Positions 1 to 64,000 of a stretch of DNA of 64,000 nt are shown here, one piece after another (the stretch's first letter is position 1; the number at the start of each line of letters is the position of its first letter). Made by a program: the position numbers and the translations under genes. The stretch comes from Halothiobacillus diazotrophicus (GTDB lineage Bacteria; Pseudomonadota; Gammaproteobacteria; Halothiobacillales; Halothiobacillaceae), in the NCBI RefSeq assembly GCF_001663815.1, contig NZ_CP016027.1, forward strand, positions 558,001 to 622,000, in the 5' to 3' direction. The notes beneath the pieces were generated by a model, which was given only the letters and a program-made list of their open reading frames with translations, was not told the origin of the DNA and searched no databases.

Positions 1-1453
1 CTTCACGTTCGTCTTCATCCTTGCGTGCATCCGTCTGCATGAGCGTCAGCGCGCGCAGTTCGCCGAGCCGAAGGCTGGACCAGGCAGAACCGGGATCCGC
101 CGCTAACCCGATCACGTCCGTGACCGGCATCAGCCAGTCGAGATCCAGGCCGTCGATTTCGTCCAGTAGTGCCGCGCAATCGGTTTCATCAAGCGCTCCA
201 AGACGTTCAACGAAAGGAACCAGGGCCAGTCCGATATTGTTATTGCGGTCGTACAATTCGTCGACAGGGTAGATTTCCGACATGCCGGGCACGAGGATCC
301 GGCAGGCATACAGGCCGATATGGGTGTAGTCGGCCACATAGACGTCATAACCTTCGTCCGTGACGATCGCACAGAGTCGGGCGAAGCACGCGTGATTGTC
401 CTCGGCGGTAAAATCCCAGTCCACGAAGGGATAGTCCGGTGTATCGCGGAAGAAGCGCCAGTCGATCCATCCGGATGAATCGATGAAATGCAGTTCGAGG
501 TTCTGCGGGTCGGACACCAGTTCGCGGTCGGTCGTCGGTGGGTGGAAGCCGTGCAGATCGTCCAGTGCTCGGCCCTGAAGCAGTTCGGTGACGGTGCGCT
601 CGAAGGCGACTTCGAAATTCGGGTGCGCACCGAAGGACGCGAACACGCCGCCGGATTGCGGATCGATCAGGGTCACGCAGATCACGGGGTAGCGGCCGCC
701 CAGAGAGGCATCCATGAGGCGAAGACCGAAACCATGTTCCCGCAGGGCATGCACGGCTGTGGCGATGGTCGGAAAGCGGTTGAGGACGGCATCGGGGATC
801 TGAGGCAGGGCGATGCCTTCGGCGATGATACGGTTCTTCACATAACGCTCGAACACCTCGGACAGTCCCTGGGTTCGCGCCTCATACGGGGTGTTGCCGG
901 CGGTCAGACCGTTGCTGACATAGAGGTTGCCGACGATGTTGGCGGGGAAATACACCGTCTCATCGTCGCTGATGCGGGTGTAGGGCAGGGCACAGACGGC
1001 ATCCGATACGGCGCTGTTGAAATCGATCCAGTCCTCCGTCGTGACGCGCATTTCGTCGGCAAGATAATGCCGCCACAGGGCATCGTCGAGCAGCCCTTCG
1101 GGGCGAATACCCGGCTGCTCGATCGTGAACCAGCGTTCGCGCGGGTCATGGACACCGGCTTCCGTTCTTTCGCGGTGCCAGTGGAAGTCGCCGAAGAAAT
1201 ATTGCGAACCGAGTCGCTCCACGAACTCCCCCAGCGCAGAGGCCAGTGCCGCCTTGCGGCTGGCGCCCTTGCCGTTGGTGAACAGGATCGGGCAGTTGCG
1301 GTCCCGAATGTGTACCGACCAGCAGTTGGGCACCGGATTCAACCAGCGGGTTTCCTCGATATCGAATCCCAATTGCGCCAATTGCTTCTGCACCTGCGCG
1401 ATGGTTTCTTCCAATGCGGCGTCCTTGCCGGTGATGTAGGTCTGTTCGGTCAT
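1..1453 (-). CDS. ycaO: YcaO-domain protein, RimO accessory factor (3' end outside window)
   Basis: The frame is open from an ATG at 1453 to the window edge, giving 484 codons of a family usually about 580 residues long, so the C-terminus is missing. The N-terminus closely follows E. coli YcaO as I remember it, including WLNPVPNCWSVHIRD and FTNGKGASRKAALASALGE. YcaO proteins bind ATP and activate amide backbones. E. coli YcaO assists RimO in beta-methylthiolation of ribosomal protein S12, and the match to that subgroup rather than to peptide cyclodehydratases makes this the likely role. An AGGAT precedes the start. No peptide precursor or dehydrogenase partner, as expected for a natural-product cluster, lies nearby. 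Confidence 0.93.
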   Translation of the reverse strand, partial: MTEQTYITGKDAALEETIAQVQKQLAQLGFDIEETRWLNPVPNCWSVHIRDRNCPILFTNGKGASRKAALASALGEFVERLGSQYFFGDFHWHRERTEAGVHDPRERWFTIEQPGIRPEGLLDDALWRHYLADEMRVTTEDWIDFNSAVSDAVCALPYTRISDDETVYFPANIVGNLYVSNGLTAGNTPYEARTQGLSEVFERYVKNRIIAEGIALPQIPDAVLNRFPTIATAVHALREHGFGLRLMDASLGGRYPVICVTLIDPQSGGVFASFGAHPNFEVAFERTVTELLQGRALDDLHGFHPPTTDRELVSDPQNLELHFIDSSGWIDWRFFRDTPDYPFVDWDFTAEDNHACFARLCAIVTDEGYDVYVADYTHIGLYACRILVPGMSEIYPVDELYDRNNNIGLALVPFVERLGALDETDCAALLDEIDGLDLDWLMPVTDVIGLAADPGSAWSSLRLGELRALTLMQTDARKDEDERE

Positions 1454-1487
1454 GGGGAGATCCTGAAGATCGGATGGATAGGGGGTG

Positions 1488-1868
1488 TCAGTGCTGCGCC
1501 GGCAGGAAAACCAGCAGGGAAACACGGCGCAGTTCGCTGGCCAGTACGGTGAAGGTGCGGCAGGCCGCGCCGGTATCCATGAATTCCAGACCGATGCCTC
1601 GGCGCAGGATCTGTGCCTGGAATTCCGCGCTGCCGCGCAGTGTACGGGTGCCGGTACCAATGATCAGTACTTCCGGATCGTCGATACAGAGTTCATCCAC
1701 ATGATCGGGCGTAAGATCGCTGACCGAGGTCAGGGCGATGTCGCCCTGAATCTGCTCGGGTGTCATCAGAAAGCTCCGGGTGAGTTCCTCATTGTTGATT
1801 CGCACGAGGGTGTCGGTAAATCCGCGGATGACAAAGCGTTGTCCGGAATCATCGAGTGAAAGTCGCAT
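1488..1868 (-). CDS. Mth938-like domain protein (DUF498 family)
   Basis: This 126-residue cytoplasmic protein carries the hallmarks of the Mth938/NDUFAF3-like fold: a central DPEVLIIGTGTR segment followed by GIGLEFMDTGAACRTFTVL. Bacterial members are small single-domain proteins of unknown biochemical role; the mitochondrial relative NDUFAF3 helps assemble complex I. The start at 1868 has a good AGGAG ribosome site. The gene lies 34 bases upstream of ycaO on the same strand and may be co-transcribed with it. Family assignment is firm; function is unknown. Confidence 0.85.
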   Translation of the reverse strand: MRLSLDDSGQRFVIRGFTDTLVRINNEELTRSFLMTPEQIQGDIALTSVSDLTPDHVDELCIDDPEVLIIGTGTRTLRGSAEFQAQILRRGIGLEFMDTGAACRTFTVLASELRRVSLLVFLPAQH

Positions 1869-2012
1869 CAGGGCTCCTGACTGTCTGGAATGGGGCGGTA
1901 GCTTCGAGAACGATGATGGAATCGAGGGGATCGAAACGATCGTCGTCGTCCGGCAACCGATTTTTTCGTTAAGTTTAGCGTGGAATCGGGGTGGTGGGGA
2001 TCGACAGGCAGT

Positions 2013-3188
2013 TCAGCGCTGACCGCTTGCGAACTGTCCGACGGCCTTGCGGATCGGTGGGATATGCGCGACGGCGCTCAAGCCGAGATTGCGTAGATGG
2101 ACAAGAATCGGGTTCTGCAGCCGGAAGCCGTAATGGAACACGTCCATGCCGCTCTGGGTGATCAGATTGTCGGCGCGGCGTAGACGCTCATACCGCTTCA
2201 AGGCACGCCGACTGCCCAGGTCGTCCGCATCTTTCAGACAGTCGAGCAGGGCCATGACATCGTAAAAGCCGAGGTTTACGCCCTGACCGGCCAAAGGATG
2301 GATGGTGTGCGCTGCATCGCCGACCAGGACGACGCGCTCGGCCTGATAGCGATCCGCGTGCATCCGGCGAATCGGAAAATGCCCGTGTCGTTCAATGGCA
2401 ACGATGCGCCCCAGTTCGGCGGGGAATTCGGCATGGAGTCGGGCGAGCAACTGATCGTCCGTCCAACTCTGACGTGTCCTGACGGCATCCAGATCGTCGT
2501 ACCAGACGAGCGAGCCGCGATTGCCGGCCAGGGGCAGAAAGGCCTGAGGGCCGTGGGCGGTGAATCGCTGCCAGGTGATGTCCTGCTGCGGGTATTCGGT
2601 GATGACTGAGAACACCTGTGCGCCGGTTCGATAATCGAGCAGCTGAATATCGATCGCTGCTGCCTGCCGCACCCAGGACTGAGCACCATCGGCCCCTATG
2701 ACCAGATCGGCCGTCAGCGTCTCGCCCGAACTCAGGGCGAGACTGGCGCGATCCGTTGCCACGTTCATGGCGACGGGGCTTGTTTCGCGCAGACAGGTGA
2801 TCGTGTCGACATCGGCGATTTTCCGCCAAAGCGCCGCCTGGATCAGACCGTTTTCGACAATATGTCCCAGGGCGGGTAGGCCGATATCCGCGCAATCGAA
2901 GGTCACGTCACCGGATCCGGCCTGATCCCAGACGCGCATGCGGCGGTAGGGGGCGGTTCGTTGATGCCGAATCAAGGGCCAGACGCCGAGGGCGTCCAGA
3001 AAGGCGATGCTCGTCGGTGACAGGGCCGAAACACGGAGATCGAAGGGGGTATCGGCACTTGGCATTTCCGGAACAGGTTTGTCCTCGATCAGTGCGACCT
3101 GCCAACCCGACTGCCCCAAAGCGAGCGCGACACTGGCGCCGACCATGCCGCCGCCAACCACGAGGACATCGAAAGTCGTCTGATTCAT
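2013..3188 (-). CDS. ubiI: FAD-dependent ubiquinone hydroxylase UbiI (VisC)
   Basis: This 391-residue flavoprotein monooxygenase of the UbiH/UbiF/COQ6 family begins with the dinucleotide-binding VVGGGMVGASVALALG. It carries the second FAD motif VLVGDAAHTIHPLAGQGVN near residue 290. UbiI catalyses the O2-dependent C5 hydroxylation of the ubiquinone ring. The FDLRVSAL and LGVWPLI region resembles E. coli UbiI, and the gene sits downstream of ubiH as visC does in E. coli. I chose the ATG at 3188 because GGGAG lies just upstream; an in-frame TTG one codon earlier is less likely. UbiF or UbiM specificity cannot be excluded from sequence alone. Confidence 0.88.
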   Translation of the reverse strand: MNQTTFDVLVVGGGMVGASVALALGQSGWQVALIEDKPVPEMPSADTPFDLRVSALSPTSIAFLDALGVWPLIRHQRTAPYRRMRVWDQAGSGDVTFDCADIGLPALGHIVENGLIQAALWRKIADVDTITCLRETSPVAMNVATDRASLALSSGETLTADLVIGADGAQSWVRQAAAIDIQLLDYRTGAQVFSVITEYPQQDITWQRFTAHGPQAFLPLAGNRGSLVWYDDLDAVRTRQSWTDDQLLARLHAEFPAELGRIVAIERHGHFPIRRMHADRYQAERVVLVGDAAHTIHPLAGQGVNLGFYDVMALLDCLKDADDLGSRRALKRYERLRRADNLITQSGMDVFHYGFRLQNPILVHLRNLGLSAVAHIPPIRKAVGQFASGQR

Positions 3189-3255
3189 CAAATCTCCCTG
3201 TCGCAGGTCATTTGGTCCTGCTGATCAAGTTCGAGACCTGTAGCGGAAAGTCGCA

Positions 3256-4473
3256 TCACAAGCCCCGCGTCAGTCGGACCAATCGATTCTTGGCCGGCAC
3301 CAGTCCGTCGAAGGCGGACAGAATTGCACCACGCACCATGCCGAGGCCGGGTAGATCCAGGCTGAAGCCGCGCACCAGGCGATCGGTCAGGCCGATGGTC
3401 CGTCGGTAGTCGCTCCGTCGCTGTTCGGCATAGGCCGCCAGACGTGCCGGATCGCCCGGATCGACGAATTCGCCGCGATCCGCCCGCAAATGGACGGCGA
3501 GATCGCGCACGTCGCGCAAGCACAGGTTGAAGCCTTGTCCGGCAACCGGGTGCAATGCATGAGCGGCGTTGCCGAGAATGACCAGTCGATCCTCGATCAG
3601 ATCCTGAGCCGTGACCAGATTCAAGGGATAGGCATGGCGCGGCGTCAATTGGGAGAAACCGCCGAGGCGATGTCGGAACAGATGATCCAGACGCCGGGCA
3701 AAATCCTCATCGCTCAAGTGTGTCAATTCGGAAACCTGTTCGTCGCGATTGACCCAGACCACGGACACTCGACCGTCCGGTGCCGGCAGGATCGCCAGTG
3801 GGCCACCCCGGGTAAAGCACTCGAAGGCAACCCCATGATGCGCCCGGGCGGGCAGGGCGGTGCAGACGATGGCCGTCTGGCCATAGGCCTGTGTTGCAAC
3901 CGGTACTTCCGTGGCTGCTCGCACGGTTGATCCCGCGCCATCCGCGGCGATCAGCAGGCGTGCCGTCAAGGTATGACTTGAACCCTGATAGTCGATATCC
4001 ACGCGGATACGCCCCGCCGTGCCGGTGCCTTCAAGCTGATGCCCGAGATACCCTGCGGGCTGGAGCATGTGGATGGCGCCCGACGTCCCGGATCGTTCAC
4101 GCGCCCGTTCGATGGCTTCGCCCAGAGCGCGATTGCCCATGACCCGGCCTAAAGCCACGCCGCCATTGTTGGCTGTCGTGATTCGGGTCATGCCAAAGTG
4201 GCCATGATCCGTCACGCGCACCTCGCAGATGGGTTGGGCTCGGCGGTCTGCAGCGGAGTCGATGAGGCCGATATCGTCGAGATAGCGCCAGGAAGCATCG
4301 GAAAGGGCCGTGAGTCGATGGTCGAAGCTGGGCGAGTGTCCTTTGGTGGCGCGTTCCAGTACGGTCACCCGCCACCCATCCCGGCTGAGCGCGTGGGCCA
4401 GTACGCTGCCCACCATGCCGCCGCCGACGATGACGATGTCCTGTTCCATCGCGGCCAAGTCCAAGTCGCTCAT
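3256..4473 (-). CDS. ubiH: 2-octaprenyl-6-methoxyphenol hydroxylase UbiH
   Basis: This 405-residue FAD monooxygenase has VIVGGGMVGSVLAHALS at the N-terminus and VILGNAAHALHPVAGQGFN near residue 290, the paired FAD motifs of the family. UbiH hydroxylates C1 of the ubiquinone precursor. Its ATG at 4473 overlaps the last base of the pepP stop codon (TAATG), so translation is probably coupled. An internal ATG at 4449 just before the nucleotide-binding motif is an alternative start. The pepP-ubiH-ubiI order is the classic gammaproteobacterial arrangement and supports the name. Confidence 0.9.
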   Translation of the reverse strand: MSDLDLAAMEQDIVIVGGGMVGSVLAHALSRDGWRVTVLERATKGHSPSFDHRLTALSDASWRYLDDIGLIDSAADRRAQPICEVRVTDHGHFGMTRITTANNGGVALGRVMGNRALGEAIERARERSGTSGAIHMLQPAGYLGHQLEGTGTAGRIRVDIDYQGSSHTLTARLLIAADGAGSTVRAATEVPVATQAYGQTAIVCTALPARAHHGVAFECFTRGGPLAILPAPDGRVSVVWVNRDEQVSELTHLSDEDFARRLDHLFRHRLGGFSQLTPRHAYPLNLVTAQDLIEDRLVILGNAAHALHPVAGQGFNLCLRDVRDLAVHLRADRGEFVDPGDPARLAAYAEQRRSDYRRTIGLTDRLVRGFSLDLPGLGMVRGAILSAFDGLVPAKNRLVRLTRGL

Positions 4474-5822
4474 TACAGATCCAAAGCCTTGCCGGCAGTG
4501 GAACGGTTCATGAAAGACTCGATGTCCGCGACGGTCTTGGGTACGCCATGGGTCAGGACTTCCGCACCAGTTTCGGTGACCAGCACGTCGTCCTCGATGC
4601 GGATGCCGATGCCGCGATAAGCCTCTGGTATGTCGACATCCTGGTCGATGTAGATGCCCGGTTCGACCGTCAGCACCATGCCGGGCGCCAGTTCGCGCCA
4701 TTCGCCATCCACCTTGTAGCGGCCGACATCATGTACGTCGAGCCCCAGCCAGTGGCCGGTATTGTGCATGAAGAACCGCTTATAGGTGGCTGATTCAATG
4801 ACAGATTCGATGCTTCCCTCAAGCAACCCCAAATCGAGCAGACCCTGCGCAATCACGCGTACCGCAGCCAGATGCGGTGCGTTGTACGGCACACCGGGTT
4901 GGATGGCGTCTATGGCGGCCAATTGTGCGTTCAGTACGATCTCGTAGACGGCGCGCTGGGCGGCGGTGAAGATGCCATCGACGGGCCATACGCGCGTGAT
5001 GTCACCGGCGTAATGTTCGATTTCCGCACCGGCATCCACCAGGACCAGCTGCCCGGATTCCAGGCGTGCGGCATTGGCCCGGTAGTGCAGGATGCAGGCA
5101 TTGGCGCCCGTGGCGACGATCGGCGCAAAGGAGGCTTCACCATGATGCTGGTAGAACACCCGTTGCAGGTGTGCGGCGACCTCGAATTCGTACATGTCTT
5201 CGGCAATGGCACTGGCTGCAAAACGGTGCGCCTCTGCGGAGATGGCGGCCGCCCGCCGCATGCGGGAGATTTCTATCGGTGACTTGATCAACCGGAGTTC
5301 GTGCAGCGGCTCGGCCAGATCCTTCAGGGTCTGGGGCGGCACGATTCCGGAGCGTCCACGCTGGCGAAGCACATCCAACCAACTCAGGGCGCGAAGCATC
5401 CATTCGTGGTTGGCGAAGGGGAGGGTCAGTCGCTCGTATCCGGCCAGCAGTTCCGGCAGGTGATCGTCGATTTCGTCGATGGGAAAGGCCTGATCCGCAC
5501 CGTATACACGGCAGGCATCCTCAAGGCCGGTGAGGGGGCCGTCCCAACGAACCTTTTCGGGGGTGTTCGGCTGCACGAACAGTACAATTTCGCCTTCGGA
5601 CCGCTTGGGGCAGAGCACCAGCAGTGCGTCCGGTTCGTTCAAACCAGTCAGATAATGGAAATCGCTGGACTGTCGAAACGGGTAATGATTGTCATTGTTG
5701 CGGATCAGCTCTTCGGCCGCGGGGACGACGACCGCGGAGCGTTTGCCGATGGCCTTCATTAATCGCTTGCGACGCCGTGCGTATTCGGCTTGATCCTGTT
5801 GGGTCAGGGATGACTCGCTCAT
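4473..5822 (-). CDS. pepP: Xaa-Pro aminopeptidase P
   Basis: This 449-residue cytoplasmic metalloprotease is close to the 441 residues of E. coli PepP. It removes N-terminal residues that precede proline, using two manganese ions. The N-terminal domain has YPFRQSSDFHYLTGLNEPDA; the creatinase-like catalytic domain has the metal ligands in LVLVDAGAEIEHYAGDITR, FMHNTGHWLGLDVHDVG and the C-terminal TVEPGIYI and GIRIEDD segments. The ATG at 5822 gives the usual MSE-type N-terminus; the frame also opens at a TTG at 5843. It follows ygfB by 17 bases and is joined to ubiH. Confidence 0.94.
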   Translation of the reverse strand: MSESSLTQQDQAEYARRRKRLMKAIGKRSAVVVPAAEELIRNNDNHYPFRQSSDFHYLTGLNEPDALLVLCPKRSEGEIVLFVQPNTPEKVRWDGPLTGLEDACRVYGADQAFPIDEIDDHLPELLAGYERLTLPFANHEWMLRALSWLDVLRQRGRSGIVPPQTLKDLAEPLHELRLIKSPIEISRMRRAAAISAEAHRFAASAIAEDMYEFEVAAHLQRVFYQHHGEASFAPIVATGANACILHYRANAARLESGQLVLVDAGAEIEHYAGDITRVWPVDGIFTAAQRAVYEIVLNAQLAAIDAIQPGVPYNAPHLAAVRVIAQGLLDLGLLEGSIESVIESATYKRFFMHNTGHWLGLDVHDVGRYKVDGEWRELAPGMVLTVEPGIYIDQDVDIPEAYRGIGIRIEDDVLVTETGAEVLTHGVPKTVADIESFMNRSTAGKALDL

Positions 5823-5839
5823 GGGGACTCTTTGAAAGT

Positions 5840-6400
5840 TCAATGTTGGCGGAGCGTGGACTCGGTGGTCGGCACGGGCGGATGCATACCAATGTACATG
5901 ACGATCAAAGCCGCACTGAGATAGTCGATGATCTCCTGCAGATTGATTTCGTCATCAGCCTCATCGTCGCCGCTTCCGTCGGCCTGATCATCCAGGCTGG
6001 CTATTGCCTGCAGATCGTCAAAAACCTCGCGAACGTCTTCGGCCAGATGTTGCGGTGCGGGTCCCTTGGCCACGGCGTAGCCGTACAGAACGCTTTGGGC
6101 GAATTCGATCAGGGCGGTCAAACGTGTCTGAAAGGGCGCGTCGTCATCCGGAAGCAACAAGTCGAGACCGAAACTGTCTGCGGTGGTCATCTGATTCACG
6201 AGAACGCTATAAAGCGCGCGCAAGCTGGCCGGGATTGCCAGGGAGGCAGGTTCGTCGACGAGTTCCTGCAGCCATTGCGACTCCGATGTCCGTCCGGCGC
6301 CCAGCCACATGCCGATCAGGACGCCCTGGGCTTCACTCGGCATGAGGGTGGAACCGAGTTCCTGTAGATCAGACATCGTGTTCTGGTATCGGTTATTCAT
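5840..6400 (-). CDS. ygfB: UPF0149 family protein YgfB
   Basis: This is a helical protein of about 186 residues. It begins with the family pattern LMPSEAQGVLIGMWLGAG and ends in an acidic linker followed by the EIIDYLSAALIVMYIGMHP helix. The family is widespread in gammaproteobacteria; its biochemical role is not settled, although a regulatory effect on beta-lactamase expression is reported in Pseudomonas. The ATG at 6400 has a GAG-containing leader. The frame extends further to 6481, and another ATG lies at 6376, so the start is not certain. It heads the pepP-ubiH-ubiI group, divergent from zapA, as in E. coli. Confidence 0.88.
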   Translation of the reverse strand: MNNRYQNTMSDLQELGSTLMPSEAQGVLIGMWLGAGRTSESQWLQELVDEPASLAIPASLRALYSVLVNQMTTADSFGLDLLLPDDDAPFQTRLTALIEFAQSVLYGYAVAKGPAPQHLAEDVREVFDDLQAIASLDDQADGSGDDEADDEINLQEIIDYLSAALIVMYIGMHPPVPTTESTLRQH

Positions 6401-6651
6401 ACCTGCTCGCTTGTTTCCGGGGAATTCATCGTTGCCGTTGTTGGGGACAAGAGGCTCTTCATGAAAGCGACGGCGAGGCACTCAGTCTTGGATATGAGCG
6501 CGGTGCAGCCATCACTTTTTGGAACCTTCTATTCCGGGTGGGATATTGTCAATGCAACGGCCACAAAATGATAGACTGGTCCCTGCGATTCGTTACGCGA
6601 GCCGTCCGGGCTCCGAGCACGCCTCACAAACCCAGCATCAGGTAACCGTTC

Positions 6652-6939
6652 ATGTCTGCCGCGCCAGCCGATCCCTCAGCTCCTTCGGTATTCGATTCCG
6701 TGAACCCGGCTCACCCCCATAACAACGATGCCGCGTTGAGTGGGGATCCAGCCGCAGGTCTCGAAATCAGGATCAATGCCCTGATCGAACTCTGTCGTGC
6801 ATTGGATCGCAAGCAACGGGATCAGTCGGCCGTGGCAGAAAGACTTGCCGAGGATAACGCGAAATTGCGGCGGATATTGCAGCACACGCATCAGCAGATT
6901 CAGGAATTGACCGATCAGATTCGGATGATGGAGCAGTAA
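6652..6939 (+). CDS. ZapB-like coiled-coil cell division protein (TIGR02449 type)
   Basis: This 95-residue protein has a disordered N-terminus of about 40 residues rich in Ala, Pro and Ser. A single amphipathic coiled coil follows, running from RINALIELCRALDRKQ to the C-terminus. It lies 4 bases upstream of zapA. Small coiled-coil proteins in this position are annotated as ZapB-like or TIGR02449 and are thought to act with ZapA at the division ring. The long disordered head is not part of the usual domain. Function is inferred from position and fold only. Confidence 0.78.
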   Translation: MSAAPADPSAPSVFDSVNPAHPHNNDAALSGDPAAGLEIRINALIELCRALDRKQRDQSAVAERLAEDNAKLRRILQHTHQQIQELTDQIRMMEQ

Positions 6940-6943
6940 TGTC

Positions 6944-7240
6944 ATGAACAACACACTCAAACCCATCACCGTTCGTATTCTCGAAAAGGATTATAAGATC
7001 GTCTGCCCGCCGGAAGAGCAGGCGATCCTTTTTCGCACGGCGGATTACGTCAATCAGGCGATGATCCAGGTCAAGAAAAGCGGACAGATTCTCAGTACGG
7101 AACGTGTCGCCGTGCTGGCCGCGCTGAACATCGCGCGCGAACTGATCGAAAGCGGGAATGCTCCTGGGTGTGCGTCGGATCATACGCCCGAGCTGATTGA
7201 ACTCATCGACAGCGTTTTGCGGGATATTCCGCATCCCTGA
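6944..7240 (+). CDS. zapA: Cell division protein ZapA
   Basis: This 98-residue protein matches ZapA: PITVRILEKDYKIVCPPEEQ forms the N-terminal globular domain. The following helix with RVAVLAALNIARELIE and the C-terminal segment form the tetramerising coiled coil. ZapA bundles FtsZ filaments at mid-cell. It is downstream of the ZapB-like gene and probably in one transcript with it. In many gammaproteobacteria the 6S RNA gene and ygfA follow zapA; here neither is recognisable and a tRNA gene comes next. Confidence 0.93.
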   Translation: MNNTLKPITVRILEKDYKIVCPPEEQAILFRTADYVNQAMIQVKKSGQILSTERVAVLAALNIARELIESGNAPGCASDHTPELIELIDSVLRDIPHP

Positions 7241-7368
7241 CTCTCCGGAGAACACCACCATTAGAGAGACGCATCGCGTTTCAGCCAGTTATCCGCGGGA
7301 CTGAAGGCTCTCGGCTGCACGGCGCAGGGCAGCGTCGTCCTCTGTTTAAAAAAACGCCCGCCGGCCGC

Positions 7369-7396
7369 TTGACACCAAAATTTAACACGGTAAGAT
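7369..7396 (+). promoter_or_regulatory. Sigma-70 promoter of tRNA-Ala
   Basis: A perfect -35 hexamer TTGACA (7369-7374) is followed, after a 16-base spacer, by TAAGAT (7391-7396), five of six matches to the -10 consensus. The tRNA begins 20 bases after the -10, so transcription would start about 12 bases before the mature 5' end. A GC-rich stretch, GCGCCCC, follows the -10, resembling the discriminators of stable-RNA promoters. Confidence 0.8.
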
Positions 7397-7416
7397 GCGC
7401 CCCACCTGTGAACAAC

Positions 7417-7492
7417 GGGGCTATAGCTCAGCTGGGAGAGCGCCTGCATGGCATGCAGGAGGTCTGCGGTTCGATCCCGCATAGCTCCACCA
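7417..7492 (+). tRNA. tRNA-Ala (anticodon GGC)
   Basis: This 76-base sequence folds into a complete cloverleaf. GGGGCTA pairs with TAGCTCC in the acceptor stem, GCTC/GAGC form the D stem, CCTGC/GCAGG form the anticodon stem around ATGGCAT, and TGCGG/CCGCA form the T stem around TTCGATC. The loop gives anticodon GGC, which reads GCC and GCU alanine codons. The CCA end is encoded. It is a lone tRNA gene with its own promoter and terminator. Confidence 0.97.
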
Positions 7493-7534
7493 AATTACGC
7501 TGTCACTCGTCTTCAAATCGCGAATCTCAGCGTC

Positions 7535-7578
7535 AAGAAACCCGCAAGGATCTTCGAATCCTGCGGGTTTCTTGTTTT
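7535..7578 (+). terminator. Rho-independent terminator of tRNA-Ala
   Basis: AAGAAACCCGCA pairs with TGCGGGTTTCTT across a short apical region, giving a 12-base-pair outer stem that extends further through AGGAT/ATCC. The stem is followed by CTTGTTTT. It lies 42 bases after the tRNA and before the pirin gene. Confidence 0.88.
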
Positions 7579-7687
7579 GTGCATTCGCGACGCCTCATCG
7601 GCATCAGACCAAATGGTCTCGCTGCATCATATACTCGGTGCTTGTACACAGTGCTTGAGTCATTACCCCGCCGCAGGAGCGTGCATC

Positions 7688-8389
7688 ATGATTGAAATTC
7701 GCCGCAGCAATGAGCGTGGTCAGGCTAACCATGGCTGGTTGCAGAGCCGTCACACGTTCTCGTTCGCCAATTATTACGATCCCGAGCATATGGGCGTTTC
7801 CGCGCTCCGTGTGATCAATGATGACAAGGTGATCCCCGGTCGTGGTTTTGGCACGCACGGCCATCAGGATATGGAAATCATCAGTTACGTGAAGCGGGGT
7901 ACCATTGCACACAAGGACAGCATGGGTCATGTCGAGCATTTGCCGGCGGGCGAATTCCAACTGATGACGGCGGGAACCGGTATCACCCATAGCGAATTCA
8001 ACCCTTCAACCGAAGAGCCCTTGGAGTTCCTGCAAATTTGGATTTTGCCTGATCGACGGGGACTTGAACCCGGTTATCAGCAAAAGCGTTTCGATCCACG
8101 AAACGGGCTGCAGCTGATCGCTTCACCTGATGCGCGGGATGGATCGCTGCGGCTTCATCAGGATGCCTTGCTTCTTCAATTGCGACTGTCGGCCGGCGAG
8201 GAGGCCACCCATGTGATCTCCGCTGATCGCTGTGCCTACGTGCATGTGGTTTCCGGGGGTATTTCAGTCAACGGTACCGTCTTGTCCGCTGGCGATGGCG
8301 CTACGATCAGGGCGGACGATGTCCTCGAGTTCGTTGGCCTGGCGTCGGAAGATGTGATCAACGAAGCGCTGTTGTTCGATCTGCCCTAG
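7688..8389 (+). CDS. Pirin family protein (YhhW-like)
   Basis: This 233-residue bicupin is of the pirin family. The metal ligands are visible in GTHGHQDMEIISY and TAGTGITHSEFN, matching the two His, then His and Glu, of E. coli YhhW, a quercetin-2,3-dioxygenase in vitro. The N-terminus MIEIRRSNERG and HTFSFANYYDP are typical. The physiological substrate is unknown. The frame is open further upstream through the tRNA terminator, but the ATG at 7688 has GCAGGAG in the right place and matches family length. Confidence 0.92.
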   Translation: MIEIRRSNERGQANHGWLQSRHTFSFANYYDPEHMGVSALRVINDDKVIPGRGFGTHGHQDMEIISYVKRGTIAHKDSMGHVEHLPAGEFQLMTAGTGITHSEFNPSTEEPLEFLQIWILPDRRGLEPGYQQKRFDPRNGLQLIASPDARDGSLRLHQDALLLQLRLSAGEEATHVISADRCAYVHVVSGGISVNGTVLSAGDGATIRADDVLEFVGLASEDVINEALLFDLP

Positions 8390-8697
8390 ATCCCCGATCA
8401 TATCGCGCTCCTGCATGTCCCTGCGCAATCAGAAAGGCATATTCGTCTAGTCGAATTGTCTCGTCGTCATGGGGTGACCGGCTCCCCAGGCGTGTGCAAC
8501 TCGGACAACCAAACAGATATCCCTACTACTATTTCGCCTGGCTTGGAATAAGTCCGGGGTGAATCTCGTCATGGTTCATGTACGCCATCTTCGTCTCGCC
8601 ATCATGAGACTTGGCCCGAGATGGGTTCACGACGCGCCTCGGCTCATTCTTTGACCGGGAGTGCCCGCCAACCGTAACAAAACAGGATAGATTTCTG
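8390..8697. other. Intergenic stretch with no gene found
   Basis: These 308 bases separate the pirin and DUF302 genes. I found no convincing RNA fold, terminator or conserved frame. A minus-strand open frame at 8529-8759 overlaps the DUF302 start and has no recognisable product or ribosome site. The DUF302 promoter must lie here, but no good -35/-10 pair stands out. Confidence 0.5.
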
Positions 8698-9162
8698 ATG
8701 AAAAAGACACTGCTGCTCGCACTGGGTTGCCTGATAAGTTTTTCCGCACATGCGGCCACGACAACGGTTTACGAGAAATCGGCCAAAATGTCGCTCCCGG
8801 ATGCGGTGGCCCATATGGAAAGTGCATTGAAATCGCACAAGTTCCATGTGGTAACCGAGATTCCGATCAGCAAGATGCTGGCCAAGCACAAGGCGGAAAT
8901 GGGCGCGAAATACAATCTGAATCACCTTGATGGCATCACGGGTATCGTCTTCTGCAACGGTGGTATTGCCAATGGCGTCAGCAACAAGGATCCGGAACTC
9001 CTGGCTGCGTGTCCGCTTCATCTGACGATTATTGAAAAGGATGGCATGGCCACGGCGCTGTTCGTCCGTCCGACTGTAACGGCTAAGGGCAGTGCGGCGG
9101 AACCGGTGCTGGCCAAGCTGGAACATATGGTGACAGCGGCGATTGACGCCGGCATGCACTGA
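8698..9162 (+). CDS. Secreted DUF302 domain protein
   Basis: This 154-residue protein begins with a clear signal peptide (MKKTLLLALGCLISFSAHAA, cleavage after AHA), so it is periplasmic. The mature part matches the DUF302 fold, with an early segment around DAVAHMESALKSHKFHVVTEI and later LAACPLHLTIIEKDG. DUF302 proteins are common in sulfur-oxidising and heterotrophic proteobacteria, and their biochemical function is unknown. An AGGA lies 10 bases before the ATG. A terminator follows it, so it is probably a single-gene transcript. Confidence 0.85.
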   Translation: MKKTLLLALGCLISFSAHAATTTVYEKSAKMSLPDAVAHMESALKSHKFHVVTEIPISKMLAKHKAEMGAKYNLNHLDGITGIVFCNGGIANGVSNKDPELLAACPLHLTIIEKDGMATALFVRPTVTAKGSAAEPVLAKLEHMVTAAIDAGMH

Positions 9163-9219
9163 GTTCTACGGGCGTTTGTACCGCCCCCTGTTGGGGCGGG
9201 ATTGTTTCTTCTGTGCTTG

Positions 9220-9244
9220 GGCAGACGCGTCGTCTGCCTTTTTT
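9220..9244 (+). terminator. Rho-independent terminator after the DUF302 gene
   Basis: GGCAGACG (9220-9227) and CGTCTGCC (9231-9238) form an 8-base-pair stem with a 3-base loop, followed by six T residues. A second GC-rich hairpin, CCGCCCC/GGGGCGG at 9181-9199, lies just upstream and is followed by a T-containing run, so termination may be tandem. Confidence 0.9.
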
Positions 9245-9356
9245 CTTGTCTGGGCGCCGGTTTTCCACCTGACGCACAGGCGAGCGTCCCTTTGGGCTGC
9301 TACTATATACCAGCCTAACTATCGGTGATTTCGTTGACCTATTTCTGGAGGCCCGG

Positions 9357-10085
9357 GTGACCACGCAACACATGATGATTCAGAACCCCGATATTCATAC
9401 GGTGGTGGATGAGACGCAGATTTATCGTGAATTGCTGCCCCTGGAGGGCGCTGACATCATCGAGCTGGGTTGCGGCGCCGCCAAGCATACGCGCACGATT
9501 GCCGAAACGGGGCATCCGGCCTCCATTCTGGCCTGCGAAGTCGATACCCGACAGCATGAGAAAAATCTGGCCATTACCGATCTTCCGACGGTCAAGTTTG
9601 TCCTGGCTGGGGCTCAGGCCATTCCTGCACCGGATGCCAGTGCCGATATCGTCATGATGTTCAAGTCCCTGCATCACGTACCGATGGATCTCATGGATAC
9701 GGCATTCAGCGAAATTGCCCGTGTTCTGCGCCCCGGCGGATTGGCGTACATTTCCGAGCCGGTCTATGCCGGTGATTTCAACGAGGTGCTGAGATTATTC
9801 AATGACGAGGCCATCGTGCGCCAGGCCGCTTTCGATGCAGTGCGTAGAGCCGTGGACAGAGGCGTCATGGAGCTTGTCGAACAGCGTTTCTTCAATACAC
9901 CAAACCGGTTTGAGAACTTTGCGGACTTCGAACAGCGCATCATGCAGGTGACCCATTCCGAATTTCGCATTTCACCGGAACTTCATGAGCAAATCCGTCA
10001 GCGTTTCGCGGATTTTGTGGGCGCGGACGGCGCCAATTTCGTGATGCCCATTCGCGTCGATCTATTGCGGCGTCCTGCCGTTTAG
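9357..10085 (+). CDS. Class I SAM-dependent methyltransferase
   Basis: This 242-residue cytoplasmic protein has the methyltransferase-11 fold. Motif I is IIELGCGAAKHTRTIAE; the acidic ribose-binding residue follows in ACEVDTR; the motif IV region is DASADIVMMFKSLHHV; and post-motif RVLRPGGLAYISEP is present. The start is a GTG preceded by GGAGG at 8 bases. It is not UbiE, despite ubiJ-ubiB 1.2 kb downstream: the UbiE-specific segments are absent and the C-terminal half is unrelated. The substrate cannot be told from sequence. Confidence 0.85.
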   Translation: MTTQHMMIQNPDIHTVVDETQIYRELLPLEGADIIELGCGAAKHTRTIAETGHPASILACEVDTRQHEKNLAITDLPTVKFVLAGAQAIPAPDASADIVMMFKSLHHVPMDLMDTAFSEIARVLRPGGLAYISEPVYAGDFNEVLRLFNDEAIVRQAAFDAVRRAVDRGVMELVEQRFFNTPNRFENFADFEQRIMQVTHSEFRISPELHEQIRQRFADFVGADGANFVMPIRVDLLRRPAV

Positions 10086-10142
10086 CGGGCGGGGATCCTG
10101 ATAATGCGCGCCGATCGTGTGCGCTACCAGTGCGTCCTTTTA

Positions 10143-11090
10143 TCAAGCCTGAAGCTGATGGCAAAGCGCCTCAAGTCCGCTTTCGAGCGCCAGCATCAAT
10201 GAATCGCGTTCTCGTTGCCAGGCCTTGATGGTTTCCTGGTATCGATCGGATTGCCAGCGGATGACGTCAACGACTTCATCCCGCTGCCCGGCAAAAATGC
10301 GTTTGAGCTCCACCGAACAGCGGCCGGAGGTGGATGTCAGCGTCGATTCGAGCGCAGCTACCAGCGGTTCTGCCACGAATCCGGGAATGGACATGCGCAA
10401 AACCGCCAGGTCATGCAACGTGCCCAGTCTATTCTGCATCTGTTTCAGCAAGTTAATGAGTTCGGTGGTCCCCGTAAACTTGTTCAGTGGTTCGATCAGG
10501 TAACGCAGATGCTTGACATGAATGCGCGCCTGATGGAGTTCGGCATCACTTTGTTGACTCATGTAGCGGATCATCTGGTGCTGAGCTCCGATCTGCATAC
10601 TGAGCCATACGCCGAAGGCAGGATGTTTTCCCTTACGTGACCGGGGCGCAAGGCCGGTCAACGTCAGGGATTCGGTCTTTGCCTCCATTTGATTGATGCG
10701 ACGGAGCACCGGTTCGATCAACGGAGAAGGATGCTCAGGCCGTGGTTCACGGTCAGCATGCCAGGACTCCAGCAGGCCTAAAATCACTTCGAGATCACGT
10801 GATGGGTTGGTTCCTTGCGCAAAACATCGAAGGTCCATGCGCGCCTGTCTCCGGGTGCGCACCAGTGTCCGGGTCTGATGCACCCAGACGCGCAATCGCC
10901 GCAGTTCGACCCGAAAGTCGTGCAGTAAATCTTCTTGTTGGCAGTCATCGGGCGATTGTTCCAGCACATCGGGCTGTTGCCACAGTCGATATGCCTGACG
11001 CATGCTGGACTGGGCAAGTTTGAGAATCTGTTCAGCTACGACACCGGCCGGACGGATTACGTCGGCAGGTTCAATCAACGGCAGGCTCAT
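10143..11090 (-). CDS. CHAD domain protein
   Basis: This 315-residue all-helical protein has the conserved histidines and basic residues of the CHAD domain. The first repeat has LLHDFRVELRRLRVWVHQTR, the second has HQARIHVKHLRYLIEPL, then LGTLHDLAVLRM. CHAD domains bind inorganic polyphosphate through these basic helices and are often found with polyphosphate granules or fused to CYTH triphosphatases. No CYTH domain is attached and no ppk or ppx gene is nearby, so the link to polyphosphate rests on the family alone. Confidence 0.88.
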   Translation of the reverse strand: MSLPLIEPADVIRPAGVVAEQILKLAQSSMRQAYRLWQQPDVLEQSPDDCQQEDLLHDFRVELRRLRVWVHQTRTLVRTRRQARMDLRCFAQGTNPSRDLEVILGLLESWHADREPRPEHPSPLIEPVLRRINQMEAKTESLTLTGLAPRSRKGKHPAFGVWLSMQIGAQHQMIRYMSQQSDAELHQARIHVKHLRYLIEPLNKFTGTTELINLLKQMQNRLGTLHDLAVLRMSIPGFVAEPLVAALESTLTSTSGRCSVELKRIFAGQRDEVVDVIRWQSDRYQETIKAWQRERDSLMLALESGLEALCHQLQA

Positions 11091-11326
11091 GTTCTGTCCT
11101 CAGTTTTGCGCTCTGGTGACGGGGGTGATCACCGATATCGGCTTTCATCCTCCGCCTTCCCTGAACATCATCCGATTCGTGGTTCGTTATCCCTTGTGGC
11201 AGCAAGGATAATCCTGCCACAGAAATGTGCGCCATTTGTTAAGATTGCCGGACTTTGGTGGATTGCCGGCAGCAATTTCCCGAACCATGCCCCGTACTTG
11301 CTCTATCTCGCCACACTGGATGTTCA

Positions 11327-11974
11327 ATGATCGAAGCCAAATTTCCGCTGCCACTGCTTCTGGCCGCAGAACGTATCGTCAATCAAGCGATCGGTGAGGA
11401 TGTGTCGGCACGTGACCGAATGGCGACTCTGTCCGGTCTTGTATTCGAAATTCATCTTACGTCCCCGACGCTCAGGCTTTATCTCACACCGACGAGTCTG
11501 GGCACCATTCTGATTCGTCGCGATTTCGACGCCATGCCCGATGCACAGATCACCACAAGCGCCATTGGATTGGCACGGCTCGCGACTACCGGCAGCGAGG
11601 GGATGGACGCCCTGTTTTCCGGAGACATCCGGATCGATGGGAATCCGCGTGCGGCCGAATCATTTCTGCGCGTGTTGAATGAACTGGACATCGATTTTTT
11701 CGGGATCCTGGCTGAGCGTATTGGCGTAGGCCCGGCCGGGTTGCTCGAACGGCGCGCGATGCGCTTCCGAGAAAACTTTACGGATTGGCGTCGGACTCGG
11801 CAGATCGAACAGGCTGATTTTCTTGTCTACGAGCGGCAGTTGCTCGTGCCGGCCGACGCGGTGCAGTCCTGGATGGATGAGGTGGATGGCGCGCGGGATC
11901 ATGTGGATCGCCTCGAGGCGCGGATTCGTTGTCTGACGCAACGCATGACGGAAAGCGCGGAGAATCGGACATGA
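11327..11974 (+). CDS. ubiJ: Ubiquinone biosynthesis accessory factor UbiJ
   Basis: This 215-residue protein has an N-terminal SCP2 (sterol carrier) lipid-binding domain and a C-terminal helical tail with DEVDGARDHVDRLEARIRCL. UbiJ holds hydrophobic ubiquinone intermediates in the cytoplasmic Ubi complex. The assignment is strengthened by the 4-base ATGA overlap with ubiB, as expected from the ubiE-ubiJ-ubiB operon of E. coli; ubiE is not adjacent here. The frame is open upstream to 11255, but the ATG at 11327 fits the family N-terminus (FPLPLLLAAERIVNQAI). Confidence 0.88.
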   Translation: MIEAKFPLPLLLAAERIVNQAIGEDVSARDRMATLSGLVFEIHLTSPTLRLYLTPTSLGTILIRRDFDAMPDAQITTSAIGLARLATTGSEGMDALFSGDIRIDGNPRAAESFLRVLNELDIDFFGILAERIGVGPAGLLERRAMRFRENFTDWRRTRQIEQADFLVYERQLLVPADAVQSWMDEVDGARDHVDRLEARIRCLTQRMTESAENRT

Positions 11975-13635
11975 AGCTTTCCATTCTCTGGCGACTGGTG
12001 GTCATTCAATACATTCTGTACCGGCATGGCCTGGACGAGATCGTACTCGGGTTGCCCATTCTGCGTTCCTTCCGGTTCATCAAGTACCTGTCGCCCTGGT
12101 ACTGGTTATCCAATAATCGCCGACGTTCCCATGGAGAACGACTGGTCCATGCGCTCGAGGATCTGGGGCCCATATTCGTCAAGTTCGGCCAGATGTTGTC
12201 GACGCGTCGGGATTTGCTGTCACCGGAATACGCCAACGCCCTGTCTGCGCTTCAGGATCGGGTTCGCCCGTTTCCGGCGGACGAGGCGCGGGCCCGCATC
12301 GAACGAGCCCTGGGCATGTCGACGGATACGGCTTTTGCTGCGTTCACGGCCGAACCGTTGGCATCTGCGTCGATTGCTCAAGTCCATGCCGCTACGCTGA
12401 AGGACGGCACCGCCGTCATCGTAAAAATCGTACGTCCCGGCGTCGAGGCCAGAATCCGCCAGGATCTCGAAATTCTCTATGCGGTCGCTCGTCTGGCTGA
12501 ACGCTACTGGGCCGAGGGTCCGCGGCTGCATCCTGTTGAGGTCGTTGGCGAGTTCGAAAAGACCCTGTACGACGAACTTGACCTTGTACGCGAGGCGGCC
12601 AATGCCGCCGAATTGAAACGGCACTTCAAGGGATCGCCGCTCCTCTACGTGCCCGAAGTCTATTGGGACCTCTGTCGTCGTGATGTCCTTGTCCAGGAGC
12701 GTGTTTTCGGAATACCGATCGCGCAGACAGATCAGCTGCGTGCTGCGCACGTCAACATGAAGGTGTTGGCCGAGCGCGGTGTCGAGGTCTTTTTCACGCA
12801 GGTCTTCGACAACAATTTCTTCCATGCGGATATGCATCCCGGGAACATTTTTGTCGATGCCAGTGATCCCGAGCAGCCAAGGTACATGGCCATCGACTTC
12901 GGCATCGTCGGTAGTCTGATGCCTGAAGATCAGCGATATCTCGCGGAAAATTTCCATGCGTTCTTCAACCGAGACTACCGTCGTGTTGCTGAATTACATG
13001 TCGAATCGGGCTGGGTACCACGCAGTACACGCGTTGAAGAGTTCGAGTCGGCGATCCGGACGGTCTGCGAACCGATTTTCCAGAAGCCGCTACGAGATAT
13101 CTCGTTCGGGCATTTCCTCCTGCGGCTGTTTCAGGTTGCCCGCCGTTTCGACATGGAGGTTCAGCCCCAGCTTGTTCTCCTTCAGAAAACCCTACTGGCG
13201 ATCGAGGGCCTGGGTCGTGAACTCTATCCGGACCTCGATCTGTGGGAAACCGCCAAGCCGTTCATCGAGCGTTGGATGCGCGAACGCATCGGCCCCAAAG
13301 CCTTTTTGAAGCGATTCAAAAACGAGTTGCCCTTTGCGGTCGAACATTTTGCCGAATTGCCTCGTCTAGCCATTACGGCGCTCAAGCACACCGAGCGACA
13401 AACCGAACAAATGGCTGCACAGCAACGCGAATTGCAGGCATTGCGTCTTGAAATGCGCGCACAATCCCGACGCAACCAATTCACCTGGTTGGGCAGCCTG
13501 CTGTTGTTGGCTTTCGTGATTTCCGAAGGGGCTGACTTGCTGCATTGGTCCGGCTGGCGTCAATTGTCCCTGCTCGGCTGGGCAACATTCATCAGCGGCC
13601 TGGTGTTTACCTATTTCGGCTTCCGGCGGCTTTGA
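11971..13635 (+). CDS. ubiB: Ubiquinone biosynthesis regulatory kinase-like protein UbiB
   Basis: This 554-residue ABC1/ADCK family protein kinase-like fold carries the family-defining KxGQ motif in IFVKFGQMLSTRRDLL. It has an alanine-rich nucleotide loop (PLASASIAQVHAA), the catalytic loop FFHADMHPGNIF, and the metal-binding DFG in MAIDFGIVG. Two hydrophobic segments near the C-terminus (LGSLLLLAFVISEG and LSLLGWATFISGLVFTYFG) anchor it in the inner membrane. UbiB has ATPase activity and is needed for ubiquinone synthesis, probably by extracting precursors from the membrane. It is translationally coupled to ubiJ. Confidence 0.96.
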   Translation: MKLSILWRLVVIQYILYRHGLDEIVLGLPILRSFRFIKYLSPWYWLSNNRRRSHGERLVHALEDLGPIFVKFGQMLSTRRDLLSPEYANALSALQDRVRPFPADEARARIERALGMSTDTAFAAFTAEPLASASIAQVHAATLKDGTAVIVKIVRPGVEARIRQDLEILYAVARLAERYWAEGPRLHPVEVVGEFEKTLYDELDLVREAANAAELKRHFKGSPLLYVPEVYWDLCRRDVLVQERVFGIPIAQTDQLRAAHVNMKVLAERGVEVFFTQVFDNNFFHADMHPGNIFVDASDPEQPRYMAIDFGIVGSLMPEDQRYLAENFHAFFNRDYRRVAELHVESGWVPRSTRVEEFESAIRTVCEPIFQKPLRDISFGHFLLRLFQVARRFDMEVQPQLVLLQKTLLAIEGLGRELYPDLDLWETAKPFIERWMRERIGPKAFLKRFKNELPFAVEHFAELPRLAITALKHTERQTEQMAAQQRELQALRLEMRAQSRRNQFTWLGSLLLLAFVISEGADLLHWSGWRQLSLLGWATFISGLVFTYFGFRRL

Positions 13636-13664
13636 CCTTCACGAGTGCCGAATCATGAAACTGT

Positions 13665-13707
13665 CATCCTGACTCTCTAGGATGCGCCTCGATCTATCGT
13701 CAGGATG
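13665..13707. repeat. Inverted repeat between ubiB and the chemoreceptor gene
   Basis: CATCCTGAC (13665-13673) is repeated in inverted orientation as GTCAGGATG (13699-13707), a perfect 9-base match separated by 25 bases. There is no T-run after it, so it is not a classic terminator. It could be a weak ubiB 3' structure or an operator for the downstream gene. Confidence 0.55.
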
Positions 13708-13771
13708 CGTCTTTCGTATAACCGTAGGGAATTCAGGTCGATCAAATTCATAATTCGACAGGTGAACCATC

Positions 13772-15445
13772 GTGTCTATACGAAACAAGGTATTGTTTCT
13801 TCTCGGAATATCGCTCGCTCTGGCACTGTTCATCAGTGTGCTCTCGCTGACCGGCTCCGATGAGGTGCTGGATCGGGCCATCAAGTTCAACCAATCCACG
13901 CAAATCGACATCGATCTCGCCCGTACGTTGGCCAAGGCCACGACAACGATCAAATCGGATCCGATCAATCCCGATACGGGTCCTTTGCTCAAGCAAGTCA
14001 ATGAGGTCGTGCATGCGAATTTCAAGACAGCCCGCGAGGGACTCACCCCCGGCGAAGCGCCCAAGTTCGCCGCAGCGCTCGATGAAACCGAAAAGCGCTG
14101 GGATAGTTACTTCAAGAAAAGCATGAGCTTGTATGATATGGCCTCGACGGACCCGGCGTCGGCCATCGGCATGATCGAAAGTGTCTACGACGCCCAGTTC
14201 AAACCGTTTCAGAGCAGTTTCAAACAGACCCTCGATCTGGGGTTGAAGCATGCCGAATCCCTGCAGGCGGATATCAATAGCAGCATTCATCGCCAGCGTC
14301 TGATGATTCTATTGCCCCTGGTGATCGTCATGGCAGTACTAATGGTGTTGGCTCTGGCATTCATTCTCTCGCTTAATCGCGCAGTTCAAGGGTTTCAGCT
14401 GCACTCCGACCGGCTGAGTGACGGGGATCTCACCACACGGTTTCAGGATGCACGTCGGGATGAGGTCAGCCTGATCGGGCGGGCCGTCAACCGATTCCTC
14501 AATCTTTTTGTCGAAACGCTGAACGCTGTGCGTCATGCCGTGACCAAGAGTGATGGTGTTGTTGCGCAGCTACGTGAAATTGTCGACAAGACCGAGCGGA
14601 ATATCGTCGTTCAAAATCAGGAGACGACGCAGATGGTCACGGCCGTGGAGCAATTGACGGCCAGCTTCCGGCGCGTTGCCGACATGTCGGGGCAAGCCAG
14701 TGAAACGGCAGCGCATGGAGAAGGAATCGTCCGGGAGGGCACTTGTAAGGGGCAGGAAACCATATCCGCGCTGCGCTCCATTGACGAAACCGTGGGGCAA
14801 ACCGGCCAGCTGATGACGCAACTGGATGCCACGATCCACGAGGTCGCTCAGGTGACGCAAGCGATTCAGAGCATCTCCGAGCAGACGACGCTTCTGGCCC
14901 TGAATGCGGCCATTGAGGCAGCACGCGCTGGCGAGCAGGGGCGGGGTTTTGCCGTCGTAGCGAGTGAGGTCAAGCAGCTCTCGAATCGCACGAAATCACT
15001 CACGATCTCGATCACCGAGACCATAGGCTCTGTCCAGGTCAATACCCGCAATGTCCTCGAGACGCTGGAAACCGTTCGCCTTGCCGTTACCCGTGGTGTG
15101 GCGTCGGGGGAAGCGACCGGTGAGTTGCTAGCCGATATCGACCAGGCCATGCATTCCGTTGCCGGTATGCTGCGCGATATCGCGGTTTCCACGGACGAGC
15201 AGTCGGCCGTGACCTTGGACATGACCGATCGAATTGAGCGCGTATCGCGTGGTAGCGAGTTGATGCGCACGCAAATGAGTTCCGTTATGTCCGTCATGTC
15301 ACAGTTGGAGGTTGCCAGTAGCACGCTCCATCAACATTTGGGCGCTTTCACACTCGGACATGAAGACAGGTCAACCGGCGATGGCGCTCACCGGTCCTCG
15401 TCGCGCGAATCGATGACCACAGGCTTCATCGCTTCAGGCCAGTGA
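13772..15445 (+). CDS. Methyl-accepting chemotaxis protein
   Basis: This 557-residue chemoreceptor has transmembrane segments at about residues 7-27 and 177-200. They flank a periplasmic domain of roughly 150 residues that looks like a four-helix bundle. A HAMP linker follows, then the signalling hairpin with the highly conserved tip ([20 protein letters not shown]) that contacts CheA and CheW. It starts at GTG. The ligand cannot be told. A sequence GTCGATCA at 13737 weakly resembles a sigma-28 -10 element, with only a partial -35. The last 12 bases overlap the convergent yhhJ gene. Confidence 0.93.
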
Positions 15446-16555
15446 GGCGATGGTCCGGCGGAATCGAAACAAAGCGAGGGCAAAGAAAATGACTGCAAGG
15501 ACAGTCATTGTGAGCAACTGTGGCCAGACGGTCGTCAATCCCGCACCGCGATAGAGAACGGCCTGAGTAAACATCACGTAGTGGGTGTCCGGCGCTGCCA
15601 GCATGAGATATTGCACGAGTATCGGCATGTTCTCCCGAGGGGTCGATGCACCGGAAAGAACCTGCAGGGGCAACAGCACAAGCATCAGTAGCAGTCCGAA
15701 CTGCGGCATGGATCGCGCGATGGTTGCCATGAAGATGCCCAAAGAGGCTGTTGCCAGCAACTGCAGGAACGTGCCGAACAGAAACAAAGCCACCGATCCC
15801 TCGACCGGTACGGCCAGGAGCCCCTGAATCACGAAGGTCATCGAGAAGGCCACGGCGACAAGAACGACCAACACCATTGACCAGATTTTGGCACTCATGA
15901 TTTCGAAGGGAGTGACCGGCATCACGAGCAAATGCTCGATGGTGCCGTGCTCACGCTCGCGGATCAGGGCGGCACCGGTCAGCACGATGGCCAGCATCGT
16001 GATGTCGCCCACCATCTCCATCACGCCACCAAACAACGATTGGCTCAGCGTCGGATTGAATCGAGCACGAACCGCAAGATCGACGCTCGGAATGGCCGTC
16101 TTTCCGTGTCGCGCCATGAATGCGGTCACTTCTTCGTTAATGATGGCCTGTACGTAGCCGCTCCCGGTATACGCCTGATTCATGCGCGTGGCGTCAACGT
16201 TAAGCTGGATGCCGGGATTCTTTCCTGCCAGTACGTCTCGTTCGAAACCAGGGGGTATTGTGAGGGCGAAGGTGTATCGCCCCTCATCGAGTCCATGATC
16301 CATTTCTGTCGGCGTAGTCAGTACGGGCGGCATGAAATAGGGCGGATAGAGCGCGTCGACGAGCCGGTGGGACAATGGCGACCGATCCTCGTCGACGACG
16401 GCAATCGTCGCCCGGCTCAGGGTTTCCGGCATGGCGGTGCCGGCGGCATACACGGCAAGGGTCATCGTGTATACGATCAGGAACATCAGCATGGGGTCAC
16501 GCCAAAGGCTGCGAAGCTCCTTGATGCCGAGGTTGTAGATGTGTGAGAAGCGCAT
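15434..16555 (-). CDS. yhhJ: ABC-2 type transporter permease YhhJ
   Basis: This 373-residue inner-membrane permease has one transmembrane segment near the N-terminus ([19 protein letters not shown]). A large periplasmic loop and five C-terminal segments follow, beginning at [15 protein letters not shown], after which comes the ABC-2 signature-like [16 protein letters not shown]. It starts one base after the rbbA stop and is the last gene of the yhiI-rbbA-yhhJ operon. Such exporters move substrates such as drugs out of the cell; the substrate here is unknown. Confidence 0.9.
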
Positions 16556-16556
16556 C

Positions 16557-19340
16557 TCAACGGGCCTGTTTCTTCAAAAGAAGGACGCACCCCGCGAGCA
16601 GAATCGGCGTTGCCAGCATGAGGGGGACGAAGGAGGACCATAAATCACCGAAATCCAGCGCCTTCGAGAATGTGCCGCGCGCCACGATCAGAAAATGAGT
16701 CGTCGGATAGATCTCACCGATTATTCTCCCGATGCCCGCCAGGGACGATACCGGATCGATCATGCCCGAGAATTGTACGGCCGGCAGGATGGTCAGCAGG
16801 GCCGTCGCGAAAATTGCCGCAATTTGACTCCGCATGAAGGTTGAAAACAGCAATCCCATGCTAGTCGCCGACATCACATACCAGAATGCGCCGAAGCACA
16901 GGGCTGCAAAGCTGCCGGTGAAGGGAATACCGAAGAGGCTGATCGCCAGCCAGGTCAACAGCAGGAAATTCAACATGGCCAACACGACATAGGGCAATTG
17001 TTTACCTAACAGGAATTCGAGCCGTGTTGTCGGCGTGACATAGAAATTGATGATCGAACCCAATTCCTTTTCACGCACTACGCTCAAGGCGGTCAGCATG
17101 GACGGCACCAGCAGAAGTAGTAGGGGAATGACGGCAGGAACCATGGCGATCAAGCTGCGATTGTCGGGGTTGTAGCGAAAGCGTGTTTCGATGTGCATGA
17201 GCGGCGTCTCGCTGCCTGCCTGTTTGCTCTGCACGTAGGCGGACAGCCAACTTGCCTGCAAGGCCTGGAGATAGCCCACGACCGTCTCCGCCCTGGGCGG
17301 GATTGCCCCATCGACCCAAACGCCTATGGAAACCGGGGTCCCGCGCTTGATGTTCCGCGCAAAATTTGGCGGTATTTCGATGGCAAAACTGATTCTGCCG
17401 CTACGCATCCGACGATCGAGATCTTGATAGCTCGTGAGCGGTGGCCGTTCGATGAAGTAGCGGGAACCGGCCAGATTGTTGACGTAACTCTGACTGGTAG
17501 TTGTCTGATCGCGATCGAGGACGGCAAAGGTCAGATCACGGACGTCCATGCTGATCCCGTAGCCCATTACGAAAAGCAGGATGACGCTGCCCACCAGTGC
17601 CATGACCAGACGAATCGGATCGCGCTGCAATTCGAGCGATTCTCGGCGGGCGTAACTCAGCATACGTTGCCAGACGAACGTTTCTCTTTTTTGGGCGGAT
17701 TCGGACGGTTCCGGCTGATTCATGAGGGGCGTGAGCATTTCGGCCGCCTCTGAAGTTTGTGATGATTGGGGGGCCAACTCGGATACTTCGGCCTGAAGAT
17801 GGGCGATGAATGCCTCCTCGAGATTCGGCGCGCCACATGCGGCCACGAGCGCACCCGGCGTATCACTGATCAATACCTTCCCGTCGTGCATCAGCGATAT
17901 GCGATCGCAGCGGGCCGCTTCGTTCATGAAGTGGGTTGATATAAATATTGTCACGTCATCCTTTCTGGACAGATCGATCATGATCCGCCAGAAGGCGTCA
18001 CGGGCGAGTGGATCCACCCCGGATGTCGGTTCGTCGAGGATCAGGACATCGGGTTCGTGAATCATCGCGACAGCCAGTGACAGGCGCTGACGCTGGCCGA
18101 GTGGTAACGCGTCAGGCAGGCTGTTCACGACATCGTTGAGATCGAAACGGTCCAGCATTCGTTGAACGCGTGCGTCGATCTGCTCCGGGGGTATCTCGAA
18201 GAGGCGCGCATGCAAACTGAGATTCTGGCGAACACTCAATTCTGAGTACAAAGAAAATCCCTGAGACATGTATCCGACGCGGCGGCGTGTAGCGAGATCA
18301 TGGGGATCAACGGGCTTGCCGAAAAGGGCTGCCGACCCGGATGTTGCGGGCAACAACCCCGTAAGCATTTTCATCGTGGTGGTCTTGCCACAACCATTCG
18401 ATCCGATGAAGCCGAATATCTCGCCGCGTGCAATCCGAAAGCTCACATGATCGACCGCGATGAAATCACCGAAGCGCATAGTCAGATCCTCGGCTTCAAT
18501 GACGATATCGCTTGCGCCATCGATGGGGCGGGGTGGAATCTCGATTGGACAGTATGCCGCGCCGCGTGCGGACGGTAGCAGCGCAATGAACGCCGCTTCA
18601 AGGCTATCCGTACCAGTTTGCTTCATCAGTTCAGCCGGTGAGTCCGCGGCCAGTACTCGGCCGGCATCCATTGCGACCAGCCGATCGAAGTGCGCCGCTT
18701 CGTCCATATATGCCGAGGAAACGAGGACGCTGAGGTTGGGGCGGGCAGTCCGGATGCGGGCGATCAGTGTCCAGAATTGCCGACGAGAGAGGGGATCGAC
18801 TCCGGTGGTCGGTTCGTCGAGGATCAGGAGATCGGGGTCGTGAATCAAGGCACAGCACAGACCCAGTTTCTGCTTCATGCCACCGGATAGCTGTTCGACC
18901 GGGCGACGCACAAAGGGACTGAGCCCGGTCCATTGCAGGAGTTCGTCGATTCGGTGCAGACGCTCAACACGCTTCTGGCCGAACAGACGTGCGAAGAAGT
19001 CCAGGTTTTCGAATACGGAAAGGGTCGGGTAAAGGTTCTTGCCCAGACCCTGGGGCATATAGGCGATTCGCTGGCAAATCCGGTTGCGGTGGCCAGCGAT
19101 GTTCATGTCGCCGCCCAATACGGTGACCGTCCCATGCTGGATTTCGCGAACACCGGCTATCAGGGCCATCAGGCTGGATTTGCCCACACCATCCGGTCCA
19201 ATGAGCCCCACCAGCATTCCGGCAGGGATCTCGAGATCAACGTCGCGAAGCGCGGAAACATCCCCGTACTGAAGGCTGATGCCCTTGGCATCGACCACGA
19301 TTGCGTGCTGTTCTGTCAGGGCAGTCTGATCGTCAACCAT
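16557..19340 (-). CDS. rbbA: Ribosome-associated ATPase/ABC exporter fusion RbbA
   Basis: This is a fusion of two ABC ATPases with an ABC-2 permease, about 927 residues against 911 in E. coli RbbA (YhiH). The first ATPase has Walker [10 protein letters not shown] and signature [12 protein letters not shown]. The second has GSNGCGKTT, with Walker [15 protein letters not shown]. The C-terminal half has one segment near [16 protein letters not shown] and five more at the end. E. coli RbbA binds ribosomes and stimulates elongation, but the permease part and operon point to export. The ATG at 19340 overlaps yhiI by 25 bases; the frame also opens at TTG 19349. Confidence 0.92.
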
Positions 19341-20392
19341 GTGGGCCAAACTGCCTTGGGATCGAGCTGTACATAAGCCATGCCCGGTAGACCGGTCTTG
19401 ACGTTACGGATGTATTTCTTCAGAAGCGCCGGCGGGATCCGAGCCTTGATCCGAAACATGAGTTTGACGCGCTCTTCCGGGGTTTCTACCGTTTTGGGCG
19501 TGAACTGAGCCACGCTGGCGACATAGGAAATGGTCGCCGGAAACACATATTCCGGGGCGGCATCGAGCACGATTCGTGCGTTTGCGCCGATGGCGACGCG
19601 ACCGGCCTCGGCAGTCGGGAGAAAAAAGGTCATGTAGACGTCGCCGAGATTAACCAGGTTCAGCACCCGACCACCGGCAGGCAGGACTTCACCCGGTTCC
19701 GCGACCCGGTACTGGATACGTCCGTCGCATGGCGCCTTGAGCTGACTATCGTCGATGGCAGCCTGTATCCGATCAATCGTCGCCTGTGCCGCTTCGCGCG
19801 AGGCCTGTACGCTGATGACCTGCGAGCGCGCGGTTGCGATGGCCGCATTTGCTGCCGCCACTTGGGCCTGTGCGGCAGCCAGAGCCGCTTGCGCCGCCTG
19901 ATATTGGGCACGATCATCATCCAGGGTCTGTTGCGCGACCATATGTTTCTGCACGAGGGATTCGGTGCGTGCGAGTCGTTTCCGTGTCGCAACGACCGCT
20001 GCCGCCTGCTGGGCGACAACGGCGACGGCGGCACGCTGCTCACTTTCACGCTGCGACACCTGATGTTCGGCCGTTTCACGATCGGCCTGGATGCGCGCCA
20101 AAGCGGATTCCGCTTCGCGACGTTGCGCCAACAGGGCACGGGTATCCATCGTCGCGAGCAGTTCGCCCTGATGAACGAATTGACCTTCCTGGACGGCAAT
20201 GCTGTCGATTCGCCCGCCTGCTGTGGTGGCCACGTCCACCTCAACAGCCTCTATCCGGCCATTGCCGCTGGCGAAGCCATGGGGCAGGGTTTCTACCGAG
20301 GTTTTTTGCCAGACCCACCACCCGACAATGAGCACCAGGGCGGCAACGACACCGCTACGAACCCACCAGATACTGCGCGATTTGCTATCCAC
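19316..20392 (-). CDS. yhiI: HlyD-family periplasmic adaptor YhiI
   Basis: This 358-residue membrane fusion protein has an N-terminal anchor ([14 protein letters not shown]) and a split lipoyl domain ([20 protein letters not shown] and the later [20 protein letters not shown]). A long alpha-helical hairpin lies between them, rich in Ala, Gln and Arg. It would bridge the RbbA/YhhJ exporter to an outer-membrane channel such as TolC. The GTG start has AGGAAAG upstream. It is the first gene of the operon and overlaps rbbA, which supports coupled expression. Confidence 0.92.
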
Positions 20393-20728
20393 ACCACTTT
20401 CCTATGTTCCTATGGATCGAGCGCGAAGGCCCTTGAGATGCCCCACGGCATGAGAGCACAGACCGGGTACGGTGTAAATTCGGGCAACTACACAGTGAAT
20501 GGCATTTAACAGGCAGATCAGGGTATGGCAGTGTCCGTCTGAGATGATCCCGTTTTTCTGGTCCTGTTCTGCTCAGGAACCGACAATGTGTCTTTAGCTG
20601 CGTGGAAAACATCGAGAGCGACTGATTATGGTGTACCCGACGCCATTCACGAGCGAACTGCCGCTGAAGTCTGATAAAATTGGAGTGCGTACAACGTCAA
20701 ATAGGCGTTCTTCTATGGGCATCGTTAG
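20393..20728. other. Divergent intergenic region between yhiI and dusA
   Basis: These 336 bases must carry promoters for the leftward yhiI-rbbA-yhhJ operon and rightward dusA. I found no gene. The clearest element is the extended -10 listed separately. A near-perfect inverted repeat, GGTCCTG/CAGGAACC with one bulge, lies around 20560-20582 and has no T-run. No strong leftward promoter was recognised. Confidence 0.5.
20672..20680 (+). promoter_or_regulatory. Extended -10 promoter element ahead of dusA
   Basis: TGATAAAAT provides an extended -10 (TG, one base, then TAAAAT with five of six matches). No good -35 is seen 17 bases upstream, which extended -10 promoters can lack. Transcription would start near 20687, giving a leader of about 40 bases before the dusA frame. 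Confidence 0.45.
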
Positions 20729-21871
20729 ATGCACTTCTGCTTCCTACCCCTGATGCTCAATTCACCCGATACATCCCCGTTGACGATCGCTTCATTCAGC
20801 CCCTGGCGGTTCTGCATAGCGCCGATGCTGGATTGGACGGATCGTCATTACCGGTACCTCGCGCGACTGATGACCCGTCATGCCCGCTTGTACACCGAAA
20901 TGGTGACGACAGGGGCGCTACTGCATGGCGATGTCGAGCGACATCTGCGGTTTTCGGCCATCGAACATCCGGTTGCGCTTCAGTTGGGCGGGAGTGATCC
21001 CCGGGCATTGGCCGAAGCCGCACGGATGGGCGAGGAATACGGTTACGACGAAATCAATCTCAATGTGGGCTGCCCGAGCGACCGCGTGCAGAACGGTTCT
21101 TTTGGAGCCTGTCTGATGGCCACCCCGGAAGTCGTTGCCGAGGGCATCCTCGCCATGCGGGAAGCCGTGACAATCCCGGTGACCGTAAAGGCACGCATCG
21201 GTATCGACCGGAACGACAGCTATGAGGCCTTCCTGCGTTTCGTCGAAATCGTCGCCGAGCAGGGTGGGGCGGACGTCTTCATCATTCATGCGCGCAAGGC
21301 GTGGCTGGACGGGCTGTCGCCCAAGGAAAACCGGGAAATTCCGCCGTTGCGCCGGGATTTCGTTCACCGGATTCATCAGGAGCATCCCGAGTTGACCTTC
21401 ATCGTCAACGGCAAGCTGGAAACCCTGCCCGAGATGCAGCGGGAGCTCGATACACTGCCCGGCGTGATGGTGGGGCGGGCGGCCTACCAGCATATCGACT
21501 GGTTGCGTTTCGTTGACCAGGTGTTGTTCGACGATCCCCATCCGATCGTTTCGCGACGTGAAGTCGTCACGTCCTATGCCGCGTATGTCGCGGAAGAAAT
21601 CGAACGCGGTGTCCCTTTGCATCTCATGACACGGCCCTTGATGACGCTGTTCAACGGTCTGCCTGGCGCCCGACAATTCCGCCGCCATCTCTCCGAGCAG
21701 ACGCCCCGGCGCCCCGGCGATCCGGCGCTGATCCGGGAAGCGCTGACCTTCCTGCCCGAAGAACCGGAGGGGGAAAGCGCCGAACTCGCCAGTCGCTTGC
21801 ATGCCGATTCCCTGGACGTGCCTCTGGCTGCCACACAAACGGGTTCCCAGGCCAGAAAAGCAGCCAGATAG
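20729..21871 (+). CDS. dusA: tRNA-dihydrouridine(20/20a) synthase DusA
   Basis: This FMN enzyme of about 380 residues reduces uridines 20 and 20a in the tRNA D-loop. It closely follows E. coli DusA: CIAPMLDWTDRHYRYLARL, YTEMVTTGALLHGD, HPVALQLGGSDP, and the catalytic cysteine in NLNVGCPSDRVQNGSFGACL. FIIHARKAWLDGLSPKENRE is diagnostic of DusA rather than DusB or DusC. The start is uncertain: ATGs at 20729 and 20753 both precede the conserved region and neither has a clear ribosome site. It has its own candidate promoter and lies upstream of miaB. Confidence 0.94.
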   Translation: MHFCFLPLMLNSPDTSPLTIASFSPWRFCIAPMLDWTDRHYRYLARLMTRHARLYTEMVTTGALLHGDVERHLRFSAIEHPVALQLGGSDPRALAEAARMGEEYGYDEINLNVGCPSDRVQNGSFGACLMATPEVVAEGILAMREAVTIPVTVKARIGIDRNDSYEAFLRFVEIVAEQGGADVFIIHARKAWLDGLSPKENREIPPLRRDFVHRIHQEHPELTFIVNGKLETLPEMQRELDTLPGVMVGRAAYQHIDWLRFVDQVLFDDPHPIVSRREVVTSYAAYVAEEIERGVPLHLMTRPLMTLFNGLPGARQFRRHLSEQTPRRPGDPALIREALTFLPEEPEGESAELASRLHADSLDVPLAATQTGSQARKAAR

Positions 21872-21879
21872 GATTCAGG

Positions 21880-21907
21880 CTTGAAATGCCTGAAAAGCCC
21901 CCCATTT
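21880..21907 (+). promoter_or_regulatory. Sigma-32 (heat-shock) promoter of the miaB operon
   Basis: CTTGAAA (21880-21886), the sigma-32 -35 consensus, is followed after 13 bases by CCCCATTT (21900-21907), an exact match to the CCCCATnT -10. Transcription would start near 21914, 37 bases before the miaB GTG. The -35 sits inside a small dyad, CAGGC/GCCTG. In E. coli the homologous ybeZ-ybeY-ybeX-lnt genes belong to the heat-shock regulon, so the site is also biologically expected. Confidence 0.85.
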
Positions 21908-21950
21908 TCTGGTATCTTTCACCCCATTTTCGAGGATTCCGGAGTGTTCA

Positions 21951-23411
21951 GTGGCTACTGATCCATACGACGTTTTGGCCGCTCAATCGTCTGAGCCGGC
22001 ACCTGCAGCGCCCGTTGAAATCGTGGCACCTGCGGTGCTGCGTAAATTGCATATCAAGACCTGGGGTTGCCAGATGAACGAGTACGATTCGGCCAAGATG
22101 GCCGACGTGCTTGGCGCCAACTCGGGTTTCGTGGTGACGGAAGACCCGAGCGAGGCCGATGTTCTGCTGCTCAATACCTGTTCGATTCGGGAAAAGGCTC
22201 AGGAAAAAGTGTTTTCCCAACTGGGGTATTGGCGTCCGCTGAAGGAAAAGAACCCCAATCTCATCATCGGCGTCGGCGGCTGCGTGGCCAGTCAGGAAGG
22301 GGCGGCAATCCGCACCCGGGCACCGTTCGTCGACATCGTGTTCGGGCCTCAGACCCTGCACCGTCTCCCCGAGATGGTGGCCGAGGTCGAGGCGCAGCGC
22401 CAACCGGTCGTCGACATTTCCTTTCCGGAAATCGAGAAGTTCGACAATCTGCCGGCCCCGCGCGCCGAGGGCGTCACGGCGTTCGTCTCCATCATGGAAG
22501 GCTGCTCGAAATATTGCAGCTTCTGCGTGGTGCCCTATACACGCGGTGAGGAAATCTCCCGTCCCTTCGACGACGTCATTGCCGAAGTCGCCGAATTGGC
22601 GGAGCAGGGTGTGCGCGAGGTCAATCTGCTGGGCCAGAACGTGAATGCCTACCAGGGGTTGATGCACGACGGGCAAATCGCCGATCTGGCCTTGCTGATC
22701 GAATTCATCGCTCGGATCGACGGCATCGGGCGCATTCGCTTCACGACGTCGCACCCCGTTGAATTCACCGATCGTCTGATCGAGGCCTACCGCAACGAGC
22801 CGAAACTGGCCGCCTTCCTGCACCTGCCGGTACAGGCCGGATCAGACCGGATTCTCGCTCAGATGAAACGCGGTCATACCGCACTGGAATACAAGGCGAA
22901 GATGCGCAAGCTGATGGCGGCCCGGCCCGGTATTTCCCTTTCCTCGGACTTCATCGTCGGTTTTCCGGGCGAGACCGAGGCCGATTTCGAAGCCACCATG
23001 AAGCTCGTGACGGACATCGGCTTCGACCACTCCTTCAGCTTCATCTACAGCCCGCGCCCCGGCACGCCGGCAGCCAGCCTGCCCAACGATCAGCCTGAAT
23101 CCGTCAAGAAGGCGCGGCTGCACCGCCTTCAGGCGCAGATTACCGAGCAGGAACAGGCGATCTCCCGCGCCATGGTGGGGACGATCCAGACCATTCTCGT
23201 GTCCGGCCCCTCCAAGAAGGATCCGAACGAGCTCGTGGGCAAGACCGAGAACAACCGCAGCGTGATCTTCAAGGCGCGTCCCGAAGTGGTCGGCCTGTTC
23301 GTCGACGTGCGTATCACCGAAGTGATGCCCAACTCGCTGCGTGCGGAATTCGTCGGGATCAATCCTCAGGATCTGGCTCGTGCGCAGGCACGGAACCTGG
23401 TGGCTGCCTGA
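21951..23411 (+). CDS. miaB: tRNA-2-methylthio-N6-isopentenyladenosine synthase MiaB
   Basis: This 486-residue radical SAM methylthiotransferase makes ms2i6A at position 37 of tRNAs reading U-starting codons. The N-terminal UPF0004 domain holds an auxiliary cluster through cysteines in [19 protein letters not shown] and VGGCVASQ. The radical SAM cluster is in [16 protein letters not shown]; a C-terminal TRAM domain follows. The GTG start has GGAG six bases upstream. About 20 Ala- and Pro-rich residues precede the conserved core. It is the first gene of the operon and its stop shares one base with the phoL start. Confidence 0.96.
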
Positions 23412-24391
23412 TGTCGGGAGATGCCACGCGCCTGTCCTTCGAAATGAGCCCGATCGACAACGAACGTCTCTCGAACCTGATCGGTTCTTTCGATGCGCAC
23501 CTTCGCGTCATCGAGCGACGACTCGGTGTCGAAATCAATCATCGGGGCGGGCAGTTCACCCTCATCGGTTCCGAACTGGCGACCCGGCAGGCTCAAACCG
23601 TGCTGACGGACCTCTATCTGCTGAGCGAGAAGGAGTCCATCGACGCCGAGCGGGTCAACCTGTACCTTCAGGCGGCCGGTCTGGACCAGGATGCGCCGGC
23701 CGGCGGCGACGAAATCCATATCATCACCTTGCGGGGCGTCGTGCGCGGACGCGGTGCCCGACAGATTCGCTATCTTCAATCGATTGCCCGCCATGACCTC
23801 AATTTCGGCATCGGCCCGGCCGGAACCGGCAAGACCTATCTCGCCGTCGCCAGCGCCATCGATGCCCTGGAGCGCGGTGCGGTTCAAAGGATCGTATTGG
23901 TCCGCCCAGCCGTCGAGGCCGGGGAGAAACTCGGCTTCCTGCCCGGCGATCTCGCCCAGAAGATCGATCCCTACCTGCGCCCCATGTATGACGCGCTGTA
24001 CGAGATGCTGGGCTTCGACAAGGTCACAAAGCTCATCGAACGGCAGGTGATCGAGGTAGCGCCGTTGGCATTCATGCGCGGTCGCACCCTGAACGAATCC
24101 TTCGTGATCCTCGATGAGGCGCAGAACACCACCATCGAACAGATGAAGATGTTCCTGACCCGCATCGGATTCGGCAGCAAGGCCGTCGTCACCGGCGACG
24201 TGACCCAGATCGATCTGCCGCGCGGCGTGACCTCCGGGCTGCGCGACGCCATCGACGTATTGAGCGAGATCGACAATATTGCCTTTACGTTCTTCCAGGC
24301 CCGCGACGTCGTTCGCCATCCCCTGGTCATGCGAATCGTCGATGCCTATGACCGTCGGACGACCGGTCAAAGCGAGTCGTCATCCCGATGA
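23411..24391 (+). CDS. phoL: PhoH-like ATPase PhoL (YbeZ)
   Basis: This 326-residue protein has a KH-like N-terminal region followed by a P-loop ATPase domain. Walker A is GPAGTGKT (residues 135-142), Walker B is FVILDEAQN, and a later segment is FGSKAVVTGDVTQIDLP. PhoH-family proteins are RNA-linked ATPases that act with YbeY. The ATG overlaps the miaB stop by one base and the TGA overlaps the ybeY start as ATGA, so the three are translationally coupled. Confidence 0.95.
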   Translation: MSGDATRLSFEMSPIDNERLSNLIGSFDAHLRVIERRLGVEINHRGGQFTLIGSELATRQAQTVLTDLYLLSEKESIDAERVNLYLQAAGLDQDAPAGGDEIHIITLRGVVRGRGARQIRYLQSIARHDLNFGIGPAGTGKTYLAVASAIDALERGAVQRIVLVRPAVEAGEKLGFLPGDLAQKIDPYLRPMYDALYEMLGFDKVTKLIERQVIEVAPLAFMRGRTLNESFVILDEAQNTTIEQMKMFLTRIGFGSKAVVTGDVTQIDLPRGVTSGLRDAIDVLSEIDNIAFTFFQARDVVRHPLVMRIVDAYDRRTTGQSESSSR

Positions 24392-24882
24392 ACGGAAATT
24401 TTCCGCTCGAGGTGCTGGTCGACCGCCAGAAGGCGACCGCATTGCGCTGTCCGTCCCGAGAACGCCTGACAACCTGGGTGGAATCGGCTCTGTTGGGGTT
24501 GCCCCTGAAAGGATGCGTCTCGTTGACCATCCGATTTGTCGATGCGGAAGAGGGGCAGGCACTCAACGCGCAGTACCGTCACAAAAACTATGCGACGAAT
24601 GTGCTTTCATTTCCCTATGACTCCAGCGATCTACCCGAAGAGTTGCTGGCACAGGAACGCTATCTGGGCGATCTCGTCATCTGCGCGCCGGTACTGGTGC
24701 GGGAGGCCAAGGCGCAGAAAAAATCCTCGATGGAGCATGCCGCACATCTGGTCATTCATGGCGTCCTGCATCTGTTGGGGCACGATCACGAAACCGAATT
24801 GGAAGCCGAAGCGATGGAAGCCCTTGAAATCGTCGCGCTTCGTCGTTTGAATATACGAAATCCCTATGAACCCCCTGAGTGA
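24388..24882 (+). CDS. ybeY: Endoribonuclease YbeY
   Basis: This 164-residue zinc metalloprotein of the UPF0054 family takes part in 16S rRNA maturation and 70S ribosome quality control. The metal-binding signature H-x3-H-x5-H is visible as HGVLHLLGHDH, with His124, His128 and His134. NYATNVLSFPYD is the other conserved block. It starts within the phoL stop and is followed by corC, the standard gene order. Confidence 0.95.
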   Translation: MNGNFPLEVLVDRQKATALRCPSRERLTTWVESALLGLPLKGCVSLTIRFVDAEEGQALNAQYRHKNYATNVLSFPYDSSDLPEELLAQERYLGDLVICAPVLVREAKAQKKSSMEHAAHLVIHGVLHLLGHDHETELEAEAMEALEIVALRRLNIRNPYEPPE

Positions 24883-24912
24883 ATCCCTTAGCCAATGGAG
24901 ATTAAACTGACC

Positions 24913-25815
24913 ATGGACGATGATCCGAGTAGTCCGTCGCGCAGCACTGAACCCGGTTGGTTCAGCCGCCTGCGCAAACAATGGTGCATCAACCAAATAC
25001 AGACCCGCGACGACATCCTGACCGTCGTCGACAGCGCCGCACGGAACAACGTGATTCCGCACTCCGCCTACGGTCTGATCGATTCCGTACTCCAGTTTCA
25101 CGAATCGCGTGTGCGGGACATCATGATTCCCCGCGGCCAGATGGACGTGATCGACGCGACGGTCTCCCTGTCCGACATCCTGGCCAAAATCGCGGAAACC
25201 GGCCACTCCCGTTATCCCGTCATCCGCGAAAACCGCGATGAGATTGTCGGCGTGCTGCTCGTCAAGGAACTCCTGCACTTCTATTCGGAGCAGCCGGACA
25301 AGCCGGAACAGGCGGATTTCGATCTCAGCAAACACATTCGGGCGGCGATGTTCGTCCCGGAAAGCAAGCGCCTCGATGCGTTGCTCGCCGAATTCCGGCT
25401 CACGCGCACACACATGGCGATCGTGCTGGATGAGTTCGGTGGCGTAGCCGGTCTGGTGACCATCGAGGATGTGCTGGAGGAAATCGTCGGGGATATCGAT
25501 GACGAATACGACACGGAGGAGCGGATCAATATCCGGGAACAGGCCTCCCATCGTTTCACCGTGCGCGCACTGACAACCATCGACGAGTTCAACGAACGCT
25601 TCAATACGGAATTCCCGGACGACGAGTACGACACGATCGGTGGACTGATTACCCATGAGCTGGGTCATTTGCCTCGTCGGGGCGAAGTCGTCCGTCTGGG
25701 CGGATTTGAATTCAAGATTCTCGGTGCGGACAAGCGGCGCCTGCATCTGTTGCTGGTTACCCCCCTGGCCCAATCGGCACCCAGTGGTATCGAAACACCG
25801 GAACACGCCGGATGA
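24913..25815 (+). CDS. corC: CBS-domain transporter-associated protein CorC (YbeX)
   Basis: This protein of about 300 residues has paired CBS domains (VRDIMIPRGQMDVIDA and HMAIVLDEFGGVAGLVTIED) and a C-terminal CorC/HlyC transporter-associated domain ending around RGEVVRLGGFEFKI. CorC was linked to Mg/Co efflux; recent work ties YbeX to ribosome metabolism. It lacks membrane segments. The ATG at 24913 gives an MDDDPS N-terminus like E. coli MSDD and has GGAG about 12 bases upstream. An ATG at 24895 is an alternative. It is coupled to lnt by ATGA. Confidence 0.93.
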   Translation: MDDDPSSPSRSTEPGWFSRLRKQWCINQIQTRDDILTVVDSAARNNVIPHSAYGLIDSVLQFHESRVRDIMIPRGQMDVIDATVSLSDILAKIAETGHSRYPVIRENRDEIVGVLLVKELLHFYSEQPDKPEQADFDLSKHIRAAMFVPESKRLDALLAEFRLTRTHMAIVLDEFGGVAGLVTIEDVLEEIVGDIDDEYDTEERINIREQASHRFTVRALTTIDEFNERFNTEFPDDEYDTIGGLITHELGHLPRRGEVVRLGGFEFKILGADKRRLHLLLVTPLAQSAPSGIETPEHAG

Positions 25816-27377
25816 GGTTGGCGTCCGACGTCCCGAGTCTGCTTCGGTTCCGCTGGCGTCTTTTCTGGGCTTTTCTTGCCGGTGCCGTGCTGCCGGTGGG
25901 ATTTGCGCCCTTGGATTTTTGGCCCGTCACCATCCTGAGCCCGGCCATTCTGCTGCTCCTGCTGATCGGACAAAGTGCCAAAAGGGGATTCTGGATCGGT
26001 TATGCCTTTGCGCTGGGCCAGTTTGGTATCGGTGTGAGTTGGGTCTATCTGAGTCTGACCTTGTTCGGGGGCGCCATTGCCCCGATCGCTGCCTTGATCA
26101 CCCTGTTGTTCGTGGGCGCCCTTGCTTTGTACGGCGGCCTCACCACCTGGCTCGCTGTACGGGCGGGTGGTATTGATTCACACCAACCTGTCTCAGGACG
26201 CGCCTTCCTTTGGCTATCGATGGCTTTCATCGGTAGCTGGGCGTTTGTTGAATGGCTGCGTGGGTGGATACTGAGTGGCTTTCCGTGGCTCGATCTGGGC
26301 GTGGCACAGGTTGCCAGCCCGCTGGGTGGCTACTTGCCGCTGTTTGGGGAATACGGTGTCACGCTGATCGTGCTGTCCCTGTCCGTGCTGTTGGCCTGGA
26401 TAGGGCTTGAACTGAGGCGACGTTCGGGGCTAGGTCCCCAGATCGGCGTCTGGGTTTCTGTGGCCGGGGTGGTCGCGATCCTGCTCGCGGGGATGGGGCT
26501 GGGACGAATTCAGTGGACGCAACCGGTTGGACAGCCGCTTCTCGTGGGCGTCGCCCAGGCCAATGTCCCTCAGATGCAGAAGTTCGATCCGGCCTTCCTC
26601 AACCAGACCTTGCATACGTATCTCGCACTGTCCGACGGAATTGGTGCGGCAGATCTCGTCATCTGGCCCGAAACGGCAATTCCCGACGTACTCTCGGATC
26701 TCGACTGGTTCCGTCAGATATTGGATCAGCGCGCCCGTGATACAGGGGTCGATTATCTGGTCGGAACCTTTACACAGGATCGTGACGGCCATTACTTCAA
26801 CAGTCTGGTCGGCATTCCCGGGCGAATCGGCAGCCACAGCAAGGCACACCTCGTGCCGTTCAGCGAATACATGCCGCTGCGTCCCCTGATGGATTTGTTC
26901 TCGGGCCTGATCGACATACCGATGTCCGACCTCACACCCGGCGCTGTCGATCAGCCGCTCCCCGTGGTGAAGGGCGTTCGGATCGGCCCATCGATCTGCT
27001 ACGAAGCCGACTTCGCCCGCGATATCCGCCATGATTTGCCCGATGCCGGCATTCTGGTGAATGTCTCCAACGATTCCTGGTTCGGCGACAGCCTGGCTCC
27101 GCATCAGAACCTGCAAATGGCCGCCGTACGTGCCCGCGAATTCGGCCGCCCTCTGGTTCGAGCGACCAACACCGGCATCTCCGCCTTTATCGATGCGCGT
27201 GGACGCCCCTACGAGACGCTGGGCGTCGATCGACAGGGGTTTCTCAAAGCCGATGTTCAGCCCTACCAGGGCACCACCCCCTTCTATCATCTACAGTCCT
27301 GGCCGATTATTCTGCTGTCAGTCCTTCTGTGGGGCGGTGCGGGGTTGCTGCGGCGACGCAACCCGTACCGGGATTGA
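25812..27377 (+). CDS. lnt: Apolipoprotein N-acyltransferase
   Basis: This 521-residue inner-membrane enzyme adds the third acyl chain to lipoproteins. The N-terminal part is a run of about six to seven hydrophobic segments. The nitrilase-like periplasmic domain has the catalytic Glu in VIWPETAIP, the Lys in SKAHLVPFSEYMP and the Cys in PSICYEADFARDI. A final transmembrane segment (WPIILLSVLLWGGAGLL) closes the protein. It is the last gene of the miaB-phoL-ybeY-corC-lnt operon, four bases overlapping corC. Confidence 0.96.
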   Translation: MRLASDVPSLLRFRWRLFWAFLAGAVLPVGFAPLDFWPVTILSPAILLLLLIGQSAKRGFWIGYAFALGQFGIGVSWVYLSLTLFGGAIAPIAALITLLFVGALALYGGLTTWLAVRAGGIDSHQPVSGRAFLWLSMAFIGSWAFVEWLRGWILSGFPWLDLGVAQVASPLGGYLPLFGEYGVTLIVLSLSVLLAWIGLELRRRSGLGPQIGVWVSVAGVVAILLAGMGLGRIQWTQPVGQPLLVGVAQANVPQMQKFDPAFLNQTLHTYLALSDGIGAADLVIWPETAIPDVLSDLDWFRQILDQRARDTGVDYLVGTFTQDRDGHYFNSLVGIPGRIGSHSKAHLVPFSEYMPLRPLMDLFSGLIDIPMSDLTPGAVDQPLPVVKGVRIGPSICYEADFARDIRHDLPDAGILVNVSNDSWFGDSLAPHQNLQMAAVRAREFGRPLVRATNTGISAFIDARGRPYETLGVDRQGFLKADVQPYQGTTPFYHLQSWPIILLSVLLWGGAGLLRRRNPYRD

Positions 27378-27455
27378 ACCTGGCGGCTGCCCGGGCCTCA
27401 AAGATGAGATTGTGTCGTCCCACTGAATTGAGTGAAAAGAACTAAGACTGAAACC

Positions 27456-29240
27456 ATGCAATCCATCGACCCCAAAGACCATACACCTGGCATCGTGGCC
27501 CTGGCGAACCAGCCGAGGAAATTCAATCGAGCATTCTTTGCCACGGTTTGGGCCCTGGCCAAACCCTACTTTTCGGAATCCGATGAACGTTGGAAGGCCC
27601 GTGGTTTCCTCGCGGCCATCATCGTGCTTACCCTGATGCTCGTGTTCATCAATCTGCAGATCACGGATTGGTACAACCGCTTCTACAATGCGTTGCAGAA
27701 CTACGATCAGGCGGGATTCTGGAAACTGCTGGGTGAGTTTGCAATTCTCGCGTTTTCAGCGATCGCCCTCAGCGTCTACCAGACTTATCTGACCCAATTG
27801 CTGGATCTCCGCTGGCGGCGCTGGTTGACGGGGGATTACCTCGATCGCTATCTGAGTGCCCAAACCTACTACCACATGGAGGTTTTCAAGCGCGGGCAGG
27901 ATAACCCCGACCAGCGAATCGCCGACGATCTGAATCTGTTCTCCCAATACACCACGAGCCTGTTCACCGGGCTTCTCAGCGCCATTGCCAACCTGGTTGC
28001 GTTCGTTGGTTTGCTCTGGGTCCTGTCCGCCAAGGTCGTCATTCCCTGGGGGGGGGCGGAGCATCATATTCCCGGGTTCCTCGTGTGGGTCGCGCTCCTC
28101 TATGCGGTTGCCTGGACCTGGGTGGCCGCAAAGGTCGGCAACCCGCTGATCTGGCTGAATTTCAATCAACAGCGTCTTCAGGCGGATTTCCGCTTCAGTC
28201 TGGTGCGCCTACGGGAAAACAGCGAAGCGGTCGCTTTGTACGGTGGAGAACCTAAGGAAGAAGCTCAGTTCAAACACCGGTTCGACCGCGTATTCGACAA
28301 CTACAAGCGGCTGATTCTTCGTCAGAAGCGTTTCAACTGGTTCAGCAGCTATTTCAGTCAGGTCGCCGTGATATTGCCCTTTCTGGCGGCGGCTTCCGCC
28401 TACTTTGCCAAGGCCGTCCCTCTGGGCTTCCTGATGCAGATCAGTTCGGCCTTCGGCAACGTACAAGGGGCATTTGCCTATATCGCACAGAGCTATGACA
28501 GTTTCGCTCAATGGCATGCGGTCACGGATCGACTTCAGGGATTCCGGGCGCTGGTCGAAGAGGTCAAAACCCTGAGGGAGGGTGCGCCGGAAATCAGCCA
28601 GACGAAACGCGAGATCGGCGCGACCGGTTTTGCCGTGCAGGGGCTTTCCGTGAATCTGCCGGATGGCCGCAGTCTGCTTCGCGATTTCGATCTGACGCTC
28701 GCTCCCGGTGATCGCGCCCTGATCATGGGCGCATCAGGGGCAGGGAAGAGTACTTTGCTTCGCGCGCTGGCCGGCATCTGGCCCTTCGGTCAGGGGCAGA
28801 TCAATCTTCCCGAAGGGGATGCCAAACTGTTTCTGCCACAACGGCCCTATCTGCCGCTCGGCACGCTTCGCGATGCATTACTGTACCCGGCGATGGTTGC
28901 CAATACGCCGGATGATCGAATCGTGGCCGTTCTAAATGCAGTGGGACTCTCCGAACTTGCCCAGTACCTGAATGCCATGGAGCCCTGGTCTCAGATCCTG
29001 TCCCTCGGTGAACAGCAGCGCATCGCCATTGCCCGGATTCTGTTGCAGCAACCGGTCCTGATTTTCATGGATGAGGCCACCTCCGCACTGGATGAAACCA
29101 GTGAAACGACCCTTTATCAGTTAATATTCAGTGAGCTGCCGAACGCCGCCATCGTCAGCGTGGGGCATCGCACCTCACTGGTGCCGCTCCACAATCGACT
29201 CATGACCCTGTCGAACAGTAAACTTGTCGAAAGCCATTGA
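27456..29240 (+). CDS. SbmA/BacA-like ABC transporter with fused ATPase (YddA type)
   Basis: This protein of about 594 residues combines an SbmA/BacA-type membrane domain with a C-terminal ABC ATPase. The membrane domain is recognised by ITDWYNRFYNALQNYD, a block conserved across the family. The ATPase has Walker A GASGAGKST, signature LSLGEQQR and Walker B VLIFMDEATSALDE. Relatives import peptides, vitamin B12-like or very-long-chain substrates in other bacteria; the substrate here cannot be inferred. The ATG at 27456 or an in-frame GTG at 27432 may be the start; neither has a strong ribosome site. Confidence 0.9.
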   Translation: MQSIDPKDHTPGIVALANQPRKFNRAFFATVWALAKPYFSESDERWKARGFLAAIIVLTLMLVFINLQITDWYNRFYNALQNYDQAGFWKLLGEFAILAFSAIALSVYQTYLTQLLDLRWRRWLTGDYLDRYLSAQTYYHMEVFKRGQDNPDQRIADDLNLFSQYTTSLFTGLLSAIANLVAFVGLLWVLSAKVVIPWGGAEHHIPGFLVWVALLYAVAWTWVAAKVGNPLIWLNFNQQRLQADFRFSLVRLRENSEAVALYGGEPKEEAQFKHRFDRVFDNYKRLILRQKRFNWFSSYFSQVAVILPFLAAASAYFAKAVPLGFLMQISSAFGNVQGAFAYIAQSYDSFAQWHAVTDRLQGFRALVEEVKTLREGAPEISQTKREIGATGFAVQGLSVNLPDGRSLLRDFDLTLAPGDRALIMGASGAGKSTLLRALAGIWPFGQGQINLPEGDAKLFLPQRPYLPLGTLRDALLYPAMVANTPDDRIVAVLNAVGLSELAQYLNAMEPWSQILSLGEQQRIAIARILLQQPVLIFMDEATSALDETSETTLYQLIFSELPNAAIVSVGHRTSLVPLHNRLMTLSNSKLVESH

Positions 29241-29315
29241 TCGCGATTGCAGGCACGCCCATCTGGTCGGATGGCTTCGATACTGTTTCACCCAACGCAT
29301 CTTGAGTAGGCATCC

Positions 29316-29690
29316 ATGAGATTGTACGCACTGCTTGCACTGGCCGGAGCCCTCGGCGCCATGGCGCGATACGGCGTCACGGTGTTCATGGCCCACCATT
29401 TTGGCCGTCAATATCCCTGGGGCACCTTGACAGTCAACATCCTCGGTTCCGCGCTTATGGGCTTTCTCGGCATCTATCTGTTGACCAAGCTGCAGATGCC
29501 GACGGAGTACCGCGTGGCCATACTCACCGGTTTTCTCGGTGCCTTCACCACCATGTCGACCTTCTCGATCGATTCGCTGACCCTGTTCGAACGACATCAG
29601 TGGTGGGTTTCCGGTCTGTATATTACCGTGACCATCACGGCGTGCCTTGCTGCGGCGCGTGGCGGCATGCTCCTTGCGGAGCGCATTTGA
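29316..29690 (+). CDS. crcB: Fluoride channel CrcB/Fluc
   Basis: This 124-residue protein has four transmembrane segments. The Fluc signatures are GALGAMARYGV, PWGTLTVNILGSALMGF (pore Asn) and GFLGAFTTMSTFS, which contains the phenylalanine and threonine pore track. It forms a dual-topology dimer that exports fluoride. The stop codon overlaps the TTG start of queG, so the two genes are coupled although functionally unrelated. I see no fluoride riboswitch in the 75-base leader. Confidence 0.95.
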   Translation: MRLYALLALAGALGAMARYGVTVFMAHHFGRQYPWGTLTVNILGSALMGFLGIYLLTKLQMPTEYRVAILTGFLGAFTTMSTFSIDSLTLFERHQWWVSGLYITVTITACLAAARGGMLLAERI

Positions 29691-30829
29691 TCGAGGATCC
29701 GGTTGCCTTTAAGCGTCAGCTGCACGCCTGGGCGCTCGAACTGGGCTTTGACGATCTGCGTGTCTGCGACACCGATCTATCCCGCTACGAATCGGGCTAT
29801 ACGAACTGGATGGCGCAGGGTTACGCCGGTGACATGGCCTATCTGCAAGCACATGGTCTGAAGCGATTTCGTCCGCAGGAACTCCATCCAGGAACCCAAC
29901 GGGTTCTGACCGTCCGCAAGAACTATTTCCCCCCCGATGTGGCTGGCCCAGAGCACGTCTTGGGCAATCCGCATCTGGGTTACGTTTCCCGGTATGCCCT
30001 GGGACGCGACTACCACAAGGTACTGCGCAATCAGCTGCAGAAACTTGCGGATCGCATACAGGCTGACATCGGTCCATTCGGCTACCGGGCATTCGTCGAT
30101 TCCGCGCCGGTCTATGAAACCGGTCTTGCGGAAAAGTCGGGCATGGGCTGGAAAGGGAAGCATTCACTGATCCTGAATCGGGAAAGCGGCTCCTGGTTCT
30201 TTCTGGGTGAGTTGTTCATCGATTTCGAGCTGCCGGTCGATCCGCCAATGTCCGGCCATTGCGGTTCCTGCACGGCCTGCATCGACGTATGTCCTACCCG
30301 AGCGATCGTGGCCGATGGGGTCGTGGACGCCCGGCGGTGCATTTCCTATCTCACCATCGAATCGGATGCGGATATTCCCGTCGCTTATCGTGCGGCCATG
30401 GGTAACCGGATCTACGGCTGCGATGATTGTCAGCTGACTTGCCCGTGGAATCGGTTTTCGCGTGTGACCGTCGATTCGGATTTCCGTGCACGACATGGCT
30501 TGGATGCGCCGGATCTCTGTGCGCTGTTCGCCTGGGACGAGGCGACATTCCTGCAGCGCACCGAAGGCATGGCGATCCGCCGAATCGGATGGCAGCGCTG
30601 GTTGCGGAACATTGCCGTGGCACTGGGTAACCGATTGCGGTCGAATCCGGGTGAAGCGGCTCAAGTGACTGCAGTGCTTCTCACGCGGTTAGGACAGGTC
30701 AGCGCGCAGCTGGATCGGCATATCAACTGGGCACTCGATCAGGCTTCAGTAGGGCGGACCGTCCAGTCAACAGAAAAAATCCGCTGGCAGCGTCCCGGTG
30801 ACGGTCGATCAGGCGGACCAGAACTGTAG
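29687..30829 (+). CDS. queG: Epoxyqueuosine reductase QueG
   Basis: This protein of about 380 residues carries out the last step of queuosine synthesis in tRNA, using cobalamin and two [4Fe-4S] clusters. The cluster cysteines are in CGSCTACIDVCPTRAI and CDDCQLTCPWN. SAPVYETGLAEKSGMGWKGK is also diagnostic. I place the start at TTG 29687: it overlaps the crcB stop as TTGA, has GGAG five bases upstream, and gives the usual length (MIEDPVAFKRQ). The frame stays open to 29600 inside crcB, but that part is unrelated. The last 21 bases overlap a convergent gene. Confidence 0.94.
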   Translation: MIEDPVAFKRQLHAWALELGFDDLRVCDTDLSRYESGYTNWMAQGYAGDMAYLQAHGLKRFRPQELHPGTQRVLTVRKNYFPPDVAGPEHVLGNPHLGYVSRYALGRDYHKVLRNQLQKLADRIQADIGPFGYRAFVDSAPVYETGLAEKSGMGWKGKHSLILNRESGSWFFLGELFIDFELPVDPPMSGHCGSCTACIDVCPTRAIVADGVVDARRCISYLTIESDADIPVAYRAAMGNRIYGCDDCQLTCPWNRFSRVTVDSDFRARHGLDAPDLCALFAWDEATFLQRTEGMAIRRIGWQRWLRNIAVALGNRLRSNPGEAAQVTAVLLTRLGQVSAQLDRHINWALDQASVGRTVQSTEKIRWQRPGDGRSGGPEL

Positions 30830-32203
30830 AAAATGGTCGAAAACGGGGGCCATGTCGCGAACGCCCAGACCCGAATGCACATCGACGATCAGCAGGACGA
30901 ACGGCTTGCCTTGCCAACTCAAGGTTTGCAGGTAGCAATCCGTTCCGATCAGTTGTTGACCCTGATCATCCACCAGACGGATGAGCTTAGATCGATTCTC
31001 CTCCTGGACGAGGATGGCCTTGTTTCCCGCGAACAGGCGTTGGAAAAGGGGATTGGTTCCCAAAGTCAGGTGTTGCGGCACCGGTTCTTCCGCTGGTCGC
31101 TTGTTGATGCTCAGCGAGAGCATCTGTCCGCCCCGGCCGACACCATAGACCACGACACTTCGGCAATGCAGTCCTTCGATCAGGCTGGCCAGCAATCCTT
31201 TGAGCATGAGCAGCGGATCATGGCGATGGCGCGTGACGCGCTCGGAAATGCCGAGCAGGGCGCGCTGCTGGTTGGTCGGGGGTATGCCATAGTCACTGGG
31301 CAATGGCCAGATCCCACGCTGAACGGGTGAGGCTTCGACCAGCATCTTCGCACTGCAGTAGAAACCCATCGGGTCGAACTCGTGCGCCGTCTGGATCGCC
31401 GTCTTGTGGATCAGCTGATCCGTCGAAGATTGATCGCGATTGAGCATCAGAGCCACTTGCTGCTTGATGCTCATGATCCCCTCGTGATACCAGCCTTCTT
31501 CACTGTAAAAGCACAAGCGTCGGGCCAAGAGGACGATCGTCTGATGCTGCCGCGCAAGCATCGGGGAGGCGGACTCATCGAGATACAGTTGCGTCGGCAG
31601 GTAGTAATACGCCCCCAGTTCCTGCTCCAGCTGGGACAGATCAACCCCGTGTTCCTTGAGAACGTGGAAGAGGGCTTGTCCAAACGTCTTGTCGAGGCCG
31701 TCCCGCACGCGGGCGAGAGATGCTTGTGCCAGCTCCGGGGCATCGCGCCATAACGCCAGTTCGATGAAATTGTGCAGCAGTGTCGCCAACACGACGATTT
31801 CGTAATTCGTGTCACGAAATTCGATCAACCAGCTCTCAGCATGCCGCGCAGCATGAAGACTGCGGCTCAGGGCCATGAAATAACCGCCCAGACGAAGCGC
31901 GTCGGTCAGGACGTCCTCCAGGACCGGCAACTTCGGAATTTCGCTTTTGGCCCAGGTGATGCCCAGTAGCGAGAGCGCGTGGTCAAGACTGTGCGGAGCG
32001 GTACGCTCCCTGGCTCGCTGCGCGCGCGCGGCCGTCCCCATGATGAAGGCGCACGCCCCAGGATCACGTCGCAACCAGCCAACCAGAACGCCCTGATCGA
32101 CCTCATCGCTCCAGAGGGCGCGACAGACCTGCTGATGCACCTCGCGACGCACCGGCAGTGGCGTCTCCTTCAGGTATGCGATCCAGTCGTTCGGTAAGGG
32201 CAT
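30809..32203 (-). CDS. HDOD domain signalling protein
   Basis: This 464-residue cytoplasmic protein has an HDOD-type (metal-free HD relative) domain over roughly residues 15-230, with LDHALSLLGITWAKSEI, ALSRSLHAARHAESWL and the NYEIVVLATLLHNFIELAL helix. A second region from about residue 320 (LLASLIEGLHCRSVVVYGVG) resembles a GAF sensory domain. HDOD proteins act in chemotaxis, motility or stress signalling. No partner lies adjacent; its 3' end overlaps queG on the other strand. The specific role is unknown. Confidence 0.75.
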   Translation of the reverse strand: MPLPNDWIAYLKETPLPVRREVHQQVCRALWSDEVDQGVLVGWLRRDPGACAFIMGTAARAQRARERTAPHSLDHALSLLGITWAKSEIPKLPVLEDVLTDALRLGGYFMALSRSLHAARHAESWLIEFRDTNYEIVVLATLLHNFIELALWRDAPELAQASLARVRDGLDKTFGQALFHVLKEHGVDLSQLEQELGAYYYLPTQLYLDESASPMLARQHQTIVLLARRLCFYSEEGWYHEGIMSIKQQVALMLNRDQSSTDQLIHKTAIQTAHEFDPMGFYCSAKMLVEASPVQRGIWPLPSDYGIPPTNQQRALLGISERVTRHRHDPLLMLKGLLASLIEGLHCRSVVVYGVGRGGQMLSLSINKRPAEEPVPQHLTLGTNPLFQRLFAGNKAILVQEENRSKLIRLVDDQGQQLIGTDCYLQTLSWQGKPFVLLIVDVHSGLGVRDMAPVFDHFLQFWSA

Positions 32204-32233
32204 GACGGCACCACCTGGGATTTGGTTTTGGCT

Positions 32234-33637
<1,404 letters not shown>

Positions 33638-33660
33638 TCAAGCTGGACCGATGCGCGCGG

Positions 33661-34551
33661 TTAGCGGGCCGGGTTCTCAGCGGTTTGCAGCACGTGCTGC
33701 AGATCATTGATCAAGCGACGGAAGGCTTCAACCATGAGGCGTTGATCCGCATCCAACTGCTGGTCGGCGTCATCGATGGACTCGTTGGGATCGGTTTCGA
33801 GCAAGTCCGTAGGTTTGATTCGAGTGAGTCCGCCATCCGCGCGCAGGGTAAAACGAATCTGTTCACGCCAGATCAGTTCGAGTTGGTCGACCTTCATGCC
33901 TTCGTGAAGATGCGCGATGACGTGCGGATCGGGCAGGGCAAGCTTCGAAACCGTCACTGTGCCGCCTTCGCGCAAATCGACGAGCTTGGCCGCTTCGCCG
34001 ATTTCAAATCCTTCGGGGGGGGTGCCGAGCAGCCAGGCGGAAAGATGGGCCGATATGTCCTGACCGGCGAGCAGGGGCACCATCCGCCATTGGCCCAGCG
34101 ACTCCCGAAGCTGGTTGCTCAGCCGCTCGATCTTGTTGGCCGTGACCGTATCAAACCAGACCTGCTCGTGCTTCCGGTCAATGATGGCCTGAGTCACGGC
34201 CTGACGGGGAAAGGCTTGCGGCAACAGTTCCAGGAATACGGCATCGCGCATGGCAACCCGTTCTGCACGCGTGGGTTCACCACTGTCCCCATTGCGGGCG
34301 CGCAGACGATTTTCCGCTTCATCGCGAACCACGCCGGCAGGCACGGATCGTTCTTCGCGACGCAGGGCGATGCGCGCGGCTTCGTCCGTATCGTGCACGA
34401 AATTCTCGCCAATTGCGGTCTCCCAGCCGACGGACTCGACCTGTTGGGCCCGGGTCGGCATGAAGGGTTTTTCACTCAGCTTCTCGGCGAGTGCGTCGAA
34501 ATCGGAGACGGCCGTTTCCAGCCGATACACCGACAATTGGCGAAAAAACAT
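33661..34551 (-). CDS. rdgC: Recombination-associated protein RdgC
   Basis: This 296-residue ring-forming DNA-binding protein is similar in length to E. coli RdgC (303). It binds double-stranded DNA and restrains RecA. Family features are MFFRQLSVYRLETAV at the N-terminus, LLPQAFPRQAVTQAIIDRK in the middle, and an acidic DDADQQLDADQRLMVEAF near the C-terminus. The ATG at 34551 has a perfect AGGAGG five bases upstream, which settles the start; an upstream in-frame ATG at 34578 does not. It is divergent from pepN. Confidence 0.93.
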   Translation of the reverse strand: MFFRQLSVYRLETAVSDFDALAEKLSEKPFMPTRAQQVESVGWETAIGENFVHDTDEAARIALRREERSVPAGVVRDEAENRLRARNGDSGEPTRAERVAMRDAVFLELLPQAFPRQAVTQAIIDRKHEQVWFDTVTANKIERLSNQLRESLGQWRMVPLLAGQDISAHLSAWLLGTPPEGFEIGEAAKLVDLREGGTVTVSKLALPDPHVIAHLHEGMKVDQLELIWREQIRFTLRADGGLTRIKPTDLLETDPNESIDDADQQLDADQRLMVEAFRRLINDLQHVLQTAENPAR

Positions 34552-34695
34552 GAATACCTCCTTCTGAATTCCCGCCATTATGCCGCATCAGACGACGGCC
34601 TGCCTACGCACGCGGCGGGCACCGCCCCAATGAATGTGCTGAAGGGTATACTCTTGGGCGAATACCGTCGCACGACCCCATACGAGTTTGAGTCT

Positions 34696-37326
34696 ATGTC
34701 AACCAACGAACGTACTTCGGCCCGCGAAATCCGCCTCGCGGATTACCAGGCACCGGATTACCTGATCGATACGATCGATTTGACCTTCAATTTGGATCCG
34801 ATCGCCACACGGGTGAGCGCGACCATGCATGTACGCCGAAATGGCAGTCATTCCCGTCCGCTGATCCTAAACGGCGAGTCACTCAAACTGATCTCCATCG
34901 ATTACGACGGCGAGAAGTTGTCCGAGCACAAGTTCGCGCTGACGGATCGGCTTTTGACCTTGCCTGATGTTCGTGAAGACTTCGTGCTGACCATCGTCAC
35001 CGAAATCAACCCGGCGGCCAATACGGCTCTAGAGGGCCTGTATCAATCAGCGGGCAATTTCTGCACGCAATGCGAACCGGAAGGTTTCCGTCGGATCACG
35101 TACTTCGTGGATCGTCCGGATATCCTCGCGCGCTATTCCGTTGCCATCATCGCCGACGAACTGGACTATCCCGTGTTGCTGGCCAATGGCAATCCGGTGA
35201 GTCTTGAGTCGGCCGGGGAGGGTCGGCAAATCGCACGCTGGGTGGATCCGCATCCGAAGCCGTCCTATCTGTTTGCCCTGGTCGCCGGAAAGCTGACGGC
35301 GCTTAAGGACACTTTCATCACGCAATCCGGCAGAAAGATCGACCTGGCCATCTATGTCGAACCGCATAATGCCGATCGCTGTGCACATGCAATGGATTCG
35401 CTGAAGAAGTCGATGCGCTGGGACGAGGAGACCTACGGCCGCGAATACGATCTCGATGTATTCAATATCGTGGCCGTGGACGATTTCAATATGGGGGCCA
35501 TGGAGAACAAGGGGCTGAACATCTTCAACTCCCGATACATTCTCGCCAAGCCCGATACGGCGACGGATGCCGATTACGCCGGCATCGAGTCCGTGGTCGC
35601 CCATGAATACTTTCATAACTGGTCCGGAAATCGCGTCACCTGTCGTGACTGGTTCCAGTTGTCGCTGAAAGAAGGGTTTACCGTCTTCAGGGATCAGGAA
35701 TTTTCAGCGGATATGGGATCCCGGGCTGTCAATCGGATCCAGGACGTCAACATGCTGCGCCAGATTCAGTTCGCCGAAGACGCCGGACCTCAGGCACACC
35801 CCGTACAACCGAAGTCCTATCGGGAAATCAATAATTTCTATACATCCACGGTCTACAACAAGGGCGCCGAAGTCGTTCGAATGCAGCGCAATCTCCTTGG
35901 TTGGGAGACCTTCCGACGCGGTACCGATCTGTACTTCGATCGATTCGATGGTCAGGCAGTGACGATCGAGGATTTTCTCCAGTGCATGAGTGAGGCATCC
36001 GGCAAGGATCTGTCCCAATTCCGGCGCTGGTATGACGTTGCCGGAACGCCCAAGCTCCGGGTCTCCGACGCCCGATTGCCGGGTCAGTACATTCTCAAGA
36101 TTCAACAGGAAATTTCAGGCAGCGAACCCTACATGATGCCGCTGGACGTGGCACTGTTTACCGCTGAAGGAGATCCGATCGCTCTGGACGGCACGGGTGT
36201 CCTGGTACAGACGCTGACCGTGTGTGAAATGCATCAGTCCTGGAGTTTTTCGGTAGACGTTCCGCCGAACATCCGCATTATTCCCTCGCTGAATCGCGGA
36301 TTCACCGCGCCGGTGGAAATCCATTATCCCTATGATCAGGAAGCACTTGCCATCCTCAGTCATGCGGATTCGGATCCTTTCAACCGATGGGATGCCATGC
36401 AGAAACTCTGGCTGCTCACGCTTCTTGAGCGGATCAAATCCGGGCAGAACGGGCCATCGGAGTCGGAACCACCGCTGCCAGAGGGGCTTTCACACGCATT
36501 CGGTCAAATTCTGCTCGAGTCAGACCAGGACCCCATGTTCGTCGCCGAATGCATCAGCCTTCCCAGCGAGAAATACCTCGCCGACCAGTTCGACGAAAAC
36601 ATTCCATTCGAAGCGATCCATCGTGAGAGAAACCTGCTGCGACGACAGTTGGCCGAGGTTTGGGAATCTACATTATTGCTTGTGTACGAAAAGAATCAGC
36701 CCGCTGATCATTATCGATATGAACCGCGTGCCGTCGGTCAAAGGCAGGTACGGCGACTGGTCCTTTCCTATCTCACGACCCTTGATCGGCCTGCCTGGCT
36801 ACAGTTGGCAGTCACCCAATTCGATCGAGCGGACAACATGACCGAGTCCTTCAATGCCCTGTTTGCTTTGAGCGTGCGTCCGACGGACGTCTTCGAGCGC
36901 CTCATGGCGCGTTTTGAGGAACGCTGGCGTCATGACCCACTGATCATGGACAAATGGTTTGCGTTGCAGGCCCAGCGAACGGATGGGGATGCCTTGGAAC
37001 GCGTGCGTCAACTGATGGGGCATCCCGCATTTTCCCTGAAGAACCCCAACCGCGTGCATGCCCTGATCGGCAGTTACGCCCGTGGAAATCTTATGGATTT
37101 TCATGCCCCTGATGGCCATGGGTACCAATGGCTTGCCGACCGGATCATCGAAATCGACGGATTCAATCCGCAACTGGCCGCGCGGCTTGCAACGGCGTTC
37201 AACATATGGAAAAGGCTAGATCCAGCCCGGGCAATTCTCATGAAGGAAGCTCTGGTGCGCATGAACGAAAGACCGGCCTGTTCCCCGGATCTGTCGGAGA
37301 TTACGGGAAAATCTTTGGGCTACTGA
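34696..37326 (+). CDS. pepN: Aminopeptidase N
   Basis: This 876-residue M1 zinc metallopeptidase compares with 870 in E. coli PepN. The substrate-recognition motif GAMENKGLNIFN precedes the zinc site VVAHEYFHNWSGNRVTCRDW (HEXXH, followed by the Glu ligand in LKEGFTVFRDQEFS). The C-terminal half is the helical domain. It removes N-terminal residues in general peptide turnover. The frame is open far upstream across rdgC, but the conserved N-terminus begins at ATG 34696. A TATACT at 34647-34652 is a plausible -10 with a weak -35. Confidence 0.96.
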   Translation: MSTNERTSAREIRLADYQAPDYLIDTIDLTFNLDPIATRVSATMHVRRNGSHSRPLILNGESLKLISIDYDGEKLSEHKFALTDRLLTLPDVREDFVLTIVTEINPAANTALEGLYQSAGNFCTQCEPEGFRRITYFVDRPDILARYSVAIIADELDYPVLLANGNPVSLESAGEGRQIARWVDPHPKPSYLFALVAGKLTALKDTFITQSGRKIDLAIYVEPHNADRCAHAMDSLKKSMRWDEETYGREYDLDVFNIVAVDDFNMGAMENKGLNIFNSRYILAKPDTATDADYAGIESVVAHEYFHNWSGNRVTCRDWFQLSLKEGFTVFRDQEFSADMGSRAVNRIQDVNMLRQIQFAEDAGPQAHPVQPKSYREINNFYTSTVYNKGAEVVRMQRNLLGWETFRRGTDLYFDRFDGQAVTIEDFLQCMSEASGKDLSQFRRWYDVAGTPKLRVSDARLPGQYILKIQQEISGSEPYMMPLDVALFTAEGDPIALDGTGVLVQTLTVCEMHQSWSFSVDVPPNIRIIPSLNRGFTAPVEIHYPYDQEALAILSHADSDPFNRWDAMQKLWLLTLLERIKSGQNGPSESEPPLPEGLSHAFGQILLESDQDPMFVAECISLPSEKYLADQFDENIPFEAIHRERNLLRRQLAEVWESTLLLVYEKNQPADHYRYEPRAVGQRQVRRLVLSYLTTLDRPAWLQLAVTQFDRADNMTESFNALFALSVRPTDVFERLMARFEERWRHDPLIMDKWFALQAQRTDGDALERVRQLMGHPAFSLKNPNRVHALIGSYARGNLMDFHAPDGHGYQWLADRIIEIDGFNPQLAARLATAFNIWKRLDPARAILMKEALVRMNERPACSPDLSEITGKSLGY

Positions 37327-37355
37327 TTCCCGCCTCCACAGCTTTGGTATAAGGT

Positions 37356-37382
37356 TAAAGAAAACGTGAAATGTGACGATCT
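37356..37382 (+). promoter_or_regulatory. Sigma-28 (FliA)-like promoter of motAB
   Basis: TAAAGAAA (37356-37363) and GACGATCT (37375-37382) are separated by exactly 11 bases, matching the FliA pattern TAAAGTTT-N11-GCCGATAA at six of eight and five of eight positions. The site is 84 bases upstream of the motA ATG. Stator genes are typical late flagellar genes under FliA control. Confidence 0.6.
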
Positions 37383-37465
37383 ATCGTTAGGGATCGGATG
37401 ACCGGGTAACCGCTTCCCGACAGGCGATTACCTGTTCATCGACACCTGAGAACTACGGAAGAAAT

Positions 37466-38320
37466 ATGACCCTCATTATCGGTTGGATATTATTGTTTGC
37501 ATCGGTCATCGGTGGTTTCATACTTGCTGGTGGCCACTTGATCATTTTATTCCAACCCATTGAATATCTAATGATTCTAGGGGCCGGGATTGCGGCCTTT
37601 GTCGGAGGCAACTCGGGCAAGACGATGAAAGCCACCCTTGGCGGCTTTGGGACCGCCATCAAGGGATCGAAGTACAAAAAAACCCTCTACATGGAAACCC
37701 TGGCGCTGCTATTCAATATCTTTACTCGGGCGCGCAAGGAGGGCCTGATGGCCATCGAGGAAGATATCGAAGATCCGCACAACAGTGCGCTATTCCAGCA
37801 GGCGCCCACCGTCTTGGCCGATCATCATGCGGTAGATTTTATTACTGATTATCTGCGTTTGATGGTATCGAGCACGTTGGATGTCCATCAGATCGATAAT
37901 CTCATGGATATCGATATTGAAACCCACCATCAGGAAGCCTCATTGCCCGGTACAGGGATTGCGAAGATGGCAGATGGGTTGCCAGCATTTGGTATTGTCG
38001 CGGCAGTACTCGGTGTGATCCACACCATGGAGTCAGTAGATCAGCCCCCGTCCGTGCTCGGCGGTTTGATCGCTGCCGCGCTTGTTGGGACTTTTCTGGG
38101 TATTCTGATTTCTTACGGTGTCGTCGCGCCTGTCGCAACCAACCTAGAGCACAAGGTCAACGATTCGACCAAGTACTATCAAAGCATCAAGGCGGCCATG
38201 ATTGCATTCATGAATGGCTATCCGCCGCAGGTTTCCGCGGAATTTGGCCGCAAGGTCCTCTTCTCGTCCGATCGTCCCGGGTTCCAGGAACTCGAGGAAT
38301 ATCTCAAAGAGAAGAAATAA
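37466..38320 (+). CDS. motA: Flagellar motor stator protein MotA
   Basis: This 284-residue inner-membrane protein has four transmembrane segments (near residues 3-20, 30-47, 170-190 and 203-220). The long cytoplasmic loop carries FNIFTRARKEGLMAIEEDIE, whose charged residues meet FliG. LPAFGIVAAVLGVIHTM and LGGLIAAALVGTFLGIL form the conserved third and fourth helices. Length and sequence resemble the E. coli proton-driven type. The ATG has GGAAG upstream. It is followed by motB after 42 bases; no other flagellar genes are in the window. Confidence 0.97.
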   Translation: MTLIIGWILLFASVIGGFILAGGHLIILFQPIEYLMILGAGIAAFVGGNSGKTMKATLGGFGTAIKGSKYKKTLYMETLALLFNIFTRARKEGLMAIEEDIEDPHNSALFQQAPTVLADHHAVDFITDYLRLMVSSTLDVHQIDNLMDIDIETHHQEASLPGTGIAKMADGLPAFGIVAAVLGVIHTMESVDQPPSVLGGLIAAALVGTFLGILISYGVVAPVATNLEHKVNDSTKYYQSIKAAMIAFMNGYPPQVSAEFGRKVLFSSDRPGFQELEEYLKEKK

Positions 38321-38321
38321 T

Positions 38322-38346
38322 GCGCGCCGCCGCGGCGTCAGCGCGC
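38322..38346 (+). repeat. GC-rich hairpin between motA and motB
   Basis: GCGCGC at 38322-38327 pairs with GCGCGC at 38341-38346, enclosing a 10-base palindrome CGCCGCGGCG. Directly after the motA stop, the structure could stabilise the motA message or slow ribosomes and polymerase before motB. It has no T-run, so it is not a terminator. Confidence 0.6.
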
Positions 38347-38362
38347 GAAAGAGAGTAGAGCG

Positions 38363-39415
38363 ATGGCCGAACAGCCGGATCAAGCCAAACCGATCATCAT
38401 CAAGAAGGTCAACAAGGGGCACCATGGTCACCATGGCGGCGCCTGGAAAATTGCCTACGCCGACTTCGTGACGGCCATGATGGCGTTTTTCCTGCTCATG
38501 TGGCTGCTTGGCTCCGTAGGGGAGGTAAAGCTCAAGGGTATCGCTGATTATTTCACCAACCCCCTCAAAGTGACCCTGGAAGGCGGGCCCAGTGCCGGTG
38601 CATCGGTTAGCCTCATCAATGCCGGGGGTGAAGATCTGACCCGGCAGCAGGGGCAGGTGCACAATGGAACGAATCCCACCCCAAAACCGAATCTCGACGA
38701 GCATAAACTGACGGAGGAAGAAGCCCGCAAGAAAATCGAGGAAGCCGACAAGAAGCGCATCGAAGACCTCAAGAAGGAGCTTGAGTCGCTGATCAACATC
38801 GATCCGGCACTGAAGAACTACAAGGACCAGATTCGCCTGGACATGACGCGCGATGGTCTCAGAATCCAGATTCTCGATCAGGCCAAACGACCGATGTTCA
38901 AGGTCGGATCAACGCACCTCGAGCCCTATGCGGCCGAAATCCTCAACAAGCTTGCCCCGGTGATCAACAAGCTACCCAATCGGCTCAGTATCATTGGTCA
39001 TACCGATGCGTTGCCCTATAACGGTATCGATCGGAGCAACTGGGAACTTTCAGCTGATCGGGCCAATGCGGCACGTCGGGAATTGGTCAAGGATGGGTAC
39101 GACGAGAAAAAACTGCTTCGTGTCATTGGCATGGCAGATGCCTTGCCATTCATCCCGGAGGATCCTGCGGATCCGAGAAACCGGCGCATTTCCATCATCG
39201 TCATGAACGACACGGCGACGGAACGCGTGCTCAATCCGACGGACTTCAAAGCCGTCGGCGGATCGTCCGATACCAACGGACAAATTCAGTTGATCACACC
39301 CAATCTGGGTATCGATACGCAATTGACCCCACCCATGAATGCACCGACGGCACCTGTCGGCGCGACGGGCAGTAACGCTGCGCCAACGGGTCATGATGGC
39401 AGCGCAACTCACTAA
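38363..39415 (+). CDS. motB: Flagellar motor stator protein MotB
   Basis: This 350-residue protein has a single N-terminal transmembrane helix containing the proton-carrying aspartate (Asp34 in AYADFVTAMMAFFLLMWLLG). A plug and linker region rich in charged residues follows, then a peptidoglycan-binding OmpA-like domain (ILNKLAPVINKLPNRLSIIGH, LSADRANAARRELVKDGY). The His-rich HHGHHGG just before the membrane helix is typical. The C-terminal 60 residues after the OmpA domain are Pro- and Thr-rich and look disordered. It pairs with MotA in the stator. Confidence 0.96.
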   Translation: MAEQPDQAKPIIIKKVNKGHHGHHGGAWKIAYADFVTAMMAFFLLMWLLGSVGEVKLKGIADYFTNPLKVTLEGGPSAGASVSLINAGGEDLTRQQGQVHNGTNPTPKPNLDEHKLTEEEARKKIEEADKKRIEDLKKELESLINIDPALKNYKDQIRLDMTRDGLRIQILDQAKRPMFKVGSTHLEPYAAEILNKLAPVINKLPNRLSIIGHTDALPYNGIDRSNWELSADRANAARRELVKDGYDEKKLLRVIGMADALPFIPEDPADPRNRRISIIVMNDTATERVLNPTDFKAVGGSSDTNGQIQLITPNLGIDTQLTPPMNAPTAPVGATGSNAAPTGHDGSATH

Positions 39416-39493
39416 GCGCGCGACGATGAACCCCCGATTTGTGCGTGCACAGCCAGAGATCAACCGTGCCGGCATACTGGCCAAGTCCGAATC

Positions 39494-40300
39494 ATGAGAC
39501 GTTCGTTCACTTTCGCCATCGCGCTCGTTGCGCTTTCTGCCGGCATAGTGATGACAACCGCGTTGCTTTATCTCGGTAATCAGCAACATCTGCCGCACGT
39601 CTCTCTCCCTGTTGCGGCGGCCATCACCGGCTTCTTTGCCATGCTTATCGGATGGAGACTGTTGCCCGCATGGTGGCGTCCCGTCCTCCTGATCGCTCCC
39701 CTGGCGACGGTATTGTCATTCACCATCAATCCCTGGTGGTTCTTTGGACTATCCGTGGTGTTGATTGCCTTGCAATGGAACGCAATCTTCACGCGGATTC
39801 CTCTGTACCGATCGGACAGGATCGTCGGCGAGTCTTTGTCCCGCTACATGACCCTTCATCAATACCAAAGCCTGCTGGATATCGGATGTGGCGACGGACG
39901 GCTGGTGATGCACCTTGCCAAATTGCATCCTGAGCGACAATTTGTGGGTATCGAGAGTGCCCCGGTACTCTATCTGCTTGCCCGATGGCGATGTCGAAAC
40001 CTATCCAATTGTGAAATCCGCTTCGGGGACTTCTGGAAGATTTCATGGACACCGTTCGATGTGGTATTTGCGTTTCTCTCTCCAGAACCCATGTTGTGGG
40101 TGTGGCGAAAGGCCGAACGGGATATGCGTCGGGAATCTGCGCTGCTGAGCCTGGCTTTCAGCGTGCCCGGTATCGAGGAAGATGAGATTCTTCCCGCCCA
40201 TCAGTTTGACTTGTTTGTCTATGCACATCGTACGCATCGAAGTGCCGAGGCCGAAAATGCAAAGCAGGACGCAAAAGTATCTGCGTTAAGCAGTATTTGA
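39494..40300 (+). CDS. Membrane-anchored SAM-dependent methyltransferase
   Basis: This 268-residue protein has four hydrophobic segments in residues 5-96, then a class I methyltransferase domain with motif I LLDIGCGDGRLVMHLA (from residue 127) and the acidic residue in FVGIESAPVLY. A motif IV-like stretch follows in PFDVVFAFLSP. Soluble relatives of this domain occur in many bacteria with no assigned substrate. It follows motB by 78 bases and may be read through from it. The membrane location suggests a lipid or membrane-protein substrate, but that is inference. Confidence 0.78.
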   Translation: MRRSFTFAIALVALSAGIVMTTALLYLGNQQHLPHVSLPVAAAITGFFAMLIGWRLLPAWWRPVLLIAPLATVLSFTINPWWFFGLSVVLIALQWNAIFTRIPLYRSDRIVGESLSRYMTLHQYQSLLDIGCGDGRLVMHLAKLHPERQFVGIESAPVLYLLARWRCRNLSNCEIRFGDFWKISWTPFDVVFAFLSPEPMLWVWRKAERDMRRESALLSLAFSVPGIEEDEILPAHQFDLFVYAHRTHRSAEAENAKQDAKVSALSSI

Positions 40301-40306
40301 ATCCCC

Positions 40307-40335
40307 AAAAAAGCTCGGCCACCAAAAAGGTGGCC
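40307..40335 (-). terminator. Rho-independent terminator of the RRM-protein gene
   Basis: Read on the minus strand, GGCCACC and GGTGGCC form a 7-base-pair stem around a TTTTT loop, followed after GAGC by TTTTTT (40307-40312). It lies 29 bases after the stop codon of the RNA-binding protein gene. The plus strand has no T-run, so it is directional. Confidence 0.88.
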
Positions 40336-40363
40336 GGTGGTCAGCTAAAAAGCGAACGCTTTA

Positions 40364-40660
40364 TTAGCGACGTGCGCGGAACTCACCGCGGTCACCGCCA
40401 CGGTCGTTGCTGCGCTCGCGGGGACGAGCTTCGTTGACGCGGATATTGCGTCCGTTCAGATCGGTGTTGTCCAGCTGCTCGATGGCGTTCATGCCTGCAG
40501 CTTTGTCGGTCATTTCAACAAAGGCGAAACCCTTGGAGCGACCTGTGGCCATGTCTTGAATCACTTTGGCGGATTTGACTTCACCAAATACTTCGAATGC
40601 AGCGCGAACGTCCGCATCGTCAGACTGATAGGACAGGTTGCCAACATAGATATTAATCAT
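40364..40660 (-). CDS. RNA-binding protein with a single RRM domain
   Basis: This 98-residue protein consists of one RRM fold with RNP2 (IYVGNLSY) and RNP1 (KGFAFVEM), then an Arg/Gly-rich tail (RERSNDRGGDRGEF). Such glycine-rich RRM proteins in cyanobacteria and proteobacteria are often cold-inducible and act as RNA chaperones. The AT-rich region upstream could hold a long leader, as cold-shock genes have, but I could not identify a promoter with confidence. It ends in a strong terminator. Confidence 0.93.
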   Translation of the reverse strand: MINIYVGNLSYQSDDADVRAAFEVFGEVKSAKVIQDMATGRSKGFAFVEMTDKAAGMNAIEQLDNTDLNGRNIRVNEARPRERSNDRGGDRGEFRARR

Positions 40661-41071
40661 CGGGAAAAATACTCTCGTACACGTGCTAACGTTTCAACCG
40701 TGTGGAGCGCCTAGCACTGAAAACCCTGCACACAGGTATTTACTGTTCGGCAGCGACCGCCCCCGCAATAAATACCCTGCCGACAATAAACCAAAAGGGA
40801 TGAAATACAAGTAGTTTCGCCCTGAGGCTATCAAAAGCGTCAACAACTGTTGTGTAAATACAAATCACGCGCGGACATATTTTTGTCACTTTATTCGCAA
40901 GCGGGTTAACTGCATAAGCAATTCAAGTTGAAACAAGCTAGCATCAACATAAAATAGGCCGCTCAACTTCTTTATTTTATTGGGTAAAACAAAAATCGCC
41001 CCGCATTTTTCGGTGGGAGATTGTCCCATTTTAAGTCGATCCAATTCGATTGGAGGCTCATTAATTACCAC
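40661..41071. other. AT-rich intergenic region upstream of the RRM gene
   Basis: These 411 bases are clearly richer in A and T than the rest of the window, especially 40860-41070. They should contain the promoter and leader of the leftward RRM gene. A 61-codon minus-strand frame (40886-41071) lies in frame directly behind the TAG stop of the DUF815 gene; it has no similarity I recognise and is probably chance. A short dyad, CCAAT/ATTGG, lies at 41041-41053. No terminator for the DUF815 gene was found. Confidence 0.5.
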
Positions 41072-41989
41072 CTACACATTCAGGCTCTGCCAATACTGAA
41101 CGAACTGCATGGCAACCCGCCCGCTGCGCGAACCGCGAAGGCGGGCAAACCGTAACGCCTCTTCATGCCAGTTCGTGTCGGATGCACTGCTCCCGGCCTG
41201 AGCTAAATGAGCCGAGACGATATCGAGATACTGTTCCTGCGTGAACGGGTGAAACGCCAGCCAAAGACCGAATCGCTCGGATAAGGATATCTTCTCGTCA
41301 ATGGCATCGCCTTCATGCAGCTCACCGTCAACAATTCGGCCGTTCAGATTGTCCGCCATGGACTCCGGCAACAGATGGCGACGGTTGGATGTGGCATACA
41401 CCACGACGTTATGCGTCGAGCTAAGAAGCGAACCATCCAACAGCGCTTTCAGTCCCTTATACCGGGCATCATGGGCATCAAACGACAAATCATCGATGAA
41501 CAGCATGTAGCGTCGATCGACACGGGAAAGAATCTGCATGAGGTCGGCAAGTTCACTCAGACTCGAATGCGCTATTTCGATCATGCCAAGATCCGGACCG
41601 CCATAGCGTTTGAGCATGGCACGGACCATCGCGCTCTTTCCCGTTCCCCGCGCGCCCCAAAGCAGCGCATGATTGGCAGGCTTCCCATCGCGGAATAACC
41701 GGGTATTTCGATCGATTAAATCCAGCTGTCGGTTGCGATGCAGGAGATCCTCAGGCTCAGACAGTGCAGGATTCGGGATCAGGACAAATCCCCGCTCAGG
41801 AATCCAACGCTGAGCAAGGGCCCGAGAGTGCGGCGTCGCTCGAACGGAGTCGTCCCGAATAAAATCCGGCCAGCGGGTCGGACGCCCCTGTTTCAGTTTG
41901 CGTGCATTGAGTTTGGAACGAAATGGAACTGGCATACTATTGGACTCGATGAAGTGCTGCTGGAAAGGATCTTTCTCCAAACGTAGCAT
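41072..41989 (-). CDS. DUF815 family AAA ATPase
   Basis: This protein of about 305 residues matches the DUF815 P-loop ATPases: Walker A HALLWGARGTGKSAMVRAML, Walker B RYMLFIDDLSF, and the sensor region NVVVYATSNRRHLLPESM. The C-terminal GSRSGRVAMQFVQYW is also typical. Function is unknown. The start is uncertain: ATGs at 41989 and 41935 are both possible and neither has a clear ribosome site; a TTG-started frame reaches 42025. It is divergent from the thioredoxin gene. Confidence 0.87.
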   Translation of the reverse strand: MLRLEKDPFQQHFIESNSMPVPFRSKLNARKLKQGRPTRWPDFIRDDSVRATPHSRALAQRWIPERGFVLIPNPALSEPEDLLHRNRQLDLIDRNTRLFRDGKPANHALLWGARGTGKSAMVRAMLKRYGGPDLGMIEIAHSSLSELADLMQILSRVDRRYMLFIDDLSFDAHDARYKGLKALLDGSLLSSTHNVVVYATSNRRHLLPESMADNLNGRIVDGELHEGDAIDEKISLSERFGLWLAFHPFTQEQYLDIVSAHLAQAGSSASDTNWHEEALRFARLRGSRSGRVAMQFVQYWQSLNV

Positions 41990-42033
41990 GGCGCAATTGA
42001 ACTGCCGAGTGTACCCGAGCGACAAGGATTCCC

Positions 42034-42450
42034 ATGCCCGATATGACTGTTCCCGCCGTCCTTCTTGCCCTCGTTCTGCTGATTTTGCTTGGACAGTGGA
42101 TCATGGTGCGCCACGCGAAAAGCATGCGTGGCAATCCGGCACCCCAAGAACTGATTGAACTGCTTGCCACAGATGAGCCAGGCAGGAGTGATGGCCTTTT
42201 CTTCTTTGAATCGCCCAACTGTGGCGCCTGTCACCGCATGGCGCCCATCGTTGACAATCTGGCCCAGCTGCATTCTCTGCCGCTATACCATCTGAATGTC
42301 CAGACACAACAGGGATTGGCGCGAATCCTCCGTATCATGGGTACCCCGACCACGCTTCTTGTTCACGACGGCCTGATCGTCGACGTGATTGTCGGCACCA
42401 TCTCCGAATCCAGCCTGCGCGGAAAATTGAGCCGTTATTGGCCCCAATGA
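42034..42450 (+). CDS. Membrane-anchored thioredoxin-fold protein
   Basis: This 138-residue protein has one N-terminal transmembrane helix (VPAVLLALVLLILLGQWIM). A thioredoxin-like domain follows with a redox-active CGAC motif (Cys63, Cys66) in FFFESPNCGACHRMAP and the cis-proline loop in MGTPTTLLVHDG. Charges after the helix (MVRHAKSMRG) place the N-terminus outside and the thioredoxin domain on the cytoplasmic side if the positive-inside rule holds. The partner is unknown. Confidence 0.82.
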   Translation: MPDMTVPAVLLALVLLILLGQWIMVRHAKSMRGNPAPQELIELLATDEPGRSDGLFFFESPNCGACHRMAPIVDNLAQLHSLPLYHLNVQTQQGLARILRIMGTPTTLLVHDGLIVDVIVGTISESSLRGKLSRYWPQ

Positions 42451-42543
42451 ACCCCAATCGCCAAGGCACTGATACCAGCAGGGTAGGGTGCGATGGCGTT
42501 TTTGGCTTACACTTTCCGACGCAATTGCGCCCTCGCGCTTAAA

Positions 42544-42565
42544 TAAGGACCTTAACGGGTCCTTA
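42544..42565 (+). repeat. Inverted repeat ahead of the GT2 gene
   Basis: TAAGGACC (42544-42551) and GGTCCTTA (42558-42565) form a perfect 8-base dyad with a 6-base loop. A tandem repeat of CGCCCCAA follows at 42581-42588 and 42591-42598, ending at the GT2 ribosome site. No T-run follows. It could be an operator or a leader hairpin. Confidence 0.55.
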
Positions 42566-42607
42566 AATCCGCAAGAATTTCGCCCCAATTCGCCCCAAGG
42601 AGCATGT

Positions 42608-43642
42608 ATGACCTCAATGAATGCGGCACCGCTGTCGCTGGTCATTCCCGTTTTCAACGAACAAGACAATATTGCGCCCTTGCTGGCCAGAGTCCATCAG
42701 GCCCTGTCGGAATATCCTGCCCCCTGGGAAATCCTCTTGATCGATGACGGCTCCGCAGATGCCACCGTTCAACGTATCACCGAAGGACAGGCAGCGTACG
42801 GCAACCATGTTCGACTCGTCCCCCTCGCACGAAATTTTGGTCAGACCGCAGCCATGCAGGCCGGGATCGATCTGGCTCGCGGCGATGTCATCGCCACGCT
42901 GGATGGCGATCTGCAAAACGACCCCATCGATATCCCGCGGATGGTGAACCGTTTGATTGCCGAGGATCTCGACCTTGTCGCCGGCTGGCGAAAGAATCGT
43001 CAGGACAATCTTTGGCTCAGGAAGGTGCCGTCGAAAATAGCCAATCGACTCATCCGAAAGATAACCGGCGTGACGCTTCATGATTACGGCTGCAGCCTGA
43101 AGGTATTCCGTGCCTCCGTGATCAAGGGCGTTCGTTTGTACGGTGAAATGCACCGGTTCATTCCAGCCTGGCTTGCGACTCAGACGGCCCCAAGCCGGAT
43201 CAAGGAAGAGGTCGTGGCCCACCACGCACGGACGGCTGGTGTATCCAAATATGGGCTGTCGCGAACTTTTCGTGTCATCATCGATCTGATCTCCGTCTAT
43301 TTCTTCATGCGCTTTGCCGCACGTCCGGCCCACTTTTTCGGGATGCTCGGACTGGGCTTCGGCGCACTGGGTGGCCTGACTTTGTTCTACCTCTTGATTT
43401 TGAAGTTGCTGGGGGAAAATATCGGTGATCGACCGCTGTTCATGGTCGGCATCATGCTGGTGCTTATTTCGGTTCAAATACTGACGACCGGCGTCCTCTC
43501 TGAAATGTTGTCGCGGACATACCATGAAGCCCAGGACGTTCGTTCCTATCACCTCAGACCTAGCGCAGGGGAGGCGCTTGATGCGCCCGACTGGAAGCAG
43601 CCCCTTGAATCATCCCCCCCTACCGAACAGACGGTTTCATGA
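42608..43642 (+). CDS. GT2 family polyprenyl-phosphate glycosyltransferase
   Basis: This 344-residue membrane glycosyltransferase is of the dolichol-phosphate-mannose-synthase type. The nucleotide-binding region is SLVIPVFNEQDNIAPLL with LIDDGSAD, and the DxD metal site is ATLDGDLQNDP. LHDYGCSLKVFRASVI and AGVSKYG are typical of ArnC/GtrB-like enzymes, followed by two C-terminal transmembrane helices. It would load a sugar onto undecaprenyl phosphate. AAGGAG precedes the ATG. The stop overlaps the PAP2 start as ATGA. Confidence 0.88.
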   Translation: MTSMNAAPLSLVIPVFNEQDNIAPLLARVHQALSEYPAPWEILLIDDGSADATVQRITEGQAAYGNHVRLVPLARNFGQTAAMQAGIDLARGDVIATLDGDLQNDPIDIPRMVNRLIAEDLDLVAGWRKNRQDNLWLRKVPSKIANRLIRKITGVTLHDYGCSLKVFRASVIKGVRLYGEMHRFIPAWLATQTAPSRIKEEVVAHHARTAGVSKYGLSRTFRVIIDLISVYFFMRFAARPAHFFGMLGLGFGALGGLTLFYLLILKLLGENIGDRPLFMVGIMLVLISVQILTTGVLSEMLSRTYHEAQDVRSYHLRPSAGEALDAPDWKQPLESSPPTEQTVS

Positions 43643-44496
43643 ACAAACTTGCGACACAGTTTCCGCATTGGGCACAGGATCCGATGGATGATCCCAGTGC
43701 CGGGATGAAACTGGCCTACGGATTCATCCTGACGGCCGCGATCAGTCTGATTGTGGTTGCTGCCACACCAGGTCTGCGTCTCACCCTGTTCCACGACTTC
43801 AACAACCTCGGGCCGCTGGCACCGGCGATATGGTCCGGTTTCAGCTCGTTGGCTGACACCTATCTCGCCTTGGGGTTGTTGCTGCCCGTACTGCTCTGGC
43901 GTCCGAAACTTGCCGCGTTACTGCTCCTGTCGGCAATTCTGGCGACGGTGATGACGCATACCCTGAAACCGATCCTGGACATACCTCGACCCCCTGCGGT
44001 GCTCCCGCTCGATACCTTTCACCTGATCGGCCACCGACTCGACCACGGCAGCTTTCCCTCCGGGCATTCGGTTACGGCATTTACGCTGGCCGGTCTTCTG
44101 ATCATCGGACTTCGGCTTTCCTTCGGTACGGCGTTACTCACGCTTGCCGGGGCGACGCTGCTTGCGATTTCTCGAATGGCCGTCGGGGTGCACTGGCCGA
44201 CGGACGTTCTGGCAGGCGCCGTGATCGGTCTCGTTTCCGTATTGCTTGGCCAACGTCTCCTGAATCGATGGAAGTCCTTGCATAACGCCAGATGGACCAC
44301 ACCGGCAGGGCTGTTCATTACCGGCCTTTGTGGCTTGACAGCGCCCTGGTACAACACGGGCTATCCGGAAGGCATCTGGGCGAATTGGACCGTAGCCATC
44401 CTGTCACTCGCCGTTCTCCTGCTTGCTTCCCGTTGGTACTGGCCTTCGTATCGCAACCGCAAAAGGCTGCCCTTGCGCGATTTGGGTCGCTCATGA
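43639..44496 (+). CDS. PAP2 family membrane phosphatase
   Basis: This 285-residue integral membrane protein has the three PAP2 motifs: KPILDIPRP (Kx6RP), PSGHS within GSFPSGHSVTAF, and SRMAVGVHWPTD (SRx5Hx3D). Substrates in this family include undecaprenyl pyrophosphate, lipid A 1-phosphate and phosphatidylglycerol phosphate. Coupling to a polyprenyl-phosphate glycosyltransferase favours a lipid-carrier or lipid A role. About two C-terminal membrane segments lie beyond the catalytic core. Confidence 0.87.
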   Translation: MNKLATQFPHWAQDPMDDPSAGMKLAYGFILTAAISLIVVAATPGLRLTLFHDFNNLGPLAPAIWSGFSSLADTYLALGLLLPVLLWRPKLAALLLLSAILATVMTHTLKPILDIPRPPAVLPLDTFHLIGHRLDHGSFPSGHSVTAFTLAGLLIIGLRLSFGTALLTLAGATLLAISRMAVGVHWPTDVLAGAVIGLVSVLLGQRLLNRWKSLHNARWTTPAGLFITGLCGLTAPWYNTGYPEGIWANWTVAILSLAVLLLASRWYWPSYRNRKRLPLRDLGRS

Positions 44497-44524
44497 TGAC
44501 CAAAACGCAGGTTATTTCAGTTTT

Positions 44525-44533
44525 TGCTAATAT
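44525..44533 (+). promoter_or_regulatory. Extended -10 promoter element ahead of hemA
   Basis: TGCTAATAT forms an extended -10 (TG, one base, TAATAT with four of six matches), with transcription expected near 44540. A second -10-like hexamer, a perfect TATAAT at 44583-44588, lies too close to the start codon for a normal leader and has no -35 at proper spacing. Confidence 0.4.
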
Positions 44534-44587
44534 TCTCGCTGAGAATCCACGCGCTTGGGTGGGCGTGGACAGGATGGCGAGGTATAA

Positions 44588-45859
44588 TTGTCGGCTATGT
44601 CACTAATCGCCTTCGGTTTGAATCATAAAACGGCACCGGTCGATGTGCGGGAGCGCATCGCGTTCGGCGTGGATCGGCTGCCGTCGGCACTGAAGGATCT
44701 GATTCACGGCTGTGGCGCCAAGGAAGCGGCAATTGTATCGACCTGCAATCGCACCGAAATCTACGCACACTCGGAATGCGTTCGCGAAAATCTGATCGAG
44801 TGGCTGGCCACATTCCATCAATTACCGATCGATGCCATTGCGCCCTATGTCTATGCACATCAGGACGAGCTGGCAATCCGTCATCTGATGCGCGTTGCCT
44901 GCGGCTTGGACTCCATGGTCCTGGGCGAGCCCCAGATTCTGGGCCAGATCAAGGATGCCTTTACGGTCGCTCAGGATGCACAGGCGCTTGGCCCCGTCCT
45001 AGGTCGTCTGTTCCAACATACCTTCTCCGTGGCCAAGCAGGTCCGAACCGATACACAGATCGGCGCCAGCCCCGTATCCGTAGCATTTGCAGCCGTCAAT
45101 CTTGCCAAACAGATATTTGGCGATTTCTCCCAAAAAACCGCCTTGCTGATTGGTGCCGGTGAAACCATCGAACTTTGTGCCCGACACCTCCAGGGGAGTG
45201 GTTTGCGCCAGGTCATCGTCGCGAACCGATCCATTGAGCGGGCGCATCATCTCGCCGAACAGTTTGGCGGGCTGGCTATCGGATTGACGGAAATCCCGAC
45301 GCATCTGCACAAGGCGGACATCGTCATTTCCTCAACCGCCAGTCCCTTGCCCGTCTTGGGCAAGGGGGCCGTCGAGCAGGCGCTCAAGCAGCGCAAACGT
45401 CGCCCCATCTTCATGGTGGATATTGCGGTACCGCGTGATATTGAACCCCAGGTGGCAGACCTGCAGGATATCTATCTTTATACCGTCGACGATCTGAAGT
45501 CTGTCATAGACGAGGGACAGAAATCCCGCGCGGCGGCGGCCGAACAAGCCGAAGAGATCATCAACCTGCAGGTCGGCCACTTCCTCGAGTGGGTGCAGCT
45601 ACAGACCGGAGCGGAACTCATCAAATCCTATCGCCATCAGGCCGAAGTGACCCGCGATGACGTGCTTTTCCGGGCCAAGGCGTTGATGGCGGCCGGCAAG
45701 TCGCCCGAAGAGGCTATGGAGTTTCTGGCCCATACCTTGACCAACCGACTGATCCATCGGCCAACCATCGTATTGCGCGAAGCCTGTGCCAGTGGCGATC
45801 TGACATTGGTACATTCCGTCCAGAATGTCCTTGGGCTTTCGGAAAAACCGGAAAGTTAG
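44588..45859 (+). CDS. hemA: Glutamyl-tRNA reductase
   Basis: This enzyme of about 423 residues converts glutamyl-tRNA to glutamate-1-semialdehyde, the first committed step of haem synthesis. The catalytic Cys is in [29 protein letters not shown] and the NADPH-binding [16 protein letters not shown] are family blocks. Two starts are possible: TTG 44588, which has GAGG at five bases, and ATG 44597, which matches the usual N-terminus but lacks a ribosome site. It starts the hemA-prfA-prmC group. Confidence 0.96.
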
Positions 45860-45930
45860 CGCCCTCCGCACACAGCTACGCCTCCGTCCTTTTCGCCCTA
45901 CCCAGGGTCCAAACGCCACCGACATCCCTT

Positions 45931-47025
45931 ATGTTATCCGACGCCTTATTCAACCGTCTGCTCGCCCTTTCCGAGCGATACGAAGAAATTACCGCTTTAC
46001 TTGCAGAGCCTGAGATCATCAGTGATCAGGAGCGGTTTCGGTCTCTTTCCCGCGAACACGCCCGCCTGTCCGATCTGGTACGCGCATTGGATGACTACAA
46101 GAAAGCCAAGATCGATCTTGCTTCCGCCTCCGCGATGAGCAACGAATCAGACCCCGATCTCGCGGCCATGGCCGAAGAGGAAATCCCGCTGATCAAGGAG
46201 CGATTGGCGTCCCTGGACGAAACACTCAAGCTCCACCTGCTGCCGCATGATCCGGCGGATGACGGCGACGTCTTTCTTGAGGTACGAGCGGGAACCGGCG
46301 GTGATGAGGCCGCCATTTTTGCCGGTGATCTGATGCGCATGTATCTCCGCTACGCCGATCAGCGCGGCTGGCGTTCGGAATTGCTCTCCGAACAACCCGG
46401 CGAGCATGGCGGGTATCGCGAGGCAGTCGCTCAGATCAGTGGGGACGGCGTCTATGCCGCACTCAAATTCGAATCCGGCGCCCATCGCGTACAACGCGTG
46501 CCGACCACGGAAACACAGGGGCGGGTGCATACATCGGCCGCGACAGTGGCCGTCATGCCTGTTGTACCGGAGGCCGAGGCCGTCACGCTCGATCCTTCGA
46601 CGCTGAGAATCGATACCTTCCGGGCCTCGGGTGCGGGTGGTCAGCACATCAACAAGACGGACTCAGCCATCCGCATTACCCATTTGCCGACCGGTATGGT
46701 CGTCGAGTGTCAGGACGAGCGATCCCAGCACAAGAACCGTGCCCGCGCATTGAGCGTCCTCGCTGCCCGACTCGCCGATCAGGAACGTCAGCGTGTTCAC
46801 GCGGAACAGGCCGCCACCCGCAAGGCGCTGGTCGGCTCAGGGGATCGTTCCGAGCGCATCCGGACCTATAATTTTCCGCAGGGCAGGGTCACGGATCATC
46901 GGATCAACCTGACGCTCTACCAACTCGATCGCGTACTGGCCGGCGACCTGGATCCGGTCATCGTACCCCTTCGCCAGACCGATCAGGCCGACCAATTGAT
47001 GGCTCTGGCCAATGGCAGTCACTGA
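45931..47025 (+). CDS. prfA: Peptide chain release factor 1
   Basis: This 364-residue factor recognises UAA and UAG. The GGQ motif is in [17 protein letters not shown]; the glutamine is methylated by PrmC, the next gene. Stop-codon recognition lies in the PxT segment [10 protein letters not shown], where the middle residue is Thr (Ala in E. coli RF1). [18 protein letters not shown] is also conserved. It overlaps prmC by 14 bases. Confidence 0.97.
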
Positions 47026-47899
47026 TCCTCGGAAAGACCCAGCCCGGAATGTTCCAGCGACCCTCGCGTCGTTGCTCGACGAGGGTAGGGCACTGCTGGG
47101 CACCGATGCGGATGCCATGATCGATCTTCGTCAGCTGGTGACGGGTATATCCGGCATCGATCGTGCACGTCAGATCATTGATCCCGAGCAGTCACTTTCA
47201 GAAGCCGCGGCCACTCGCCTACGCCGGGCCTTCTACGATCGGGCCAAGGGAATCCCAGTTGCCTACATTCTCGGCGCGCGCGGGTTTTGGCGGCATGATT
47301 TTCGGGTCACGCCTGACACCCTCATACCCCGCCCGGAAACGGAAATACTGCTCGAATGGGCGTTGGAGTTACTGTCCGTAGACGATCAGGTGACCGTCGC
47401 AGACCTGGGAACCGGCTCGGGGATCCTCGCGGTGTGCCTTGCCGTGGAACGCCCCAGGGCGATGATTCTGGCCAGTGATTTGAGTGCAGGGGCCCTGAAA
47501 GTCGCTCGGGAAAATCAGCAGACCATCGTACCAAGTCACCCCATTCACTGGTTCCAAGGCAACTGGGCCGACTGCCTGGCAGACGAGTGCCTGGACATGA
47601 TTGTCAGCAACCCCCCGTACATTCCCGATGACGACCCTCATCTAAGCACCGGCGATCTGAGGTACGAACCCCGCACTGCTCTGGCTGCCGGCCTCGATGG
47701 CCTTGACGACTACCGCGTTCTATTCGCGGAAGCCGTACGCGTACTCAAACCCGGGGGCCACATCCTGGTCGAGCATGGTTTCGATCAGTCCGCGGCAATT
47801 ATGGCGCTGTTGACGCAGGTCGGCTTCACCTCGCTGATCACCCGAAGCGACTACGCCGGGCTGCCAAGGACGACAGGCGGACATAAGCCGGGCAGGTAA
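47012..47899 (+). CDS. prmC: Release factor glutamine methyltransferase PrmC
   Basis: This 295-residue SAM-dependent enzyme methylates the GGQ glutamine of RF1 and RF2. It has an N-terminal helical release-factor-binding domain, [20 protein letters not shown], motif [17 protein letters not shown], and the catalytic NPPYI. The overlap with prfA, its substrate gene, is the usual order. Confidence 0.96.
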
Positions 47900-47965
47900 C
47901 AAATCGTACAAACACGACCAATTGAGTTACTCTAGACGGCAAGCTTCAGAGCGGCGAGGAGCGAC

Positions 47966-48388
47966 ATGGATCAATCGACGTTAATCAAACAACGGGAAAT
48001 TCGATTTCGTGGCCCGCATCATCACGGCGACCAGTCCACAGGCGCAGCCGTGTTCCTGGGCAATCTTCCCGGCGTGTTGAAGGCCGAACGGCAGGATGCC
48101 TGGTGTCTCGTAGTTCACTATGACGTGCAACACATCTGTCTACGGGTCATTCGCCGCCACCTACAGCTTGCGGGCTTTCATCTCGACGCCTCGCTATTGG
48201 TCAAAATGAAGCTGGCACTCATCGAATATGCCGAACAAAATCAGCGCGAACTGCTTGGACTGGAAAACTGCCCCCTGCCGACGCGGCCCTATCAGGTATC
48301 CGTAGATCAGGTGACGACACAGTCTCATAAACTGCGCCCTCCAGCGATCCCCGAGCGTTCCGACGACCCTTGGCGCCACTATCACTGA
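47966..48388 (+). CDS. Unrecognised 140-residue protein, possible ferredoxin-like fold
   Basis: I do not recognise this protein. Residues about 27-75 alternate in a way that suggests beta-alpha-beta-beta-alpha-beta, like a heavy-metal-associated domain without its CxxC. GNLPGVLKAERQDAWCLVVHY would be the first half and VIRRHLQLAGFHLD the second. A helix (LLVKMKLALIEYAEQNQREL) and a Pro-rich, probably disordered C-terminus follow. The gene lies between prmC and moeB, on their strand, 66 bases after prmC. The ATG has GAGGAG upstream, so it is probably expressed. Confidence 0.7.
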   Translation: MDQSTLIKQREIRFRGPHHHGDQSTGAAVFLGNLPGVLKAERQDAWCLVVHYDVQHICLRVIRRHLQLAGFHLDASLLVKMKLALIEYAEQNQRELLGLENCPLPTRPYQVSVDQVTTQSHKLRPPAIPERSDDPWRHYH

Positions 48389-48428
48389 AAGGTGCTTATC
48401 TTCAAACGATACGCCACCGCAACAATCC

Positions 48429-49181
48429 ATGAACGACGAACAACTCCTCCGCTACAGCCGGCATATCATGCTTCCCGAAATCGATTACGAAGGGCAGCAG
48501 CAACTCACCGAATCACGCGTATTGATTGTGGGTCTGGGGGGACTCGGGTCGCCCGTGGCCCTGTACCTTGCCGCCGCAGGCGTAGGAGAACTTGTCCTGG
48601 CCGATTTCGATCAGGTCGATCTGAGCAACCTGCAACGTCAAATTTCGCACGATACCGATAGTTTGGGCATGGACAAGGTGATCTCAGCCGCGAAACGTAT
48701 CCAGGCGATCAATCCCGATGTCCGCACGCGTCTGATCACCGAACGTCTGTCATCCACCAACCTGGACGCGATACTGGACGATGTCGATCTCGTTTGCGAT
48801 TGCTCCGATAACTTCGAATTGCGATTCGCCTTGAATGCAGCCTGCATGCGATCGGGAAAGCCGCTCGTTTCTGGTGCCGCCATTCGTATGGAAGGACAGG
48901 TGACCGTGTTTGACCCCCGACGCGCTGAATCGCCCTGTTATCGCTGTCTCTACCGCGAGGAAGGTCATGAGGCGCTTCGTTGCAGCGACGCCGGCGTATT
49001 GTCGCCGTTGGTCGGGATGATCGGCAGTCTGCAGGCTGCCGAGGCCATCAAGGTGCTCGTCGGTTTCGGGGAACCGCTGGTCGGTCGACTGGCCCTGTTC
49101 GATCTGAAGCGAACCGAATTCCGGACCATTCGTTTCCGACGGGATTCGGCTTGCCCGATCTGTCATATGCGCCCGGATTAA
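48429..49181 (+). CDS. moeB: ThiF/MoeB/HesA family adenylyltransferase
   Basis: This 250-residue E1-like enzyme adenylates the C-terminal glycine of a ubiquitin-like sulfur carrier such as MoaD or ThiS. The nucleotide-binding motif is [18 protein letters not shown]; Arg and Asp residues in [12 protein letters not shown] are conserved. The structural zinc is held by CYRC and CPIC. Position after hemA-prfA-prmC is typical of moeB in gammaproteobacteria, but ThiF cannot be excluded. No moa or thi genes are adjacent. The final four bases overlap convergent pyrD. Confidence 0.87.
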
Positions 49182-50206
49182 CGCGATGTGTCTGCTAGTG
49201 CACGACTGATTTCAGCAATCAATGCCGGCCCCCGGTAGATGAATCCGGTATAGACCTGTACGAGATCGGCGCCGGCCTGAATCTTTTCAAGCGCCGCCGT
49301 CCCGCTATCGATCCCGCCCACGCCAATGATCGGAAAGCCTTTCGGCAACTCTGCACGCAACTGTCGAATCACACGTGTTGACGCTTCTCGGACAGGACGG
49401 CCACTGAGCCCCCCCGTCTCGTCGGCAAACGGCAGACCCTCAACCCCAGCGCGGGATATCGTCGTGTTTGTGGCGATCACGCCATCCATCCCTTCCTCAA
49501 CCAGTACACGGGAAATGTCCGAGACAGACTCCTCGGTGAGATCGGGGGCAATCTTGACCACCAGCGGAACCTTGCGTGCGTGACGATCATCCAGAACATC
49601 CTTTTCACGGCGCAAGGCAGAGAGTAGCGGACCGAATTGATCTGCCGCCTGCAGGGCGCGCAGGTTCTTGGTGTTTGGTGAGGAAATGTTGATGGTCACG
49701 TAATCAGCAAACGGATGAACTCCGCGCAACCCGATCAGATAATCATCGACCGCACGCTCGATGGGCGTATCGAAATTCTTCCCGATATTCAGGCCAACCA
49801 CGCCCTGAGAGCGTCTCGCCTGAACATGGGCGACAAAGCTGTCCAGTCCGTCGTTGTTGAAACCCATTCGATTGATCAGCGCTTCTGCGTCGGGCAACCG
49901 GAAGAGCCGAGGGCGAGGATTGCCAGGCTGCGGACGCGGCGTGACCGTACCGACTTCGACAAATCCGAACCCGAGGCAGTTCAGGGCATCAATATGCGCC
50001 CCCGTCTTGTCCAGCCCGGCGGCAAGTCCCACACGATTCGGAAATCGTATTCCCATGATCTCGACAGGATCTTCGGTCACTTGTCGGCGGGCGTACGAAC
50101 ACCACGATGTCTTGGCGGCCAGATCCAGCAACTGGAAGGTGACTCGGTGTGCCGTTTCCGGCTCAAACCGGAAGAGAAGAGCACGGAGATAGGGATAGAG
50201 ATTCAT
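49178..50206 (-). CDS. pyrD: Dihydroorotate dehydrogenase (quinone), class 2
   Basis: This 342-residue FMN enzyme oxidises dihydroorotate to orotate in pyrimidine synthesis and passes electrons to ubiquinone. The N-terminal helical membrane-contact segment ([18 protein letters not shown]) marks class 2. The catalytic serine region is [17 protein letters not shown], and FMN-binding blocks include [11 protein letters not shown] and [13 protein letters not shown]. Length matches E. coli PyrD (336). Confidence 0.97.
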
Positions 50207-50401
50207 GAGTAGCTTGAATGACTGAACGTTGGGTCAGCCAGTGTACCCAGTTCAAGACGGGGCGCAATGAGCAAGCAGGTCGCCTCCGATTTCATGAAAA
50301 ATTCATCAATGTGTCAAGCATCGGCCACAAAACCTTAACAAGAGCGAAATGCACATGATCTAACCTGCAAAATCACACAAATCCAATCGGTTAACTTGCC
50401 T

Positions 50402-51244
50402 ATGCCCTATACAGTCGATCAATCAGAGTTGATCCACGCCGATCAGACGAAACGCGTGGACGGAATCGACGCCGGCCATCGTTTACAGGTCGGGCTAGCC
50501 GTTACGCCTGATGAGATCCGGGCGACCTTTGCGCTTCGTCACCGCGTCTTTGTCGAGGAACTGGGCGCTAAAATCCCGCCCCATGCCCCCAAGGGAATTG
50601 AATCCGATGATCTGGATGCCTACTGTCATCATCTGGTCGTACACGACCTGGATACGGGTGACGTTGTGGCATGCACCCGGATTTTGACGGATACGCAGGC
50701 AAAAGTCGCTGGCGGATTCTATTCCGCCAATGAGTTCGATCTCAGTGCCATCGAACACATCCATGGGCGCGTCATGGAGATCGGAAGAACCTGCGTCCAT
50801 CCCGATTATCGAAACGGCGCAACCATCGGCACGCTCTGGACGGGGCTGGCCCAGTTCATGGAAATCAACCGTTTTGCGTATCTGATGGGCTGCGCCAGCA
50901 TTTCGATGAACGATGGCGGCTTACTTGCCCGTCAGATCCTTTCTCAAATGAGCCACAAATTCGCACTGCCCACAGGGTTGGAAATCACGACCAAGCGCGG
51001 TCTCCCCCCCCTGGCTTCGAATCGGTTAGCACAAGGCGATCTCAAGATCCCACCTTTGCTCAAGGCCTACTTGAGGCTGGGTGCGTGCATGGGTAGCGAA
51101 GCCTATTGGGACGAGGATTTCAATACGGCAGACGTCTTCATCTGGCTCGACCGGGCGAAGCTGCAGCAACGATATCTGAGACATTTCGTCCAACGTAAGG
51201 ACACCCCCCGTTCCGATCGGTATCTTGGCCGGTTTGCGGCCTGA
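50402..51244 (+). CDS. GNAT-fold N-acyltransferase, OlsB-like
   Basis: This 280-residue protein resembles the ornithine-acyl-ACP N-acyltransferase (OlsB)/hemolysin-like group: FALRHRVFVEELGAKI near residue 45, a central MEIGRTCVHPDYRNG, then GCASISMNDGG. OlsB makes lyso-ornithine lipid from ornithine and acyl-ACP. No OlsA-type acyltransferase or OlsF lies nearby, so the product is not certain. PEP-CTERM-associated acyltransferases are related alternatives. I prefer ATG 50402 to the in-frame TTG two codons earlier. Confidence 0.75.
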   Translation: MPYTVDQSELIHADQTKRVDGIDAGHRLQVGLAVTPDEIRATFALRHRVFVEELGAKIPPHAPKGIESDDLDAYCHHLVVHDLDTGDVVACTRILTDTQAKVAGGFYSANEFDLSAIEHIHGRVMEIGRTCVHPDYRNGATIGTLWTGLAQFMEINRFAYLMGCASISMNDGGLLARQILSQMSHKFALPTGLEITTKRGLPPLASNRLAQGDLKIPPLLKAYLRLGACMGSEAYWDEDFNTADVFIWLDRAKLQQRYLRHFVQRKDTPRSDRYLGRFAA

Positions 51245-51355
51245 GCAACGAGCCACGAGCCACGCATGAAGGCAGCAACATCCCGAGAATCCTCTAGAGC
51301 CAGTGGGTTGCGCGGTCGACGTAGTTGGTCGCCATGGGCTAGAGTAGGGGGCCTT

Positions 51356-51814
51356 ATGCGCGAAGAACTTACCCCGGACACGCTGCACGAAACGCCCATG
51401 CTTCTGCAGACTCTCTCGGAACCGGAAACCGGCTTCCTGCGTCATGTCGAACGATTCATTTTGGATGGGTGGCAAGAATGCCCGTCCCGCGCTGAAGCAA
51501 ACATCCTCCTTGCCGCTGCCGGCAACAGCGTAGCTCAGCAATGTATGGCCCGATACGCGGTCGGTATGGTCTGGCTTTCCTGGTATTACGCGCCCGCGTG
51601 GTCGTGGTTGAGCCCGGTCATCGAACAATGCGCAAGATATGTCCACAGCACGACCTTTCTGCATGTTCAGCAGCTGACCCAGCTGCTCAAACACATTCCC
51701 CTGCATGACCGACCGCGCCAGCAACCTCAACACATCGAGCATATGGTCCGAGAAGCGGAAATGATCATCTACCTGAAGACGGGACGATGGACGCCCCCCG
51801 TTCCTATGCCCTGA
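51356..51814 (+). CDS. Unrecognised 152-residue protein
   Basis: I do not recognise a family. The protein is probably helical and soluble. A central hydrophobic, aromatic patch (MVWLSWYYAPAWSWLSP) is too interrupted for a membrane helix, and the tail is His- and Gln-rich. It lies between the OlsB-like gene and the Nudix gene on the same strand, 22 bases before the latter. The ATG has AGGGGG nearby; the frame also opens at 51266, but that extension is Arg/Ser-rich and unlike the rest. Confidence 0.6.
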   Translation: MREELTPDTLHETPMLLQTLSEPETGFLRHVERFILDGWQECPSRAEANILLAAAGNSVAQQCMARYAVGMVWLSWYYAPAWSWLSPVIEQCARYVHSTTFLHVQQLTQLLKHIPLHDRPRQQPQHIEHMVREAEMIIYLKTGRWTPPVPMP

Positions 51815-51836
51815 TCGGCCGGGAAATGCCGTAATC

Positions 51837-52211
51837 ATGCTCATACGCGGCACAGCTCTGGTCATCAATGATGGTCGCTTTCTTCTGGTTCGGGATATCG
51901 GCGACAATAAGTTTTCGCTACCCGGAGGAGGCGCCAATCCCCAAGAACCCCCCATTGCAGCAGCCGTGCGGGAGCTGTACGAGGAATTGGGCATGGAAGC
52001 ACAGACGGCTGAACGCCTGACGAGCTGTGACTATCGCGGGAGTGTCAATCATCATCACGTGGTACTGATCCACTCCCTGGACACGCCCAGCTGTAATCCG
52101 CGCGAAATCGCAGAATTTCATTGGTGGGATGGAACATCCCAGCTACCACGGCAGTCTCATGTGGATGCCATTCTGGGGCACTGGTATCGACATCGGCCAA
52201 CATATAAATGA
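51837..52211 (+). CDS. Nudix hydrolase
   Basis: This 124-residue single-domain protein has a complete Nudix box, from GGANPQE to VRELYEELGM, fitting Gx5Ex7REUxEExGU. The family hydrolyses nucleoside diphosphates linked to another moiety, such as oxidised dNTPs, NADH or ADP-ribose. HHHVVLIHSLDTPSCNPREI and EFHWWDG follow as in small MutT-type members, but the substrate cannot be chosen from sequence. It follows the unrecognised 51356 gene closely. Confidence 0.92.
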   Translation: MLIRGTALVINDGRFLLVRDIGDNKFSLPGGGANPQEPPIAAAVRELYEELGMEAQTAERLTSCDYRGSVNHHHVVLIHSLDTPSCNPREIAEFHWWDGTSQLPRQSHVDAILGHWYRHRPTYK

Positions 52212-52223
52212 TATGCAAGGCTA

Positions 52224-52252
52224 CTTGAAATTTTCCTATGACGCCCCCACTT
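52224..52252 (+). promoter_or_regulatory. Sigma-32 (heat-shock) promoter of htpX
   Basis: CTTGAAA (52224-52230), a perfect heat-shock -35, is followed after 14 bases by CCCCACTT (52245-52252), close to the CCCCATnT -10. Transcription would start near 52259, about 70 bases before htpX. E. coli htpX is a known heat-shock gene, so function and motif agree. Confidence 0.78.
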
Positions 52253-52329
52253 TAGGCTAAAGTAATTGTCGCCTAGGGTTGAATGTTCACCGGGCTTGGC
52301 ACTGTTTCTCAGGAGCGTTAGAAAACACC

Positions 52330-53259
52330 ATGAAGCGAATCCTCTTATTCCTTGCAACCAACTTGGCAGTCATGCTCATCCTGACCGTCGCCTGGTTCGT
52401 CATTTCCTCCGTCTTCGGACTTGGATCGACCATGGATTACCGGGGCGGTGGCATCAACTACACCTCCACGCTCGTACTGGCAGCCGTTTTTGGTTTTGGC
52501 GGTTCCCTCATTTCTCTGATGATGTCCAAATGGATGGCCAAGCGGAGTGTCGGCGCCCAGGTGATCGTTCAGCCGGGCAACGAAGCTGAACGCTGGCTGC
52601 TTCAGACCGTCGAGCGCCAGGCGAAGCAAGCCGGCATTGGCATGCCCGAAGTGGCCATCTATGACTCGCCGGAGATCAACGCCTTCGCGACCGGTGCCAG
52701 CCGCAACAACGCCCTGGTTGCCGTCTCGACCGGGCTTCTGGCCAACATGACCCGCGATGAAGCCGAAGCCGTTCTCGGTCACGAAATCGGCCACGTCGCC
52801 AATGGCGACATGATCACGCTCACGCTGATTCAGGGCGTCGTGAACACCTTCGTAATTTTCTTCGCACGAATCGTCGGCTACTTCGTCGACCGCGTTCTCC
52901 TCAAGAACGAGAATGGTCCCGGTATCGGCTTCTTCCTGGCCACATTCATCGCGGAAATGGTCTTTGGCGTGCTCGCCAGCATCATCGTGATGTGGTTTTC
53001 CCGCCAGCGGGAATTCCGCGCCGATGAAGCTGGTGCACGATTTGCCGGTCGTCAGAAGATGATTGCCGCCCTTGAGCGGCTCAAACTCAATTACGAGACA
53101 CCGGCACAATTGCCCTCGCAAATGACGGCATTCGGCATTTCCGGCCACGGCAGCACCTTGGGTCGACTGTTCATGTCCCACCCGCCACTCGACGAACGCA
53201 TTGCCGCCCTCCGCGCAGGTACCGGATCCGGACAGGCGGTGACATCCACCTTCGGTTGA
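52330..53259 (+). CDS. htpX: Heat-shock membrane metalloprotease HtpX
   Basis: This zinc protease of about 309 residues degrades misfolded inner-membrane proteins. Two N-terminal transmembrane segments (residues 5-27 and 46-64) precede the active site HEIGH (151-155) in [17 protein letters not shown]. Two further hydrophobic segments follow, with the third zinc ligand Glu in [14 protein letters not shown]. The ATG at 52330 matches the E. coli N-terminus; an upstream in-frame extension to 52279 does not. It is preceded by a heat-shock promoter and followed by a terminator. Confidence 0.96.
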
Positions 53260-53298
53260 TTATCCGCACCCTTCGCCCGAAGTCGGCGAAACAATCCC

Positions 53299-53326
53299 GA
53301 AAACCCGCTCTTGTAGCGGGTTTTTT
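53299..53326 (+). terminator. Rho-independent terminator of htpX
   Basis: AAACCCGCT and AGCGGGTTT form a 9-base-pair stem with a 5-base loop, running into TTTTTT. It lies 40 bases after the htpX stop. Confidence 0.93.
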
Positions 53327-53432
53327 GAACCTGTACGCGAAAAGGGTATCTTAGGCGTAAGGCTTGGCGGTGTTGTCGTATTCCCGGCTCAGCGCACAAC
53401 GCCATCATCGAACCACGAGAAGAGGCAACCCC

Positions 53433-53645
53433 ATGGGCGTTCTGTATTTATTCGTTCCTCTGAGCATGATCATTGCCGGGATTCTTGTCTGGGCCGCGTT
53501 CTGGGCGATACGCAACAATCAGTACGAGGACATGGACGGCCCGGCGCATCGTATCCTGCTCGATGACGACGATCCACGGATTCCCACACAAAGCAATGCA
53601 GGCGACGCCGAGGACAAAACCACGACAACGAACAACCGAAAGTAA
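53433..53645 (+). CDS. ccoS: Cbb3-type cytochrome oxidase assembly protein CcoS
   Basis: This 70-residue protein has one transmembrane helix (LYLFVPLSMIIAGILVWAAF) followed by the CcoS hallmark WAIRNNQYEDMDGPAHRILLDDDD. CcoS helps insert cofactors into cbb3 cytochrome c oxidase. The ATG has AGAGG at 8 bases. It is normally in ccoGHIS behind ccoNOQP; here it stands alone between two terminators. Its C-terminal Thr/Asn-rich tail is variable. Confidence 0.88.
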   Translation: MGVLYLFVPLSMIIAGILVWAAFWAIRNNQYEDMDGPAHRILLDDDDPRIPTQSNAGDAEDKTTTTNNRK

Positions 53646-53726
53646 CCTGACGATTGCGTCTGCACACTCGTCCGAGCGGAATGATCGACGACGATCAACC
53701 GGCTTCGAGCCGACAGCGGTGGATAT

Positions 53727-53752
53727 CAAAAAGCCCGGTCGATGACCGGGCT
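53727..53752 (-). terminator. Rho-independent terminator of metG
   Basis: AAGCCCGGTC and GACCGGGCTT form a 10-base-pair stem around GAT; on the minus strand it runs into TTTTT. It lies 22 bases after the metG stop. Weak T content on the plus side means it may also slow transcription leaving ccoS. Confidence 0.88.
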
Positions 53753-53774
53753 TCTAGGCGCAAACCAATCGGGT

Positions 53775-55844
53775 TTATTTCACCCGCATACCCGGTTGGG
53801 CACCTTCATCCGGATTGAGAATAAAGAGATCCTTGCCGCCTGGACCGGCAGCCAGCACCATCCCTTCTGACATCCCGAACTTCATCTTGCGCGGCTTGAG
53901 ATTCGCCACCATGACCGTATGCCGACCCACGAGATCTTCCGGTGCATAGGCGGATTTGATGCCGGCAAATACCTGGCGGGTCTGACCGCCGCCGATGTCC
54001 AATTGCAGCCGCAGCAGTTTATCGGCACCCTCGACATGCTCTGCGCTGACAATCCGGGCAATGCGCAGATCGACGGCAGCAAACTGCTCGATGCCGATTT
54101 CTTCAGCGATTGGATCGATCGTCGTTGCGGGTTTCGCCGCATCCCCAGCAGCGGCATCCGGCGCCCCCTTGGCTTGACCTCCGGAAGCACTCGCCAGAGC
54201 CGCGGCTTCCGCTTTCGTCGCGGCCAGGAGGGCATCAGTCGCGGTCTGCTCGACGCGCGTCATCAACGCTTCATACGGATGGATTGGGCGAGCCACCAAC
54301 GGGACATCCAAAGCGGACCAATTCAGAGCCCGCAGGTTGAGGAATCGGGCCGCCTGGGCCGACATTGCCGGCAGTACCGGCGTCAGATAGGTCATCAGGA
54401 TCCGGAAGGCATTCAACCCATCCGTACAGACGCCCTGTACAGCTGGCTGCGTCTCCGGCGACTTGGCCATGGCCCAGGGTTTTTTCTCGTCGATGTACTG
54501 ATTGACGAAATCAGCCAGTGCCATGATCTCGCGCATGGCCTGTCCCGTCTCACGACGCTCATACCGCTGTCGAATGGAATCCGAAGCGGCCACGAGATAA
54601 TCCTGAAGGGTGGGATCCGCAAGCTGGGGTGCCAGTTGGCCATCGAACTGCTTGTGAATGAACCCGGCGCAGCGACTGGCGATATTGACCACCTTGCCGA
54701 CCAGGTCTGCATTCACCCGCAATCGGAAATCATCCAGGCTCAGATCGATATCGTCGATACCGGCACTCAGTTTTGCGGCGAAATAATAGCGAAGCGCCTG
54801 AGGGTCCAAGTGGTTCAGGAAGGTTCGAGCCTGGATGAACGTTCCCCGGGATTTGCTCATTTTCTCCCCGTTCAGCGTGAGGAATCCATGCGCGTTCACC
54901 GCAGTAGGAGTACGCAGACCGGCGCCCATCAGCATGGCCGGCCAGAACAGGGTGTGGAAATAGGCAATGTCCTTGCCGATGAAATGGTACAACTCGACTT
55001 CGGATTCCGGCCCCCAGTAATCGACGAAGTCCAGATTGGCGGATTCGGCCATTTTGAGAAAGGCGCCAATATAACCAATCGGCGCATCCAGCCAGACATA
55101 GAAGAATTTCCCGGGGGCGCCCGGAATTTCAAACCCGAAATAGGGGGCATCACGAGAAATATCCCAGGGCTGCAATCCACAATCGAACCATTCCTGCAAT
55201 TTTGCTCGGATCGCGGGTTGCACCCGGTCCTCGGAAAGCCATTGCTTGATCTGCGTTTCCATCTGCGGGAGATCGAAGAAGTAATGCTCCGAATCCCGCT
55301 CGACCGGCGTGGCTCCGGAAAGGACCGAGCGCGGGTCCTTCAATTCGGTCGGACTGTAGGTGGCGCCGCAATGTTCGCAATTGTCGCCGTACTGGTCTGC
55401 GGCACCACATTTGGGGCAGGTGCCCTTGATGAACCGATCGGGCAGAAACATGTTCTTTTCCGGATCGTAGGCCTGCTTGATCGTGCGCCGGGTGATCAGA
55501 CCCCGAGCTTCCAGTCGCTGGAAGATGTCGCTGGACATCCGCCGGTTTTCCTCGGAATGCGTGCTGTGGAATATGTCGAATCCAATCTGGAAATCGGCAA
55601 AATCGGCCTGATGGCTGGCACTGATGCGGGCAATCAGTTCTTCGGGCGTAATGCCTTCCTGCTGTGCCTTTAGCATGATGGGCGTGCCATGGGCATCGTC
55701 GGCACACACGTATCGGCATTCATTACCAAACAGTTTTTGTGCCCGAACCCAGATATCCGTCTGGATGGTTTCGATGATATGGCCAAGGTGCAAGGGGCCA
55801 TTGGCATAGGGCAGGGCGGAGGTAACGAGGATTCGACGCGTCAT
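53775..55844 (-). CDS. metG: Methionyl-tRNA synthetase
   Basis: This 689-residue class I synthetase has the HIGH-type motif [11 protein letters not shown] and the KMSKS loop [12 protein letters not shown]. The zinc knuckle has two Cys pairs ([17 protein letters not shown]). The C-terminal EMAP/Trbp111 tRNA-binding and dimerisation domain begins near residue 585, after an Ala- and Gly-rich linker. It charges both initiator and elongator tRNA-Met. The start at 55844 lies five bases downstream of a long dyad in the leader. Confidence 0.97.
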
Positions 55845-55849
55845 GTATA

Positions 55850-55886
55850 GCTAAACTTCTAGGAAAACCAGGCTGCGAAGTTTAGC
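55850..55886. repeat. Perfect inverted repeat at the metG leader
   Basis: GCTAAACTTC (55850-55859) and GAAGTTTAGC (55877-55886) are exact 10-base inverted copies separated by 17 bases. In metG mRNA they would form a hairpin ending five bases before the ATG, covering the place where a ribosome site should be. On the minus strand the upstream arm also holds TGCTAAACT, an extended -10-like element. Confidence 0.75.
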
Positions 55887-55899
55887 ATGAGGTCATGCT
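55884..55899. promoter_or_regulatory. Palindrome between metG and the GT9 gene (possible operator)
   Basis: AGCATGA and TCATGCT flank two bases, a near-perfect 16-base dyad partly overlapping the arm of the larger repeat. Its place just upstream of a candidate leftward -10 is where a regulator would bind. It does not match the MetJ box (AGACGTCT). Binding protein unknown. Confidence 0.5.
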
Positions 55900-55990
55900 T
55901 GAGCGCGGTTCAGGGTCGCAGATCAAGCTTTTTTGTTGCCATCAGTGCACCAACCCCCGAACAACCGCACAATGGATTGTTGAGTCACGC

Positions 55991-56911
55991 ATGCAGATAT
56001 TAGTCAGCCTGGTCCCTAATCCCGCAGAAGTCATTCCCTTATGGGCCGCATTCACGGATGCCAAGAAGGCGGTACCCGGCCTCGAAATCACCCTGATTGG
56101 TTCCAAGGGAATCAATGCGTGCATGCGTAGGCATCCGGCCGTCGCCCGACATATCGACATCGACGAAGACGCCTGGCTCAAACCGTTCTGGTCGCCAAAG
56201 TATTGGCGCGTACGCGCCGAGCTCCAACATCAGCTTGGAGACGCCTTGAAGGATGAGTCGACATCCTGGATCGATCCGTATGGTAGCCCGGTCAGCCGGG
56301 CAACCATCCGCAATCGGCCCGGGCGACGCGTTGGCGTATCGCGCCTGGATCGCCCCCGATTGAATCGGGACTATGCTTCGGTTTTTCCGATCCCCCCCGA
56401 ACTCCATCCCGTGCAGGCACTGCGCGTGTTGTTCGCCGCCGAACTTGGCTATTCCCTCCATGATCTCGAACCCGACTATGGCTTCCTGCCGAAATCCGAC
56501 GATGCGCCGACGGAGACGGATATCGTTGTCGATATGCGCAACCTGCCATGGACAGAAGATGAAAAACTTCAATTTCGGAACCGGCTGGCCGATGCGCCGC
56601 TATCCATTGCCTGTCTGGACTACGCCAATCCGGATCTGGATGAAGCGACCCAATTGCTGGGTCACTGGCCCTTGATTGAAGATGCGCGCTATCTGCTCAC
56701 CGGAATCAACAGTACGGCGTGGCTGGCTGCTGCCCTGGGCCGCCCCGGGCTTTGCCTGTGTCCAACCGATCAAGCCAGCAGCCAGGGCGTGATCTCCACC
56801 CACTGGGCCAGGCAGAAAATCATCAACATCGACCGGCCGCCTTTCAACGAGCCCCATATCGTGGCCGAATCCATCGTCCAGGTGCTGAACCGACATCGTC
56901 AGGATCCATGA
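55991..56911 (+). CDS. GT9-like protein related to LPS heptosyltransferases
   Basis: This protein of about 306 residues has the GT-B layout of heptosyltransferases. It has an N-terminal Rossmann-like start (MQILVSLVPNPAEVIPLWAA), a middle VGVSRLDRPRLNRDY, and a C-terminal LLTGINSTAWLAAALGRPG. The last block aligns with the sugar-nucleotide site of WaaC-type enzymes, but the usual Asp-Thr/Ser-Gly is replaced by Ile-Asn-Ser-Thr, so activity or donor may differ. It is coupled to murB by an ATGA overlap. The ATG at 55991 is the first conserved start. Confidence 0.7.
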   Translation: MQILVSLVPNPAEVIPLWAAFTDAKKAVPGLEITLIGSKGINACMRRHPAVARHIDIDEDAWLKPFWSPKYWRVRAELQHQLGDALKDESTSWIDPYGSPVSRATIRNRPGRRVGVSRLDRPRLNRDYASVFPIPPELHPVQALRVLFAAELGYSLHDLEPDYGFLPKSDDAPTETDIVVDMRNLPWTEDEKLQFRNRLADAPLSIACLDYANPDLDEATQLLGHWPLIEDARYLLTGINSTAWLAAALGRPGLCLCPTDQASSQGVISTHWARQKIINIDRPPFNEPHIVAESIVQVLNRHRQDP

Positions 56912-57987
56912 ACGCCCATTCCGTCTCTCGTTCCGGCGTCGACCGACTTATCAATGCGCCGATTCCCAATACGCTGAATCTGCCCGTACGAGCACGGGAA
57001 TTGCTCAGAATCGTCGATGCACCCAGCGCTTTCTCTCAGCGCTGGGTTCGCGACGAATGGCTTGCCGACCCCGAGGCACTGGTATTGGGCGGGGCCAGCA
57101 ACATACTCTTCGTTCGAACGGAAGTCGGCAAGGCCATGTCCTTGGGCACGAGCACATACGGTGCCATCGACCTCGGAGATCGCGTGCGGGTTTTCGCGGA
57201 TGGCGGTGTCGGACTGGATGAATGGGTCCGTTGGACAGCCGCACAAGGCTGGTACGGCCTGGAGCGTCTGGCTGAAATCCCGGGCACCGTGGGTGCCGCC
57301 CCGATCCAGAATGTCGGCGCTTATGGCGTTCAGATTTCGGATGTGCTCGACGCTGTCGCCCTGTGGGATCGTCACAAACAGGAATATGTCGTATGGCGTG
57401 CAGAAGAGTGCGGACTCTCTTACCGACACAGCCGGTTCAAGGAAGAACCCGGTCGCTGGCTGGTTCTGCGTATCTGGGTAACCTTGAGCAAGCACGCGCC
57501 GAGGGATTGGCCCCATTTGGGTTATCCGGGCCTGGAATCGGCGGCAGCGCGTTATCTCGAGTCGGTTGAGCGTGCGGCACATGGCCTCACACCAGCGGAA
57601 CTCGCGACCATCGTGACGGATGTTCGTCGTCAGAAACTCCCGGATTGGCGTAGTGACACCATCGGCAGTGTGGGCAGTTTTTTCCAGAACCCGATCGTGG
57701 CCCGTGAACTGGCAGCCAATCTGGCTGAACGCTGGCCGGATATGCCCCAGTACCCTCAAGACACTCAGGAACGCGTGAAGCTATCAGCCGGCTGGCTCAT
57801 TGAGCGGGCGGGCTGGAAAGGCAAGACGGTGGACGCCGCCGGGATGTCGGAAATTCACGCACTGGTGCTCGTCAATCACGGTGGGGCAACCGGCCAGGCT
57901 CTGTGGGACGTGGCCCAACAGGTACAGGCGGATGTGTACAGTCAATTTGGCGTCCGGCTGGAACCGGAGCCCTTGATCTGGCAGTAG
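56908..57987 (+). CDS. murB: UDP-N-acetylenolpyruvoylglucosamine reductase MurB
   Basis: This 359-residue FAD enzyme (type I) makes UDP-MurNAc for peptidoglycan. FAD-binding blocks are LVLGGASNILFV and EIPGTVGAAPIQNVGAYG; the catalytic serine is in SVGSFFQNPIV; the C-terminal domain has LSAGWLIERAGWKGK. The start is the ATG at 56908 overlapping the GT9 stop; the longer open frame upstream is in a different reading of that gene. Confidence 0.95.
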   Translation: MNAHSVSRSGVDRLINAPIPNTLNLPVRARELLRIVDAPSAFSQRWVRDEWLADPEALVLGGASNILFVRTEVGKAMSLGTSTYGAIDLGDRVRVFADGGVGLDEWVRWTAAQGWYGLERLAEIPGTVGAAPIQNVGAYGVQISDVLDAVALWDRHKQEYVVWRAEECGLSYRHSRFKEEPGRWLVLRIWVTLSKHAPRDWPHLGYPGLESAAARYLESVERAAHGLTPAELATIVTDVRRQKLPDWRSDTIGSVGSFFQNPIVARELAANLAERWPDMPQYPQDTQERVKLSAGWLIERAGWKGKTVDAAGMSEIHALVLVNHGGATGQALWDVAQQVQADVYSQFGVRLEPEPLIWQ

Positions 57988-58057
57988 TCCGAGTCGATTA
58001 CGGACAACCCGGATAGCGCCCGCCACAGCCTGGTTTGGTCAGATCCGGCCGGCTTGA

Positions 58058-58741
58058 TCAGGATTGCGGCTCGATCGCCTTGCCGCCACCATAGGATCCG
58101 TGGGCCACGTGCTTCAGTATCCCCCGCAGTTGTGCTTCCGGCCGCGCGCCCGAAAAGTAAAAGGGCAACCCATCGTCCGCCTGGAAGACAATGATCGGGA
58201 TCGCGTAGAGATTGTCGCCCTGAAGAATGGACAAGTTTTCCAGCAACATCGATTCCGATTTCTTAGATACATGCTTTGCCGGCTCGATACCGCCGCCACT
58301 GCCGCTATCCAGGAATCCGTAGTTGTTCTCGCTTTCCTGAAACGCCTTCAAGGGATCCTTGGCCTGCAGAATCGCAGCGGCCTTAGTGGTTGACGACGGT
58401 GTCAGCATGCCGACCGGCACCCAGCGGAACTGCAAGTTCGGCATATCCTTGCGAATCTTTTCAAACGAATCGTAAACACGGTGACAATAGGGACAGTTCG
58501 GATCGAAGAACATGTAGACGATCTGGTCACCCGTACCATCCTTGATCCATGAAGCATCCGCGAGATCAGCCATGAGACGAACAGCCACCTGACGGCTCTT
58601 GGGCACGGAGATCGTATCGGTTTGTGTCGCGGAAATAGCAACCTGCGTCTGAAGAAGCAGGGCAGCAAGCATCAAGAAAAGGACGGATAGGCGCATTGAC
58701 AGAAGACGCCGGCTAAACAACGAAAGGGACAAAACACGCAT
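58058..58741 (-). CDS. Periplasmic thiol:disulfide interchange protein, DsbG-like
   Basis: This 227-residue protein has a hydrophobic signal sequence (VLFLMLAALLLQTQVAISA), then a short N-terminal region and a thioredoxin domain with FFDPNCPYCHRVYDSF. The CPYC motif and the later IPIIVF cis-proline resemble DsbC/DsbG isomerases. The usual N-terminal dimerisation domain is much shortened. The start is unclear: ATG 58741 gives an extended n-region, ATG 58696 a compact one. The gene is 94 bases downstream of the coiled-coil gene on the same strand. Confidence 0.82.
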   Translation of the reverse strand: MRVLSLSLFSRRLLSMRLSVLFLMLAALLLQTQVAISATQTDTISVPKSRQVAVRLMADLADASWIKDGTGDQIVYMFFDPNCPYCHRVYDSFEKIRKDMPNLQFRWVPVGMLTPSSTTKAAAILQAKDPLKAFQESENNYGFLDSGSGGGIEPAKHVSKKSESMLLENLSILQGDNLYAIPIIVFQADDGLPFYFSGARPEAQLRGILKHVAHGSYGGGKAIEPQS

Positions 58742-58776
58742 CAATCAAAAACCCTGAATGGAATGAGTAGGCAAGG

Positions 58777-58796
58777 GCCGATCGCTGAAGATCGGC
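58777..58796. repeat. Inverted repeat between the coiled-coil gene and the DsbG-like gene
   Basis: GCCGATC (58777-58783) and GATCGGC (58790-58796) form a 7-base-pair stem with a 6-base loop. On the minus strand it is followed by CCTTGCC rather than a T-run, so a full terminator is doubtful; it may partly separate the two transcripts. Confidence 0.45.
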
Positions 58797-58835
58797 GGGC
58801 GTGTTCCCTCACGCGATCCCCTGAGCGTCAGTCGA

Positions 58836-60152
58836 TCACACGGGCGGCTTTTTACTGAGATCCAGATCGTCATCCGAAAGCGGCGGCGCATCATCAGGCG
58901 CCTCAATACTGGATTGCTGCTTGGCGATTTCCGCATCAAGCAAGGCATCAATATCGTCGAGATTCAGCTCGAAGGGCAATTCTCCATCGGCTGAAGCCGG
59001 TGGATCCGGAAGTTCGATCTCGTCCAGGTCGATTTGGGCTACCGGTTTGGCAGGTGTATCGGCCTCAGCGGTTTCGTCCTCGGCAAGAAGGGCCTCCGTT
59101 TCCTGTTCGTCCGCAATGACTTCACCCAGATCATCGGAAAATAGCACCGCCTCATTTGCGGAAAACTCCGGGGCGGGAGAGGATTCCGACGCTGCAATCG
59201 ACTCACCTGAGACCACATCGCCCTGCGTGGGTTCCATTTCGGCCTTCGGTTGTGCGGGCGCCGGTACGTTTGCGGCCGCAATCAGCGCATCGATATCATC
59301 GACATCGGCGTTTTGGGCTGGCTGCTGGTTGTCCGGCTGAGGCTGGGTTTTTTCGGAGATCGGATTCTCTGGTTGAGCGGGTGGCTGGGGCGTCGGCGCT
59401 GGCGCAGCCTGCGCAATGTCCTCTTCACCGAGAGTGATCCCGTCGACCAGCGCGGCATCTGCCTGCTCCATGGCCGCATCGTGATCCATCCCGTTATCAA
59501 TCGCCTGGAGATAGATGAGGGTGCGCAGGATCTGCGGCACCCGGTAATCCGCTTCAACCCCAAACTTACGACCATATTCGCTGACAATGATGCTGACCGA
59601 TTTCAGGGCCTCGGCCAGTTGTGCGGAACGTTCAGCTTCAGCCTTTTGCAAGGCGACAAAGTCGGTTTTCAACTGAGCCAGCTTTTCCTCGGCTTGCTCA
59701 TTGCTGGTTGCCACGACGGGTTCCGGCTGATTGGCGCGAAAGAGGGCTGCGATCTGGTGCAAATCCGTATGACGAATGCCCATGACGGCACGAACCGCAC
59801 TTTGCAGCCCCTTCGGGGAAGGCTCCAGCCAAGGGGCCACCAGTTCGTTGATCAACTCCTCGCTACGCATTTGGTAGTCATCCAGCAGCTCATCCCCGAT
59901 CGAGGCTTCCGGCAACAGGGCCGCCATGTGCTGACTAAAAGTGTCAGTCGCCGACTCGGCCAGATTATCTCGCTCGTCGATGAGCGCGCGCGCCGCCTGG
60001 ATTCTCCGCCTGCGGCCTCGCCAGGCAAGAATGCCGACCACCAGTGCGAAGAGGAGGAACAAACCCGCCAGCTCGGAGGCAAGCACGGCCCAGTCCGCAC
60101 TCAGAAACCAGGAGAAACCGGAAGCCGCAGAATGGGTATCGGGCGTAGTCAT
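58836..60152 (-). CDS. Membrane-anchored coiled-coil protein with acidic tail
   Basis: This 438-residue protein is not one I recognise. One transmembrane helix (about residues 22-44) is followed by RGRRRR, placing the rest in the cytoplasm. Residues 50-235 are helical with a coiled-coil stretch near 150-185. From 245 on it is Pro/Gln-rich and very acidic, with two copies of DDIDAL (285-290 and 399-404) and a related LDEIEL (376-381). The start overlaps the VWA gene stop by ATGA, so the two are translationally coupled and probably work together. Confidence 0.8.
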   Translation of the reverse strand: MTTPDTHSAASGFSWFLSADWAVLASELAGLFLLFALVVGILAWRGRRRRIQAARALIDERDNLAESATDTFSQHMAALLPEASIGDELLDDYQMRSEELINELVAPWLEPSPKGLQSAVRAVMGIRHTDLHQIAALFRANQPEPVVATSNEQAEEKLAQLKTDFVALQKAEAERSAQLAEALKSVSIIVSEYGRKFGVEADYRVPQILRTLIYLQAIDNGMDHDAAMEQADAALVDGITLGEEDIAQAAPAPTPQPPAQPENPISEKTQPQPDNQQPAQNADVDDIDALIAAANVPAPAQPKAEMEPTQGDVVSGESIAASESSPAPEFSANEAVLFSDDLGEVIADEQETEALLAEDETAEADTPAKPVAQIDLDEIELPDPPASADGELPFELNLDDIDALLDAEIAKQQSSIEAPDDAPPLSDDDLDLSKKPPV

Positions 60153-62125
60153 GCTGTTTTAGCCTCGGCAAGCAATTGATTGATTGTGATTTTCGTGGAT
60201 CGGCGCCAGAGAAGCAGACCAATGATGATCACCAAAGCCAGACCGATGTTGACGGCACCGATCAACAGCCAATTGGGACCTTTACGCGGCAACCGTGCTG
60301 TCTCATGCACCTGGTGGGCGTCAGGGTGTTCGGATTTCGGGGCAGTGGAAACCAAGGCAGGAACCGACACCGGCAATAACTGCAACCTCATGGATCGCTC
60401 GGTTGTCAGCTCAGCCGTCAGCGTTCCGCTGAACTGGCAGTTACGATTCACCGGCGTAGGAACAGGCACGGTCATTGTGGTCTTGTCGAGCACCCAATGG
60501 ACCTTTTCGATCCTCGGTCCGGCAGGTGAGGGAACAACATGCCCTTCTGCGCTGCCATGACTATCCACAGCAGAACCCGTTGGGGATGCTTCACAAGTCC
60601 ACTGACCATCGACCACGCTTCGCTCCGGCATGACGACCGTAGGGTCCTGGGTAATTTCCAGCACCCGAACCGGCTGATTTTTAGCCGGAACCCTGGCCGG
60701 CTTCTGACCATGCCCGTCAACATGAGCCGGGGTGACATGGGCGGGCGTCTCAAGCGCGGTCGAGCCTGAAGGGGCGTTTGCGACTGCCGGGCCTGTAGCT
60801 GCCGCAGAAACGGGTTCGGTAACGGTTCGTGATTTAAACGAGATCGGCGCCTGGGGGGCCATGGCAAAGTTCTGTCGCCAGGTTCGCTGGAAGGTGGGGC
60901 TCTCGGCCGTCGCCACCAGGCTGTATACCCCAGCAGGATCGATCAGATTCAACTGATAATCGAACTTTCCATCGCCGCCGACAATGTCTGGATCGGCGCC
61001 GCGGTCATTCAGGGGAATTGACTGGATGACCTCATCACCCCGTCGCTCCTGAACCACGGCCTTGATGACCTGCGTCAGATCGGGTTGCGTGACCGGCACA
61101 TCATGATTGGTGAGTTGCAAGGTGCTGTTTATCTGCTCGCCCGGATAAACGCGCGTCGGAATCGAAGTCACGTTCAGTTTCAAGTCTGTGATGATGAGTG
61201 CCCGATTGTCCGGATCCTTGGCGCCAATGATCTGCCATTCCCCCGGCTGTGGTTGGTCGATGGTAATGAGGTCACGCCCCCCACTGGCATCCCAGCGCCA
61301 GTTCGGCAAACTGCGGCTGGTTTGTTCCGTCACCAGCGTCCCATCCGGCGTTTTGAGACTGTTCGGCGTATCCGCCTTGTCCCGGAAAGCCAGAATGGTC
61401 AGCTCCTTGACGGACTTGTCGACGATGAACTTATTGTCCTTGAGGGGCAGGCCGTCACGCGGCGCTGCCGCCTCGAAGATCTTGAGAAAGGCACGCTGGA
61501 GGGCCTCGGCCGAATCGGCGGCAACGAATATGCCGCCGGTTCGATCGGCGATCTCCCGCAATAGCTTGCTGTCTGCATCTTTCGACAAGGCGATGGTATG
61601 AACACGAATATGGGCGCTCTGTAAACGCGGAATGATCTTATCGAGCAGTCGTTGCTGGGCCTGTTCATTGACCGCTTTGTCCTTGGAAATATCGACCATA
61701 CCGTCCGAGAGCAGGAGCATGTTCCGATCGGTCCCCGTATCCCAGGAGGCCGCCGCCGCAGTCAGGGCATCCGGGATATCGGTAAACGGCTCGTTGGATC
61801 GGATTTTTCCGGCCGTGTTGTGTACTCGGGTCTTGGTCAGATCGGAGGCGGGCTGCGTACTCAAGACGGATGTGACCCGATCACCGAAAAACCAGATGCC
61901 GATGCGCGCGGATGGGGGGAGCAGATCGCCGAGTAACCGTAATGCAGGACGACGCAGATTCGTGGGGTCGGTCTGCTTCATGCTGCCGGACACGTCGATC
62001 AGGACATGGAGTTCCGGGGGCGTTTGCGCTTGAACCGACAACACGGGGAGCACAAGTAGGAACAGCAGTCCGGTAAGACGTTTACGGCTCAAGTATTTCG
62101 TCCTCATCTCATGCGATACTGGCAT
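60149..62125 (-). CDS. Periplasmic VWA-domain protein with C-terminal anchor (TIGR03503-like)
   Basis: This 658-residue protein begins with a signal peptide ending near VLSVQA. The VWA domain follows at about residues 38-220, with an intact MIDAS (LIDVSGSMKQTDP, threonine near 115, and LLLSDGMVDIS). A beta-rich central part with LPNWRWDASGGRDLITIDQP looks like the TIGR03503 family. A Pro/Ala-rich linker, a further beta domain and one transmembrane helix (LLIGAVNIGLALVIIIGLLL) with a short basic tail close it. ATG 62125 has GAGGG upstream; ATG 62107 is an alternative. Function is unknown. Confidence 0.8.
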   Translation of the reverse strand: MPVSHEMRTKYLSRKRLTGLLFLLVLPVLSVQAQTPPELHVLIDVSGSMKQTDPTNLRRPALRLLGDLLPPSARIGIWFFGDRVTSVLSTQPASDLTKTRVHNTAGKIRSNEPFTDIPDALTAAAASWDTGTDRNMLLLSDGMVDISKDKAVNEQAQQRLLDKIIPRLQSAHIRVHTIALSKDADSKLLREIADRTGGIFVAADSAEALQRAFLKIFEAAAPRDGLPLKDNKFIVDKSVKELTILAFRDKADTPNSLKTPDGTLVTEQTSRSLPNWRWDASGGRDLITIDQPQPGEWQIIGAKDPDNRALIITDLKLNVTSIPTRVYPGEQINSTLQLTNHDVPVTQPDLTQVIKAVVQERRGDEVIQSIPLNDRGADPDIVGGDGKFDYQLNLIDPAGVYSLVATAESPTFQRTWRQNFAMAPQAPISFKSRTVTEPVSAAATGPAVANAPSGSTALETPAHVTPAHVDGHGQKPARVPAKNQPVRVLEITQDPTVVMPERSVVDGQWTCEASPTGSAVDSHGSAEGHVVPSPAGPRIEKVHWVLDKTTMTVPVPTPVNRNCQFSGTLTAELTTERSMRLQLLPVSVPALVSTAPKSEHPDAHQVHETARLPRKGPNWLLIGAVNIGLALVIIIGLLLWRRSTKITINQLLAEAKTA

Positions 62126-62182
62126 CTGTCCCTCGATCTGAACGATAATGTCAGAACATTTTACTCAGAAAACACAGGTTGT

Positions 62183-63847
62183 ATGGCGCAGTACATATTT
62201 ACAATGAACGGGGTCGGCAAACTCGTCCCCCCCAAAAAATTCCTTCTCAAGGACATATACCTCAATTTCTTCCCGGGCGCCAAGATCGGCGTTCTGGGCT
62301 ACAACGGGGCGGGCAAGTCCACGTTGCTGCGCATCATGGCCGGTGTCGACAAGGACATCGTCGGCGAGGCCAGGCCCCAACCGGGCATCAATATCGGCTA
62401 CCTTCCTCAGGAGCCGGATCTCGACCCAGCCAAGGATGTGCGCGGCAACATCATGGATGGTGTCGGCGAGATGGCCCAACTTCTTGAGCGTTTCAATGAA
62501 ATAAGTAACGAATTCGCCAATCCCGATGCCGATTTCGATACGCTGCTGGCCGAACAGGCCGAGTTGCAGGACAAGATCGACGCCGGTGGCGGCTGGGATC
62601 TGGACCGCAAGCTCGAAGTTGCCGCGGATGCATTGCGGCTGCCGCCCTGGGATGCCGACGTCACCCGGCTTTCCGGGGGGGAACGCCGTCGCGTCGCCCT
62701 GTGTCGTCTGCTGCTGTCCAATCCGGACATGCTCATCCTCGATGAACCGACCAACCACCTGGACGCCGAATCCGTCGCCTGGCTGGAGCGCTTCCTGCAG
62801 GAATTCAACGGCACGGTTGTAGCGGTCACCCACGATCGTTACTTCCTGGACAACGTCGCCGGCTGGATCCTCGAACTCGACCGCGGTCAAGGCATTCCCT
62901 TCGAGGGCAATTACTCGCAGTGGCTTGAAAGCAAGGAAAAGCGCCTGGCCCTCGAGGAAAAGACCGAGTCGGCCAAACGCAAGGCCATGGAACAGGAACT
63001 GGAGTGGGTCCGACAGAACCCGAAGGGCCGTCAGGCCAAGTCCAAGGCACGTCTCGCACGATTCGAGGAAATGCAATCCGAAGAATTCCAGAAGCGCTCC
63101 GAAACCAACGAAATCTACATTCCGCCGGGACCGCGTCTGGGCGACAAGGTCATCGAGGTCACGGATCTGACCAAGAAATTCGGTGATCGCGTCCTGTACC
63201 AGGGCCTGTCGTTCTCCGTACCCAAGGGGGGCATCGTCGGCATCATCGGCCCGAATGGCGTCGGTAAATCCACACTGTTCAAGATGCTGATCGGCGAGGA
63301 AAAGCCGGACGGTGGCGAGATTTCCCTGGGTGAATCGGTACAGATTTCCTATGTCGCACAGGGGCGGGACGATCTCGTGAGTACGAAAACCGTCTGGGAA
63401 GAGGTATCCGGCGGTTACGACAACATCACGGTCGGCAAGTACGAAATGCCGTCGCGCGCCTATCTGGGCCGTTTCAACTTCAAGGGCCAGGACCAGCAGA
63501 AATTCATGAAGGACCTGTCCGGTGGGGAACGGAATCGTGTGCATCTCGCCAAGCTGCTGAAAGCCGGTGGCAACGTATTGCTGCTCGATGAGCCGACCAA
63601 CGACCTGGATATCGAAACCCTGCGTGCCCTGGAACAGGCGATTCTGGACTTCCCGGGCTCCGCCCTGGTGATTTCGCACGATCGCTGGTTCCTCGACCGG
63701 ATCGCCACGCATATCCTGGCTTTCGAGGACGATGGATCCGTCGTGTTCTTTGAAGGCAACTTCCAGGACTATGAGGTGGACCGACACAAGCGACTCGGTT
63801 CCGATGCCGATCAACCCAAGCGTATCAAGTACACGCGGCTGGCTTGA
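62183..63847 (+). CDS. ettA: Energy-dependent translational throttle protein EttA
   Basis: This 554-residue soluble ABC-F ATPase, nearly the length of E. coli EttA (555), binds the ribosomal E site and gates elongation by ADP/ATP ratio. The two ATPase domains have Walker A GYNGAGKST and GPNGVGKST, and signatures LSGGERRRVAL and LSGGERNRVHL. The P-site tRNA interaction linker lies between them (LEWVRQNPKGRQAKSKARLA). PPGPRLGDKVIEV is diagnostic of EttA within ABC-F. The start is ATG 62183; an upstream extension to 62111 is not conserved. Confidence 0.97.
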   Translation: MAQYIFTMNGVGKLVPPKKFLLKDIYLNFFPGAKIGVLGYNGAGKSTLLRIMAGVDKDIVGEARPQPGINIGYLPQEPDLDPAKDVRGNIMDGVGEMAQLLERFNEISNEFANPDADFDTLLAEQAELQDKIDAGGGWDLDRKLEVAADALRLPPWDADVTRLSGGERRRVALCRLLLSNPDMLILDEPTNHLDAESVAWLERFLQEFNGTVVAVTHDRYFLDNVAGWILELDRGQGIPFEGNYSQWLESKEKRLALEEKTESAKRKAMEQELEWVRQNPKGRQAKSKARLARFEEMQSEEFQKRSETNEIYIPPGPRLGDKVIEVTDLTKKFGDRVLYQGLSFSVPKGGIVGIIGPNGVGKSTLFKMLIGEEKPDGGEISLGESVQISYVAQGRDDLVSTKTVWEEVSGGYDNITVGKYEMPSRAYLGRFNFKGQDQQKFMKDLSGGERNRVHLAKLLKAGGNVLLLDEPTNDLDIETLRALEQAILDFPGSALVISHDRWFLDRIATHILAFEDDGSVVFFEGNFQDYEVDRHKRLGSDADQPKRIKYTRLA

Positions 63848-63934
63848 TCAAAGGTGTGTTCAATGGCAGCGCAACCCGCACGAGACAGGGAAGATGCATC
63901 CGGATATCGGACTCATGAAGCAGGATTTTAAGCT

Positions 63935-64000
63935 ATGACGAACCCCGCCCTCGAACAGGCCATCATCAACAGAATTATGGAAAAGGGCATTGCACTGCCG
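63935..64000 (+). CDS. Start of an unidentified gene cut by the window edge
   Basis: An ATG at 63935 with AGGA ten bases upstream opens a frame that runs to the window edge (22 codons: MTNPALEQAIINRIMEKGI and on). The fragment looks helical and is too short to assign. It lies 87 bases after ettA. Confidence 0.5.
   Translation, partial: MTNPALEQAIINRIMEKGIALP

Follow-up and report, generated by a model that had tools for sequence, protein, structure and literature searches.

The window (the whole stretch of DNA that was analysed, 64,000 nucleotides) carries two coupled genes, one for a periplasmic VWA protein and one for its membrane partner, which we regard with moderate confidence as a trans-envelope motility-control module. 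In this reading the pair is a long version of MotW that bears a VWA domain and is coupled to a partner, and it would relay a signal from the envelope to the flagellar switch. The pair probably helps to control the flagellum, since many swimming bacteria have it and a known swimming regulator of Vibrio is among its relatives. Both the pairing of the two proteins and the flagellar link of the pair are well supported.

Table 1. Coordinates of the gene pair, its parts and its neighbour in the window
Feature	Position	Strand	Basis or remark
VWA gene, MotW-like protein	60149-62125	minus	658 aa; ORF call
MIDAS loop D44-V-S-G-S48	61982-61996	minus	complete in 45 of the 47 homologues of A1
MIDAS T115	61781-61783	minus	completes metal site with D141
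MIDAS D141	61703-61705	minus	completes metal site with T115
TIGR03503/MotW-homologous region, residues 226-431, first two beta domains	60833-61450	minus	profile match and BLASTP
C-terminal membrane helix of VWA protein, residues about 619-641	60203-60271	minus	AlphaFold2 model and alignments
Conserved Asn626 in VWA membrane helix	60248-60250	minus	
ATGA overlap, VWA stop / partner start	60149-60152	minus	four shared bases
Partner gene	58836-60152	minus	438 aa; ORF call
Partner membrane helix, residues 19-41	60030-60098	minus	alignments
Glu27 in partner membrane helix	60072-60074	minus	conserved
Helical cytoplasmic domain of partner, residues 61-239	59436-59972	minus	AlphaFold2
First FliM-like motif DDIDALI, residues 285-291	59280-59300	minus	
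Second FliM-like motif DDIDALL, residues 399-405	58938-58958	minus	in predicted helix 398-416
DsbG-like thiol protein	58058-58744	minus	neighbour only, outside the conserved module

The conservation of the pair was followed in a class sample of 274 Gammaproteobacteria, 78 of which carry the family of the VWA protein and 196 do not. The two-gene arrangement is beyond chance: the partner is encoded just downstream of the VWA gene in 69 of the 78 carriers, directly in 68 of them and after 376 bases in G142. Among the remaining carriers the contig ends in G130, G012 and G225, the partner lies elsewhere in G071, an unrelated ORF stands upstream in G040, and G165, G090, G296 and G033 have no partner. 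The upstream ORF of G040 was rejected as a partner, being alike in topology only and without a match to the partner profile; a weakly matching candidate in G165 (2.2e-5) has a flagellin-like sequence and was discarded, L082 was set aside as a different VWA protein, and a supposed VWA-partner fusion in G172 turned out to be an ordinary pair. In some lineages the VWA gene has no adjacent partner, as at ten more loci of the phylum-level sample, of which eight belong to families that the class sample lacks; partners without any VWA relative occur in G120, G137 and G253, and L292, from the Spongiibacteraceae genome, is a weak candidate (8.3e-4). Overlapping or touching genes were seen in 106 of 143 collected pairs, with the -4 overlap in 62 of them; in the window the partner starts within the VWA stop codon, as the earlier note had read it. 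That note proposed a transmembrane pair of the topology described below and would have abandoned it had a neighbourhood survey found the homologues mostly apart; they stand mostly together.

The same note suggested that the DsbG-like thiol protein could service periplasmic disulfides, but a place for it in the system was not supported. The thiol protein has a CPYC motif; its similarity to DsbG (98.5 bits) stays short of the curated cut-off of 124 bits. Its gene recurs in 5 of 79 clustered neighbourhoods, all five from the window's own genus, and the two cysteines of the VWA protein are conserved in only 8 of 71 homologues; it was accordingly removed from the module.

The VWA protein consists of a signal peptide (its more natural start is the internal Met7), a VWA domain (Pfam VWA 40.7 bits against a cut-off of 23.8), three beta domains, a C-terminal membrane helix and a short basic cytoplasmic end. 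The DxSxS, T, D metal site is complete (D44, S46, S48, T115, D141), so the intact MIDAS described previously was confirmed, as was the C-terminal helix. For the comparisons 164 rows were collected, 153 of them unique; four, either cut off by the end of the contig or lacking a membrane helix, were dropped, and 134 of the 149 usable rows have an adjacent partner. Alignments A1 (47 of 83 closed VWA frames) and A2 (69 of 75 partners) were complemented by A3 (71 rows) and A4 (52 rows), the latter two drawn from 80 pattern-search loci and the window. The MIDAS is complete in 45 of the 47 homologues of A1 and in 71 of 71 in A3, where the count speaks only for T115 and D141, since the search pattern itself contains the first three residues; the pattern is absent in G062, G129, G204 and G245. 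The AlphaFold2 model (mean pLDDT 86.4) places the beta domains at about 225-320, 325-435 and 485-590 and a helix at 619-657, and on this model the three beta domains appear to be Ig-like. They were barely probed by the structure searches, because generic VWA folds filled both match lists. A PilY1-type protein was also considered; no beta-propeller is present in the model.

The region following the VWA domain connects the protein with known regulators. Residues 226-431 are homologous to TIGR03503 (E 1.9e-35), and BLASTP aligned the VWA protein with the strict TIGR03503 protein L293 at 30% identity over 271 aa (E 3e-26); it scores below the curated cut-off of the family (122.5 against 305.6 bits), whereas the strict members L293, L295 and L117 reach 460, 435 and 417 bits. 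The short TIGR03503 proteins match MotW (VC2232) in architecture and gene neighbourhood. A dnaQ-like gene adjoins L293, L294, L296, L297, L299 and L117, but not L295, and an rnhA-like gene stands also beside the dnaQ-adjacent short members except L296 (the neighbours of L293 were checked by Pfam); VC2233 we take to be dnaQ. Given this link to MotW, the earlier note's remark that it knew no described system of such a composition does not hold. No paper was found in the literature on TIGR03503, and the titles and abstract openings among the matches listed for VWA proteins and polar flagella contained no report of the pair.

MotW is a polar motility regulator of Vibrio cholerae whose polar location depends on HubP, and its deletion lowers tumbling and speed (PMC8789113); it has been treated as specific to V. 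cholerae (PMC12918733). The window protein shares with MotW and TIGR03503 the homologous, putatively Ig-like region, the signal peptide, one C-proximal membrane helix and the short basic tail, and its model is in agreement with the MotW-type layout of three Ig-like periplasmic domains before that helix. There are also differences: MotW, in the passages describing it, has no VWA domain (PMC8789113), the strict TIGR03503 members that were read have no adjacent partner, and the window gene stands in other surroundings than motW, between an EttA-like ABC gene and the DsbG-like gene and with no dnaQ neighbour.

The partner has an N-terminal membrane helix followed by an RGRRRR stretch, a helical cytoplasmic domain and an acidic tail that is disordered in the model. 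The helix and the arginines had been recognized correctly, and so had the acidic tail (49 acidic and 6 basic residues in 241-438), but the single long coiled coil proposed for the cytoplasmic part did not hold: AlphaFold2 predicts a helical bundle for residues 61-141, a long helix at 151-196 and another two at 204-239, with disorder thereafter. Outside the membrane an EY at residues 192-193 is conserved, E192 in at least 90% of A4. Among the 69 partners Pfam gave no consistent family (none in more than three members) and neither did NCBIfam (none in more than five, SMC being the commonest); Foldseek with the partner model returned nothing at E 0.001 or better, and the best hit of a second structure search (Z 7.3, rmsd 4.4 over 85 residues) is within the range of common helical-bundle arrangements. 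As far as topology goes, the partner is comparable with MotV/ZomB (VC1909), which acts on motor reversal in Vibrio and Shewanella and has a single membrane helix near its N-terminus together with about 230 aa of helical cytoplasmic region. The gene of MotV lies away from that of MotW, the two proteins are described as acting separately, and the passages describing MotV mention no FliM-like tail (PMC8789113).

The Asn of the VWA helix and the Glu of the partner helix are present jointly in 121 of the 134 adjacent pairs. Glu27 is the sole invariant column among the 52 partners of A4 and, besides M1, the sole column at 90% or above in the 69 partners of A2. The Asn is found in 122 of the 134 pairs against 4 of 11 partnerless VWA-type proteins (Fisher 5e-5, phylogeny ignored): L200, L219, L300 and L301 have it, G090, L234, L257, G296, G033, L298 and L302 do not, the partner search for L298, L300, L301 and L302 having covered the neighbourhood only. 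Outside this count stand G165 (no VWA), G071 and L248 (partner elsewhere), G142, L186 and L215 (contig ends), and G040 and L250; with the last two taken as partnerless the Asn is found in 6 of 13 (Fisher 2e-4). In a Fisher test of Asn against Glu over these pairs the partner of G089, whose Glu is residue 5, outside the helix centre, was counted by eye as no Glu; scored as having Glu, it gives a table of 121, 10, 1 and 2 (Fisher 0.02). From these residues we infer direct contact between the VWA protein and its partner. The Asn column falls below 90% in A3, three clades have lost the Asn and kept the Glu, and L200 and L219 keep the Asn despite no partner found in either genome. Since the short MotW-type proteins without an adjacent partner retain the membrane Asn in 5 of 7 cases, the Asn may serve self-association.

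The distribution of the pair follows that of flagella. FliM or FlhF is present in 75 of the 78 carriers and in 73 of the 196 non-carriers (odds ratio 42, Fisher 1e-21, phylogeny ignored), and each of the 49 carrier families of the class sample contains a flagellated carrier. It could be argued that free-living Gammaproteobacteria use the pair as a general envelope or adhesion complex, with the VWA protein binding a ligand in the matrix or cell wall and the partner anchoring it at the inner face, and that the flagellar link reflects only lifestyle and shared ancestry. G107 and G124, both listed as 99% complete, indeed keep the pair with FliM, FlhF and FlhA absent; the surroundings of the pair are, by reading, mostly housekeeping genes; the VWA fold resembles many adhesive VWA domains in structure comparison; and the type IV pilus marker PilM is enriched as well (71 of 78 carriers against 141 of 196 non-carriers, Fisher 4e-4, phylogeny ignored), though more weakly than the flagellar markers. 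The two enrichments can be separated, and here the adhesion complex is disfavoured: among flagellates PilM has no effect on the presence of the pair, whereas among PilM holders flagellar markers occur in 70 of 71 carriers and 69 of 141 non-carriers. Furthermore, flagellar or chemotaxis genes do adjoin the module in some genomes. In G033 the genes after the VWA gene encode a transglycosylase, a histidine kinase, a sigma-54 response regulator, FliE and FliF; G089 has two partner paralogues, after fliK-flhB' and cheY-cheZ; and CheV is encoded downstream in G211 and, judged by reading, also in G071. Together with the homology of the VWA protein to MotW, these observations make the adhesion complex unlikely. 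Motility was among the phenotypes suggested in the earlier note, an apt choice.

A sensor serving another cytoplasmic route, c-di-GMP or a response-regulator/kinase pair, with motility affected only indirectly, would account for the response-regulator/TPR protein encoded after the module in G222, G062, G090, L234 and L257 (domains checked in G222 only) and for the small kinase-like gene in four of these five. Suppressors of motW arise in VieS, a kinase of the c-di-GMP pathway, but they arise in FliG as well (PMC8789113), and the response-regulator/TPR gene order is confined to few loci, so we hold such a route to be quite improbable. A MoxR/Bat-type VWA protein working with an AAA ATPase in protein or metal maturation was rejected as very improbable, since despite a VWA fold close to BatB (3ibs, Z 19.2, rmsd 2.0 over 170) and MoxR- and CoxE-like neighbours, named by reading, in L250 and L298, no MoxR-like neighbour was seen in the window or the listed partner-bearing loci by reading of first residues, the domains after the VWA differ from those of BatB and MoxR-associated proteins, and Ig-like domains and such a partner are, to our knowledge, foreign to that family.

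A connection of the motility-control module with the switch is suggested by the tail of the partner. An EIDAL/DIDAL motif is present in 31 of 104 partner tails and missing from 73, while shuffled tails gave a mean of 0.05 and a maximum of 1; the tails hold 45 copies in 21,144 aa, the neighbouring ORFs 3 in 193,746 aa. The FliM of the window's own genome reads LSQDEIDALLNG, and its QDEIDALL resembles the DDIDALL of the partner tail. In FliM the motif is the N-terminus of a C-ring protein; the partner, a membrane protein, has it in its disordered tail, where up to five copies occur. FlhG is also a binder of the EIDAL motif of FliM. CheY is bound by the same FliM motif (PMC6946799).

We propose that in the periplasm the MIDAS-bearing VWA domain would be carried on three Ig-like domains anchored by a single helix, and that the partner would span the membrane once with its helix beside the VWA helix, the two conserved residues, Glu and Asn, packing against each other within the outer half of the membrane. 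In the cytoplasm the helical domain and the long acidic tail of the partner could form a scaffold, whose tail in many species would display FliM-like EIDAL/DIDAL peptides as possible binders of CheY or of the flagellar number regulator FlhG. A metal-dependent envelope contact of the VWA domain might in this manner reach the flagellar switch; the polar location of the pair, its ligand, the binding of CheY or FlhG and its effect on swimming are presumed in this model.

If the pair is the long form of MotW, the family would extend to at least 49 families of Gammaproteobacteria in our sample, with a conserved partner, and its metal site, membrane residue pair and FliM-like motif would be open to single-change tests. 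It is a tentative suggestion that MotW most commonly occurs as a two-protein device, with a MIDAS VWA/Ig ectodomain, an intramembrane Asn-Glu contact and a partner with a FliM-mimicking tail, rather than as the short protein of Vibrio. Should it be true, contact at the envelope would set the flagellar switch or the number of flagella directly, without chemoreceptor arrays.

The two genes lie on the minus strand with a 4-base overlap. The VWA domain was identified by Pfam, and the AlphaFold2 model of the whole protein is confident (mean pLDDT 86.4), placing the VWA domain at about residues 37-220, followed by three beta domains and a helix at 619-657. The third beta domain contains Cys511 and Cys563; no more than 8 of 71 homologues keep them, and in these a disulfide, and with it the DsbG-like neighbour, might be of importance. 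In the AlphaFold2 model of the partner, confidence is found mainly in the first 240 residues, where a helical bundle is joined by a single long helix. Disorder is predicted for the tail apart from short helices over both DIDAL motifs, of which the second helix is the more confident.

Coordinates of the two genes in the window
Feature	Position	Strand	Type
VWA protein: signal peptide, VWA domain, C-terminal membrane helix	60149-62125	-	ORF
Partner: N-terminal membrane helix, basic stretch, cytoplasmic part with an acidic tail at its end	58836-60152	-	ORF

The NCBIfam family TIGR03503 matched residues 226-431 of the VWA protein under its curated cut-off, and the protein is not classed as a strict member because this cut-off, when tested, was not reached. 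The family was detected in 78 of 274 Gammaproteobacteria genomes (carriers; G numbers denote genomes of this sample, L numbers individual loci), spread over 49 families, and in none of 14 control genomes. Additionally, 43 of 398 genomes of a phylum-level sample matched, all of the window's class, a result limited by the unstated share of other classes in that sample. Only one of the 78 carriers reached the cut-off and it has no VWA domain, thus the long, VWA-bearing form is the common one in the 274 genomes. Of 84 loci examined for the VWA motif D-x-S-G-S, those of G062, G129, G204 and G245 did not show it, nor did those of G165 (no VWA), G230 (truncated by a contig end) and G172 (read in the wrong frame).

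The transmembrane pair proposed in the earlier note proved to be real and conserved: the partner lies downstream of the VWA-family gene in 69 of 78 carriers, and 106 of 143 collected pairs overlap or touch, 62 of the 143 by exactly 4 bases. Among the other nine carriers three were indeterminate (contig end), one has its partner elsewhere, one has an unrelated ORF upstream and four are partnerless. Of the 274 genomes, G120, G137 and G253 alone combine a strong match to the partner (1e-10 or better) with no match to TIGR03503, and the VWA-protein profile found nothing in them either. Against universal pairing stand ten loci chosen from the phylum-level sample (six short MotW-type, four VWA-type), all without an adjacent partner, eight of them from families missing from the class sample. 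The partners range from 141 to 952 aa (L159:7347-7769; L253:8756-11611), varying almost wholly in the tail. Some VWA-type proteins without an adjacent partner (L298, L300, L234, L257, L200, L219) themselves end in a long acidic cytoplasmic tail, which looks as though it had been taken over from the partner. At L200 and L248 a gene read as bactofilin-like lies upstream on the opposite strand.

The partners are highly divergent (8-58% identity to that of the window), and the membrane-helix Glu (Glu27) is the sole invariant column across 52 of them. The Asn of the VWA-protein helix (Asn626) is kept at 90% or more across 47 homologues and falls below 90% in a second alignment. Both helices have basic residues at the inner end, which the Glu and the Asn precede by a median of 18 and 15 residues, therefore both should lie in the outer half of the membrane. 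Both residues occur in 121 of 134 adjacent pairs, Glu without Asn in 9, neither in 3 and Asn without Glu in 1 (Fisher 0.002, or 0.02 before G089 was re-scored by eye; these tests are inflated by sequence relatedness). G089 has two partner paralogues without the Glu, L276:4934-5983 (+) and L285:4807-6162 (-). The Asn is retained by 4 of 11 VWA-type proteins without an adjacent partner (6 of 13 with two doubtful cases). The short MotW-type proteins depart from this pattern: 5 of 7 retain the Asn, hence it may additionally serve self-association.

FliM or FlhF was present in 75 of 78 carriers vs 73 of 196 non-carriers, FliM and FlhF each occurring in 141 of the 274 genomes. The type IV pilus protein PilM (212 genomes) was also commoner in carriers (71/78 vs 141/196); within PilM-bearing genomes the flagellar contrast persisted (70/71 vs 69/141), and within flagellates PilM had no effect. 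The three carriers with neither FliM nor FlhF are G225 (64% complete), G107 and G124; the last two, both listed as 99% complete, lack FliM, FlhF and FlhA. Furthermore, a few genomes show a gene context that agrees with a flagellar link: downstream of the VWA gene of G033 come transglycosylase, histidine kinase, sigma-54 response regulator, FliE and FliF genes; one G089 partner paralogue follows FliK and FlhB-like genes (fliK-flhB') and the other cheY-cheZ; G211 has CheV downstream, as does G071 by reading, and an Hpt protein is near the module in G019. At L119, L125, L171, L234 and L257 the gene downstream of the module encodes a protein of some 550 aa with response-regulator and TPR parts (domains checked at L119 only), and at all but one of these five loci the next gene is small and kinase-like, with an HDMKNSL box.

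FlhG binds the EIDAL motif of FliM. The same motif is described as CheY-binding (PMC6946799). The FliM of the window genome begins with ILSQDEIDALLNG, and the partner tail contains both VDDIDALI and LDDIDALL. The pattern [DE]ID[AS]L[LIF] was found in 31 of 104 partner tails, where 300 shuffles gave 0.05 on average, and in 16 of 89 tails outside the window's own family; 45 copies occur in 21,144 aa of tails vs 3 in 193,746 aa of 640 neighbouring ORFs. We infer that the tail could engage in FliM-like binding, as of CheY.

The polar motility regulator MotW (VC2232) of Vibrio cholerae is described in PMC8789113 as a protein of about 50 kDa whose signal peptide is followed by three Ig-like domains, a single C-proximal membrane helix and a short positive tail; it is polar in a HubP-dependent manner, and a deletion mutant tumbles less often and swims more slowly. 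The text of that paper makes no mention of VWA. The short TIGR03503 proteins are alike in estimated size (45-53 kDa) and layout. A dnaQ-like gene adjoins five of the six short loci read (L293, L294, L296, L297, L299; not L295), in four of them (not L296) beside an rnhA-like gene; Pfam confirmed the exonuclease and RNase H at L293, and both kinds of neighbour are present at L117. Likewise, VC2232 is two tags from VC2234, given as rnhA (PMC6606805). Judged by layout and neighbourhood, the short proteins would be MotW; a 2026 paper calls MotW V. cholerae-specific (PMC12918733). The best reading takes the pair to be a long form of MotW that bears a VWA domain, is coupled to a partner and serves in the control of flagellar motility.
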